This document shows, piece by piece, positions 1 through 64,000 of a stretch of DNA of 64,000 nucleotides. Numbering within the stretch: position 1 is the stretch's first letter; each line of letters begins with the position of its first letter. The stretch lies in contig NC_083508.1 in NCBI RefSeq assembly GCF_032362555.1, positions 7,283,001 through 7,347,000 on the forward strand, given 5' to 3'. A program made the translations under genes and the position numbers. The notes under the pieces are model-generated. The model made no database searches, was not told the origin of the DNA, and saw only the letters and a program-made list of their open reading frames with translations. Origin of the DNA: Amyelois transitella (lineage: Eukaryota > Arthropoda > Insecta > Lepidoptera > Pyralidae).

Positions 1-273
1 GGCATGGTTAAAGTTTTGAGTATGGGCGAAAGAGTGGTGATGTAAACTGTTTACTATAAGTACAAATGGTTCCCTTCTTTACGAATATTAAAAAGCAATA
101 CTGTCTCTCTACCAGTTCAGTTGACCTCAAAGTTAAAAAGAGAGAGCCCATAAAATATATTGCTTTTAATCGTTCGTCAATAAGCTCCCTAGTATACAAA
201 ACTACAGATATGCACTGCCGTATTATGTACTCGTATTATCGAAATTATGTAATCGTTATCTTAGTTCCCTCAA

Positions 274-473
274 CTGCAGCTTCCTTTGAACAGTGTAGAG
301 TCAGAGTACAGCCATGGTTATTGCCGGCAGGTTCCACAGACCATGACGGCTGCGGCGGACAGCCGGACCGGACCAGTTATCGCGCGGCGTGTGAGCGGCG
401 CCGACCGCCCGACCTCCCGACCACACACCCGACCGCGACGGAGACCGACTTCCCTCCGGGGCGTCACCTGTGA
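274..473 (+). CDS. Probable last coding exon of an unidentified upstream gene (partial)
   Basis: A GC-rich island in AT-rich DNA starts just after a plausible acceptor (tcaactgcag, ending near 273) and stays open to a TGA at 471-473. In this frame third codon positions are strongly G/C, and the stop coincides with the end of the GC-rich stretch, as expected of a terminal exon. The encoded tail is rich in proline, arginine and threonine (for example PPDLPTTHPTATETDFPPG) and matches no domain I know. A second frame (286-624) is also open but runs on into AT-rich DNA, so I prefer the first. The 5' part of the gene would lie outside the window. No function is assigned. Confidence 0.4.
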
Positions 474-3400
474 TTTTAAACGTTATTTATATATTGACTT
501 CTTCCGAAATCCGGAAGGTCGCAATAACTTACCAAAACGCATCGGTAAAGTGTTGAATATTCTAAAGTTTCTTTGTATCGCTGTTTCGACGTTACATATA
601 CATACACTTTTTTTAAACCCGTGAGTGCAATCTTGTTTTTATAATTACGTTTTCTTGTATCGTAGTTATTGCCGAGTACAATTATATTATTATTATGGTA
701 TTGATTTATGTTAAGTTGATGTATTCTAAGCATACCTATACATTCTTTGAATTGACCTTCGAGAAAGGTTAGTGATACTGATTATTGTGGTGGAGATTAA
801 TGCGCTTCAAGCTCAGTCAACTTTGAGTTACGAGCGGTTTGTTTTGATTATATGAGAAGCATCAGGCGTAGAAAATTTGTAGTCTTGTGATTTTTTCTTA
901 AATGCTAGCTATAGCTTTGTAGTCATTAAGCTAGTTTCTATTTGCAATCATATTTATTTCAGAAGGAGTTATTAGTGTCACAATTTTATATTACTTTCAC
1001 GAGTTCATTCGGTTCGACGCTCGATTTGGTACGAGCTCGTTTGGTTTACCTGTCCTATAATTTATATTTTGATATCATTCAGTATTTAAATAGATATCTA
1101 AGATTGGACTTTTCATTATTTCGGCCAGTATTGGTCAGTCTATGAGATACCTACCACTGACATTCACTGATCTTTTATATGTTCGAACTATTCGGTTTTG
1201 TGTAATGTATTTGTCCTGTAATTTAACATCGTTGAGGTAAGGAAATAGGTGTTATATTAGTAAATAACGTTATACGTATTGACTGCGGTCTGTCTCTAGT
1301 TTGAATCCGTCGACTTGGACCATCTCGGGAGTGCTTCCAAATGCTGTGCAAAATAACAATAAGTTTTTAGCGCGAGTCAAACGCTCGTTTTATACTTAGA
1401 TACATCTTAGTGTTTGCAATACGTGATAATTGCTCCTTGCTGTATTCTCACTATAGCCAAGACTAAGTTTGCTCAAAATTAGAGTTCGATGTTTATACAT
1501 AAAATAACGTATACTGTTAATTATATTTTTAAAAGCACTGATATACCACCTATCTCTTATCACTTAGTGTAATCAATATTTTATAATTCACTTACAATTT
1601 TATTTCAATAACTAATAATATGCTACGGATGTTAAATATATATATATACCTTAGTTACAGAGCCATATGTTCAACAAAACAGTTCTGACCATTCCAGCAT
1701 AAAAGTGAATAATTAAAATGCAAAAGTCAAGACGTAGAGAAATACTTTAATACTTCTCGTTTGAACTAGATCGCATATACAGGGAAAGATTTTGTTGATA
1801 GGAGTCAAAAATGCTGTAAGAAAAGTAAAATATACTCAAGTGAAGCTCAACGATAGACACCTGTCACAACTCGTGATCGGAGCGACCTCGCCGGGAACAA
1901 CTTGTTATCATCTTGTCGCTTAGCCTAGCTCTAGCATAAGTAAAGTTGAACGAAGTATTGAACTAATGATTAAATTTTAATAATCAAATAACTTAAAAGC
2001 TGTAGGTGTTAATAAAATAAATATACGCCTTCTGAGATTATTATTTTGATATAAAACAAGTTTGTTTTGCACCAGAACGATAATGTACCTTAAATTTACA
2101 TGATAGTATAATGAGCAATAATATTACTATCAGTTTATTTGATAAATTGTTCAATGTTTTGATGTTGAGAATATTTTTTACCTTATTATATAAGTAATTT
2201 TTTCGTAGTATAAACTTCATAGATAGGAATCAGTTAATATAAATAATTTTTAATAAGGGTGATGTATTGTTCAGTAGTGGTGCCATTTGTGAAGTGTTTC
2301 CGGGTAAGAAGACGCAGCATTTCAGTTGTCAAACATGATGCATGTTGGCAGTGGCTCGTACCACGTGCAGTGAGTATTTGAGCAGATGTCAATTTAGTAA
2401 CAAGTGTATGTATTTATATGAAACAGTAGGTAACACTTATTAAACATATGGATACATTTTCAGTATGGAATTCGACCGGTCACACATTTGTATTGACGCA
2501 GCATTATGATAGCGAGCTACAAAGGTTACAATGGTTATTCTTGAGACCATTCCATATAGATTAAAGTTGAAGCCAAAATGACGACTTATTTTTCTAAATG
2601 ATTTTGTTAGATTTGAAATAAAACATATTAAGATAAAATGTTAGATGTTTATCGGTATATTATACAAATAACTTAATAAGACACTCAGATTTCCAAAGAA
2701 TTATAGCTCAAGTAAATTGTTCTAGCTAGCTTACGATTGCCATTGTTAGTGTTATGAGACCGGCAGAGATCAGCCGCGCGCGCCGGCAAGGCATTCTTAG
2801 GAGCTGAGCTAAACACTACATTCAAATATATTCGAACATCACAATTTGTATATACATAATTAATTTACCAATTAAATGTGATACGAATTTTCTTATTTTA
2901 GTGTTTAAATAATTTAAAGTAGTCTCATATCGCAATATTTAATGCTAAAAGGTGCTATCGGTTAGCATTGAACTTTTTGGATGGTGTTTTAGTGACCTCT
3001 GTTTGCGGCTTGAACAAACGTACTCAAACATGTTAAGTGTCAGAATGTATTACTTTTCTTTGAAATAATACAATTTATAAGACTATATTAATCAAACATT
3101 AATTGTAGTAGTTCTGTTTTCTTTGTGCTTTTTAAGTACCTATTTACATATAGAGGAAATATTTAAAATGACAACAAAATTAATACCTTCTGTTAGTATA
3201 TCTTCTAAACTTATGTATATCGATAAACATTCTTTTGGATAATATTTGTATATAATTTTATTATGAATGATGTAAATTATGGAATCTCTTTTATTTCCAT
3301 TAATCGTACGTAACTTTTTGTGCTATTACATTTTATAATTGCTATCTTCAGTAATCTGTATACTGTTGCTTTTATTTTTTAAATTGTGTAAATTATTAAT

Positions 3401-3690
3401 GACATTAAGTATATTTAATGATAGCCATAAAATTACTTGTTTTATATAAAATAAGTCTGTAAATACCCTGATTATACATTAAGTTTTATACTAGATTGTT
3501 TTTGTTTCGTCTCCGAACCCCTGACCTTCAGTAATCATGAAAACCTAACATTCTGGGAAATTCTACATTAAGTAATTTAAAATTTATGGGAGTTCAACTT
3601 CCAGATCAAAGAAAATGATAAAAGAGTAAAAATAAGCAAAAAGCTAGGTTAAATAGAAAAGTATAATAAAGTAAAATGAGCCATAAATAT
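474..3690. other. Gene-poor AT-rich stretch
   Basis: No convincing coding sequence was seen. The first part may be the 3' untranslated region of the gene ending at 473. Small GC-richer islets occur at about 1860-1925 and 2755-2810, without a supported reading frame. Confidence 0.4.
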
Positions 3691-3699
3691 TCATAAACG

Positions 3700-4050
3700 C
3701 TTTGACCCGCGAGGCTGCTGTGGCGACGACTTTCGATAGCGTTTAGCTTATGGTTGTGCGACTGGCTGTGGAGAAAGTTAACTGTAGTGCGTACCCGTTA
3801 CCGCAGGCGCCGCGGCGGGCTCAGTCTGCGCCTGCGCCGGCCCGCGAGACACCCGCGCGCTGTATGTCGCGCTTAACTTCGCACAATGTTTACATCGTGC
3901 ATGACCCGGCAAAACGATAACAGAAAGCGACAGTGTTAAGCGAAGATCGTTCTAAAACCTGTGATCATAGTGACCAGTGAGACGGGTCAACAGAGCCCCA
4001 ATTCGGCGGTCGTAGTGTAAGAGTGCAACGGCCGAAACAAAGGACGCGCA
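3700..4050 (+). promoter_or_regulatory. CpG-rich putative promoter and 5' UTR of the corin-like gene
   Basis: A locally GC- and CpG-rich stretch (about 3800-3880, with cgccgcggcgggc and cgcctgcgccggcccgcg) lies just upstream of a short ATG exon at 4051 in otherwise AT-rich DNA. This is the usual look of an insect promoter with its first exon. No clear TATA box was identified and the start site is not defined. Confidence 0.4.
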
Positions 4051-7000
4051 ATGACGTTCTCTGGAAACATGAAGGAGAGCAAGTCGCGCGGCGTGAAAGA
4101 CACATGGGAGTCGGAGGTGAGAAGCGATTTCTACTATGATTGTCTCGCACCGTTAATGATGTATCTGGTACGCTTCTGATTCATGGCATTGTCATTGTTT
4201 AAAGTTTCGTTCGAAAGTTTCGATGGGATTTCTCGTTAACATGCGATATGCATAATTGACTTTAATAACTTTCATGTATTGTAACCTATTAATGAAACAA
4301 AGCTGTCGAAAGCGCGCTTTTCTTTCAAATTACACGGCTTGGGTCCACCACTTAAAATAATTTGGCGATGTACTAGTAATGTACCAGTAACGTTTTTAAA
4401 CGGTTTTATTTAGCTCACCCCGTTTGTTTTTTTAACAAAATGGATAAACGTTAGTTTTGAAGGGCTAATAAACTTGGGATTCTATTGTAGGCGATGGGCT
4501 AGCAACCTGTCACTATTTGAATCTCAATTCCATTATAAAGCCATACAGCTGAACCCCTGCAAGGGATATAGACGTGAATATAGGAATAAATAATTATGGT
4601 AGTTTTAATATAGGCAGGTAAATACCTATAGCAAAACGTAGTATTTCAGTCTTTCATGATTTATCATGTATGTAACATGGTAGATTTTTTCTAAATGTTT
4701 TATGTCTTACCTACTTACTCTTTTTCATTGTAGAAATATGTAATAAAAATTTCCTTAACGAATTAAAATTCTCCCTATACAGTAGAATAGACCAAAAAAA
4801 TAACTAAAATTTAACTAATTTAACAAGTTAACTGCAATAAAATTAAGAAAACATTGAATAGTTAAAGCCTGCGGTAAAGTAACTATACTTACTTACCTAA
4901 GATAAAAGGGTCATATTTTGCAACGTGAAACTAAAGAAAACGTGAAGTTGCAATAAGGCTGGTGCGGCGACAATTTTATCTTTGGTCACGTTTGGACTAC
5001 ATTCTTTACTCAGGAAGTAAAACGCTTGCTCTGATCATGCACGTCGTTTATGTATGTCTGTCCTTGCCTATTTACGATCACCTCTCACCAGTGTCGGCAG
5101 GCACAATCTAAGTTTAAATCAGCAAATAAATAAAGTACGTACCTATAGGTACCCAAGTAACAAAATTTGTTAATACAAGTCACAGTTAGGTATTATATGT
5201 ACTTAAACAAAAATATTGGTTTTCAACACAGAAATCGTATTATTATTTAAATTGTTTGATTTTTACTTTGATACCTATATAAAATACGTGTAGCTTTTTT
5301 TATTGCACTCCATCTTGTTCCCATGAATGTCGTAAAAGGCGACTTAGGCATAGGCTTATAAACTTGGGATTCTTCTTTTAGGCAATAGGCTAGCAGCCTG
5401 TCTCGAATCTCAATTTTATCGTTAAGCCAAACAGCTGAACATGGCATATCAGACTTTTAAGACTTTCTATCCCGCAAGGGATATAGACGTGATTATACAT
5501 ATGTATGTATTTGAAAGGATTGGTTCAGTAGATAAAGCTTGATGACAAACAAATAAACTTACTTTCGCATTTTGAATTAATTTGGATTGGATTGAATCTG
5601 GATTTAGATAATGACCAAAGTTATAGTATACACGGCTCAGGAGATACCTGGTCCACCTCCCATACACCAGCCAAAACAAGGTGGCACACCTATTTCCTGA
5701 GCCTACCATATCCTTTTTAATATCTTGGATATTATATTATTTATAGAAAGTACCCAAGTAATTATAGAGCACGCTTATTAGACATCGTTCTCCCAAAAAG
5801 ATTTTTCAACTTTGCGACAAATTAGAGAAACATTGCTCAAGCCCTTGATGAGATGGTGTAACGAGTTGCATCTGCCATACCACCTACATTCGACCATGAC
5901 CAGCTTACCTGAGTCACTGTGAGGATACTGTAGGAGTTTAATTAATTATCAAATTCTGTATTTCAATACATATGTCACAGCTATAATAGAGAAAAAGAGT
6001 ACCTACTAGTTGTAAAGGAATATTAAAAATAACCGTTTATAAACAAGAGAATAGAATAAAAGTCGTGTAAGTAAAGAACAAATTGGTAAAAACACTTTTC
6101 TGTTATTTGCACCCACCTTTTTTATGAAAAACGGTAGGCGTGCGGCAGACGATCGCTTTTTTTTTTACAAAATACTGCGTAAAAGCACGATTCCTAAGTT
6201 AGACAACCAGCTGGGCGGTCGGAAGTGTGTCAGTAGATATAACGGCGAAGCGCGAGGGCAGCGTCTTCCGTGATCCGGGTCGTCAGCGCTGACGGCCTGC
6301 CTGACGATTGCTGACCAATACTCACTACACATGTTTTGGTTAACCACATGAAATATTAGATAAATTCGATAATGACTGTATGTATTGATTTAAATAAAAC
6401 TAACGTGTGTGTCAAACCTGCGTTATCAACAGTATGTATGTACGAGTATTATTAATTTTATATATTTATGTACAACAAGGAAAAAAACATGAACTTAAAA
6501 ATTAACTCTGTAAAAGAACACTTCTTATTTCTAAACAAATGTCATCCAATTGGCCCAGGCTAGAAAATATTTAGACTGGAATTTAAATTCATAATAAAAC
6601 ACCTTTAAAAAATTACTCATATAATAAACCTAAAACGAATCAATTTATAATAACAAATATAAATTAATTAGAACAACCTACATGTACTAGTTATATAAAT
6701 AGTGGATGCATCACAACGACAACGACAGGTATGTACTTATATAATGATTATTAGCGATTGTTGATAGATATTACTTTTGAGCTTAAGCACACTGAATCCC
6801 AAGCTTATAAGCCTAACCCTTAGTTGGTTCTTAACTTTTATTAGTCGCCTCATCATCGTGCCGTTATCATCATTAAAAAACCTTTGTATTAATACAAAAG
6901 TGCTCATCAATTTTATTATCGAATTAGCGGAATATACTCCATATGGTATGAACGAATTTTAAAGGTAACCAATTTTAAACTTTGAAATCATATATTTAAA

Positions 7001-10000
7001 AAAGTAAATATAGTAAATATTAAAAATAAACCTTGTAATTTATACAAAAGTGCTCATCTTACGCAAATAAGTACAAACTATTTGTGATTACTTATTACGA
7101 AATACGCTTAAGCGGCGAGGTGAGAAGAATAAGAGTTCACGGTCTAAAAATTTAAAAAAGGTCACAGAGTTTATGTCTTCTAAACATCTTATTAAAAATA
7201 TATACTTTACTGTAGGTATTTTTTGGAAAACAGTAGAATTCAAATCTTCTTCACCTCTATGGAGAGGACTCTGTAGTCCGCTTATGCCTACGTTTCTGAA
7301 TTAGGTAGGCAAGTCAGGTTTTTAGAAAACCGACTCCCATCTTCAATCTAACAAAGTAAGTTGCAGTACTTTATAGGAGAATCCTACCCTTTACTTCATC
7401 ATACGTGGTTACGGATCCATTTGCCTGAAAGTGTGAGTTTCCTCTCGTTTTTTTTTTAATAGAGACGATAATTTATGTGTATCAAATTATTCCACCTCTG
7501 TTAGTCATACGTGTGACCACAAACGTCGTCGACGTGAGAAAACATACTTACCACGCCGCGGCCTAAATATTTTGCTCCAGTTAAGAAAAGTATCATATTC
7601 TAAAACTACTTACATACATATACATATGTATATTCCAACATAAAGACACAACAACAGAACGTGGCCTTTCAGTCTATACCTACTCACTCAGGTACTTATT
7701 AAATAAATGAGTTATCTATCTATCCACTTAACTTTTATTTGTTGACTGATTGCACATACATACCTGCTTAGGCGCCCACATTAAATTTATCATATTTCCA
7801 GTAGGTTGACATGCTACATGCCCTTATGTGCGACAGACTACTAGTGTTTTCTCATAAAATAAAGGTAAGAAAAATCTACGGACAAACAGGGTTCTTAGAT
7901 AAATAAGTTGACGAAAACGATTGTGTGTTGAAAAGACATAAACGAGTTCGGCATTATTAATTTAACTATTTTTATGTATAAAACTATTTGTTTTCATTTC
8001 TTACATTCCTTTAACTTTACCATTTTAAGTTTACCTTGTAGCATGACATTCTTAGATGTCTATTGGATACACTTATAATAAGACAGTTAATAAAACTAAA
8101 TTCTAACGCATTGTCTACTTTGGAATAATGCAAGAAGTTGAAGGTGTGCTACACAAAGTTTATGTTGATATCGATATAAGTAAATAATATACCCTTTTGA
8201 ATTGGAAATATTCTATTCGAAATAGATACTTAAAACATAGGGTTTCATAATTAGAGTTCGAAATATAAGGTATAGTAACCATCATACCTCCAAACATTAT
8301 CTTGCCCAGGGCATTCGTGACTATACAGTATTCCAAAATTCAAACCTTTCGGCCGTCATGGCAACCAAACTTCGCAACCGGTTGAGAAAAAGACATTTCA
8401 ATTCCTTATCGGCAACTAGTTACGAATAAGGATTTTTTTTTCTTTGTAAGCAACTAGTTGCCAACCAAGAAAATTTTTATCGACCATGGCAACTGAGTTT
8501 CTCAACCAGTTGTGAAAAATGATTTAAAATTCTTTCTTGACAACAAGTTGCGTCAAAAATAATGGGAAGTAATGGGTTGACAATCTTTGCGGTCAATCCG
8601 TACTTATATTAAATCCTATTTCTAGAATTACTGGCCAGGATTATTTTTCCTTTTAATTGATATATGTCAATTAAATAATATGTCATTAATTTTCCCTGTC
8701 AAGTCAGTACACATATTTTGTCGCGAACTAGCCTCGCTTGAAAAAAAACGAATTTTATTTCATTGTGATGTCTACTTCAAACATATATCCAAATTCCTCT
8801 ACAGTAGAATATATAACTACAAGAAGAGGAGGTGTATCAATATTACATGAAGGACGCCGTTATCATCGTAAAAAAATATATAAAAATGGAGACTCATTTT
8901 ATAAATGCTATGTTAAAAATGGATGCAGAGGTAATTTAACCATAAATGCACGAAATGAAATAATTAAAATAACAAAGGAACATGACGCAGACTGTGAAGC
9001 TGATATTGGAAAAAATTTAATTTTGAAAAAGATGGACGACTTGAAGCAAAGGAGCAGTTGTAATTTTATATCGATTCAAAAACAGTATGAGGATGTTGTC
9101 AAAGGACTCAAAAACGACGGTTTTCAATTTATAAATAAAATACCACAGTTTAATAACATAAAGACGGGATTATATAATGAAAGAAACAAAGTTTTGGGCG
9201 TTGCAAAGTCACGTTTTAATAATTGTCATGATTTTATTGTACCCACTAAATATAAAAATTTTTGTGTTGCTGACTACGTGGATGACGATAAACGAATCAT
9301 CGTGTTCTGTTCTAATGAAAACAGAAAGGAGATGAATAAGTATCATCATTTTTACGCTGACGGCACTTTTAAGTGTTGTCCGAAATTAAGAACCGAAAAG
9401 AGGCATGTTGCACGGTGCGTTGGTTTAGCTCGTCTTCCTGTTCAATACATAGAAAAAGGATATGAATATGTTATGAGCAAAAACCCTAGAAATCCATCTG
9501 ACGGGTTGCAAAAATTTAATAAATACTTTAATAAACAATGGATAAAGAAAAATGAAATGATGATGTCTTGCTCTTGTGGTAACGAAAATATAAGAACTAA
9601 TAATAGCCTTGAAGGATGGCATGCGAAAATTAATAGATATATTGGAAGAAAATATCCAACGTTGCCACAATTATTGGATATTCTGTCAACAGAATATAAA
9701 TCTTATGATTTAAATATTAAAAGTAAAAAGAATAAAGAGTATAAGGCAATTGACGAGGAGATTGACCAGGCGTTGAGTGAATTAGTAGAAAAAAAGATAT
9801 CTGTTGGTCACTGTTTGGAGATTATTAGCCCTTTTGCAATTTCGTTTTAGCGGTTTAAGTCACTCAGTTAATATAAATAAATGAACACTATTAAAATATA
9901 TTTGTTTTAATATAACAGGGACAATAACCGCCTCCGTGGTGTAGGTAGTGGTTTGAGCGTTCACGAAGTCACGGGCTACAGCTAGTACGAAATCTATGTA

Positions 10001-13000
10001 CTTATTGATCAGTGTTTGTATTCGATGAGGACATTACTACATTGTTGCGTAAGAAGAAATTAAATTCTTATACTGCAACTAGTGTTTTTGAGAAATTCCT
10101 TGTTGGCAACTAGTTGCTTATAAAGAAAAAAAAATCTTTATTCATAACTGGTTGCCGACAAAGAATGAAAATGTCTTTTTCTCAACTGGTTGCGAAGTTT
10201 AGTTGCCATGGCGGCCGAAAGGAATTCAAAATTATATACGAGTAGAGCGCATATATTTCTCAAGACCAATCATAGCGCAGTTACCGTTTATCGACCCCAA
10301 CATTTAAGATTACGAATAGCCGAAACACTTTCCCGTTAGCAAATAGGTAAGCACACAAGTAAATGAACATGCTGATGTCATCTCTCAGAACAATGTTTAC
10401 ATTAAATTTGCGTACTGTATTCGTATAATATTCACTACGGTTTAAAAATGGGTACGCTAAGGATGAAAGTGAAGGCGTCCGCATTGTGAGTTAGAGATCT
10501 TAATAGAAAAGACCGCCTCTTTGTTGCCGCGCAAAACGTGAGTGGGATGTAGGTCGCGGCAGGTGCACGCCGCGGCTGCTCGCCGTAAAATAGGTGGATA
10601 TTGAATTAAGTTGTCGCACTTAGATATTGCATTTGAAACTAGCGGTAACCTAAAATTTGTGAAAATATTACAAAGACAATTTATCCGAAACGATTAAATT
10701 ATTTACAATTCATTTGGGTGTTCATAATATTATGCACGATGCTGTTGAAAACATCCAAGTCCAAGAATATTTTAGATATTATGCCTAGAACTAGATTGTA
10801 TAAACTACAACAGACCTAAATTAATGAATCCGGAACTATAGTTTCAGAGGTACAAAGCTCAGCAGAGAGGCAATCAATAATTGAGATGATGAAGATAAAA
10901 TAATGAATTTCATTTCCCTCAAAAAAGAGGGAGCGGCCACCACAGACTGTGTTGCTGTCCTTGTGCATTACCATCACAAATAGTAGTTGCGGCGAAAACG
11001 AACTCGGTCTACAAAATATCTCTTTGTTCGGGCTGTGTTTGTGCTCAAACTTCAAATGCCATTTGTATGTCAGGCATGTCACGTTTTTGTGTTCTTGCTG
11101 CGGTTGATACCCAACTCCGGCACCGTGCTAAAATTTAATGATAATACGCACGGAACTTATTTCGAAACTGAAACTCTACAGTAGACTTACTTAAAGTTAC
11201 GAAAAGCTTTCGAATAGATATGTAGATAACTTATTCCAGTTTGCCAAAGTTATTATAGTCCACAGTTTGGAAGGCGAATTAACATTAAATATGTAAAGAA
11301 GAATAACACGAAAGGAAATGATTGTTTTTACATCGCTTAGCAACCATCTTATGTGCATAACATGCATACATATGGTCACGTTCACGTCTATATCCCTTGC
11401 GGGGTAGACAGAGCCAACAGTCTTGAAAAGACTGAATGGCCCCGTTCAGCTTTTTGGCTTAATGATAGAATTGAGATTCAAATATTGACAGGTTGCTAAC
11501 CCAACGCCTAAAAAAGAATTCCAAGTTTGTAAGCCTATCCCTTAGTCGCCTTTTACGACATCCATGGGAAAGAGATGAAGTGGTCCTATTCTCTTTTGTA
11601 TTGGTGCCGGGAACCACACGTCATAATGTGCATAACCCAGAAAATAGTCACCGACGCGGTAGAATTTGAACCTGTGCATCACGTATTTCGGACACTTTAG
11701 GTATCCATGCGACCAGGGACTCTTTCAAGAACAAACTTTATATATGCACGCATTGCTTTTATCAATACATTGCCCGAAATTAACTTCATTTATATGGATG
11801 GATATTTCGAATATACAATAGAATTTTCGACGCAACTATCTGATCTGACATTCAATTAAAGCAGCCGGTGAACTGTTGAGTGGACTTTATTGACGCAACG
11901 CAGGTAATTTCTTGCCATTTGATATAAGCAATGTTTCTGAGATAACAGTGTCGTAACGCTAACACTGCCACGAATTGTTCACCGCAATTCTCTACGAAAT
12001 ATAAATTTTGATGATAATATATATCACCGATAACTATTCGAAATAAGTGGTATTGGGAAACAAATATTAAATTTAGTGTCCAATAAAGAATAATTTTAAA
12101 ACTTTAGCATCTAATTTTAAAACAACCCATAGTTGTTTACATCGTTCATCATTTCGGAATGAAGCAGCATTCCCGGAAAACTATTGATAAAATTACCATT
12201 CCATTGCATGGTAGATAGGCATGATGAGAAAAGAACTTTTTCTGATTGTCCTGGGTCTTGGATGTTTATCTATATAAGTATTTATTATAAAATATAGTAT
12301 CGTTGAGTTAGTATCTCGTAACACAAGTTTCGAACTTACTTCGAGGCTAACTCAATCAGTGTAATTTGTCCCGTATATATTTATTTATATTTATTTATAT
12401 TTATTTATATTTATATTGCATGCTTTCAGTTGCACCCATAGCTGTTACTAATATTTTAGATCTATCCGGTAAATATATGACCTTTCGTTATGCTTATACT
12501 AAATATCTGTAGATTATATTAATATGGACTAGGTAATATAGATTTAGCCTTTATTCGACCTCGGGTCTTGAATCCAATCCAAATATCATAAAATCTGTAT
12601 AGCGGCTTAGCCATAGAGTTGCAGACAAACTTTCTGATGAATTCAAATCAAAATGCAAAAATAATAAACTTTGTTATAAAATTAAAACTTTCATCGTATA
12701 TAGATTTGAAATCTCGTAATAGTTAAATTACATAAAAATAAAGTATTTTTTGGTTTGCAAATCAGTAAATAGAAACGGTTGTTTACGAGATTCCCGAGTG
12801 AAAGATTTAATGCTGATACATAGCTGAATCAAATAAAGCGTGAATGATCGCGGTGCTAAATTGATTATTACCACTAGTTATTCAGTTTAATAATTATTTG
12901 ATAAAATCAGTCACTTACATCAATAAAGTGAGTTTATTATTAATACAACCTTAGAGAGAGTTTGTCGGCCAACAAGGAACGCGAGAGAAAGTGATCTAGG

Positions 13001-16000
13001 TTTATATAACTTCCAACCGTTAAAATTTTTCCAAGTAGTACATTTGATATTAGTACGCGGGAATTTGGGAATAGGGTCCTGTTTTTACCTTTTAGTTACG
13101 GAGCCCTAAAAATGGTTTTGATATTGTAATATGATTTTTTCCAATGCTTCTATCAATGTGCAATAGGCTGCGTGCTGCAGAGCGTGTCACAGCATTTCAC
13201 GTGCTTATAATAAATGCAGTCCTACTGTAAGGTAAACCTTATAAACCTTTGTTTCTCTCCAGCTTGGATATGGCTGGTCACGCAACGGTCAGCGGCGATG
13301 CGCGCGACACCGCGGCCCGGAGTCCACTATGTCCGTGAGCAGCGACATCCGCTTCACACGCCGCAAACTCAGCCGCTCCTGCCGCGGTTGCTGCGCGGCC
13401 GCCGCCTCACTGCTCGTGCTGCTGCTACTCGCCGCTGTCGCCGTTTATCTCGGACGTAGGTATCTTTTGAACAGCATAGATATCAGGAAATTAAATGTTG
13501 AATGGTGAACAGCGACCTCGCTTCACGCGATCCAAGCATAGCCACTCCTGTCACGGCCGCCGCCGCGTCGCGGACGTTGCTGCTGTAATTGTGTACCTCG
13601 GACGTACGAAGCTCAATACAGAACAGCATTACAGTATAACGGTTGAGGGTGGATCATGCAAAGAGATTGCTTCACTTCTGTCAGTTGATTAGGGGTAAAC
13701 CAGTAACTGCCACAGATATATGCTGTTTTCGCTTGATTTTGGTTCCTATCGGCGTGATGGTAAATTACATGTTAATAAATTGTATGATTTTATTATTGTA
13801 CTTAGCTGTTGCACTTATACTATATGCAACAGCGGCAAACAAGCTAAGTAATTTTGCCTATACATAGTATAAATATGGCTGGTTCTTGCGTAACGAATAG
13901 ATGCCTTCATTTGTGTATTAGATAGATATCTTAACTAAACATATATCAAACTATCCAATACTGGTACAGCATACCTAAAAAGGCTTCTAAACTTATTCTG
14001 AAATGCACGTACGTAGATACCTCTCCTTGAACCCAAATATGGATAAAATCCTTAATTACCGTTAAATTTTATTGAAAATAGATGTACATACATTAATAGT
14101 TAATTTAGGAAAACTTTACCGAAATCAATAAACTAAATGGGAATAGGATTTTTGAAAAGGAAGAATACTTAGGTAGACCATCGTATCGGGCCCCTATGGA
14201 ACCATGTCCTTACGTATTGTTTATTTTCCTTTTGGAATATATTGGTAACATTAGAACTTCTAGACGCGTTTATGATAGTTGATACAGTTCTATTGTTAGT
14301 AAACAGTGTGTGCTGTGGGTTGTGACTGCGACATTTGGCGGCCCGTCGCCGGCGAGGCCGGCCACCCGCAACCTTGCTCTGTCTCGCCACGACAAGTGCA
14401 TGCTAGATATTTACATTATGCCATAAAGTATGAGTGCCGGGAGATAAAGCACTTTATATAAATAACTAGCTTTTACCCACATTTACGTTGTGGTTTCTTT
14501 TTTGACAATAAAAAGTTTTCTTTGTCCTTCATCAGGGTGAACACTATTATCTCTGTGCCAAATTTTAATCAAAATCGGTTCAGTGGTTTAGGGGTAAAAG
14601 CGTAACAGACGGACAGAATTACTAAAATACGTGAAAATATCAGTTTCTATACTAATAATTCAAATGTTTATTGTCCGTCCGTTGTATTTTAATAAAAATC
14701 ATTTAAAGTTTGACAAAATAACTTGGTATGTATTTCTTTTGGTTAAAACGTTTCAAATTTCACATTTTTGTCTGGCACCGGAAAACGTCACAATCTAATG
14801 AACAACCATATATCGCTTTCTTTTTGGGGATTGCTGTTGCAGTTATCTATACCAAGAGATTTTTATGGGAAATGCTGCTGAAATTATGCATAAAAATTGC
14901 CTTGATATTGGTAATAATCCGGACAACTATTTTATATAAAAAATTAAAAGAAAGTTAAACATGGGATACAGGATTGATTTTATGTATGTACGTAAAATAA
15001 AATGTGAATCACAAGACAAACACTAAACCTTGTTTTAACTCAATCTTTGGGAGATAAGACATTGAATTGAATTAACAGTCGACGTAATACTGAACAAGAA
15101 AAATCAATTCCTTTTATTTATTCACAATTAACTTTCTTTGCATTAACGGAATTATATACATAATATTACCTTTGTTCCAAATTTCAATCTTAGAATCTTA
15201 CTTCTGTAACGTCTATTAGTTTGTGCTCTTATTTGAGTGGTATTATCGCTAATACAATCTAACTGGTTCGAATATCATTACGTTGGTAATAATTATTGTA
15301 AGTAGGAAGTCTTAATACTTGTTGTTTTTTTTATCTACTAAATTAATTAATCATACATAACGTGGTTAATTTATTGTAAGTGGTAAATCATGGCAAGGAA
15401 CAGAAGTAATTGGAAAAACTAACATAAAGCGCCAACCATGTAAAGAGTGGGAAAAGGTAACGACAAACAATGTGGTACATTTATCGTTAAATAGGTTGTT
15501 TAATATTATTTTTAAAAATAATCATTTTGTTTAATATGGTTTTCTAAATTAATTGCTATTTAGCATAATTATAACTTGATGGTTGAATTCTATAGAAACT
15601 TTTGAAAGTTTTGACAGCAAGCATTATGTTGTGTGTTGAAATGGTTGTAATACTCGTATAAGCACCCCTTTGTTCTTTACAGATTTGATTTGTAACAAAT
15701 AAAAATTAATGTAATTTTCCACAGATATGTACTTGTTTGGAGACCCATTGAACCGGCAAACTTTCCGAGGGTCATTCGTGATCGCCCTCGGGGTGGAGGG
15801 CGAGTTCGGTGACCCCGAGGCGCGGGGCAATGCCACCAAGGAAGGGTTCCTGCAGGCAGCTCTGACGGACCTCTACCGGACCTCGGAACTGAGGTCGTGC
15901 TTCGTAGCCGCTGACGTTTTAGCTTTAGACAGGTACTGTTGATAAAATACGTTAAGTTGATGGAAATTGGACGTAAGTTTTAGGCAGTCCTCGATGAAAC

Positions 16001-19000
16001 TGGTTACAAAGGTTTGGTCGCGCAACCGAAAAATATCTACAGACGAAAATCTGCAATATCAGTACATTTTTAAATAAATTACGATTTGAATTTTGTTTGT
16101 GTGATTTTTTAACACATTCGTAAAAATGATTCGATGAAATTTTCACTATAACCAAATGTGATACCGACTGTGGTTATGGCATGCCATAATTTATACTTAA
16201 CAGGTCGGACCAAGTTCTTGATAGGATACTAGGAACTTAACTATAGGACGGGGTAATAATAAATGTCTAACGAAGAAATTGCTGTGACGCCGCCGGCTGT
16301 TTTTTGTTTAGCGGTAGAGAAAGCAATAATTTGGTATCACAGTTCGATTCGAAACTAAATATCTGACACTGACTATTTACAGTTACAAATAAGTTGATCG
16401 CGTGGTATTTTCAGCTCATTAATTGTAGCGCTAATTGTCGCTTCGAGGAAACCAAATAAGTAATAAAGGTGACTACCTGCTCAATGATTTCTATTTTGTT
16501 TTTGTTTTTGAGAGAAATGTTCTACATAATTTCGCATAATCACATCACACAATACATATTATAATTTTAATAAAGTCGTAAATAATATAAAAATTCAATA
16601 ACAAATCTTGTAAACAATTTGTAACTTAATCAAAACAATAAATGCTCAACTTTCAATTCACTGTCATTAAAAAGACATCAACGATCCCCGCACGAGTTGC
16701 GTATGAGAACCCGTGAGAAACTGTATAAAAAGATAATTTAATATTCTGTAGGTAGGTATCGTATATTTTTTTAAAAGTGCTTAGATATTTGTATTGACAG
16801 CTACTTTAATTTAAATCCATATTTTTGGTATACGAGTTAGATAGAGGAATATTTTATTAAATTCACATTTATGTAATACAGTCTGACTGCAGTTTGCATA
16901 ACTTTTACGTATAAAAAGTGAATGCAAGAGGTTTAAATTCCTCTTGAATTTTAATTACCTAACTAAATTTTTATTATAGAAGACTAGCGACCCGCCCCGA
17001 CTTCGCACGGGTGCAAAATTATAAATGTTATTATACATAAAAACCTTCCTCTTGAATCACTTTACCTGTTACAAAAAACCGCATCAAAATCCGTTGCGTA
17101 ATGTTAAAGATTTAAGCATACAGACAAACAGACTAAAATAGTGACTTTGTTTTATACTATGTAGTGATTAGTTAGGTAGACACTCAAAAAAGAAATAATC
17201 CTTATGTTGTCATGCCCATCATCATGGCAACATCATTTTTTTAACTTATTATATTGTAAAAGCTCATTTGAAATTCCTATAATATTAGTTATTTATCAGA
17301 AACTTTTCCAGTATCGAACCTACAGGGCAATCAGAGAAAGTGTAGGTTTTTTTACTTTCACAAAATCGTGTTGACGACAAACTGTCGTTAAGTTCTGAAT
17401 AGAGCTGTGGACAAAAATACTACCTTTTATTCATCACCTATTTTAGTTTTTATTTAAATATATTCAATGTACTTACAGAAATTTATTTTTTCCTGTTTTA
17501 TCCATATATTAGATTATTTGATATTTTATAATGGATACGATCAAATACTGACATGAAATCATAACTACAAGTACGCATGCACGGTACTGATCTCAGAGTA
17601 TTGATACAATCTAAAACGATTGCGATAAATCGGAAGTCACGTCGAAGTGGACGACATAAATACCTTTTTAGAAGAGTCGTAGTCGTGAGCGATATGTGGA
17701 TTTGATATGTGATATTGACACGAGAAAGTATACTTAATACGTGTTTTGTTTTCGATTGGAAGCTTGTGTTCGCTATGCACAGCGCGGTAGCGTGTTAGTT
17801 GGCCCACTTTATGCTACGATCCCAGGTTAGTGTCACGGGCGGACATGTCATTTCGTGGACAGAATAAAGTTGAGATATAAATTACCATGTTTTTGGCATG
17901 GGTAAAAGGCTTATCAATCCTCGGCAGACTACTTCTAGTCTTCGGGTAAAGGATGAATATTGTGTTATTATTATTACAAAGAACAGTAATTGAGCCTCAC
18001 GATCTAAATTCACCTTTTAGCTTGGAGAAAGGGATACGAGTGCACTTTGAGATGTCCTTCGAACCCATATTCACGGCAGTTACTACGAGCGAGGTACGAG
18101 CTGTGTTGACGCGGGAGTTGACGTCGCCTGCGCACCTTCGGAATGTCGCAGCATTAGTAGAGACACTACAACTGGAGGTAATCCTGAACATTTCAATGTT
18201 CAGTAGAGTTAGTTAGTAAGTAGTTAATTTTTACCTGACTACGGTGAACCAAAATGGTTGGTTATACATATATATAATCACGTTGATATCCCTTGCGGGG
18301 TAGACAGAGCCAACAGTCTTGAGAATACTTATAAGCCATGCAGCTGGTTGGCTCAATGATAGGATGAGATTAAAATAGTGACAGGTTGCTAGCCCATCGC
18401 CTAAAAGAATTCCAAGTTTATAAGCCCATCCCTAAGACGCATTTTACGACATCCATGGGAAAGAGATGAAGTGGGCCTACTATTTTTTTAATTGGTAATA
18501 CCACACCACAAACGCACACGGTTTATTGCTACCGCCCTAACGACACCTAGACTTAGTTATGCTTATGGTAACTAAACATACATATATTCTCTCTCATCTT
18601 TATGAATGCTGATAACGTAGGTATTATATTGAAATTTACCAGTTAGATCGCAGAAAATATTATTTAACTAACCACAAATAAACGAAGCAGAACGCTTTCT
18701 CTCCGAAACAATGTCGTAATTTTGATTTAAAGTATGATAAAGTGATAAAATTGCAATAACTCTGCAAGAGCAATTTTGAAATAAAATGGGCACATACCTA
18801 TATTTTTTTTACATAAAGTAACAATGTATATGCAACAAAATTAGGAAATATTAGCCTAAGTAACTGAAAAGAAAAAAAAAACTTTTGTTATCTATGTACA
18901 ATCTTGGAGGGTATTTTCAGGAAAATTCTGTAATATCATTGGAACTGAAAGAAGCCGAAACGACCACAGACGATGCGCCGACGACGGAGGCTACTTCCAC

Positions 19001-22000
19001 AGAGGTGGTGGAAGAACTGCGCGAGTGTGCACCGGTCACTCTGGGGCTGTGTTCCCACTTGCCGTACAACACTACCGCGTATCCGAACCTCGTGGGGCAC
19101 CAGAATAAGGATGCTATGAATGCGGATCTTGTTGCCTTTAGAGAGCTCCTTGATGCGGAATGTTCACATCTTGCACAGGTAAGTGCAAACGATAAACAAG
19201 AAGACTTATTAAGAAGAATACATGAATTTAGGACCAATTTATTAGTCCTAAATTCATGTATGCTTGCTGCAAAAAGAGGAAATCTATAGGCCGTCCATGA
19301 ACATGATCATAAGACCTGTTGACCTTTGATGAAATAAATATGGAAATAATCTTGCATTTTTCCAAGGTTTTTTCTTGGCGATAAGGGACTACAATTTTTC
19401 ACTCGCCACAATCCCTCCATGGCATACTTTTTGAAGCGGAAGCTTTGCACACATTGATCAATCATTTCATGAAAGCTCTATCGGTTACGGATACTCTTAT
19501 CCTCACAGTCCTCCAAAACGTCTTCGTCTTGATCAAGGAACGTTCGTTCAGGCCCTATCTAAAGTTTACATTCTGTTTTCCAGGATTTCGTATGCGAGAT
19601 GTTGCAGCCACGCTGCGATCACGACCACCTGGTGCGGCCGTGTCGGGCATACTGCAGAGCGTTCCACGCGGGCTGCGGAGCGAGACTGCCAGAAAGACTG
19701 CGACCCCATTTTGACTGCTCCCGCTTTCCGGACTACTTTGGACCAGGATCATGTACGCCAGAAGCAGGTATGCTCATTAATTCCACTCATCATCCTTTTG
19801 ACGTTAATACCAGTTGCGCCATCACTTCTTTGTGGAGAGAAGCCAGAGATTCACCAGTGACCACGATCCTCATGTGGGTAAAACAGGTTTCTATATAAAC
19901 TTTGTATGAGTGTTTCGTACTTACGACAATGATGAAAATGCACAATTGACTTAAGTAAATAACTGTGTCTAGAGCTTTGACGAAAATTATTATTATTTTC
20001 GAGACTTCATTACTCTACAATCATCTAACTTACATAAGTTACTTAGCTTATAAACTAAACGATGACCTATTCTGTAAGTACCTTGTTCTAGAGATGACAG
20101 CTTATACTGAACGTTATCATTAGTCGAAGTTCACAATCGAGTTCCAATATCCACTCAAAAAGTGTGATGAAAACAGATTGCAGCGCCGGTCTTCAGCGGT
20201 TAGCTCTATCGCGGCGCGCTTGCGATGGCGTGCCGGATTGCGCGGGGGGCGAGGACGAGCGAGCCTGCGCACATTGCGCGGGCGCTGGTGGTGCGGCTCT
20301 CCGCTGCGCGCTGCACGCCCGCTGTCTGCCGCCGTATCTACGCTGTGACGGCACTCCTGACTGTCCCGATGGCAGCGATGAGACTGGATGTTGTAAGTAA
20401 CTACTATGTTGAAACAAAACAATTTTAACGCCAAGTAACGTTAGAAGGGGAATGCCAGACAAACATATCTTAATTAAATCGAGGCCGTCCAGTCAGAGGT
20501 CAGATAGAGGTCGGGTACCATAAGCCAGCAAACTTGCATGAAAATAGTCCTGAAATGAAAAGATGTTGTCTCACCTAACCCTTCGAGAAAGAAGCGTTAT
20601 TTTTGTGAATAGTTCAAGAAAAAAACTAACTAGGTAATATATGTGATACACAGCACTTCCGACTCCTCGAGTACATTCATTGACTTGATGTCAGTGGATA
20701 GGTATATACAGGTACAGTCGCCTGCAGAGAATCTCCATTCATCCAAATTAAAAATAAAGCGAGAACAAGTGTATCCGCAGAAGGCTGAACTATTAAATAC
20801 TTACTTAGTTTTGGTTGGGTTAGCTGAACGAGGCCTACCGGCCTTTCAAGACTGCCGGCTCTGTCTGCCCCGCAAGGGTTATAAACCTGATTATATGAAT
20901 GAATGAAAGGTTTCTTTACAGTATGGATCGCACGTTCCCTAGCATCCTGGAGACGTGAGAACGGAGAGACAACGCTCGGGGCAGTTCGTAGTCGTGCGGG
21001 GTACGCCGTGTGGGCGGAGCGCGGCCGCGACGGCAAGATCTGCGCGGCGCCTTACGAGAACGACAAGCGAGCGCTAATGAGCGTCGCTACGTCACTGTGT
21101 AGAGCTTTAACTTTTAGGTAAATTTTATTCTGGATTTACGACAAACATTTCGAAATCAAAATCAGCTAAACATGCCTAGATCTATAACTAAAATAAACGA
21201 GTGGCAATTTATTATCTCAGATATAGGCAGGTAAGTTACATGTACAGATTGTTTCCATTTTATGCTGATCTGATGGCAAAGAAATAAAAAGAGTGCCAGC
21301 GCAGTTAGAGTCTTTTGATTATTTTGCTTACCGCGCAAAGATTAAAGGCATGATAGGTACCTATGTGTGAGTATAGTACAGATAGACGCTAAAGACCTTA
21401 ACTATGATATGTGGAAAGACGCAAAAATTAAAAGTTTATATTTACCATTAACAGATTATTTTCATTCCGTATCTACAGGACAGCAATAAGCGCAGAAGTT
21501 GTACCTGACAGTGAAGAAGAAATTGAATCAAATGAATCAGAGCAAACTGAATCGCGGAAATTCACAAAAGAAAAACCAGAATACGTAGAAGTGGTAGACC
21601 CCTTTGCGAATGAAATATCGTTTCAGAAAAGCGAATGCCCGCAACGGAAAGTGATTCGAGTGTCTTGCGAAAATTTAGGTAAGATAACTACTGCTCATTT
21701 ATACAGGGTGACATTTAAAACAACTGCATCCTTTTAAACATAGACTATACCCATGCTTCTGAGCTGTTTGAACCTATTTTTATTTAAATTAAACGTCATC
21801 ATTTTCACATTTAAAAACCCCTCAAAAACTACGTCACACGCTTTATTAAAGACCAATACTACAAAAAGAAATTAAAACTAAACATGTAAATAAATGCCTA
21901 AAAATAAATTATTTTTCTAGTATCAAGATCATGTAAAGTACAGAGTTGTCGAGATCGCTCAGCTGAATGAATTGTGTCGTTGACCTCTGAATCTTACGCG

Positions 22001-23698
22001 TCTCTTTTCCGCCGGCCGGGGTGATAAGACGTATTTAGGATCGTGGATTTTGATACTTTTAATTTTTTTCGTTCTTTCTGAAATATGAATCGATATTTTT
22101 CTTTTAACGTTTTTAAATATCCTTTAGATGAGTACACATAACAGTTAAATTTATGCAGTTGAATTAAATGTCACCCTGTATAAATGCGTATCACTACGTG
22201 ATTGGATTGCATGTCATGCATGCATCCGACTAAAAAATGTACACAGGATGTGGTACAGATTCGAAATCCTACCGCTAATGACAAGTTACAATGCGAGGAA
22301 ACCTGCACATTCAGGTGACAGAATGTGGTGCCATTATTTCAACATGGGTTCACCTATTCTTTTTTTAGGCGAAGAGCTAACAACCTATTTGAATTTCAAT
22401 TCCATCACATGAATGTGGTCATCTTGTCTAACCGAAATAGTTGGGCTTGTCTACTCCTTTGGGATACAAACGTGAATATATGTATTTAATCTGTTTTTGG
22501 TTGATACTATCCAAATTCGTAAGATATTTTTTCTATTTCCCTAACAAGTTAGTAACTTTGCTGGGTTGTAAACCTACATGTTTATATTTTAATTACAGAA
22601 TGTGGCTTGGCATCAGCGCGAGGAGCTCAGGCTAATCGCGGCGTGGAGGGCCTGCCCCGCTCGGCGCAGCCCGGAGACTGGCCGTGGCACGCGGCGCTGC
22701 TGCGCGCGCACGTGCACGCCTGCGACGCCGCCCTCGTGCACCCCTCGTGGCTTGTCACCACCGCCTCCTGTTTCCAGGTATTTTCTATTTTTCAGTAGGT
22801 ACAAGAGATTTTTATGCCATACATATTTTTCTTCTACGTCGAATCCGTGTCCATGTCGTGACCACCATAAAGTAGTTATGGTATTCAAAGTGTAAAAAAA
22901 TAAACCCTATATTGACAGTGTAAGTGTCTTGTTCTAGAGATGATAACTCTGTGGTAAACTCGAAGGAATTACTTAACTCTAGTTTGACAAATGTTTTTTG
23001 CAGGGACAACCAAAAGCTGAGTGGACTGCCAGATTAGGAACCGTACGGATCCAGAGTACTACGCCATGGCAACAAGAACAGCGTATCGTGGGCATGGTGC
23101 GGTCTCCGGTAGAAGGAAGCATGTTAGCGCTGGTCAGATTAGAGGAGCCAGTTGAAATGACAGACTTTGTGCGCCCACTATGCTTGCCCGAAGACAATGC
23201 TGCAGATAACGCAGACAGTGTTTGCAACACATTAGGGTGGACGCGGAATAGGGACCAATTGCAGAGAGTACATGTCAGCATAAGCCCGATGAATACATGC
23301 GAAAATGTCAGCATAGCTACCGTGAATGGAATTTGTGCTGAGCCTCTTTATCACCAAGACGACTGTGATGTAAGCTAACCCTTTATAACATATATACGCA
23401 TGTTATCTAGATATTTGTATGTTTATGGTATAATAATTTTTTTGGATTAGATACAATAATTACTCAAAATTCTTCCCATGGACTTTGTCATTAACAATTT
23501 ACTATTTTACAGGAAGAAGAATATGCAGGTAGTTCAATGATGTGTTTCAATAATAAATTGAAACGTTGGTCTTTGGTTGGAGTCAGCGGGTGGCGCATTG
23601 CCTGCTCTAAAATAGGACTAGGCAGGCCTCGGATCTACGACGCGATTGCTTCACATGTAGATTGGATACGCCGAACCATTTCCAATTCTGCTAGATGA
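4051..23698 (+). CDS. Corin-like type II transmembrane serine protease homologue, catalytically dead
   Basis: Exons: 4051-4116, 13263-13455, 15725-15932, 17982-18177, 18921-19178, 19584-19767, 20177-20392, 20922-21117, 21479-21678, 22599-22777, 23004-23369, 23513-23698. All junctions are GT-AG and in phase, giving about 815 residues, or 771 from the internal ATG at 13329. Numbered from the latter: a basic cytoplasmic tail; a Leu/Ala/Val membrane segment at about 24-41; a SEA-like region (45-175); an acidic Thr-rich linker; a frizzled cysteine-rich domain (about 200-325); two LDL-receptor class A repeats (325-396, the second with CDGTPDCPDGSDETGC); an SRCR-like region (400-527); and a chymotrypsin-fold domain (529-771). 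This order is that of corin, the pro-ANP convertase of vertebrates. The catalytic His, Asp and Ser positions are Ser585 (TTASC), Met628 (SMLALVRL) and Ala715 (YAGSSMMC), and the RIVGG activation site is degraded. It is therefore inferred to be a non-proteolytic membrane protein. The first exon (4051) is the least certain. Confidence 0.85.
4461..4583 (+). repeat. SINE fragment, (TATG)n-tailed family
   Basis: Carries the family landmarks aacttgggattct, gcgatgggctagcaacctg and gcaagggatatagacgtga. The 5' end is truncated and the 'gttggctctgtctacccc' block is missing. Bounds are approximate. Confidence 0.7.
5295..5510 (+). repeat. SINE copy, (TATG)n-tailed family
   Basis: Near-full-length copy running from cactccatcttgttcccatg to cgcaagggatatagacgtga and a short atgtatgt tail. 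It is diverged and has small deletions. Confidence 0.75.
8337..10230 (+). mobile_element. Mutator-like (MULE) DNA transposon with 8-bp target duplication
   Basis: The element spans 8345-10222 (1878 bp). Left end cctttcggccgtcatggcaa and the reverse complement of the right end, cctttcggccgccatggcaa, match and stay similar for about 120 bp, giving long terminal inverted repeats (about 8345-8470 and 10098-10222). Both contain the palindromic motif gcaactagttgc. An exact 8-bp repeat, aattcaaa, flanks the element at 8337-8344 and 10223-10230, as expected of a target-site duplication in the hAT/Mutator size class. The internal ORF is MULE-like. Intact ends and a perfect duplication indicate a fairly recent insertion. 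Confidence 0.88.
8738..9850 (+). CDS. MULE transposase-derived protein with FLYWCH-like zinc finger, core deleted
   Basis: Open frame of 370 codons inside the transposon. Residues about 28-85 form a FLYWCH-type finger (YHRKKIYKNGDSFYKCYV, then cysteines and HDADC), the DNA-binding module often found ahead of MULE transposases. FYADGTFKCCP (Asp208) matches the first catalytic aspartate motif of the MULE DDE domain. RTNNSLEGWHAKINRYIGRKYP (about 286-307) matches the conserved C-terminal motif. The segment between them, which normally holds the second Asp, the Glu and the C-x-H motif, is missing: the chain passes from the first-Asp strand to the LARLPVQYIEKGYEYV region within about 20 residues. 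The frame is nevertheless intact. The protein should bind DNA but cannot catalyse transposition. The start could also be the Met at codon 11 (8768). Confidence 0.8.
   Translation: MKKNEFYFIVMSTSNIYPNSSTVEYITTRRGGVSILHEGRRYHRKKIYKNGDSFYKCYVKNGCRGNLTINARNEIIKITKEHDADCEADIGKNLILKKMDDLKQRSSCNFISIQKQYEDVVKGLKNDGFQFINKIPQFNNIKTGLYNERNKVLGVAKSRFNNCHDFIVPTKYKNFCVADYVDDDKRIIVFCSNENRKEMNKYHHFYADGTFKCCPKLRTEKRHVARCVGLARLPVQYIEKGYEYVMSKNPRNPSDGLQKFNKYFNKQWIKKNEMMMSCSCGNENIRTNNSLEGWHAKINRYIGRKYPTLPQLLDILSTEYKSYDLNIKSKKNKEYKAIDEEIDQALSELVEKKISVGHCLEIISPFAISF
11361..11623 (-). repeat. SINE copy, (TATG)n-tailed family
   Basis: Nearly complete copy on the minus strand. On the plus strand it starts with cacgtctatatcccttgcgg and ends with ggtgccgggaaccacacg. 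It lies in the first intron of the corin-like gene. Confidence 0.8.
12213..12420 (+). repeat. tRNA-derived SINE, 5'-truncated copy
   Basis: Begins at gcatgatgagaaaagaac, just after the tRNA-like head present in the copies at 32452 and 57899. It continues through the shared body (tatcgttgagttagtatctc) to a tail of repeated tatttatat units. Confidence 0.8.
13502..13612 (+). pseudogene. Decayed tandem duplicate of the corin-like transmembrane exon
   Basis: The stretch resembles exon sequence 13329-13460 just upstream: gtgaacagcgac against gtgagcagcgac, cgcttcacgcg against cgcttcacacg, and ctcggacgtacg against ctcggacgtagg, all in the same order and orientation. The copy has frameshifting indels, lacks most of the leucine-rich membrane codons and meets a TAA. 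It is an old exon duplication that can no longer encode the membrane anchor. Confidence 0.6.
14480..14640 (+). repeat. Dispersed repeat fragment
   Basis: The phrase atcaaaatcggttcagtggtt, followed by aaaagcgtaacagacggaca, is typical of 3' regions of abundant insect retroelements. The family is not determined. Confidence 0.4.
16983..17172 (+). repeat. Dispersed repeat fragment with cgacccgccccgacttcgca head
   Basis: It runs from cgacccgccccgacttcgca through aaaaccgcatcaaaatccgt to gactttgttttatactatgt, a layout I recognise from abundant insect genome repeats. It has no coding capacity and lies in an intron of the corin-like gene. Confidence 0.5.
18264..18508 (-). repeat. SINE copy, (TATG)n-tailed family
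   Basis: Diverged, nearly full-length minus-strand copy in the intron after exon 4 (17982-18177) of the corin-like gene. The landmarks cccttgcggggtagacagag and gacatccatgggaaagagat are present. Confidence 0.75.
19219..19260. repeat. Perfect short inverted repeat (16-bp stem)
   Basis: tacatgaatttaggac at 19219-19234 is the exact reverse complement of 19245-19260, with a 10-nt spacer. It lies shortly after the donor of the exon ending at 19178. Confidence 0.85.
20812..20907 (+). repeat. SINE 3' fragment, (TATG)n-tailed family
   Basis: Diverged 3' third of the family (agctgaacgaggcc, ggctctgtctgccccgcaag), ending about 14 bp before the acceptor of the 20922 exon. Its tail is built of gaat units instead of tatg. 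Confidence 0.6.
21702..22180. mobile_element. Non-autonomous TIR element (MITE) flanked by TA
   Basis: cagggtgacatttaa at 21704 is mirrored at 22178 (reverse complement cagggtgacatttaa), and similarity continues for about 25 bp. Both ends are flanked by TA (21702-21703 and 22179-22180). The 475-bp interior has no long ORF. TA flanks and short inverted ends fit a Tc1/mariner-type MITE. It lies in a corin-like gene intron. Confidence 0.75.
22261..22355 (+). repeat. Dispersed repeat fragment (gaggaaacctgcacattcag family)
   Basis: Shares its core (gaggaaacctgcacattcag, then a gtgacagaatgtg block) with the longer copy near 51781 (aaggaaacctacacattcaa). It is a fragment of an abundant repeat, family unassigned. 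Confidence 0.55.
22358..22487 (+). repeat. SINE fragment, (TATG)n-tailed family
   Basis: Strongly diverged: ttttttaggcgaagagctaa through tttgaatttcaattccatca to cgtgaatatatgtatt. Confidence 0.55.
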
Positions 23699-23840
23699 CC
23701 TTAATATGTCTACGTAATATGCATATTTTAAAAAGACTGTAGGTACTTAAGTACCCTATAGAAGTAGAATGATTGCATTTTAAAATTATGCAATGTTTTG
23801 TCTGTATGAAAAATATCTGTGAATAAGTTCAACCATGTGC

Positions 23841-23846
23841 ATTAAA
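23841..23846 (+). promoter_or_regulatory. Candidate polyadenylation signal of the corin-like gene
   Basis: ATTAAA lies 143 bases after the stop codon at 23698. It is the first reasonable variant signal downstream. Several later AT-rich candidates exist, so this choice is tentative. Confidence 0.3.
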
Positions 23847-24383
23847 ATATTACAAAAGTAATACCAATATAAGTAGATATTAAAAGCTACAGTTTTCAGT
23901 AGGTTTTATTTTATTGAGGTACAATACTCAACATTTACTCCTGTTCTTTTTTTTACTTTTATCAAATGTTAAAACTGATAGATTCTATAATTTTTTTATT
24001 ATATAATAGCATAAGTCTTATTTATTACAATTTTTTATATTAAGAGTTTAAATATTTTTTATTGTAAATATACTATAAGGAAGAAACCAAATTTAACTTG
24101 TTGTTTCATTATACAGATTAAAACCTCATTCATTTGGCCTGGGATCAAGGCATTTCAGCATTGCTTTCATTTTTAAATTTTTGATACTAATGCCATAAGT
24201 ATGATACATATTTATAAATATTATGCAATTGTACAAGAAAACTCTCAAAAGGTGGTCCAACTATTTTTTATTTTGACCTATTGAAAACTCATAATCTAGC
24301 TACTGGACAGCGCAGTGAGACCACTGCCTGGACTGACTTTTTTAATGATAGGTCAGTCTGATGCTGTCCAAGCCATCTTTGCC

Positions 24384-24640
24384 ATGTGGTTCCCAGCACC
24401 AAAAGAAAAAAGACCTCCACTACATCTCTTTCCTAGGGATGATGTGAAGAGCGACTAAAGGTTAGGCTTACAAACTTGGGATTCTTCTTTTAGGCTAGCA
24501 ACCTGTCACAACTTGAATCTCAATTCAAACTGATATTCAGATTTATGAAAATAAATCTGAATATCAGTCTCTTGAAGACTGTTGGCTCTGTCTTCCCTGC
24601 AAGAGATATAGATGTGACTATATGTATGTATGTCTGTCTC
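24384..24640 (+). repeat. SINE copy carrying an internal hairpin
   Basis: Near-complete plus-strand copy from catgtggttcccagcacc to gcaagagatatagatgtga and an atgtatgtatg tail. The middle of the copy (24529-24568), where the family has atcattaagccaaacagctg, is replaced by a perfect inverted repeat. Confidence 0.8.
24529..24568. repeat. Perfect 17-bp inverted repeat inside the SINE
   Basis: actgatattcagattta at 24529-24545 is the exact reverse complement of 24552-24568, with a 6-nt spacer tgaaaa. Confidence 0.9.
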
Positions 24641-25174
24641 ATAGAGCATTTGCAGGATTTGATTGATTTTTGGACATAATGCATCCACTTTGCTTTGCAT
24701 TCCAAGTGCTGCTCAAAAAAATAACACTAGTACAACTAAGCTAAACATTCATATAAGATGTTGATGAAAAAAGCAAATTGGTTCTTACTTTTTACATCTT
24801 TCCATGGATAGAAATACTGGGACTGTCTTCCACTATTTTCATTGCCAATGGCGGCAACAAAAAAACCCAGATTTACATCCACATAGAAACTATTTATTTC
24901 CTCTTAAGAAAAACCTCTTAAACATAGTTCTATTATTGAACTTGTTAATTGCTGGTAATAAATTTTCAAAAAACAACTGTTTTTTTATTATGTTTTAAAA
25001 ACTATTAGTCCCACTTTTCCCATCTTATATTCCCATGGAAATAGAAAGATACACCCATATTTTGCACCCTTTTGTATAGGTACTCCTGAATAATAAACAC
25101 AAAAATAACTTTAAAATATATTGTTATTACAACTACAACATATCCATTACATAACTAAAATAATAATAACAAAA

Positions 25175-25381
25175 CTATTTTAATACACCTTCATCTTTTA
25201 ATTCCTTTCTGATTTTTGATTGTACATGATCTGGAAAATTATTCAACTCTTCATTTATATAATTATGTAAGTCCTGCAAAGGTCTATAGTACTGGTGCAC
25301 CACTTGCGATCCGGTGAGCATGGATATCATCGCAGCAGCAGTAAAAGTTAGATATTGTCCCCAACTGACACCAGCTGGCAT
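25175..25381 (-). CDS. sloth2: sloth2 / UQCC6 (Brawnin, C12orf73) homologue, complex III assembly microprotein
   Basis: 68 codons. The N-terminus MPAGVSWGQYLTF, the single membrane segment (about residues 8-26) and the motif VVHQYYRPL match the Brawnin/C12orf73 family (family: MPAGV start and VVHRYYRP). Members are small inner-mitochondrial-membrane proteins needed for assembly of respiratory complex III. The ATG at 25381-25379 overlaps the TAA of the upstream sloth1 frame as TAATG, sharing one base, so both proteins must come from one transcript. In Drosophila the same pair (CG32736/CG42308) is bicistronic. Translation is inferred to depend on reinitiation or leaky scanning. The C-terminal half is charged (DHVQSKIRKELKDEGVLK) and lies outside the membrane. 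Confidence 0.88.
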   Translation of the reverse strand: MPAGVSWGQYLTFTAAAMISMLTGSQVVHQYYRPLQDLHNYINEELNNFPDHVQSKIRKELKDEGVLK

Positions 25382-25599
25382 TATGCTGCAGAATATTTCC
25401 TAATTTTCTCGTCGACTATATCGTGAGCTTGTCGCTTTTTGAATGTATTATAGAAGTTAACTTCACCAACTCTCCAGTTTATCATAGAAAACTCTAAAGC
25501 TCCTCCCAGTACAAAAAACATAGGTAGAAACCTATACATACCAAAAACTTTTTTTCCAGGCCATTTGTTGACAAGTTTATGAATCCATCCAATTCTCAT
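25381..25599 (-). CDS. sloth1: sloth1 / UQCC5 (SMIM4) homologue, complex III assembly microprotein
   Basis: 72 codons. The order PGKKVFGMYRFLPMFFVLGG followed by EFSMINWRVGEVNFY is the SMIM4/UQCC5 signature (family: PGKQRFGIYRFLPFFFVLGG and RVGQETFY). It has one membrane segment at about residues 24-43 with basic flanks on both sides. The family acts in the inner mitochondrial membrane in cytochrome b / complex III biogenesis. The ATG at 25599-25597 has a purine at -3. The frame ends in TAA at 25383-25381, where sloth2 begins. No intron interrupts either frame. The start codon faces the orphan gene at 26561, about 960 bp away. Confidence 0.9.
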   Translation of the reverse strand: MRIGWIHKLVNKWPGKKVFGMYRFLPMFFVLGGALEFSMINWRVGEVNFYNTFKKRQAHDIVDEKIRKYSAA

Positions 25600-26560
25600 T
25601 GCCTTACAGAATTATTTATTTTATATTCAGAAAAAATTGCGAATGGACACTTTAAAAAGTGATGATTATTATTTGGTACTTATACATATCACAAATTAAT
25701 TAAGAGTTTCTTTTAGACTACACTCAGGATAACTTAATATAGGTACCAGTGATTTGGTATGGTAAGGAGACCTGTGGGAGACCTAACCTCGAAACTCAAG
25801 ATAAGACTCAAATCCAAATCGAATCGATCAGCTGTGAATTCGATGTCAATGTCAAAATCAGGGTGTTCATGGCACATGTCAATGTCAAACGTAATAAATA
25901 TCGGAAGTTGATCAGAAGCATCGCTGAAGCTAGTCATAAAGTAGTTAGTGTTTTCAACTTAGTGCTTTTGGCGCTTTTTATCGTTTCGCGGATCATTTTT
26001 TTTGTCAATAGTGTAAAGTAATTAAATAATATTAAAGATCTGTATCGTTTTTTTTTCCAAATTTTGGCAATCTATGTAATGTAATGCTCTTTTTATCAAA
26101 TTTAGTGCATTTTCTTCAAACACATTTGGCAACAGTAAACACAATAAACATGTAGGTTGGTTTGGTTTGTGCTTGGTGTGTGCAAACTTACTTAAGACAT
26201 TATAAATGTGTGTTGTGTACAAAACTTATGAAAATAAAAACCAAACTTAGATAGTCACCAACCCAACATATAATAATTTCTGTAGTCACCATACCAAACC
26301 AAGTTCCTAAAACGTAGTGATTAAATACTCTGCGCCAAGTTACCTCAACCTTTATATGTCTATTTATTTTCTGACAGAACATCAGATAGAAGACTGACAG
26401 AGGCAGAAGTCTGAAAATGAAAACAAGGCAAAAATTTGTGGAAAAGGAAATGTAGGAAAGCAAAAGAAAATTACCGCGGTAATAGTCCTGTGATATTTTT
26501 TTAAAACAAAATCGACTTGTTACCGAAACTTGTTTACTTACTTGCTTTAAAGGTAAATCT
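25600..26560. promoter_or_regulatory. Shared intergenic region of divergent sloth1/2 and the orphan gene
   Basis: About 960 bp separate the divergent ATGs. At 25842-25888 there are four TGTCA motifs in about 47 bp (gatgtcaatgtcaaaa and catgtcaatgtcaaacg), a plausible promoter element cluster. The rest is AT-rich, with no supported coding sequence. Confidence 0.4.
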
Positions 26561-27109
26561 ATGAGCCTCATTAAGGACTCCAAACGAGTGATAAACCAAG
26601 TATTTTTGGAAAATGTGATTCCCATGAAAATTACAGAGAGCAGAGAATTAAAACCATGTTCTATCAGCTGGGGAATCATCACAGATTACTATTTGGAATC
26701 AATCAAAATCAATTCCAATAAGGAGGGTATTACTTCTACAGTCGCGACATTAAAAATTGGTGATGTTACTGGACAAATTGTGTGTATAGTAAGAGGTCCT
26801 GTGGTTGGAGTTCTGTTTGATTTATCGGCTAAAGAGTGGTTACAAGTTGAACAACTCTGTAACTGTGGAGGACAGTTATTTTATAGATATTTTAGAGATG
26901 GAATAAAAAGCAGTTTCAATTATGAACAAAAGTTGTTTTATAATTTTTGTGCCAGCAGTCAAAAAAAGAATGCTCTTGTAGCTGTGTTTCGCAGAGGTGT
27001 TAACCAAAGAAATAAAGATATAAATGATGCATTTCTTGAAATTTTAGAACTTAAGAAATGTGAAGGATTAATTTTAGATTTATATACAAATCAACTTAGA
27101 AAAACATAA
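26561..27109 (+). CDS. Orphan 182-residue protein, possible OB-fold
   Basis: Single uninterrupted frame of 182 codons ending in TAA at 27107. The chain alternates hydrophobic beta-like segments and short loops; the stretch TVATLKIGDVTGQIVCIVRG (about residues 65-84) resembles an OB-fold strand pattern as in single-strand nucleic-acid-binding proteins. That is only a shape impression. It has no signal peptide, membrane segment or zinc-binding cluster, although it contains CNCGG. The C-terminus is charged (NQRNKDINDAFLEILELKKCEG). Met22 is an alternative start. It is divergent from sloth1/sloth2. I do not recognise the family. Confidence 0.65.
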   Translation: MSLIKDSKRVINQVFLENVIPMKITESRELKPCSISWGIITDYYLESIKINSNKEGITSTVATLKIGDVTGQIVCIVRGPVVGVLFDLSAKEWLQVEQLCNCGGQLFYRYFRDGIKSSFNYEQKLFYNFCASSQKKNALVAVFRRGVNQRNKDINDAFLEILELKKCEGLILDLYTNQLRKT

Positions 27110-27537
27110 AACATGTATTTTTAAATGCACATTCATTTTATTAATATATTTTGTATGTTAGAAATCTTAGCATTAAAAGTTTGTTATGTAATTAATATGG
27201 GAACTATGATCATATTGTACCAAAGTATTTAGAAAGAAACCGCAGACCATACAACCTTAAGGCTTCATTGCCTTTGAAAGTAACATTAACAGGCAAAATG
27301 ATATAATTTAAGAACTGCCAATGTAGTTTAAACTTAGTTAGATTAAATATATTTAATAGAATAAAAATAAATAGCATTTATTATTTCCATGCTCATCCTT
27401 TACTTAACAATTGTACAACTTATTTGGCAAATAAGTATGTAGGTACTGATAGTTTTCTACTATAAAATAAAATAAATGTAATGTATAAATCAAACTTACC
27501 CCATAAGTCCAATCTAAGTTATCATTTATTATTATTA

Positions 27538-27642
27538 TACATACATACATACATATAGTCACGTCTATATCCCTTACGGGGTAGACAGAGCCAATAGTCC
27601 CGAAAAGACTGAATGGCCACATTCAGCTGCTTGGCTTAATGA
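27538..27642 (-). repeat. SINE 3' fragment, (TATG)n-tailed family
   Basis: Tail (catacatacatacata on the plus strand) plus about 90 bp of the 3' end (cacgtctatatcccttacgg, gccacattcagctgcttggc), then it stops within the agccaa block. Confidence 0.75.
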
Positions 27643-28718
27643 TTATTATTATTATAATTCTGTCAATTACTAGCAACTTAACACAGCATCACAACAGATG
27701 CAATTCTTATGCTAAATATTCCCTATAATGGATAAAGAAGTTGTATATACTTGTTTCTTTACATTACAAATTTTCCTCTCATAGAAATCCACTGAGATCG
27801 TGTGGAACAGGTCTGAGCTATCAAAGTAGGTATGTGTTTCCACTGAAGAAGGAGCACAGCCTGTCGCAGGAGCGTGGTGGAGTGGAGCGGCTTTTCATAT
27901 TCGCATCGCCTGGTAACTGTTCACAATTGCGAAATCGTTTGTTACGGACGATGTGCGCTGATTAACCACCACCTTCGAAAAAAAAGGTGATAAGTACTCG
28001 ATTTGACCTGTATGTACTGACCGACCGATTTTAATGTGTTGACGTTCTGCTATAGGTATCTTGCCATCATCACACGACCTCACAGAACACCTATCGCCTG
28101 GTGCGTGAGAGTGACGCTTACTAAAATGAATAAAGCTTCGCTCCGCCTCAAAGATACTGCAACTTAATTTTTTATTTTCCAACTTCAAGTATCATATTAT
28201 TATGCCTTATTAAACAGATTATAATATTAGTTCACTGACAATCTCAATACAAAAGCTGATCCTCTGTATTGCCGATTTAGATTTGTGGCGAGAGATAGGT
28301 AACTTACATACCTACCTACCGTTTTTTTATAGGTTGGACTAAGCCAAACTCATATCGCAAAACGGCATTCAAATCGAAGCAATAGTTTCCGCGCAAAGCA
28401 AGTACAAAACAAACATACATACAGACAGACAGAATTAAAAAAAATCATATCTGTGTTCTTTTGGTCATATATGTAGATCCCCCTTAGGACTCTTGCAGCG
28501 TGCTGTCGACTTCGTCCGATCTAAGTCTTTTATAATAGCACAAACTAAATAGAGATACTATGTATAATAGGCAGGATATTATATAGGGTGATTGCGCTGG
28601 TTTTCGTCCAATTAGCGAAGTTCCCATCTTTCAGTCGTAAAAATAATATGATAAAGTATCCTAATTATAATAGCTCATATTTGTTTATATAACTCATATA
28701 GTCTATTTTTGATTCATA

Positions 28719-29778
28719 CATAAAATCACGCCTCTTTCCCGGAGGGGTAGGCAGAGACTACCTCTTTCCACTTGCCACGATCTCTGCATACTTCCTTCGC
28801 TTCATCCACATTCATAACTCTCTTCATGCAAGCTCGGCGATTTCGGGTACTTTTGACCTGACCTTTTACCAGGACGTCCTTAATTTGATCAAAGTAGGTC
28901 TTCCCACTCCGACCTTTCCCTCCACACTCTCCTTGTATATCTGCTTAGTCAATCTGCTTTCATTCATCCTCTCCACATGACCGAACCATCTTAACATACC
29001 CTTTTCTATTAACTACATCTTCTTTCACATCACAACATTCCCTTATCACGCTGTTACTTATCCGGTCACTCAATTTCACACCCATCATACTCCTTAACGC
29101 TCTCATTTCCACTGCATTTATTCTGCTTTCGTGCTTCTTTTGCCATACCCAACTTTCACTCCCATACATTAATGTCGGGACCAACACGTCCCTATGCATA
29201 GCCAGTCGAGCCTTTATGGATATTTTCTGACTGCTCATAAAGGCATGCAAAGCTCCATTCACCATGTTCCCCGCGTTCACTCCCCTTTCAATATCACTAT
29301 CACACTTGCCATCTGATGTAAACTTTGATCCTAGATATACAAACTCTTTCACTTGCTCAACTTTTTCTCCTCCAATCAAAATATTACATGCTGTCATTTC
29401 TTTCTCCATTTCAAAAACCAGTGTTTTAGTTTTACTTACGTTCACTTTCATTCATTTCTCTTTTAAAGCTTCATGCATACAGTTTACCATCTCCTGTAAC
29501 TCCTCCGCTGATGACGCCAGTATAACCTGATCGTCGGCATAGAGCAGACATTTGACGAGTAACTCATTCATCCTTAATCCACTTTCAGACTCTTTCAAAT
29601 CTGTCAAACAACAATCCATAAATAGGTTGAACAACCACGCTGACGCAACACATCCTTGCCTAATGCCTTTCTCAATCTTAAACCACTCAGTGTGCGCTCC
29701 GCTTATCCTGACACAAGCACTCGAATTCTCATATAAGGATTTCAGCGCTCGAACCCATGCATAGAAAGTGCTGACCAC
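28719..29778 (-). mobile_element. 5'-truncated non-LTR retrotransposon (reverse transcriptase part and 3' end)
   Basis: Minus-strand reverse transcriptase in two adjacent frames: 29452-29778 with KGIRQGCVASAWLFNLFMD and the active-site box YADDQVIL, and 28960-29451 with KTKTLVFE, EFVYLGSKFTSDG and MYGSESW. The two frames meet at about 29451, so a frameshift or stop separates them. Upstream domains (endonuclease, early RT) are missing. The 3' untranslated end reaches about 28719 and recurs near 60474 and 62186. The style (FVYLGS...DIE..VNAGN) is that of insect RTE/CR1-group LINEs; the clade is not settled. Confidence 0.8.
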
Positions 29779-29802
29779 AATTCATTCCTCTCAACGACGA
29801 TC

Positions 29803-30114
29803 TTAGCTTAACAATAGTATGGCTTCTGGCCCCCTTTTTTTAAAACTGTCTGTCGTCTTTCCATTTATTCTATCAAGAAGTGTGGACTTTGGAATATTAT
29901 ATTTTCCGCACACTTCTCGTACAGAAACAATGTTATCCCTAATTTCCGATAATGCTTCTCTTAATGTATCTTCAGTGTATGGAGCAGTAGATTTCTTGAT
30001 TTTTTTTTGATTTCCCCGAATCCATGTATAACAATTAATTTCGTAGTTTAGTAGGCACCTACTAGAAAAATCTGTACGAATTATACAAGAAAATGTGTTA
30101 GAAGTAGATTCCAC
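29803..30114 (-). pseudogene. pogo/jerky-type transposase N-terminus with psq helix-turn-helix, truncated
   Basis: The frame contains YTEDTLREALSEIRD, VSVREVCGKYNIPKSTL and DRINGK, the psq-type helix-turn-helix used by pogo-family transposases to bind transposon ends. A run of nine A near 30002-30010 appears to shift the frame: an ATG just upstream (reading MDSGKSKK) is in another frame. The protein stops after about 20 residues beyond the HTH, where LINE sequence begins, so the second DNA-binding region and the DDE catalytic domain are absent. It is a broken remnant. Confidence 0.7.
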
Positions 30115-30147
30115 ACTATTATGGACGAAAACGAATACAAAAATTGT

Positions 30148-30252
30148 GCCGTATGGTTCCCGGCCTATCAGTCTTTAAAAATAGTAGGCTCTGTCTGTCT
30201 TGCGGGGGCAAGGGATATAAACGTGATTATTATGTAGGTATGTATGTATGTA
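30148..30252 (+). repeat. SINE copy with large internal deletion, (TATG)n-tailed family
   Basis: The head (gccgtatggttcccggc) joins almost directly to the 3' end (gcaagggatataaacgtgat) and a tatgtatgtatgta tail. Confidence 0.7.
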
Positions 30253-31449
30253 CTAATACCTACAAAAAAATTACTGTTTAGTTTTCGTCCTTGGCATTAA
30301 AACATTTTTTAATTACGCAATTCTGAGAAATTATTGGACGGTAACTAAATATCTTGTCAAATAGTCAATAAAGTTCATATCTGTAGAAAACACATATTTT
30401 TTTATAGGTCTGATAAAGTAAAATGAGCATTCCAAAAATTTGGCTTGCTATTTTCGTTTTCGTCCGCGTGGACGGAAACCAAATAATTGGTAAAATAGGC
30501 ATGTCAGTTCATTCGTCCACAAACTTTTACTAAGATTACTACAAAAACATTGTAAAATAACCTAAACATAATGTTAGTTATACTCTTAAATATCCTTACA
30601 TGCCAAAATATTACCCAATCTAAGTGAAATAGTCATAAAACTCACCACGGAGTTTTCCTGCACCAGCAATTTTTTTTGTATCAGCAACAATGACGTCTAC
30701 AAAACACGAACACACGGCGGCCCCTGAATTTTGCCTGAATTTAATTTTTTCGAAGTTTTCACTTGTCAAATTGGATTTTGTGGTTGGTAGAACTTTTGCT
30801 TAGGTATGAAGGATCGTGAAAAGTTGCAACTTGCGCGCATACGTGTTTTTATATTCCTTTGATATGCATTTTCGAAAAAATAAAATGTACGAAAAGTAGA
30901 ACTGGACGCCAAACGAACCAATTACCCTACTTAATAGGTATGCTGTCATGATAATTTGCCTTGCAGATTTTTTTAATTTCTATATTCCTCCTAGCGTAAA
31001 TCCCGGTTACATTCTCACCTCTCTAGAGATGCATTTTGTTCAATTTTGTTCATGGTCCTGTTTTGAGTATGTAAGGTTTTTACGCGACTGTCTGACCAAC
31101 CTGTGCAGGGGAACCTTACTTATCTTAGAACACAACACGGTAAAACCTGCATTAGAATGGTCCTATCCTAAAGTGCCGGGAACCACACGGCACTGGTCTA
31201 TTTATTTATATGTTCAAAGTTCAAACTAGACATCCTAGTTTAACGTATTGTAAATTCTCGTAGTCTTAGTTAGGTAGGTTCTCTCAATATGTGTAGTGAA
31301 ATAATTTACGTATGTGGCTTTTGATGCAATAACTACGGCACAGCGCGTGGGATGCGACCCGCGTCTGGGTGGTGAGATGATAGGTACCATTAAAATCTGG
31401 AGTGGGCGTTGACATCAAGTAGGACGGTTTTTTGCCGACCGAAGGCAAT

Positions 31450-31596
31450 AACTTTATTCAAATTTGTTAAGCGGGCTAAGGCTTCATGGCGTGCGCTCTA
31501 GTAAGCTTCGAACTGGCGCGACGAGCGAACGTTACGCGCGTAAAATTAAATAGCCTTGGGCTCCGAGTGTAGCTGCAGCGATCGACACGAACCGAC
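31450..31596 (+). promoter_or_regulatory. CpG-rich putative promoter of the disordered-protein gene
   Basis: A CpG-dense run (gcgcgacgagcgaacgttac, cgcgcg) directly precedes the ATG exon at 31597 in AT-rich surroundings. No TATA box is evident. Confidence 0.4.
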
Positions 31597-32683
31597 ATGG
31601 AGGTAGCGGACCACTGGCGCCGAGAATGGGCAGGGACAGCGGAGTTTGGGAAGGTGAGGTTATCCTAGAATATACATAGCCAATATAATCTACATAGATT
31701 GCAATAGGGGCAATGTTACTCTATGTCTATTTGCAAGATATTTGAGCGATAGGTACTTTGTCTTAATAACAATGTTTGTGAAAGCTTTCTAATCAGAAAA
31801 ATTCTGGTATATCTACTTATTACGTACCTAGGTGAATTACCTACATTTCGCACTTTACAAGCTCAAAATATGTCTTGTCGACTTCAGAAATATTCATTAT
31901 TGGTGCAGTCAAGCGGTGGTGTTTGGATTAGAGAGCGGTCATTGCCAAAATACTAAGGTTGTAGTTTCCTTATACGTTTAAAATCAGCGGCCGTTGTCTA
32001 TATGTACTCGTATAAGTACCTACAGCTTTTATAACTTTAGAAATATGGCACTTGTGTCTCGCAGGACTAAAGTTCAATGTCAGAATGAAAGGTCCGCGAA
32101 ACAACTTCTGGACTGGTTCTTTCTTTGTTTCATAGTTTTTGTGACTTTTCGTACTCTTGAACTTTCCGCAAACTTGAATTAAAACGCTGCTTTCTCGGTG
32201 GGGTAGGAAGAGTACCTATTCAGTTTAAGGTAAAGTAGATTTCACCAAAACGAGGTTGGTGTCCTTAAATACTTATGTGATATTATTGGGTACTAAATAA
32301 ATTAAAGAATTATTTATTTTGTATACCTATATCTATACAAAATTTTATAACATTACGCGCATGACTTTTCAATATAAGTATTTATAATCCTAGACGAATA
32401 AAATTTAAAAAATTAAGTTGACAGATGGTTATTAAACCAAACGGTAGTAAAACGGCCTCTGTGGCTCAGCGGTAGTACGCTTGTCTGTGACACCGGAGGT
32501 CCCGGGTTCGAATCCCGGCCAGGGCATGATGAGAAAAGAACTTTTTCTGATTGGCCTGGGTCTTGGATGTTTATCTATATAAGTATTTATTATAAAATAT
32601 AGTATCGTTGAGTTAGTATCTCGTAACACAAGTCTCGAACTTACTTGGAGGCTAACTCAATCAGTGTAATTTGTCCCGTATAT

Positions 32684-32721
<38 letters not shown>

Positions 32722-35700
32722 AAACCGGCAAGAAGAGGAACAGTGTAAGAAGGAAATCTATCTGCAGACAATGAGGATTACCGAGTGGTGAAAGTTGTGA
32801 TACGTACGCGAAGAAGCTGCTAATGAGCCCAGATGAGAACCTACACGCAATGTTATTGTTGTGTAGTGTAGATACCTCACACTGAAATAAGTGATTTACA
32901 CCGCTTCCGATGAAAGCAATAGTCGCGACTGATATATCAACATTTACTTAGAATTTGTATGAATATTACGCACTAGGTATATGGTCATTGTTTTCGTTCC
33001 TGTAGACACTAGTTTAATTTATGTAGGTACATAGAATAAAGAAAATGTGCCTTTCAAACGAATTCTACTTTGGAAGAAATAAGTCCCTCATACCTACCTG
33101 TGTTTTTTAGTTTGTTAAAAATTTAAATAATGTAAGTTCTCCCATTTGGGAGAACTGTTTCTTTTTTTCTATTAATCTTTAAAAAAATTAATCTGCCCAC
33201 GTTTACCCAAATGCATTCAAGATTTTCCTTTTCTTGGAAACGCAGAAATCCATCCAATCATCAGCTAACGGGTACATTCTTGTTATGGTATGACTCAGTA
33301 TTGGGAAACTCTTCAGATTATGACGCGAATGAAACAATAACTATATTTTCTAGAAGTCCGTGACGAAAACAGATGATGTCACGGATTTAATTTATGTACA
33401 TATCTAATAAAACTTATCCCCCTTTCAAGTTTAATATAATTACGATTATCAATCTCGTCTAGTATTGATTCGCATTATAAGAACAGCCTACATTGAACTT
33501 GGCTACTTAACAGTGATTAACGCAGATCAACCTACATAACAAAAAGTGTACGCTTTAATTCATTATCAAGGCCAATAAACGTAACGTCAGACAGACCTTT
33601 TACTAATAGAATTGCACATAAATGAAACATTACCTACAAATGAAAAGGTTTCTTGATGACTTAACATAAAATTTATACACAGTTGGGAGCTTAAGAATAA
33701 TGACTCTTCTTCATTCTAACTTTTAAATACGACATCTTTTCTAACGTACTAGTTTCTGCCGTCCGTAAACAATGTACTTTTAGGTGTTAAAGTACTTCAA
33801 CTCACCGCAATCACAACGCAATTCGAATACAAATTGATCAAAAGTTTTGACGTGACAAGTAACAAAGTAACAAAGAAAAATATATTAAAAAATCATGCTT
33901 CATATATAAGCTTTCCTATAGAAAAATGGCAAGGACCCTGCTATTGAATAGGTAATTGAAAGTCGGAAAATCCTTATTGTAGTATGTGACACATTCATAC
34001 CACTAATAATGCAATAAAATAAAGATTACACTATGATGAGAGAGATTATCTAATCTCTAAGTACCAATAACGTACCGTTCCGATAAAAAGACATAAAAGG
34101 AGCCATATAAAATAAAAATTGGGGATGTCATCAAGGTGATTTATCAAATTAACTGTTAGGAAGGTGCCGACACGAAGAGGCTGTTGTCTGGGTTCGTGTG
34201 CAAGTTGCCGGAAATCCTGCGTGCTTAAAGGTCGCTATGCGAGGTGGCATCTGCAGTGATTTCATTCGTATAAAAACCTTGTTTATGAATTTTGTTCAAA
34301 CTATAAACAATATACTTACCTGCATATGGTTTGGTTACTAGGAAGGCAGTTTGCGTATTAAGGGCACTTTTAGAACCCAAAGGAGCGTGTTGCAAGTGTG
34401 GCTTAGGTACTCATAGATTTCAAAACTTTGTGAAATAGCAATCGTGCATAAATTACAAAAAGTTTTTTAAAATAAAGAAATTCATGGACTACATATAATT
34501 GTTAGCATCAAATTATTGGTATTTTCCCAAAATATCTCGACAAGTTGCTAAAAAGCTTCTTAAAAGCAATAATTCCAATAAATTTTTGATTTAACCTGCA
34601 GTGCACTGGTATGCAGCGTAAATAGCCTCTCCGTAAATTCACCTATGCTTAACGAGGTAGACGAATTTTCCATATGACACATCATCGCATGTGATTTATT
34701 TAGGGTTGAATGAACTTTCTTTAGAATCTTTGTTAGAAATCATAGTGAAATCGAGTCTATGGCGCAATAATTACCTGCTAATTTTGCCTATGAATAGATC
34801 TCTTAATGAGCGTTTAGTTTGATTGTTTTAAAATATTATTATGTAGAGCGTAAGTAGCTAGGTATTACATATTTATGTATGTGAGGTAGGAAAATCGAAC
34901 GTTCGTATTAAAGAAAACTATTATTTTCTACATAACTTTACACATTGTACGTAGATAAAGATATTCCTTTCTGTTCATTTTCACAACCGGCTACTCTAAT
35001 TATTTAATTTTAAACTTGTAATTGGCTGGTTTTTTTTCATACTTACCTACTATATGTAGTATCCACTTGTGCTACACAAGAGACATTTCTGACGCTTCAC
35101 GTACCTAAGGTAGGTACGTGAAGCGTCAGAAATGTCTCAAACGAAATCATTATTTGTGGGTTTCTGTTTAAATAACTGCTATGACCTTTAATGACTCATC
35201 GGTATGATAACTATTTGGAATATCTATTGCAGCAGTACCTACCTATAAGTACCTACCTAAGTAGGTACTTATGTTAATTATTGAGAATACCCAACAGCTG
35301 AATATTGCCTATCGGGCTTTTTTTTGGCTTGTGGCAGATTGTTGGCTCTGTCTACCCCGCAAGGGATATAGACGTGACTATATGTATGTATGTATCCGCT
35401 ATTACTTACGAGATTAAAGTAACATAGAGGTACATAAATAGGTACTGGGTAGGTATCTCATTATAGATTAATTGCGGTAATTGATCTATAATGAGTATTT
35501 ATACTTTTCATAAAAGTTCTTGTTCTGCGAATATAATTTGTGCATTTGCCGCGGAGTGATTCTCAATGATGACGCGATGTTGACGCCCGCGCATGTCGAC
35601 GACCTCGGCTTCCCCACCCTTTGCGACAACTGTCGATAAATTATATCAGTACCTGAAGTAGAACTAGATAACCTCTGTTTGTGTGTCCGTCCATGTACGA

Positions 35701-38700
35701 AAAACCGTTACGAGCCGTAGTGTTCATCGAAAAACTGAGCCAGAGAATCAATCCATCACATTATTTAGCCATCCAGCTTTTAGTCTATTTGAGACTTTAC
35801 CCTTTGAAATCAGGGGTAGGCTGAAAGGTAAGGTAAGGAATAAAGACGTAAACTTACCTGGAATAGCAACAAACATGACTCTAAAGATTTCTAAATAAAA
35901 ATTGCTTATAATAATCTGGGCTTGCTAGATCAATGGAGCAGTAAATTTTTAATAGAAGTCAAGTATAGAAGTCTTCAGCAAGTTTTCCATTGTTCTATCA
36001 GGCTTGCAGTATTTTTTATTTTTGAGTCTGTGGGTTGCGGTAGTGACCTTACTTTTGGTCTTGGTCGGCATTCGATCATATGGATGACGTCAGTTTAGCA
36101 ACTGAAAATAATCTCGCCTTGATCCAATAATAATGCCAGCAACAAGCTGCAGGCTTTTAATTAACATCATAAAATTAAATAACATATCTCGTGCGTCTGT
36201 AATTGTAGAAAAAACCAATTGCTTCAAAAAAGAAATGTAGGAAAACGTCTCGCCTCTGAATATGTAAGTAAACTTAGTCTACATAGACAGTACCTGATGT
36301 ACAGGAGCAAGAATTCTAAGTAGATTTTAGTACTTAATTTTCAGAAAGGCGGAAAAATATTATAATTTCAGGAATGGTGAAATTAAATAATCATTTCAGG
36401 TAATTAAAATATATCTTTATAAATATGGTATAAAAAACATCAGGTAAGTACTTACCTACATACCTATTCACTGTACACTTTGGTACACTTCATAACAATA
36501 ATACGTATAGATACTTAGTGTAAATAAAGTATTCAAGTAAGTACAAATGGATATGACTAAGTTCGTTTGATAACGGATATGTAAATTCGTACAGCGACCA
36601 TATAAGGAAAGTTGATTTTGAGTAGGTACCTGCCTGCCTATGTAAGAGTAGTTATGGTAAGAGGCTTGAATGGATAAGTTTTTATATACCTACTACCTAC
36701 TTCATTATTTCGATGTATAAATCTTGATTGCTAAGTAATGGGAGGATACCTATGTGATTTTCGTAAGAAAGTTCATATTTATTTACTTAAAAAATGTGGC
36801 TTAAAGAATTTTTAATATCGACATAATAACACGTATCGCCTGTCTACTCGTATTCAAAGGCGACACGAACATGTATAGTGTTCAAGGATAGTAATAGACC
36901 CGTAACTATGTACTTATTGCCTACTGCTACTTCACTAACATTGGGGTTGTGTGTTGAGGTCAGGACACCTACTCATCAGCGCCACAAAACAGAATCAGTC
37001 ATTGGAAAGATAGCAATCGCGAAACGGTGCAATTTCATTTCGCCCACAATCGAATCAGTCATTTTATAGCTAATACATAATTTAAATACATAGCATCCAC
37101 GATGCATCTTTGTGTAAATTGCGAAAGACCTAAATCTAAGATTTTTTATTAGGTACACTTAGAACCTAGATTGATAATTTTTGAATGCTTGTAGATTATA
37201 CGTACAGTTATTACGAAAATAAATTTTCTTATGAATATTCTATTTTGACATGACAAATTTTTGCAAAAGAAAAAACTAGCTGATTTATTATTTATGAGTT
37301 GAGTTAGCTCAAGCCAGTGGTTGTCTATTATTAAAATTGAGAAAGTAGGTACTCTCGCTGGGCATATATACAATTAAGTATTTTGTACACCGACACGCTG
37401 ACCCACTTCAAAACAAATCTGTTAAACAAATGATTGCTTATTCAAAAAGTACTTTATAAATATTAGTTCCGTCCTGGTTCTGTCACCTTGGTTTACAAAT
37501 ATGTTTAAAACAAAAATGATTTCGGTTAACAAGAAGTTTAACAAACTGACCAAGTACGCACCTTGCCCCGAGAAAGTATTTATTCATCCCCTTAAAAAGT
37601 ATAGGAGTGTGATTAGCTGTTATATAATAAATATTATAATATTATATATTAATAAATGTTAACTTTTATATCTTTTAGGTAGTATTACTTGAAAATGTTG
37701 CAACTACTGATCATCATTCTCGATTCGTACTAAATACTTTTTTTTAAATTATGTATGCAGATTACCGAAGGCGGAGTGACGCGGCAAGTTGCGCGCGCGA
37801 TGGAGGTCCTGCACGCGAGCGCTCCCGGCGCACGCATGCGCGTGATGCGAGCCGCCTATCACTCCACAGCCGGACCGGGCATACCCGCCTCATCCTTTAT
37901 GCTCCACTCTTCGAGAAGGGTAAGATAATATGGTCGTAACGTATAATCCATACACACATAATCACGTCGAATAGCCTTTACCGGGTAGACAGGGCCGACA
38001 ATTATGAAAAGACTCAAAAATCACATTCAGCTGTATGGCTACAAATGATGGAATTGAGATTCAAATATTATGTAGTGACAGGTTGCTAGCCCATTGCCTA
38101 CAAGAAAAATCTTAAGTTTATAAACCGTTTTCTTAATCGCCTTTTACGACAATGGTTTGTTTGTAAGTTTGTAATATCTTTTTTCCACAATAATTTACAC
38201 CGGTAGATACAAGAAATACTTAGTATATGGTCCTATTCTTAAGCGCCGAGAACCATACGGCATACATATAATAAAATAGTAACTGACCGATGTCTGTATT
38301 TGAAAGACATACATACATATGGTCACGTCTATATCCCTTGCGGGGTAGACAGAGCCAACAGTCTTGAAAATACTGAATTCAGCTATTTGGCCTAATGATA
38401 GAATTGAGATTCAAATAGTGACATAAATCGCCTAAAAAAGAATCCCAAGTTGGTAAGTCTATCCCTTAGTCGCCTTTTCCATCCATGGGAAAGAGATGGA
38501 GTGGACCTATTCTTTTTTGTATTGGTGCCGGGAACCACACGGCACGGTATTTGAAAGAGTTTGTCATAAAATCGATACGGGGTCTATATAAGACCAACAG
38601 AAACTTCTGTTTGTATGTTTGTACTCGCGTCACCCGAATTACTTGCTTATTAATTATTGCGAGATAGGTTTTGTCCAACTTAAAATTTTCTCCCTCCAAC

Positions 38701-41700
38701 CTTCTCAAGGGCAAGAGGGTCAACTTTTTCAATGAACTTTTACGCCGAACCAAGTCGCGGGTAATAGATAGTAATATTATAAGTAAACGGTTTACACAAC
38801 TCTGTAGATATCCAAAGATAGACAAGACAAATTTCACCGTGGTCATGGACTAAAAAACTTGAAAAGGCAGGGCGCAATCAACTCATTTCATTCAATAGAC
38901 AATTATTTATTTCTTTCTGAAGGTTGTGTATCTATTGATAAATAATTGTACAAAAGATTCAGTTCTTATTTCTTTTTTCTGGTCTTATAATTTCAGGTCA
39001 TATCTTCCGGATTCAATCTCCTGGAATCACCGTCTATCCACAGCAAGCCGTTAGAGATATCCTCTACGCCATTAGAGTCATTTCCTGATTCAACCACAGA
39101 AAATTATAAAGTGACAGAACCAGACGACACGGAGATCTCCGAACCATCAAAATGGAGGGCATCTGCGAGTGGATCTACGCTGCGCATGCCAAGTGAAGAA
39201 TCATCATCAACAGACAATGCTAGTATCATTGATCTGGACAATAGATCTCATAGAAATTCATACAGAAAATACTCATACGACTCAGAAAACAGTGATTTTC
39301 CATCCTCTAGGAGGAGTAGCGCACGAGCTTCGCCTCTTCTAGATGCACCTATTACACTTAGTACTCTCAAATATAAATCACTTCTAAATAGTAGTAACGA
39401 CTGGAATAAAAGAAGAAAGAGTTATAGCTTTGAAGATACCGGTCCATCAAATGAAACAATCCTTCACAGCAATGACATTTTAGCTATGGAATCCTCAACA
39501 GACAGTGGTATTTGTAAATCAACTGAAATTGTAAACAATCTGGAAGATGACAAGTCTTCTCATTCATTTGGAAAAGCAAATAAATATACAGGCGGCCACG
39601 ATGAAACGTTCAAAGACTGGCTTCATAAAAATAGACCGATCACAGTAAGTAAAAACATACCACTGAAGCCCCGGAGACAGCACGATATAGTAATCGAAGA
39701 ACCAGCAGAAACTAATATATCACTGAAATACCCAGGTAAAGTTTGTATAACTGTACCTATAATGGTAGAAAAAGATAATTACGCGATTGCAGATAGCGAC
39801 AGAAAAGTAAAAAAAGTAGAATTTTGTAAAACGGAACTGCACTTTGCCGCAGAATCAGGTAAAGTGAATATTATAGCAACGGATGAGAAACCACCACCTA
39901 CCAGTGATTTCAGAAAAAGAAGAAGCGTTTTTGTGCCGATCACTGATAAATTCGGAAAACCTGTTATACTATTCGGTGAAAAAAGAGAATTATCAGACAT
40001 AACAAAAAATAATGAATTTCCAAAATATGACCATAGTGATCCTATTGAAGATGAAATTGAGAATACAGCAGCTACAAAGAGTATTCTCAAAAATAAGATT
40101 CCGAAACCCAAGCCGTATCTATTAGGAGAGAACACGGTACTTGGAAACTCGGATAGTTTATATTCAAAAGATCAGTCTAATGATTTCAGTGCAACATCAG
40201 GCGTTTTATTAATTAATAAACAACTTGAATCAGAAAGAAAATATAGTGATGAAAATATATCCACATTTACACACGAAGATGATGTAGGCAAAAATAATAA
40301 AAATATTAAGAGGACGATAAACAATGGTAAGTTTTCTTATTTTTATTTATATATTTCTAAACTAACATTATTAATAGACACAACGTTATTGTATGCATGT
40401 TTGTAATGTTTCCACTGAAAACTATTGCACTGATTTTGATGATATTTAACATTTAAAAAAATAACATAAGCTAATTTTGCTTCTGGGAATACGATGCCCA
40501 CGTAAAGTTAGTACATTTTTTTTATATAAAAATGCTAAAAAACAAGAGAACAATTTTTCTTGTATTTTTTTTCTCATATGTGTATATTATTTAATGTCCT
40601 TGTGTATTGAACAACTAATTTTACAATACATAGACTTTACTTACATTTGAAACATTTTAACTTTAGTATAAAATCTTGTTTTACGTCTTATTTTAATAGA
40701 TAAATTATTGTTACAGGTCCCCGGAATCACGAAAGCCCTTCTGATGAGAAAAATGAAAAAGGTCTGCAATTTGAAAATGCCACTCCTAAAGTAAATACTA
40801 TTAAAAATAAAATTATTGCACTGCCGATATCACCAATATCAAACGCAAAAACACGACAACTTCGAGAAAGTGATTTGACGTACTTTGGCATCGACAAAGA
40901 TATCATAAACAGCGTAAAAGAAAGAGCAATACGTACTGAAAATACATTATCTACCCATAATAATATAAGTGATACTATTTTCCAATCAGTAAAACTTATA
41001 AAGCGAATATCAAATAGTGCATGCAACAGTGAAGCCGAATCAGAAGACACTCCGGAATATCAGAATATAATTTTGAAAACGGACACATCTAAACCAACAC
41101 CTAAACCCAGGTCAAAATATAATGCAGATACCGAAAGAAATCTGCAGCCTATAACTGAACAATACTCTATTAACACTGAATCTTCTCAAGAATCTCGCCG
41201 GTCTAGGTCCAAGAAATATGAAGAAATAGTAGTTCCAACACCTCGAAGTCGATCGGAACCAGCTAAGAAACAAACTGCGCAAGAATTGTATAAAACTGAA
41301 CAACTCTTTGATACACATGCAGATAGAATTTCTCCGTCTCCAAGGTACTTCTCATCTACACTATACAATCCTTCCATGTCTACTGAATTTTTATAGCTTA
41401 ACAAGAAATATAGCTTAGGTACCACGCCATATTACGTATTAAAAAGTGAATTGAAAATTGCATTTGCAATCCTCAATTACTAAAAAAGTAAACATCATCC
41501 AACGCTATAAAGTAGTCAGTCGTGTTTATTACTCCTTTTATTACTATACATCTTTCATATAGAATTTTTTGTATATATTTGATAATATTGTGTTAATATG
41601 ACATAATAATTATTTTGTCTTGCTATATGAAACTCTAGCGCCCTTATTGATGGGTGTACTGCTTTAGTTTTGTGTTTGTTAGTCATAGTTTAAACGTTAA

Positions 41701-42944
41701 TGTGGACACAGGTTTCAGAGTATTTTTTAAATAAGTTTATTACCCTTTGCAAATAGAGTTGGTACCAACCACCTCAGCAACGGTTTACTTTAAATTGAAA
41801 TGTATCTAATCAAACTTAATTCTTAAAAATTTACTCTCACAAAATATTTCTTCTTTCAGATCCAAAAGACCTCAAAACATAGAATCAAGACGAAGAAAGC
41901 CATCCCCAATTAAGAGAGATATTCACAAAATTAGAACCTGTGAAGGCGAGGCTCCATTGTACGTCAATTTGAAAGCAAAAAATGAATATACAAAGGGTAT
42001 AAATCTTGCTAGATTTCATGAATCAGAAATGACAAAACATATTTCGGCTGAGGCTTCACATAATAATGGCAAAATAAAACGTAAAGAATCTTTGTCTCCG
42101 ATAAATAAAAAATCCCCAGAAATAGACAAAGGCAACACAATTAATAAAGCATTTAAAGTAGAAGATAGTTTGGAAAAGCGTCTAAAATCTACAAAGAAAT
42201 CAACCAAAATTCATCGTACTAAAAAACTTGTAACACCAGAACAATCACTCTGTGATCAGGCCAAAAATAATGAATTAACTGAAAATAAAATCAACGAAAC
42301 AAAAAGGTTCCTAGAAAACGGTGCAGGTTATAACAGAAATACAAAACGGGAACAGAAAACCAATTCATACAATAGAAAACCATTAGCTGAGAAACACGTA
42401 GATTTAAAACAGGACGCTATGATCAGAGACAAGGATAAACATATATTAAACGACATAGCAAAAGAAACTAATCACAGTACAAAATCTGACAAAAATTATA
42501 AAATCCCTGTTAATGGTGACTATAAAAGAACCAGTAGTGGAGAACGTCGTAGCCATAAAGATATTACAAATAGAAAAAAGATTGTAGAAAAGCCTATGAG
42601 AAATGAATACATTATAAATTATGATGACAAAAATGGGACTGTATCTTCAATATGCAAAATAAAATCTGTACATTCTCAATCTAATAGAAAGCCTGTAATA
42701 AAAGAGAAAAATAAAGAGAATCCAGATTACAAAGAGATAAAACACAGAACGATAGAAAAAACTTCTCTGCGTAAGTAAGTCGTGTACTTGCATGCCCTAA
42801 ACAATTCTAATAACAAACAGCATTCAACTATAACATGATTAAAATGAACACGTTTCAGTTCAACAACAGCAATGGAATCGGAACGGTATGAAGCAAGGAT
42901 GGACACTTAAAAATCGTATGCAAAGGTCTTGCCAGTTGTTATAG
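31597..42944 (+). CDS. Large disordered protein, about 1056 residues, six exons, unknown function
   Basis: Exons: 31597-31653, 37761-37919, 38997-40326, 40717-41344, 41860-42770, 42859-42944; every junction is GT-AG and phase-consistent. The first 72 residues ([19 protein letters not shown], then [20 protein letters not shown]) are the only compact part. The rest is Ser/Asn/Lys/Glu-rich and looks disordered. A better-patterned core in exon 3 ([20 protein letters not shown], then [14 protein letters not shown] and [13 protein letters not shown]) may be a conserved motif region. Proline-basic motifs ([18 protein letters not shown]) could bind SH3 domains. No membrane or catalytic domain was seen. 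Reading through the exon-4 donor at 41345 gives a shorter form ending at 41396, and reading through the exon-5 donor ends at 42778. Exon 1 could have alternatives. The family is not recognised; a scaffold or cytoskeletal adaptor is a guess. Confidence 0.72.
32452..32720 (+). repeat. tRNA-derived SINE, full-length, with A33 tail
   Basis: The head is tRNA-like: A-box-like tggctcagcggt (32462-32473) and B box ggttcgaatcc (32505-32515). The body (gcatgatgagaaaagaac, tatcgttgagttagtatctc) is shared with the copies at 12213 and 57899, and the copy ends in 33 uninterrupted A (32688-32720). The pure tail suggests a recent insertion. Confidence 0.88.
35080..35138. repeat. Perfect 28-bp inverted repeat with 3-nt loop
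   Basis: 35080-35107 (starting gagacatttctgacgcttca) is the exact reverse complement of 35111-35138, with only agg between. It could extrude as a cruciform or fold as an RNA hairpin if transcribed in the intron. Confidence 0.95.
35290..35397 (+). repeat. SINE 3' fragment, (TATG)n-tailed family
   Basis: From caacagctgaatattgcc through gttggctctgtctaccccgc to the tatgtatgtatg tail. Confidence 0.75.
35459..35496. repeat. Near-perfect inverted repeat
   Basis: cattatagattaatt and aattgatctataatg face each other around gcggt with about one mismatch. It lies in intron 1 of the disordered-protein gene. Confidence 0.8.
37952..38262 (-). repeat. SINE copy, diverged, (TATG)n-tailed family
   Basis: Full-length but degenerate minus-strand copy with an insertion of about 60 bp (38153-38212). 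It ends at gccgagaaccatacggca. Confidence 0.7.
38308..38546 (-). repeat. SINE copy, (TATG)n-tailed family
   Basis: Well-preserved minus-strand copy from catacatacatatggtcacg to gccgggaaccacacggca, only about 45 bp from the previous copy and in the same orientation. Confidence 0.85.
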
Positions 42945-43086
42945 TATTGCTAGTCTTCATTTACGCTGTAATTTTTTGTTTAAACATTAATATACAAATA
43001 AGATAACTGATCTCACCGTACTTAAGGGAAACCAGTGATTCCTTGAAAAGCTTTGAATAATCTTACAATACTCTATTCTAATATGC

Positions 43087-43092
43087 AATAAA
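43087..43092 (+). promoter_or_regulatory. Candidate polyadenylation signal of the disordered-protein gene
   Basis: AATAAA, 143 bases after the stop at 42944 and before the convergent NIF3L1 stop at 43143. The two genes are tail to tail with under 200 bp between stops, so their 3' ends must be close or overlap. Confidence 0.5.
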
Positions 43093-43142
43093 ACCTTTTT
43101 TAAACTATTTGAAACTTTTATTTCCATAAACATCTTAATTAT

Positions 43143-45417
43143 TCAGACAGTTATTAAAGGATCTTTATCATATTTACTTACAAATACTTCAATTTTATTT
43201 TGCAGCCTACTTTGAAGATCTATTGAAAATACGTTTAGGAATCCCCTTTCTGAGTCAGAGTGGTTGGTCAAAATAACGGAGATACCTTTCTGAGCCGCGT
43301 CAAGTACATCATGATGCAGCATTTCACCTGAAATACAAGATAAAGTGTTGTATTTGGTTGTAATATTGCGCAACACGGACTGGCTGCAGGTCGGGAGTGG
43401 GACGGGTATATTTCTACATTGTTTAATCTGTCGGAATTACCTCGATTTCTATACATTCCCATCAGATCGTAATATGAATATAGAATCCCATCGGACGAAG
43501 GTATAAAAATTCATATAAACTAGTCCTTCGCCGTGAACTCGAAATGAATTTAGATCTCGCAAACACTTTAATTTTTTAAGAAATTGTGATCGGTTGAGAT
43601 TATAATTGTATTGACAGCTCCTACAATAAATTTTAATTAAATGGTCCTTTTAAATTTCATCAAAATCAGACCGAAATTGTATCTATAAAGGCGGTTCGAA
43701 CATTATAGATAGGAACATAGGAAAGACGTCTACAATTTTCATGTTTGTAAGGAAAAATATCGGTTCGATAGTTTGCGAGATAATAATGTTAAAATGTACA
43801 TATAACTGTAGTACAGGCTGTGACTAAGTGGCGCTGAAAATCTCAAATAATCGCGAGGTCTACGATCGTGGTGTCGTACGACTGGTATTACAAAAAGAAA
43901 ATATTTGATTTTGTTTTGACTAGGGGCACCCCCTTTCAATATGTAACGCGCCTTACCAGACAACCTGTATAATTTGCTTACTTCTGAAATTTCTGCTTGT
44001 AGTTGTGTAGGAATAAGCTAATAATTACCAGTTAAATATAAGTCTGCTGAGACACCTTTTAATACAGAGCTTCCAGAACCTGCACAAAGTGCAACAGATT
44101 TTACTTTGTCATTCATGGTTTTTCCTTTTCCAATTGCGAATCTAACGTACTTCAGACCAGTAAGCTGTTTTACTTTTGCAACCGATTCTTCTAGTGATAT
44201 AGCAGTCGCCAAATTCAATAATCTGCAAATAATTTATATTGACTCATATTTAAAGTTTTCAACAGCATCCAAATGATGCCAAATGTGATAACTAGAGATC
44301 GGATAATCGGATGCATATTTAACTTAACTAATATTTTGGCTAAGAAAGTATGGAGGCGGCTTCTTGCTTTCGGGATTCGAATTATTTTGAATCCCGGAAA
44401 TTTTATTAAACAAGAAATTGAAACTTATCGCATATTAGGTATGATAAACACCTTTATAAACATAAGTGACGGATGATCATATTAATAAAAAATTACCTAC
44501 TTACCGGGATTCCAGAATTATACCGCGTTTTTTTAGTCGGTACGAATACATAATTAGAACGTTAAGTGTATAATGCCGAATCCCGGAATTTTTGAGGTAC
44601 AGAAGTACGTTCCATACTAACCCAACACCCCAACTTTAGGTAAATATACATCCGAATATCAGATCTCTAGTGATAACTCAATCTATTAAAAAATAATTTT
44701 TTATACCTCCCCGCGCCGACTGAAGGCGAAGAACCGCATATGATCGGTTGGACGTTCGTAAAATCAAATGCCGTAGCCAACCAATCGTTCACGCCGCCTA
44801 CTGCGCTATCCCAACTTGTGTGAGGTGAATATAATGAAATGCGTTTCTCAAGAAGAAACGAAACGATGCGCTCCTTCCAGGATCTAAAAGCAAAGCAAGC
44901 ATCAATTGTAGCTTACAAGTGAGAAATGAGCACGTTCATATTTTATTAAAACAGGTTTTTCTATTTATTTATACTCACTTTTGAACAACAGACTTCAAAG
45001 GTGCAAAAATAGGTGGATGATAGGAAATAATCATTTCACAACCATGATTGTCAGCTTCCACGGCTACTTCTTCAGTTAAGTCATTTGTAAGTAACAGTTT
45101 TGTAATATTTCTATAAGCAAAAATTAAAATTAAATACAAGAAAAAAACATTAGGTCTTTCTTAGACATTTATGGAATAAATGTATTAAGAATTAAATTAT
45201 TTTATTACCTAGGAGAATATGGCTCTACCAATAAGCCAGTGTTGTCCCAGCTCTCTGAAAGATCTTTGGGAGCAAAATCTTCAAGGACAGATATGACATT
45301 ATACAGGGTCAACCCAGTGCTATCTCCAGTCGTCATTTTAGGTGATGTGAAAGAAAAGGAAGCAGCTCGTAAATTAATATTTCTCTTCAATATGAATCTT
45401 GCTTTGTTGAAAAGCAT
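43143..45417 (-). CDS. NIF3-like protein 1 (NIF3L1)
   Basis: Five exons on the minus strand: 45417-45209, 45110-44979, 44883-44707, 44222-44029, 43327-43143; in phase, 298 residues. The N-terminal 20-25 residues (MLFNKARFILKRNINLRAAS) are basic and Ser/Arg-rich, like a mitochondrial presequence; a second Met follows at residue 28. NIF3/DUF34 hallmarks follow: LSESWDNTGLLVEP, the metal-site motif IISYHPPIFAPLKS, LYSPHTSWDSAVGGVNDWLA, then VALCAGSGSSVL and YLTGEMLHHD, and HSDSERGFL. These His/Asp/Glu residues form the di-metal centre of the family. The inserted domain between the two halves of the human protein is absent (GAGR joins LLNLATAISLEESV directly). The biochemical activity is unsettled; family members are metal-binding and linked to stress and metabolite repair. 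Confidence 0.92.
44285..44677. mobile_element. hAT-type MITE with 8-bp target duplication, in a NIF3L1 intron
   Basis: Element 44293-44669 (377 bp). Ends tagagatcggataatcgg and (complement of the right end) tagagatctgatattcgg are imperfect inverted repeats, followed by atgcatattta and atgtatattta. An exact gtgataac flanks it at 44285-44292 and 44670-44677. An 8-bp duplication with such ends fits hAT. There is no coding capacity. Internal cgggattc and gaatcccgg motifs recur. Confidence 0.85.
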
Positions 45418-45703
45418 CAGTTAAGCTGTAATTAAATAGATTCTAGTTAGACACTAGAATTTATATTATGTACTAAATTATTAAATATGCAACAACTACT
45501 TGAACTTCTACATATTCCAAGTATAAATAAAGATACACTTAATGCATCTAAAAAGATTAAGTTCAAAGGCAGTAGAAGAATTTATAATAGGCATAGGTTA
45601 TGTGAGTGAAACTATTTGTTACCAAAACATATTTATTGTAAACAAAATTGATTCCCAAAAATGACTACAATATAAAAACAAAGCAAGTGAAAGAACATTT
45701 TGA

Positions 45704-47066
45704 TTATTCTGTAAACTGCCATATTTTTATTTCTCCATCATCACTACAGGAAAGTAGCTCTTGGCTGCCATTCGGGTTCCAAGTGACACAGTTGACATCC
45801 TGAGCGTGGGCATTCAATTTGGTACAAATAAGTTCAAATGTTGGAGCATTTGGATCTGATTCCTCAGATTCTTTGAAGATTCTTATAATGTCATCACCAC
45901 ATGCAGTAACTAGTAAGCCAGTCTTGTGGCACCAGGCTATATCATAAACACATCTGGAGTGATATCCTGATAATGTACAAACACATTTCCAAATTGATTC
46001 TCTATCATTCACTATCACACCCTCTTGGTTGTCTGGTTTATATTCTTTCCAAATTTTAACAGTTTTGTCATCACTGCATGTGGCTAGTCTCGCACCTGTT
46101 TTATCAAAGGCCAAGCTCCATACAGTGGACTCATGTGATTGAAGAGTAGCAATACATGTCCAGTCATTGTCTACTGGATCTTCCTTATAAAGTTTAACAG
46201 TGTTATCATATGAGGCTGAGGCCAATATGTCTAGGCATGGGTGCCAAACTACCTAGAAACAAATTGTGCTTTAGATGTAATACATTTCATTATTAAAATA
46301 TAAGTGCAGAAAACATATAAGAAGGTACAAACTTTCTTGACATCTTGATTGTGCACATTCAAAACTGATTCACATTCATATTCATCTTCCCCGGCCACTT
46401 CCCAGACCCAAACTGATTTGTCCCTCCCACATGTTGACAGCAGCTGGCCAGATGGTGACCAAGCTACACTTTTGACTTCATTCTCATGGCCTTCTAATGT
46501 AGCATTACATTCAAACTGACCTGTTTTCAACACATTTATGTTAAAAATTATATTGGATTTGTTATTAATTAACTTCATAAAATTCATATATAGCCAAACA
46601 GCTGAACGTGGTTTATAAGTCTTTCAAGACTGTTGGCTTTGTCTACCCCGCAAGGGATATAGATGCGCTTTAGAAGCAGTAGTAGTTATAATTAGATTTA
46701 AGTGATGTGACGTCAAAAACTGATATCTTGTATGCAATTTTGAAAATAAATCTATTCTATTATATGTATATTCATATATCAAATTAAATACACACCACTT
46801 TTCTTATCCCAAATAGCTGTTGTTGCATCAAAACTGGCCGATGCCAAAAAATTCCCACAAGGTGACCAGGCCACTTGCCTTATTGTGCGTTGATGTCCAT
46901 CTACAAGAACTGTCTTAATCTTCCATTCAGTTCCTTCTTTACTCCATAGTTTTATAGTTTTGTCTTCTCCACATGATGCAAATATTTTACCCTGAGGGTG
47001 CCATGCTACATTCCAGACAATGCCTTTGTGACCATTTAATGTTTGTAGCAGTTCCAATTTCGCCAT
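45704..47066 (-). CDS. Ciao1: Ciao1, cytosolic iron-sulfur assembly WD40 protein
   Basis: Three exons on the minus strand: 47066-46796, 46520-46333, 46252-45704; in phase, 335 residues, the size usual for this family. The protein is a seven-blade WD40 propeller: [115 protein letters not shown] and [20 protein letters not shown], each ending in a D-x-W-type strand. These blades match CIAO1, the scaffold of the CIA targeting complex (with MMS19 and CIAO2B) that hands Fe-S clusters to cytosolic and nuclear apoproteins. It is divergently transcribed from WDR77, 1.1 kb away. A SINE fragment occupies its first intron. Confidence 0.95.
46591..46670 (+). repeat. SINE 3' fragment in Ciao1 intron 1
   Basis: gccaaacagctgaacgtgg to accccgcaagggatatagat; the tail is lost. 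Confidence 0.75.
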
Positions 47067-48170
47067 TTTCTGTTATGAATTTATGATCAATTATTTATTT
47101 TCTTGTAGCACCTATATTATTCATTTATTTATGACTTCTTACTCATTATTTAATGAACTAAGCAATAACAATATCACTATTGAATGTGGTTTCACTAAAT
47201 AAGTAACTAATTGTATTGAACGAGTCAATGGTCGAGGGCAGCTATTTGTTGTAAGTAGAAATTGAGAAATGTGCATCGTGAAGAAACATCCCGCTAGGAT
47301 TGAGTGAAGGATTGAAATATATTTCATGGTATGATTTAATTTTGAAAGTAAAGTACTACTGATATTCAAAGTCAACACCACATGAGGTACATACACTTTA
47401 CTAGCAAAAGGGAAAACAAATTGAAGACAACATGATTCACAAGCCAAAAAAATAAGCTTTAACCCAATGTTAACCTCATAAAAATCGGGAGTAGACAAAC
47501 AGAAGAAAGAGCTGATTTGACTGTGTTGGAATTTATAATCACAAACTAAAAAGAGATACCTACTTTTATAATCTACTGCATTAAGAGTTTAGGTATTTTT
47601 CAAAAACAATTTCGATACCTATTTCTTTCTTCTTTTTGGTTGATTACTCAGGAAGGTAAGGTTGTTTTGATATTTGAAGCAAGCACGTGACGTTAAGGAA
47701 ATGATAATTATTTTCAATGACTTTGACAGTTAAGTCCGTCAATCACGTCGTTATATAAACTTAAAACTAAATATTTGCAAGGTGCTTTTTACTATCATAA
47801 TTATTATTATCCAATGTGACGGACTTTAAACTTGTCCATTCGTATTCGTGCAGTTCTTTACGTTCTACATAAATAAATGAACGTTCCGTGAATATCATCT
47901 TTTAGTAAATTTTCGATGTAGTGTTTACACAATGTTTAATTAAACCTAAAATATTTGAGAATTGAGATTGAGAAAATTTCATAGGGGTTGGTAACTCTAG
48001 ATAAATGACAATTGATGACAGACAGACAGATGACAGGTAGTCAATTCAAAAAATTTTGTTGTCATGTTTTGAGTTTGTGATTTTTATTCGGGTAAATTTA
48101 CTGTAATGTTTTTAGTTTGTATTGCCTTCTTTTATAAATATTTGTGAAATAGCAAAAGTAACCGTTCAAT
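47067..48170. promoter_or_regulatory. Bidirectional promoter region of Ciao1 and WDR77
   Basis: 1.1 kb between divergent ATGs. The WDR77 side has tgatgacagacagacagatg at about 48011 and other TGACA repeats, like those between sloth1 and the orphan gene. A minus-strand open frame at 47139-47498 is not supported as a gene. Confidence 0.45.
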
Positions 48171-51100
48171 ATGGAAAATTGTAACAAAATTATACCACCA
48201 CATCTAAATGCCGAAGTTTATAGGTCTGATACTACCGGCACGAGTACCCTTTCATATTTTGACCACATTTCCGTTAATGCTGGTAAGATACTTTAACATA
48301 CATACATACATATGATCACGTCTATATCCCTAGCGGGGTAGACAGAGCCACCAGTCTCGAAAAGACTGATAGGCCACGCTCAGCTGTTTGGCTTAGTGAT
48401 AGAATTGAGATTCAAATAGTGACAGGTTGCTAGCCCATCGCCTAAAAGAGGAATCCCAAGTTTATAAGCCTATCCCTTAGTCGCCTTTTACGACATCCGT
48501 GGGAAAGAGATGGAGTGGGCCTATTCTTTTTTGTAATGGTGCCGGGAACCACACGGCACGTAAGATACTTTAACTTAATTATATTTTATAATTTTCCTTA
48601 TATGTTTTATCTATAAAACCTGGTATATTTAACTAAGTACAGGCTTTTGTTTTAGTAGGAAAAGGATTTCTTGAACCGTTTTTTGATAAAGGGGATACTT
48701 TGGTTTAGACATAGTTCATAATGCGTTTTTCCTTTATGTTATATTTAATAGAAATGTTATTATAACAGACAACAGAGTGCTGATAGGTTGCTCTGAGTTA
48801 ACTGGACGTTATTGGAATGGCGGAGCCATTGTACATACATCACCATCAGAAGCACAGGATCTCCAATATATACCCAAGAAGAGCATTCATTTGACCAGTG
48901 GAACAGCAGGTGGATGTTTTGTGGGTAAATTAGACAAGGTAGGTCAGAATTTAAAGTGTCTGTATACATTAATCATACATACAATTATGTCTTTATCCCT
49001 TGCGGGGTAGACAGAGCCAACAATCTTCAAGAGACTGTTTGGCCAAATTTTTCTATTGGTGCTGGGAAACACACTTAATATTTATATTAAAAAAAAAATT
49101 GGTTTTATTGACTCATTTCAGCAACATATTATGTGCATACATCGTTCATATAAAAGGTGTTAATACATTTTCTAATCTGGTCCAATGCTCAGCCATCCAC
49201 CATCAAACTAAGAATAAACCTGTAACTTGATTGGTAGAAGGCATCACGGAAGATCCGGTAGGATGTAATGATGTTTGTTTATTTGTGTTGAAGTAAAATG
49301 TACACTGATTTAATAATTCCCAAACTAGACGAATCTGTATTCTGGGAATTATTTTGAGTTAACACAATAGTTAACTAAGGATAGAGTTTTATTAATATGT
49401 ATAATTGAAGATAAACTTAAGACTATTGCAATAACGCTCTAGACTAAGTGTTTTAAGTAAGTGAATACTCATAATCCTTTAATGGATATGGACAACTTTG
49501 GGTACATCCATATAATCATTTTTGGGGGAAAGACAGAGTCAACAGTTTGGGCTTAATGATAGAATTTACTGGTGACTATCAGAAATTTGCCTGCTTTGCC
49601 TACATTCCCATCATTGAAGTAGCTCTTATAGTAAGCTGAAAATATGATCATTGTCTCGAAAACATTAACTTTCTTTCTTTAGTAACATTGTTTGATGTAA
49701 GTGATTTATCCTTTAATTATTTTGAGTTTATTGCCTTACAAATTCTACTTCTGAATTAATTAAATAAAATATTTTTGTTTCCAATTACAGGTTTTATTAT
49801 GTGAAGACAATGGGAGAGTCAGTATTTGGTCATCATCTTGCGATGATGTCTGGAAGATGTGGAGTGAAGATGTATCAGTTGCTGAACATGATGACGCTGT
49901 GTTGGCGGTGGATTGCATTAGTCTCGAAAGTGAATATGTTACTGCAGGAGCAGATGGCAATATTAAAGTAATTTAGTTTTTACTATTTTCACCTCGTGTA
50001 GAGTTTTTTAGTTTCCAAGACTGTACATCCTGTCCATCTTGTAAGAGATAAAGACGTGATATATATTACATTATTTTTTATGAAAAAGCAGCTTTTGCCA
50101 GCACTGAATTACTCACCCTTAACAGCTAAATAAAATTGCAACTGATTTATGTCTGTACTTAAAAGAAATTGGCAAAAATCTATAATGAGAGAAAAGATCT
50201 ATTATATACAACCAAAAGAAGACATTTTATAGAAACTTCTTTCCTTCTGTCTGTATGTTTGTACTGGCATCACATGAAAACTTGCTTGAATTTGAGTGTG
50301 GTTTTCTTAGATGTGTTAGGCTAACACTTACTTAAAATCTGGTATCCAAAATTTCACAGCCCTCCATAAATACAGGGAAATCAGCTTTCTTGTATTAAGA
50401 TTGTTACTGAACTTGAGCGACAATAGTTAGAACATTACTATAGACCTACTACATATGTATGTATTAATATTAGGTATTGAATTGTACATTTAAAAATTAT
50501 GTGCGTTATATAAAATGCCTGTAGGTATCTATCACGATATTTAAAATAATCACTTATTTTAGTTTGACAAAAGATTTTGAGGCATTAACAATTACAAGAT
50601 TTTTAACGTAATTTAACTTTTGTGGTGCATTTTAGCTTTAATTCAATGAATTACTTTAATTAACTACTGATAATGCCAAGGCGTGTGACAAAATCGGAGT
50701 TGACTTTTCTTCTTGATCATTATAATTTTCAGCCTCTTCTTTTGGGTTTTTGGAATTTCAATATCTTCAACTGATTAAATTTCGCATGATGCCACATTAA
50801 CATCAATGGAAGAATATCCGCAGAGTGTATTAAATATTTTTTCATGAATGTTAACTGTTATTTCTAGGTTTGGGATATAAATGAAATGATCTGTACACAA
50901 AACTATATTGCTGCACATAGTATGTCTATATGTGATGTGGCAGTTTTACCAGGATCGAAAAGCTTTGCCACTGGCTCCTTAGATGAATATATAAGTTTGT
51001 GGGATGAATTTGTTGCTAAGCCAATTGTTGGTAAGTATATTTTGATAATCAAAGTATTTTTACTTATTATATTTTAGATTATACTAATCAGTTATTATTA

Positions 51101-51658
51101 TTTATTATTTTCTCTATATAGCATAATATATTTCTCTCTCCACAGTTTCCTACTTGTTATATTATGTCTATGTTTTATAGATTTAGTGAAGAATGACTGT
51201 GGTGTCCGTTGTCTGCAGTGGATAAATGAGAACAAATTAATATTTGGTGATGAAGCTGGCGTGTTGAGTTTAGTGGATGCTAGGAATCCGAAATCAATAA
51301 TGCGGTTGATGGAGTTTCCTGCTGCTTTGCACAAAATAGCTGTTAATAAAGAGTAAGTCTTTGTACGGTTACTTGATCGTATGAGAAACATTTATATTTT
51401 GTACATCTATTTAAAAACAGTTTGCATAAAAGTCCATATTTTATTTTCAGTTCGGACAAAGTCGCCATATGCTGTGATAATAAGATTGTTTCTGTTTGTG
51501 CCATCAATAATGATGACACGGCTCAAGTGGTATACCATGACAGACATATGCACAGTAATTTTGTGCGAGGCATGGCCTGGGATGCGGAGGCAAGCAATGT
51601 CCTGCACACTGTTGGCTGGGATGGAGAGTTGAAAACCCACAATGTTGTTTGCGAGTAA
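48171..51658 (+). CDS. WDR77 / MEP50 (valois) methylosome WD40 protein
   Basis: Six exons: 48171-48282, 48769-48938, 49791-49967, 50868-51030, 51181-51352, 51451-51658; in phase, 333 residues (human WDR77 is 342). Order of motifs: AEVYRSD and LIGCSELTGRYWNG near the N-terminus, matching [21 protein letters not shown]-type sequence; then degenerate WD blades EHDDAVLAVDCISLESEYVT, AGADGNIKVWDINEM, AAHSMSICDVAVLPGSKSFA and FGDEAGVLSLVDARNP; and the diagnostic last blade HMHSNFVRGMAWDA with VLHTVGWDGELKTH. WDR77 binds PRMT5 and presents Sm proteins and histones for symmetric arginine methylation; in Drosophila the homologue valois acts in germ plasm assembly. SINEs sit in introns 1 and 2. Head to head with Ciao1. 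Confidence 0.9.
48297..48559 (-). repeat. SINE copy in WDR77 intron 1
   Basis: Best-preserved copy of the (TATG)n-tailed family: tail catacatacatacata, body, head ggtgccgggaaccacacggc. A short agatactttaac repeat seems to bracket it (48286-48297 and 48563-48574), a plausible target-site duplication. Confidence 0.88.
48974..49074 (-). repeat. SINE copy with internal deletion, WDR77 intron 2
   Basis: The 3' end (cccttgcggggtagacagag) joins directly to the 5' head (ttggtgctgggaaacacac). Confidence 0.7.
49517..49567 (-). repeat. SINE remnant in WDR77 intron 2
   Basis: Short degenerate stretch with agacagagtcaacagt and gcttaatgatagaatt. Confidence 0.5.
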
Positions 51659-51780
51659 TGTTAAGGGAGTTCTTTTTTAATATATAAATTCGTTCCTGAT
51701 CAATGAATTTTATTGTTTTTCCTTTAAAAATTGCTATAGATATTAGGTATATTTAATAGCCTAAATTTTTAGAACTAACC
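51659..51780 (+). other. WDR77 3' flank
   Basis: AT-rich sequence following the WDR77 stop, likely its 3' UTR; no clear AATAAA. Confidence 0.4.
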
Positions 51781-52020
51781 GATGTTCTTACGGTGAGGGA
51801 TAACATCGTAAGGAAACCTACACATTCAAGCAACTGAATGTGTAACCATGATCGAATACGGGTTATGTTCCCCTGCGAAGGTTCTGGAGGTCAGACAAGA
51901 TTCGCTTCGTGTAAAAACCTCACCCTATCCTGGAACATGGTTATCAAGGCGTACACCGGGCTCTTCTCCAGAGAGGTGATGATGTAACCGGGAAGAAGAC
52001 TTGGTATGAGCACTGAGCTT
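51781..52020 (+). repeat. Dispersed repeat (aaggaaacctacacattcaa family)
   Basis: Contains cggtgagggataacatcgta, cgggttatgttcccctgcga and ctgagcttgataag, a layout common in moth and butterfly genomes. It shares its first block with 22261-22355. No ORF. Confidence 0.55.
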
Positions 52021-52029
52021 GATAAGATT

Positions 52030-52730
52030 TGTATATTTGTTTATTTATTTATTTATTCTTTATTGTAACAATTACAATTTGTAAAGTACAATAGGCGGAC
52101 TTAATGCTAATAGCATTGTCTAACAGTCTACCATTGGGTTAAGCAGAGAACCTTTGTTGTGGGTGATAATAAAACTGTATAATAAACATACTTACTATAT
52201 ATACCATTTATACTATAAACCTATACTTAATATATACATATATAAACCCATATACTACACTACACAAACATACGTATATAAATATATATATATACATTTG
52301 CAGCAGATTACATACAGAGATTATTTACTCTCTCATGACTGAGTCAGAAACAACTGGACCACGTGCGACTTAAAACTGGCGCGGCGGCTCAGAGAAGCTT
52401 GAACGGAATCAGAAAGTGCATTCCAAAGTCTGACAGCTCTAGCAGCGAAAGAATTTGAATAGAAACCTGTACGGTGAAAAGGTGTTGCAAGGGTCAACCT
52501 CTTAGAGGAACGTAGGATTCTTTCATGGGTGGAACTTAAAAGTTGAAATTCGGATCTAAGATAATCTGGAGCTAGGGGATTATTAAGAATATTATAAAGT
52601 TGACAAAGAATATGAAGATTCCTACGTTGTCGGATGGGCAGCCACTTAAGCTGAGAACGGAATTCAGAGACATGGTCATACTTACGAATTTTCATACTTA
52701 TACATGGTCATAATTACTTGGTTTCGAATA
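52030..52730 (-). mobile_element. 3' end of a non-LTR retrotransposon (jockey-like reverse transcriptase C-terminus)
   Basis: Minus-strand ORF 52333-52695 (120 codons) reads KYDHVSEFRSQLKWLPIRQR, LYNILNNPLAPDYL and RAVRLWNALSDSVQ, the C-terminal segment after the RT domain in jockey-type LINEs (the H..LKWLPI.....H and .....LWN.LP.... pattern). Downstream on the same strand (52330 to about 52030) an AT-rich 3' UTR ends in aaataaataaataaa-like sequence. The RT catalytic core and endonuclease are missing: 5' truncation. Confidence 0.75.
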
Positions 52731-53029
52731 AACTTATAAACTACTGACATATAAACTTACGACTGTAAAAGTGTTCATTATTTAATTCCAAGTATTCATA
52801 ATAGTATTTACCTTGAACTTTTAGTTATTTAATTAAACAACATTTTAATTTAACTACTTAGGTACATATATAGGTACAACTTGCTAATAAGTAACGTAAC
52901 GTAGGTAAGTAACGAAATTGTAAAAAAAAAATCCAGAAATAGATGCTCAAGAAATATGTATTAATCGGGGTTATTGAATGAACAAGTAGATATAATAAAT
53001 TATTTGTCCGGGCTGTAGTGCGGTCAATG

Positions 53030-53136
53030 CGTGAAGGGCGAAGGCGCGCGGCGCTCCGGCGAGGCGCAGGGCGAGGAGCCGCGGCGGCCGCCGGCGCTGG
53101 GGCTCAGGCGCACCATGGTATCAAGGTGGCGGAACC
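53030..53136 (-). other. GC-rich candidate terminal exon
   Basis: A sharply GC-rich stretch. On the minus strand an acceptor (tttattgacacag) precedes an open frame in one phase that begins FRHLDTMVRLSPSAGGRRG and ends at a TGA. It cannot join any Tdc donor I can see in the right phase. A plus-strand reading (MREGRRRAALRRGAG with donor AAG|GTGGCG) is also possible. Either an exon of a gene reaching outside the window or a CpG-rich regulatory island. Confidence 0.35.
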
Positions 53137-54250
53137 TGTGTCAATAAAGAAGTAAATGTCTGGAAATTTGTTTTTACAGACTACAGACTTTATGTAGCCC
53201 ATTGTACTTTGTGTGCCAAATAGAATAGATTTAGAATGGAATAGAATTATTTTCGAAATTGGATACAAGGTATCACTTATTGATGTCAAATAACTTAAAT
53301 AACTACTACCGCTTCCAAAGCGCATGTGTAGAAGCGGCGGAACAAACTACACTGCAGCATTTTCATCGGACGTCAATTTACAAATACCTATAGATCTCTT
53401 AAATCTAAATCGTGGACGAATGGACGTTGTCTACATTAAAAAATATGAATGAATGTAGAACTTATTATGTCAATACGAATATTTCGTCAAATAAAATAAA
53501 ATATGTACATACTGTACAAATTATGTCAAGACCATGTCAAATATGCACAAGCATTTAAGAGGCCATTATGTCAAATCTTGGAGAACTCGAGTCTTAGATC
53601 ATATACCTACTCCAATAGACCTCTCTTCTCGAAAATGTTCATATCGTCAATTTTAGGTAGACAATATCATTAATAAAATGTCGATTGTTTATAGGCAGGT
53701 ATATATAATCAATATAACTACCACAGGATGATACTATTGTTGGATTTTTTGTTCATCAATATGACAAACGATATATTTATCGAAAATTGTTAGGTACGTC
53801 AGGATTAACCTCATTTAGGTCCTTACACACCTTAGTGGCAAATCGTTGGCATCGTGATCAACGCTCTGGAAGAAAAACGCCAGAGGCCAGCTGATCCAAG
53901 ACGATTGTTTCCTGAGAAAAAAAAAATATATTTCTAATTAATTATATTTTACCTATGAGATCTTAAAAACGGATTTATGCTATTTTAATTTAAGCTTTTA
54001 AGTCATGTTTTGACGGTCTCTGTGGCACCAGGTGCAGCGGGAATGTTTATGTCTCAGTACCACAAGCTTATAATGTTTCGATTCTAATACAAACCACAGA
54101 GTCCCCTTTAAGCTTTGCTACATAATGATTGAAAGTTCTACTCGCTGAGTTAAATCCACGAAAAAACTTTGGGACAGCTCAATAATAACCATTCCTTTTT
54201 GTGATGTAAGTACCCAGCAAAATCTTTATACTGATTTCATGTAGCTAATT

Positions 54251-57200
54251 TTAATCAAAGAAATATACGAACGGTGTGGGCGGCTGGACCATGTCAGATT
54301 CAGGCGTGTCTGGGGTAGTGGGCCCCGCAGGGGGTGGGGAAATAGGGCTGGTCGGCGCGGGGGGAGGCGTCTTGTTGATGGCCGGGTTGTAGATCTTGGG
54401 GTCACTGACCATGCGCACGAAGAAAGAACGCTTGTGAGCCAAAGCAGCGCGGTGCTTGCGTGCGCGCTCCTCGTTCAAGTCCTGAAAACAGACAGGGTTA
54501 GTTTCTAATATACCCAAAAAAAATGATAATATCAAAAAGGCCTCGGCTTCTTCCAGTCATCTGGGATTTCTATTCCATCATTTAAGGTATTTAACAATCC
54601 TTGAAATTATTTCTTATAGGTACTTGGTTGGTTGTTGGTAAGTCGAGATCGGTTGGGATAGTCGTAGCTGTTCTTGTTCGACTTCAAGGCTAACCTTGTT
54701 GTTCCATAGAAAATTCTGAATATGTAAGTAGACAGGTTATCGGGAATGACATACAAATAAATTAATTTTTCATATAGTTCATCATCATCACATTGTGTCT
54801 CATTAATTTTAATTACCTATAGCATTACTAAAAATGACAAATATCTATTAACTTACTCTTTCCTTGTCGGGACCTTCTAGTAATTCTGTTGCGAAGTCCG
54901 TTATTATGTCCCAAGCAATTTCTGAAAAGAAAAATGATTGGTTAAACAAAGTGGTCCAATAATCAATGAAAAGAGATTAACACTTTTATTAAGCCTCTAT
55001 CCTTACCGATATCTTCACGTGTGGCATGCTGGTGGACCACGCAGAAACGGATTACAAACCGGTCTCTCACCGACGCGGGAACCATGTGAATTTTTCCAGA
55101 CGCGTTAATGTTGGTAAGAAGTTTCCTGTTCAATTCGTCCATTTGCTGATCCGTCTCGTCTGGACCCCCGACCAGGCGGAAGCATACCAATCCTAGCTGA
55201 AATACACAATAAAGGTGTAGGTAATTAGTATATTTTGCGGCGGTCAATCATATAGTCACAATTTATGTTACCTTTACTTGGTTGCAAACTTCAAACCTAT
55301 CGTCCTTTTTTACCAATTTTTCAAAATACTTGGCGAGTTCGCAATGACGCCGGATATATTTTTGCAAACCGCTGATACCATAACTTCTCAGCATGAACCA
55401 CAGCTTCAAAGATCTAAATCGACGGCTCAACGGGACGCCCCAATGTCTGTAGTCTATCGCTGTGTGGTCATAGCAATGTTGAAGGTATAGAGGATCCACC
55501 ACCAGAGCTGATGTAAGGAGGTAGCGGTTAGTCACCCACAAAAGTGAACAGTCGAAACTTGTCAACATTAGTTTGTTTGGATTAGTGTTGAACGAATCTG
55601 CGTATTCAATCCCCGCCAAATGGTACTTATGTTCAGGGCAAAGGAATGAGCTGCCAGCGTACGCTGCGTCCACGTGGAGCCACACCGAGGGGAATTTCCT
55701 CACGACGGGCCCTATCTCGGGCATATTGTCAAAGGAACAGCATGATGTAGTGCCCAATGTGATAGAAACAAAAAATGGGACAAGTCCAGCCTCTTCGTCT
55801 TCTTCCATTGCCTAGGAAACAAATATGAAAGATTTTTGTAGTCAAACATGTCTAAATAAAAAACAATAAATTAATAATGGATCTAACCTACTCTTGTTAC
55901 TTTTGTAAATAAATGCATCGTTTAAAACCATGTTTTAAAATATAGAATTCAACACAGCCTCATAATAGAAATGAGTCGAGAAATTGAGTGGAACATAATC
56001 GAAATGAGAATTCGAGGCGCCGCAATTAAACAGAATTTCATAAGGGGGTCTTATTGCGAAATTTCAATATTTGCCGCATAGAAAGTGGCACACAATGCCG
56101 CTCCATTACCGCCCGGCTCGCCACGTATTTCCGGCATGCAAGGGCACGTCATTAAACGCGGGATGGCGCCGATCTAGGTCTGTTCTCGGCTGGAGCACAA
56201 AACACTCCAGAGTACAAAGATAAAATAACGATCAATTAAAATGAGACGGGTCGGATATAGAGAGAATCCGTGTCTCCGTTGGATATAATTATTAGGTAAT
56301 GAATGTCTTTCGTAAACGAGACTAACCTATTATTTCTTGACTAACTGCAAGCTTAGTAAAGAATTTTTTTTGTTTTTTTTTAGTTTTAGTGTTTTGTGTC
56401 AGGGCTATAGTGCCACAAAACACAGCCTCCGCCGCAGCGCCGTCGCCTCGGTCTTTCAATTAATAGTGCCGACCACCTGATTATATTTGCTGCCTTGCAA
56501 ATTTTAGTAGGTATGAATTGTATCGTTTTCGTTTGTTCAGATTAAAGGGTTCTTTAGCATAATATCTTCTGGCTGCTTCATGGTTGCCTCTTAATGATTG
56601 TATAGATTATCTACAGGATTACAATAAACGTTTTTTTAGCACAAGTACCTACCTATCATACAATTTATACCTATTCTTTGAAATTTTGGTCTTTCCCGAA
56701 AATTTAAAATTCTTTGAGTTTCATAGTATACAAAGCGTCATAAAATTTATACACACATCTTTTAAAGTTTCGCCTCTTAACGAGCCGTTTTCATCGGGCT
56801 GTAAGATTCTTAATTTGACGAAGCAAATCATGGCAGCCTTTTCCACGCCAGAATGCGCCTCTTTGGAGCAATAAGCGATCAGTTTGGAGAGCAAGAGGCC
56901 CTCGTCCACTGTGGGGAATTGGTGCTTCAACCTCTTGATGCCGTTCGCGCGGGCCGCCAACATTGAGACTAATACACATTCGCTCGCCGATCCCTGAAAT
57001 CAATTTTATTGCTATTGGTGTGACATAGTTTGCTATTTGAATCTCAATTCCATCATTAACCGATACAGCTAAGCGTAGCCTTCCAGTCTTTTCTAGAATG
57101 ATGGCTCTGTCTAGCCCTTAAGGGATAAATACGTGAAGTATGTATATAAATTAATTGGTAAAGACCGACCAAAAATCACACAAAAACACCCTTTCATTTC

Positions 57201-58296
57201 ATTTTACGATGTCTGTGTGAATTATATCTCAGTACAGAATTACTTTATTCATGACCACCATTTAGAACTTTAGCTACCTGGTTAATCACTGACATTTACC
57301 AGGCACCGCGGACCTTAAAAAAAAATATCTATGTAATGCACTAATTTCAATACTATACCTCTATAACACCACCTCCTTTACTTCCCTCTTCCAAAGCTAA
57401 AAACGCCGGAGGTAACCCAATAGCTTTACCTGAAAGTTAAAAAATAAATGAAACAATTGATACCTAATAGCTAGTAGCGAAGAAAAATAACACAAAAGTA
57501 CAAATTTATTTTATACTGATCTGGTAAAAGTTACGTTCATACTGTAAAATTCGGAATTATTATATCTAAATACCGATTTATATCAATTTCGTTATTTTAT
57601 ATGTACCTACTAGCTTTTATTTGTTTGTTTTATTTCCTTTGAAATCGTTTAATTTACTTACTTGATTGAGACTCCATCCAATACACAAATATTCAAAATG
57701 GTGACTCACTTATTCGATTACCCTGAACTTTGACATACACTCAAAAAGAATTTTATAATAAGCAACATAAAATTTGTCTTGCTAGTAAAATGCTCACCCT
57801 GATACTCGTAGATGTGTATGATGTATTCATAAAAGATTTACTGATCCTGACTGATGTGATCACTGGTAAAATAAGGCTGACCAATTTATATAAATACAAC
57901 GGCCTCTGTGGCGCAGCGGTAGTACGCTTGTCTTTCACACCGGAAGTCCCGGGTTCGAATCCTGGCCAGAGCATGATGAGAAAAGAACTTTTTCTGATTG
58001 GCCTGGGTCTTATTTATCTATATAAGTATTTATTATAAAATATGGTATCGTTGAGTTAGTATCTCGTAACACAAGTCTCGAACTTACTTCGAGGCTAACT
58101 CAATATGTGTAATTTGTTCCGTATATATTTATTATTTATTTATAATTTCACCGCGAGAAAAAAAACTTATTACGACTGCCGAATCCAATTCTATAAACCA
58201 ACTCTACGTATTGAATGTAGGTAATATTATCATTCTTTACTCACCCATCCAATCAAGCATTATTATTTCTAGTTCTGTACAAGCAGGGCTCGCCGC
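54251..58296 (-). CDS. Tdc: Tyrosine decarboxylase (Tdc), partial: N-terminal exons not in view
   Basis: Seven exons on the minus strand: 58296-58245, 57429-57359, 56993-56757, 55811-55272, 55196-55007, 54921-54857, 54481-54251; in phase, 461 residues with the stop at 54251. It starts at AASPACTELEIIMLDWMG, so about 120 N-terminal residues, including the substrate-pocket HPRFHAYFP region, are missing. PLP-enzyme hallmarks: YCSKEAHSGVEKAA (His retained, which favours decarboxylation over aldehyde synthesis), LHVDAAYAGSSFLCPE, NTNPNKLMLTSFDCS with the PLP lysine, and DYRHWGVPLSRRFRSLKLWF. The AHS.VEKAA..CFVKLRIL block and the tail RSFFVRMVSDPKIYNPAINK point to insect Tdc rather than Ddc. The enzyme makes tyramine from tyrosine, the first step to octopamine. 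The C-terminus is Pro/Thr-rich. Which paralogue (Tdc1 or Tdc2) is undecided. Confidence 0.88.
57028..57147 (+). repeat. SINE fragment in a Tdc intron
   Basis: gctatttgaatctcaattcc through tggctctgtctagccc to gggataaatacgtgaagtat; diverged. Confidence 0.7.
57899..58140 (+). repeat. tRNA-derived SINE in a Tdc intron
   Basis: Full-length copy with tRNA-like head (tggcgcagcggtagtacg, gggttcgaatcctgg), body and an att-repeat tail instead of poly-A. Antisense to Tdc. Confidence 0.85.
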
Positions 58297-58741
58297 CTGA
58301 AATTGTTCAGTGTGGTTAGTTACTTTTTATGTTGTGGGAAGTGCAATTGAACAACATAATTATATAACATCACAAATCACAATCGTTCCGAAGGTTTATA
58401 TTATTTTACCCTTGTTTGTTATACTCACCTTAGATTTCTGTTTTGGCTATAAACTTCAAATTATAATTCTAGGTTAGGATAACGCTGCAAAATTTTTGAA
58501 AAGCTACCATCCGAATTACTCATTGGAAATCATTTGTTCAGCAGTAGACGCTTTACGGCTGATATGATGATGATGAATTAATTGATTAAAAGTATCCACA
58601 ATCCACAACATAATTTAAGAGGAGGCCCTCGGAGATAGAGAGGTTCATTATTAAAATAATCAAGCCTTATTGAAAGGGCCTAAAGAAAATTAAAAATCGA
58701 TAGAAAGAAATTATTTTATTGGAGCATAAAATACAAGTAAA

Positions 58742-59650
58742 TCTATATATATAAAACTCTTCCGTTACTGAGTGACTGACTGACAGACAACGCACAGTCG
58801 AAACTACTGGTCGTAGACAGCTGAAATTTGGAATGTAGGTTCCTTGGGATATGTAGGGGAGCACTAAGAAAGGATTTTTGGAAATTCAACCCCCAAGGGG
58901 GGGAAAAGGGGTAAAAACGTTTCTATGAAAAATCTTATTCCTTGGGTTTATAAACTTGAAACTTGGCATGAACACGTACATAGGCAAGTAAATATGTTTG
59001 GCATTATAAGTTTTTTCAAACTACCCTCCAATCGTGATTTAGGGGGTGCGATTGGGTGACTGATTTATTAACGCACAGCCGAAACCGCTCGGTATAGGAG
59101 TCTGAGATTTTGAACAGAGGTTCCTTTAGTAACATAAGTGAGCACTAAGAAGGGATTTTTGAAATGTCAACCCCCAAGGGGGGGAAACGGGATAAACTGA
59201 GCCGGGGCTGCGGGAAAGTTCTAACGAGATACCGTGGCCCCGGAACGCAAAGGGCAACTGAAGGAACGAGGTGGGTTTTAGTCAGTAAAAGTCTGACACT
59301 CCCTTCCGTTCCACCCAGAGCGGGAGAGGTCATTTGATGATTTCCCATCCTTAAAAAAAAAAGACTTTGTATGACAACTTTCTACTAATATTATAAAGAG
59401 GAACAATCTATTTTTTTATATGTTTGTTTGTTTACACATGTAATCGATAAACTCCGAAACTACTGAATCGATTTCAAACATTCACCATTAGAAAGCTACA
59501 TCATCCCTGAGTAACACAGGCTATATTTATTAATTCCAGTTGTAACAAGATTTCAGCCTGTGGAAGAAAAAGCCCTGTCGAGATCATTAAAAAACGCTAT
59601 ACTATATATAACCGAAATACACGTGGGCGAAGCCGCGGGCGAAAAGCTAG
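58742..59650 (+). mobile_element. Non-autonomous Helitron, copy 1
   Basis: Starts TCTATATATATAAAACTC after an A, and ends in a short GC hairpin (cgtgggcgaagccgcg) followed by aaaagCTAG and then T. These are the 5'-TC, hairpin-CTRR-3' ends and A/T target of Helitrons. 909 bp, no Rep/helicase coding capacity. The interior repeats related blocks (gtgactgac..., acgcacag.cgaaac, cacccaaggggggg-like), suggesting an internal duplication. Confidence 0.82.
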
Positions 59651-60473
59651 TATAATATAAATATCTTATTCTAACTTATTTACTTAACGTTATTTTTATA
59701 AAATGAATGCATATGGAAATGGCTCAGTAGGAAATTATATGATATTGTTAATACAGAGCCAGCACAATATCGGACATGCGAAAAGTATTAGATTTATAAA
59801 TATCCTATTTGGGGCAAAGCAATTAGGTACAGCTGTCATCGTTGTAGACAAAACTTTGCCGAATTGTATTTTAACTTAGTTTTAATCTATACGCCAGTGC
59901 GTTTATAACCACGACTGTGCCTTAAATTAACTAAGATGAGATTGTTTTTGTATATAAATTAATTGAAACTGAATATATTATATATAACTTATAAGTAGAG
60001 CCATTTTATTTTATAGTCTACAGCTAGGTATGACACATTTGAAGAAAAACAAAGATAAAAAGTTATCATTTTTTTAATTTTGCATAAACTCCTTCCAACC
60101 ATATAAAAGTACCTTCATACTCCAAGCGCTTCCTAGATTACTATTTTTTCGTCATCATAAATAAAATAAACAATAAACTATATTGTAAATTCTATAAACC
60201 TTACTGAATTAATGTGATTAAATATAAGTACTTTAGTTGCCATTGTAACTAATTTTATGTAAAAGCAGGACGCTGTTGAATATACACGCTGCTCAGTTAT
60301 TTAAACCCCCATGGTAGATAATCGATATCGTTGCATTCATGTCAATGACGTTGCATTTACGTCTTTTCGCCATGGACGCGTATTTGGGGCAAAAACTGTT
60401 TCTTGATTGCAGCGGATTGGCATTGACGCAAGAATGTTCTGCCCGACTAATTTTGGGTTGTTATAACTTTTAC

Positions 60474-60650
60474 CTACCCCTCTGAAGAAGGGGTAGGCAG
60501 AGACTACATCTTTCCACTAGCCACGATCCCTGCAACTTCTTTTGCTGCATCCACATTCATAACTCTCTCTATGCAAACTTGTCGGTGGCAGGTACTCTAG
60601 ACTTGACCTTTCACCAGAACGTCCCCGATTTGACCGATCCGATGAAACCA
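60474..60650 (-). repeat. LINE 3' UTR fragment (same family as 28719-29778)
   Basis: ggggtaggcagagactacat, ttcatccacattcataact-like and gacctttcaccagaacgtcc match the 3' end at 28741-28900 closely and in the same orientation. 5'-truncated, non-coding. Confidence 0.75.
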
Positions 60651-61727
60651 AGCAATTATACCTATCTGTTCTAAAGGTAAACACCTGCATAATTCATTTG
60701 AGTATCATTCGTAATCATCTGCCGTCATTAGTAATTAAAATTGTTATTATAAGAAAATAACAGTAGGTAAATATGCTTTAATAGAATAAAGAAAACATTT
60801 ATTATTTTTAAAATTTGGTCACTATTTTCCTGTAACATGAGAACTAAATCTCTTCTAGAGCAGTCGGGCAAAGACAAACTTTATTATATGAACCGACGAA
60901 TGCACTTCAAATTCTCCATCCATCAATGGTTGTCATCAGGAGAAGCCGACCCAGATAGTGTTTTGTTTTATTATACTTAGAAAATTACTGCTTGGTCAAA
61001 TGTCAAGGCAGTAATTTGGTACATACTAATATCGTCTATTACGATACTTTTTTTTCACATGACAGTATAAAAAGTCGTATTTGTACATTTTGAGTGAAAA
61101 ACTATTTGATTCCGAATTGGATTTAATTCAGTAAATGAATTTGAAGCTCGCATTTTTGTATCGCGTAAATGTCTACTAAATATCGTAGAGGACACTTCCT
61201 TGTGTAGACGGCTACGCACGTAGCTCGTAGCAAAAGCTACGAAATGCTACGATTTGTAAAAATACTCCGTTAAAATAATTTTATTATGAATTAATTCTTA
61301 ACAATACTTCTTAAAGTTAAGTCATAGATTTTTTCAATATATTGAGGTTTGAGCGGGAAAGACAAGTTAATTTTAAAATATGCTGAAGAATCGCTTTACC
61401 CTTTCAACTTCAAGATCTTCTTAAGTTCAAAATATTCCACCAGTAAAAGCCACCTCAAAGGGATTTTTGGATGAAGGGATTGTAGTGAACGTTTAATAAA
61501 TACTTTGATAGCTAAACGGATTTATTAAATTATTCGTGGGCAAACAATGTACCAAAAACTGGCCAAGAGTGAGTGGGTTCGGTTCAGTAATGATTCAAAT
61601 TCTGTTATTTAATTTTTAATTTTATATGATTTTACAGAATTAAGAAGCACTTTCGCGTAGTTTTCATTTTGCAGATTGTAATAAGAAGTGTACATGTATT
61701 ATAGTTAATCAAAGGGCAATGAACTAG

Positions 61728-61790
61728 GTATTCTTCTTTTAGGTGATGTGCTAGCAACCTGTCACTGTTGTAGCTGAATGTGGCTTTTAA
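61728..61790 (+). repeat. SINE remnant, (TATG)n-tailed family
   Basis: attcttcttttaggtgatgt and gctagcaacctgtcactg are family landmarks; the rest is lost. Confidence 0.5.
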
Positions 61791-62052
61791 GTAATACTTA
61801 TGGAATTTAGTAGTTTCATCCATGACATGTCATATCGCCCTTTAGTGGTCATCATGCCAGATTGTTAATTGTCCCATCGGAGGACGCACCTTCAATTCCA
61901 ATTCAAGAAGGATAATTATATTTCTCAAATTCACCTAGATTTCGAATGTTATCTTATAATTTTTAGCGTTAAAAATATTTAATTGAATCATAGAGGGTCT
62001 CAAACAGGCTGAGACTAGCTGGTTCAAAGTGATCAAATTAATAATAAAGCGT

Positions 62053-62176
62053 GACTTTATGTATGTATGTATACATACATATAGTATATTTATTACTTTA
62101 TGTATGTATGTATACATACATATAGTCACGCTCTGTGTACTTTATGTATGTATGTATACATACATATAGTCACGCT
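62053..62176. repeat. Three tandem copies of a (TATG)n/(CATA)n palindrome
   Basis: The unit ctttatgtatgtatgtatac followed by atacatatagt occurs three times (near 62055, 62097 and 62139). Each unit is self-complementary around gtatac. Confidence 0.85.
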
Positions 62177-62275
62177 CCTTTCTAGGAATGGCAGACAAAG
62201 ATTAGGTTCATACTTTTGATTGCCATGATTCCTGCATACTTCTTTCGTTTCATCCATATTCATAAAAATTCTTCT
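62177..62275 (-). repeat. LINE 3' UTR fragment, diverged
   Basis: gcagacaaagattagg, gattcctgcatacttctttc and catccatattcataa resemble the same LINE 3' end as at 28741 and 60490. Confidence 0.5.
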
Positions 62276-62352
62276 ATAACAAATTGCTCCGATTAGCTGC
62301 TTTAATTTGTAAAGAGATAGTACTTGAAAGATAGACTTATAATTATAATGAA

Positions 62353-63260
62353 CTAGCTTTTCGCCCGCGGCTTCGCCCACGTGTATTTCGGTTATATATA
62401 GTATAGCGTTTTTTAATGATCTCGACAGGGCTTTTTCTTCCACAGGCTGAAATCTTGTTACAACTGGAATTAATAAATATAGCCTGTGTTACTCAGGGAT
62501 GATGTAGCTTTCTAATGGTGAATGTTTGAAATCGATTCAGTAGTTTCGGAGTTTATCGATTACATGTGTAAACAAACAAACATATAAAAAAATAGATTGT
62601 TCCTCTTTATAATATTAGTAGAAAGTTGTCATACAAAGTCTTTTTTTTTAAGGATGGGAAATCATCAAATGACCTCTCCCGCTCTGGGTGGAACGGAAGG
62701 GAGTGTCAGACTTTTACTGACTAAAACCCACCTCGTTCCTTCAGTTGCCCTTTGCGTTCCGGGGCCACGGTATCTCGTTAGAACTTTCCCGCAGCCCCGG
62801 CTCAGTTTATCCCGTTTCCCCCCCTTGGGGGTTGACATTTCAAAAATCCCTTCTTAGTGCTCACTTATGTTACTAAAGGAACCTCTGTTCAAAATCTCAG
62901 ACTCCTATACCGAGCGGTTTCGGCTGTGCGTTAATAAATCAGTCACCCAATCGCACCCCCTAAATCACGATTGGAGGGTAGTTTGAAAAAACTTATAATG
63001 CCAAACATATTTACTTGCCTATGTACGTGTTCATGCCAAGTTTCAAGTTTATAAACCCAAGGAATAAGATTTTTCATAGAAACGTTTTTACCCCTTTTCC
63101 CCCCCTTGGGGGTTGAATTTCCAAAAATCCTTTCTTAGTGCTCCCCTACATATCCCAAGGAACCTACATTCCAAATTTCAGCTGTCTACGACCAGTAGTT
63201 TCGACTGTGCGTTGTCTGTCAGTCAGTCACTCAGTAACGGAAGAGTTTTATATATATAGA
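62353..63260 (-). mobile_element. Non-autonomous Helitron, copy 2, inverted
   Basis: Reverse complement of copy 1 along its whole length. The 5' TC is at 63260 and CTAG ends at 62353, with the A/T flanks expected of Helitron insertion. Blockwise reading shows identity except for one base in a poly-A run (9 against 10), giving 908 against 909 bp. No transposase. Confidence 0.85.
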
Positions 63261-64000
63261 TGATAGATTGTCTATGACAGTATTTTATATTATTTTTAGA
63301 TTTTTTATACCCGCATTATATCATAGGTTGGTATAGTGCTTTAGGTTTTTGTTCTGTGTACAACCATGTATATATTATATGTCTTGTTAAATTTTTATAA
63401 GCTTTTCAGACTCACAATAATTTTATGATTTCTGTCAAATACACCATGAACCAGCCATAATGAGTGACCATAGAGATCTGGCTCTTATTTGGATTTCTAT
63501 GGTAAAGAAGTAGCCATCCGAATTCACGTTTCTCCCCTCGTATATTCAATTCAATTCAAAATCTTTTTTGCATATCATTAGTACATTAGTTGAATTACAG
63601 TTACTGCTTATAGGTAGGTATGTACATGAACCCTGATGACATCGCAATTTTAAAATAATATGGAAGGCAAGCAGGTTTATACCACCTATTATGATTAATA
63701 TAACGATTTTAACAATTTATTTGGTATTATAATTGAAATTATATTTATTTGTCATTATTAAAACTTTTGTCGAGATATTTAAATTGAATTCTTCGTTTGT
63801 TCGTTTGTTTAACTTTTGTTAAAAAAGCATATACAACTTTTTAAATAAGACCACCACCACAAAGTAGTCAAAATGGCAACAACTATTGTTGCGTAATATG
63901 TGAAAGTATTTTTTGAAACTATAAGGTAGGTACCTAACTTCAATTACATTTTACTTGAATTTCAACTTAGTATAAACTGCAGTATCAATTGTAAGTAATT
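63261..64000. other. AT-rich end of window
   Basis: No coding sequence or named element is supported, apart from the weak repeat fragment at 63545. Confidence 0.4.
63545..63630. repeat. Probable retroelement 3'-UTR fragment
   Basis: tcaattcaattcaaaatctt followed by tagttgaattacagttactg resembles tails of moth LINEs. Weak. Confidence 0.3.

Follow-up and report, generated by a model that had tools for sequence, protein, structure and literature searches.

Within the 64,000-nucleotide (nt) window of Amyelois transitella DNA that we analyzed, the minus strand carries two adjacent open reading frames (ORFs) that encode the orthologues of the Drosophila microproteins Sloth1 and Sloth2, in that order (Table 1). 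More specifically, the first ORF matched the Pfam family PF15114 (UPF0640) with an E-value of 2.2e-33 (114.4 bits versus a cut-off of 27), and its residues 6 to 66 aligned to positions 6 to 66 of the 67-position profile, i.e., in register and over nearly the full length. Likewise, the second ORF matched PF14990 (DUF4516; E-value 1e-21, 76.8 bits versus a cut-off of 27), with residues 1 to 45 aligned to positions 1 to 45 of 46, in register from the first residue; the other row returned by the Pfam search with sloth2, NAAA-beta, was insignificant (E = 0.14). We take SMIM4 (newer name UQCC5) to be the PF15114 member and C12orf73 (newer name UQCC6) the PF14990 member. Fly Sloth1 has been described as the orthologue of SMIM4, and fly Sloth2 as that of C12orf73/Brawnin (PMC9681215).

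Table 1. Coordinates of the sloth1-sloth2 pair and associated features in the window
Feature	Position	Strand	Basis
sloth1 (SMIM4 orthologue), 72 aa, TAA stop	25381..25599	-	ORF, PF15114, sole genome match
sloth2 (C12orf73/Brawnin orthologue), 68 aa, TAG stop	25175..25381	-	ORF, PF14990, sole genome match
TAATG stop-start overlap (TAA 25383-25381, ATG 25381-25379)	25379..25383	-	sequence
sloth1 start context AAGGCA-ATG, G at -3	25597..25605	-	sequence
sloth2 start context AGCATA-ATG, A at -3	25379..25387	-	sequence
Five AUGs between both starts	25483..25588	-	sequence
AATAAA, first candidate poly(A) signal, 186 nt past the sloth2 end	24984..24989	-	sequence

The coding-strand junction of the two genes reads GCAGCATAATGCCAGC, in which the final A of the sloth1 stop codon is also the first base of the sloth2 start codon; the stop-start junction itself is spelled GCATAATGCC on the minus strand. 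The original prediction of a one-base overlap between these two genes, in this order and of these two families, was thus confirmed. An in-frame TAA lies 15 nt upstream of the sloth1 ATG; on an unspliced message, sloth1 could thus not start at any in-frame AUG ahead of this one. A further AUG at position 25687 of the same strand, 88 nt upstream of sloth1, opens an 11-codon frame that would be an upstream ORF if transcription starts further upstream.

Searched as DNA, the pair has one matching place in its own genome (327 Mb, 33 contigs), and profile searches of the same 327 Mb found one match for PF15114 and one for PF14990. Three gloverin matches over the cut-off in this genome suggest Lepidoptera, gloverin not being known outside this order. 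For all three families these profile searches gave 0 matches in 14 control genomes, zeros from which we draw no inference. Several explanations could be rejected on these grounds: (i) chance ORFs, by the Pfam matches of both frames; (ii) a pseudogene or duplicate, since the frames are intact and each has one genome match; and (iii) a frameshift or readthrough fusion, since the two products each have a start and a family match of their own. The locus is an intact lepidopteran sloth1-sloth2 pair that was found once in the genome.

Searches for more distant relatives yielded little. A PDB sequence search returned 0 rows for sloth1 and 3 rows for sloth2 (E = 0.43 to 0.71), and for sloth1 none of 41 pattern stretches in a collection of non-eukaryotic genome contigs, nor any of 10 in viral contigs, was confirmed. 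With sloth2, one of six stretches in viral contigs was confirmed, which we reject as a chance match: it covers residues 34 to 59, of which just 12 fall within the Pfam stretch 1 to 45, and its DNA resembles, by eye, a phage or bacterial repressor gene.

Both proteins are shorter than 100 aa, and their best 19-residue hydropathy windows lie at residues 24 to 42 of sloth1 (mean 1.36) and 10 to 28 of sloth2 (mean 1.24). An often-used threshold for a membrane segment is a mean of 1.6, and the sloth1 window falls below it. The fly and vertebrate orthologues are known to be mitochondrial and to act in complex III assembly (PMC9681215), and by analogy the pair would have this function as well.

To weigh the adjacency itself, we counted pairs of ORFs of at least 65 aa spaced by -10 to +20 nt, and found five such pairs in 100 simulated first-order Markov strands of 64 kb versus three over both strands of the window, the sloth pair included. 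The simulated strands held only 10 ORFs of this size each, versus 25 and 27 on the two strands of the window, which itself has three pairs. Adjacency by itself is therefore weak evidence; the exact -1 spacing carries little statistical weight, less than adjacency does. That the pair is not due to chance follows from the family matches and from the linkage of the same two families in Drosophila, lamprey, sea squirt, and a choanoflagellate. The other two pairs in the window are at 20688-21121 (plus strand), where the ORFs overlap by 4 bases, and at 5247-5709 (minus strand), where they are 19 nt apart.

The neighborhood of the pair contains further coding stretches. A 182-aa ORF at 26561-27109 (plus strand), for which Pfam returned nothing at E up to 1, is divergent from the sloth pair; ~960 bp separate its ATG from that of sloth1, so that a shared promoter region is possible. 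Convergent with the pair are two Frizzled-domain open stretches together with a trypsin-like one (18864-19895 and 22983-23375, plus strand), which we take to be perhaps one corin-like gene. A 372-aa open frame at 8732-9850 (plus strand) has a FLYWCH zinc finger. The open frame at 28960-29451 (minus strand) matched no Pfam family at E = 0.001 but looks, by eye, like the terminal part of a reverse transcriptase from a non-LTR retrotransposon. At 45704-46623 and 55263-55811 (both on the minus strand) there are two open stretches with WD40 repeats and a pyridoxal-dependent decarboxylase stretch.

The overlap and the AATAAA downstream of sloth2 would fit a compact single message, the latter being weak evidence given that AATAAA or ATTAAA occurs 8 times in the 1,500 nt scanned past sloth2. 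It had been proposed that the overlap forces a single mRNA, which goes too far: the overlap does remove a spacer that could hold a promoter, but sloth1 itself could contain a promoter or a splice site and so still yield an mRNA carrying sloth2 only. We consider such a separate monocistronic sloth2 mRNA, whether from an internal promoter or from alternative splicing into the sloth1 end, to be improbable. There is precedent in flies, in which a monocistronic alternative has been reported for at least one gene in 114 (45 + 69) of 159 dicistronic loci, the other 45 yielding both products from the dicistronic mRNA only (PMC4528330), and there is a CAG whose end lies 4 nt ahead of the sloth2 ATG. 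However, the pyrimidine tract of this CAG is poor (by a crude score, 20% of the YAGs on the strand score lower), so that a sloth2-only splice at this site appears unlikely, and for the fly gene one sloth transcript is predicted from the start sites (PMC9681215).

The same fly survey bears on a further element of the original prediction, namely, that such an arrangement is rare in animal genes. For Drosophila this is overstated, as 159 dicistronic pairs are known, with spacings of -34 to +319 nt in those loci whose transcripts are all polycistronic; of the 36 genes flagged for a coding stretch shared in different frames, 26 sit on polycistronic transcripts (PMC4528330).

Given one mRNA, sloth2 could be reached by internal ribosome entry upstream of its start, and IRES use may indeed be common among fly dicistronic genes (Crosby 2015, PMC4528330). 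We regard this route as very improbable for the sloth pair, since the second frame of the fly gene responds to changes in the sloth1 Kozak sequence, the authors of that work saw no obvious IRES (PMC9681215), and the fold across the junction in A. transitella is not unusual (z = 0.03 over 199 nt).

We then considered how readily a scanning ribosome could bypass the sloth1 start. The fly start consensus is (C/A)AA(A/C). By our own count against these four positions, sloth1 (GGCAATG) fits at 1 of 4 and sloth2 (CATAATG) at 3 of 4, such that the start context of sloth2 is somewhat better than that of sloth1. Applied to the fly genes, the same count gives 3/4 for sloth1 (ACAC) and 4/4 for sloth2 (CAAA); with fly sloth1 scoring 3/4, this count is not the measure that makes fly sloth1 weak, which is C at -3. 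As both A. transitella starts have a purine at -3, the asymmetry between them is modest and the evidence from it soft.

A ribosome that passes the sloth1 start would meet five further AUGs before sloth2. Two of these are out of frame and terminate within sloth1 (25588, at +11, 3 codons; 25564, at +35, 10 codons), and both have G at +4; the other three are in frame with sloth1 (25539, 25521, and 25485, at +60, +78, and +114, respectively). None of the five has A at -3, and only the AUG at 25539 has a purine there (G). We detected no depletion of out-of-frame AUGs in sloth1, for which 2 were observed versus 2.4 expected from synonymous sequence (P[≤2] = 0.51) and 2.5 expected from codon permutation (P = 0.47). 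In this respect the A. transitella pair differs from green-algal bicistrons, for which AUGs ahead of ORF2 are reported to be depleted (PMC11892635).

In a reporter of the fly gene, impaired initiation at sloth1 increased the downstream output and a stronger sloth1 Kozak sequence decreased it; in addition, the authors judged the sloth1 context (ACACATG) non-optimal and the sloth2 context (CAAAATG) optimal (PMC9681215). The reporter responses are indicative of leaky scanning and are the reverse of what coupling between the two ORFs predicts.

On balance we favor, with somewhat better than even confidence, a lepidopteran sloth bicistron on one capped mRNA from which sloth2 is made mostly by leaky scanning, with help from the short ORFs and a minor share from coupling. 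Both the single mRNA and the translation route are parts of this model that we infer. A single capped mRNA would encode two membrane microproteins assisting complex III assembly; ribosomes initiating at the first AUG would make sloth1, and sloth2 would come mostly from ribosomes that pass the sloth1 AUG. Some of the passing ribosomes probably initiate at the 3- and 10-codon out-of-frame AUGs, terminate early, and resume scanning. Termination at +22 or +67 would leave them 195 or 150 nt, respectively, to regain competence before the sloth2 AUG (+218). Reinitiation coupled to UAAUG after full translation of sloth1 may contribute a minor share.

The five AUGs en route, two of them with G at +4, and the lack of depletion among the out-of-frame ones count against this leaky-scanning model, and even a ribosome that resumes after +22 or +67 still passes two AUGs in frame with sloth1, those at +78 and +114. 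For fly stoned and snapin, in-frame AUGs within ORF1 have been reported to attenuate ORF2; in fly lmg, which like the A. transitella pair carries three more such AUGs in ORF1, the product of ORF2 was not detected (PMC3372440). Considered together, the intervening AUGs and these fly cases indicate that plain leaky scanning would probably not be highly efficient at the sloth pair, and the evidence on the mechanism of sloth2 translation is mixed.

The same five AUGs favor the principal competitor of leaky scanning, in which sloth2 arises mainly by coupling at UAAUG, i.e., ribosomes remain on the mRNA once sloth1 is finished and begin again at the AUG that overlaps its stop. The original prediction held that the arrangement suits such reinitiation, and TAATG does have the overlapping or nearby stop and start of TURBS or SART1-type coupling. 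UAAUG coupling is documented in SART1, a retrotransposon of the silkworm (Kojima 2005, via PMC5972666 and PMC2881922), which is a lepidopteran, as is A. transitella, and a review treats UGAUG in mouse GAD as a likely case. Nevertheless, we consider coupling unlikely as the main route. The fly orthologue shows the opposite dependence on sloth1 translation, namely, leaky scanning (PMC9681215); the downstream product of human CASQ2 is about 82-fold lower (review); and the overlap leaves zero distance for ordinary 40S reinitiation, an argument made for SLAMF1 (review).

Nor did the search for UGGGA and for local structure reveal a stimulatory cis element at the sloth junction, where neither a well-placed UGGGA nor a notable downstream structure was seen. 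The only UGGGA in both ORFs lies ~120 nt before the sloth1 stop, farther than is known for viral TURBS. UGGGA is the TURBS core (review), and a TURBS-like element was rejected. SART1 requires a downstream structure (PMC5972666), whereas the fold in the 92 nt from the sloth2 start is ordinary (z = -0.48), as is that across the junction; a special junction structure was likewise rejected. With its overlap, the pair may still use coupling, in all likelihood as a minor route beside leaky scanning. A stronger version, that in Lepidoptera the sloth pair has shifted from leaky scanning to true SART1-type UAAUG coupling in a host gene, seems to us more doubtful still. Were this version true, sloth2 would be made only by ribosomes that have just finished sloth1, fixing the ratio of the two assembly partners. 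The original prediction also had the arrangement couple the dosage of the two factors, and a need for balance between them is supported by flies, in which overexpression of sloth2 causes a lethality that sloth1 rescues (PMC9681215). The first interpretation of the locus is, as a whole, partly supported.

Among the open-licence literature, we met no description of a lepidopteran sloth pair in the titles and abstract openings of the matches listed. Our data extend the known sloth bicistron to a lepidopteran, and offer a natural test of leaky scanning versus stop-start reinitiation, with the same proteins, a different spacing, and five intervening AUGs. Should the overlap turn out to be shared among moths and to be coupled, a mechanism described chiefly in viruses and retrotransposons would gain an example in a cellular gene.

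Compared with known systems, the closest is the Drosophila sloth1-sloth2 gene (CG32736/CG42308), which is bicistronic and has the same two families in the same order on the same strand, as adjacent ORFs in different frames. The two differ in (i) the spacer, which is 5 nt in Drosophila (GCAAA) versus -1 nt in A. transitella, a compression that had been correctly predicted (Bosch et al. 2022, PMC9681215); (ii) the -3 base of sloth1, C in the fly versus G; and (iii) the lengths of sloth1 and sloth2, 79 and 61 aa in the fly versus 72 and 68 aa. A similar bicistronic architecture is stated for sloth1/sloth2 of lamprey, sea squirt, and a choanoflagellate (PMC9681215). SART1 shares the identical UAAUG pentamer and a lepidopteran host, but belongs to a mobile element and depends on downstream structure, whereas the sloth pair is a host gene without a notable one. 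The overlapping fly dicistronic genes described by Crosby (2015) resemble the pair in their same-strand coding overlap, mostly of less than 40 nt, and an often shared transcript; they are, however, other gene pairs, with overlaps of up to 553 nt. We propose that the inter-cistron distance is short and drifts, and that the -1 spacing is one value along the way, with no mechanism of its own. The arrangement is conserved and mostly explained by the published fly gene, to which the one-base overlap adds a modest new detail.
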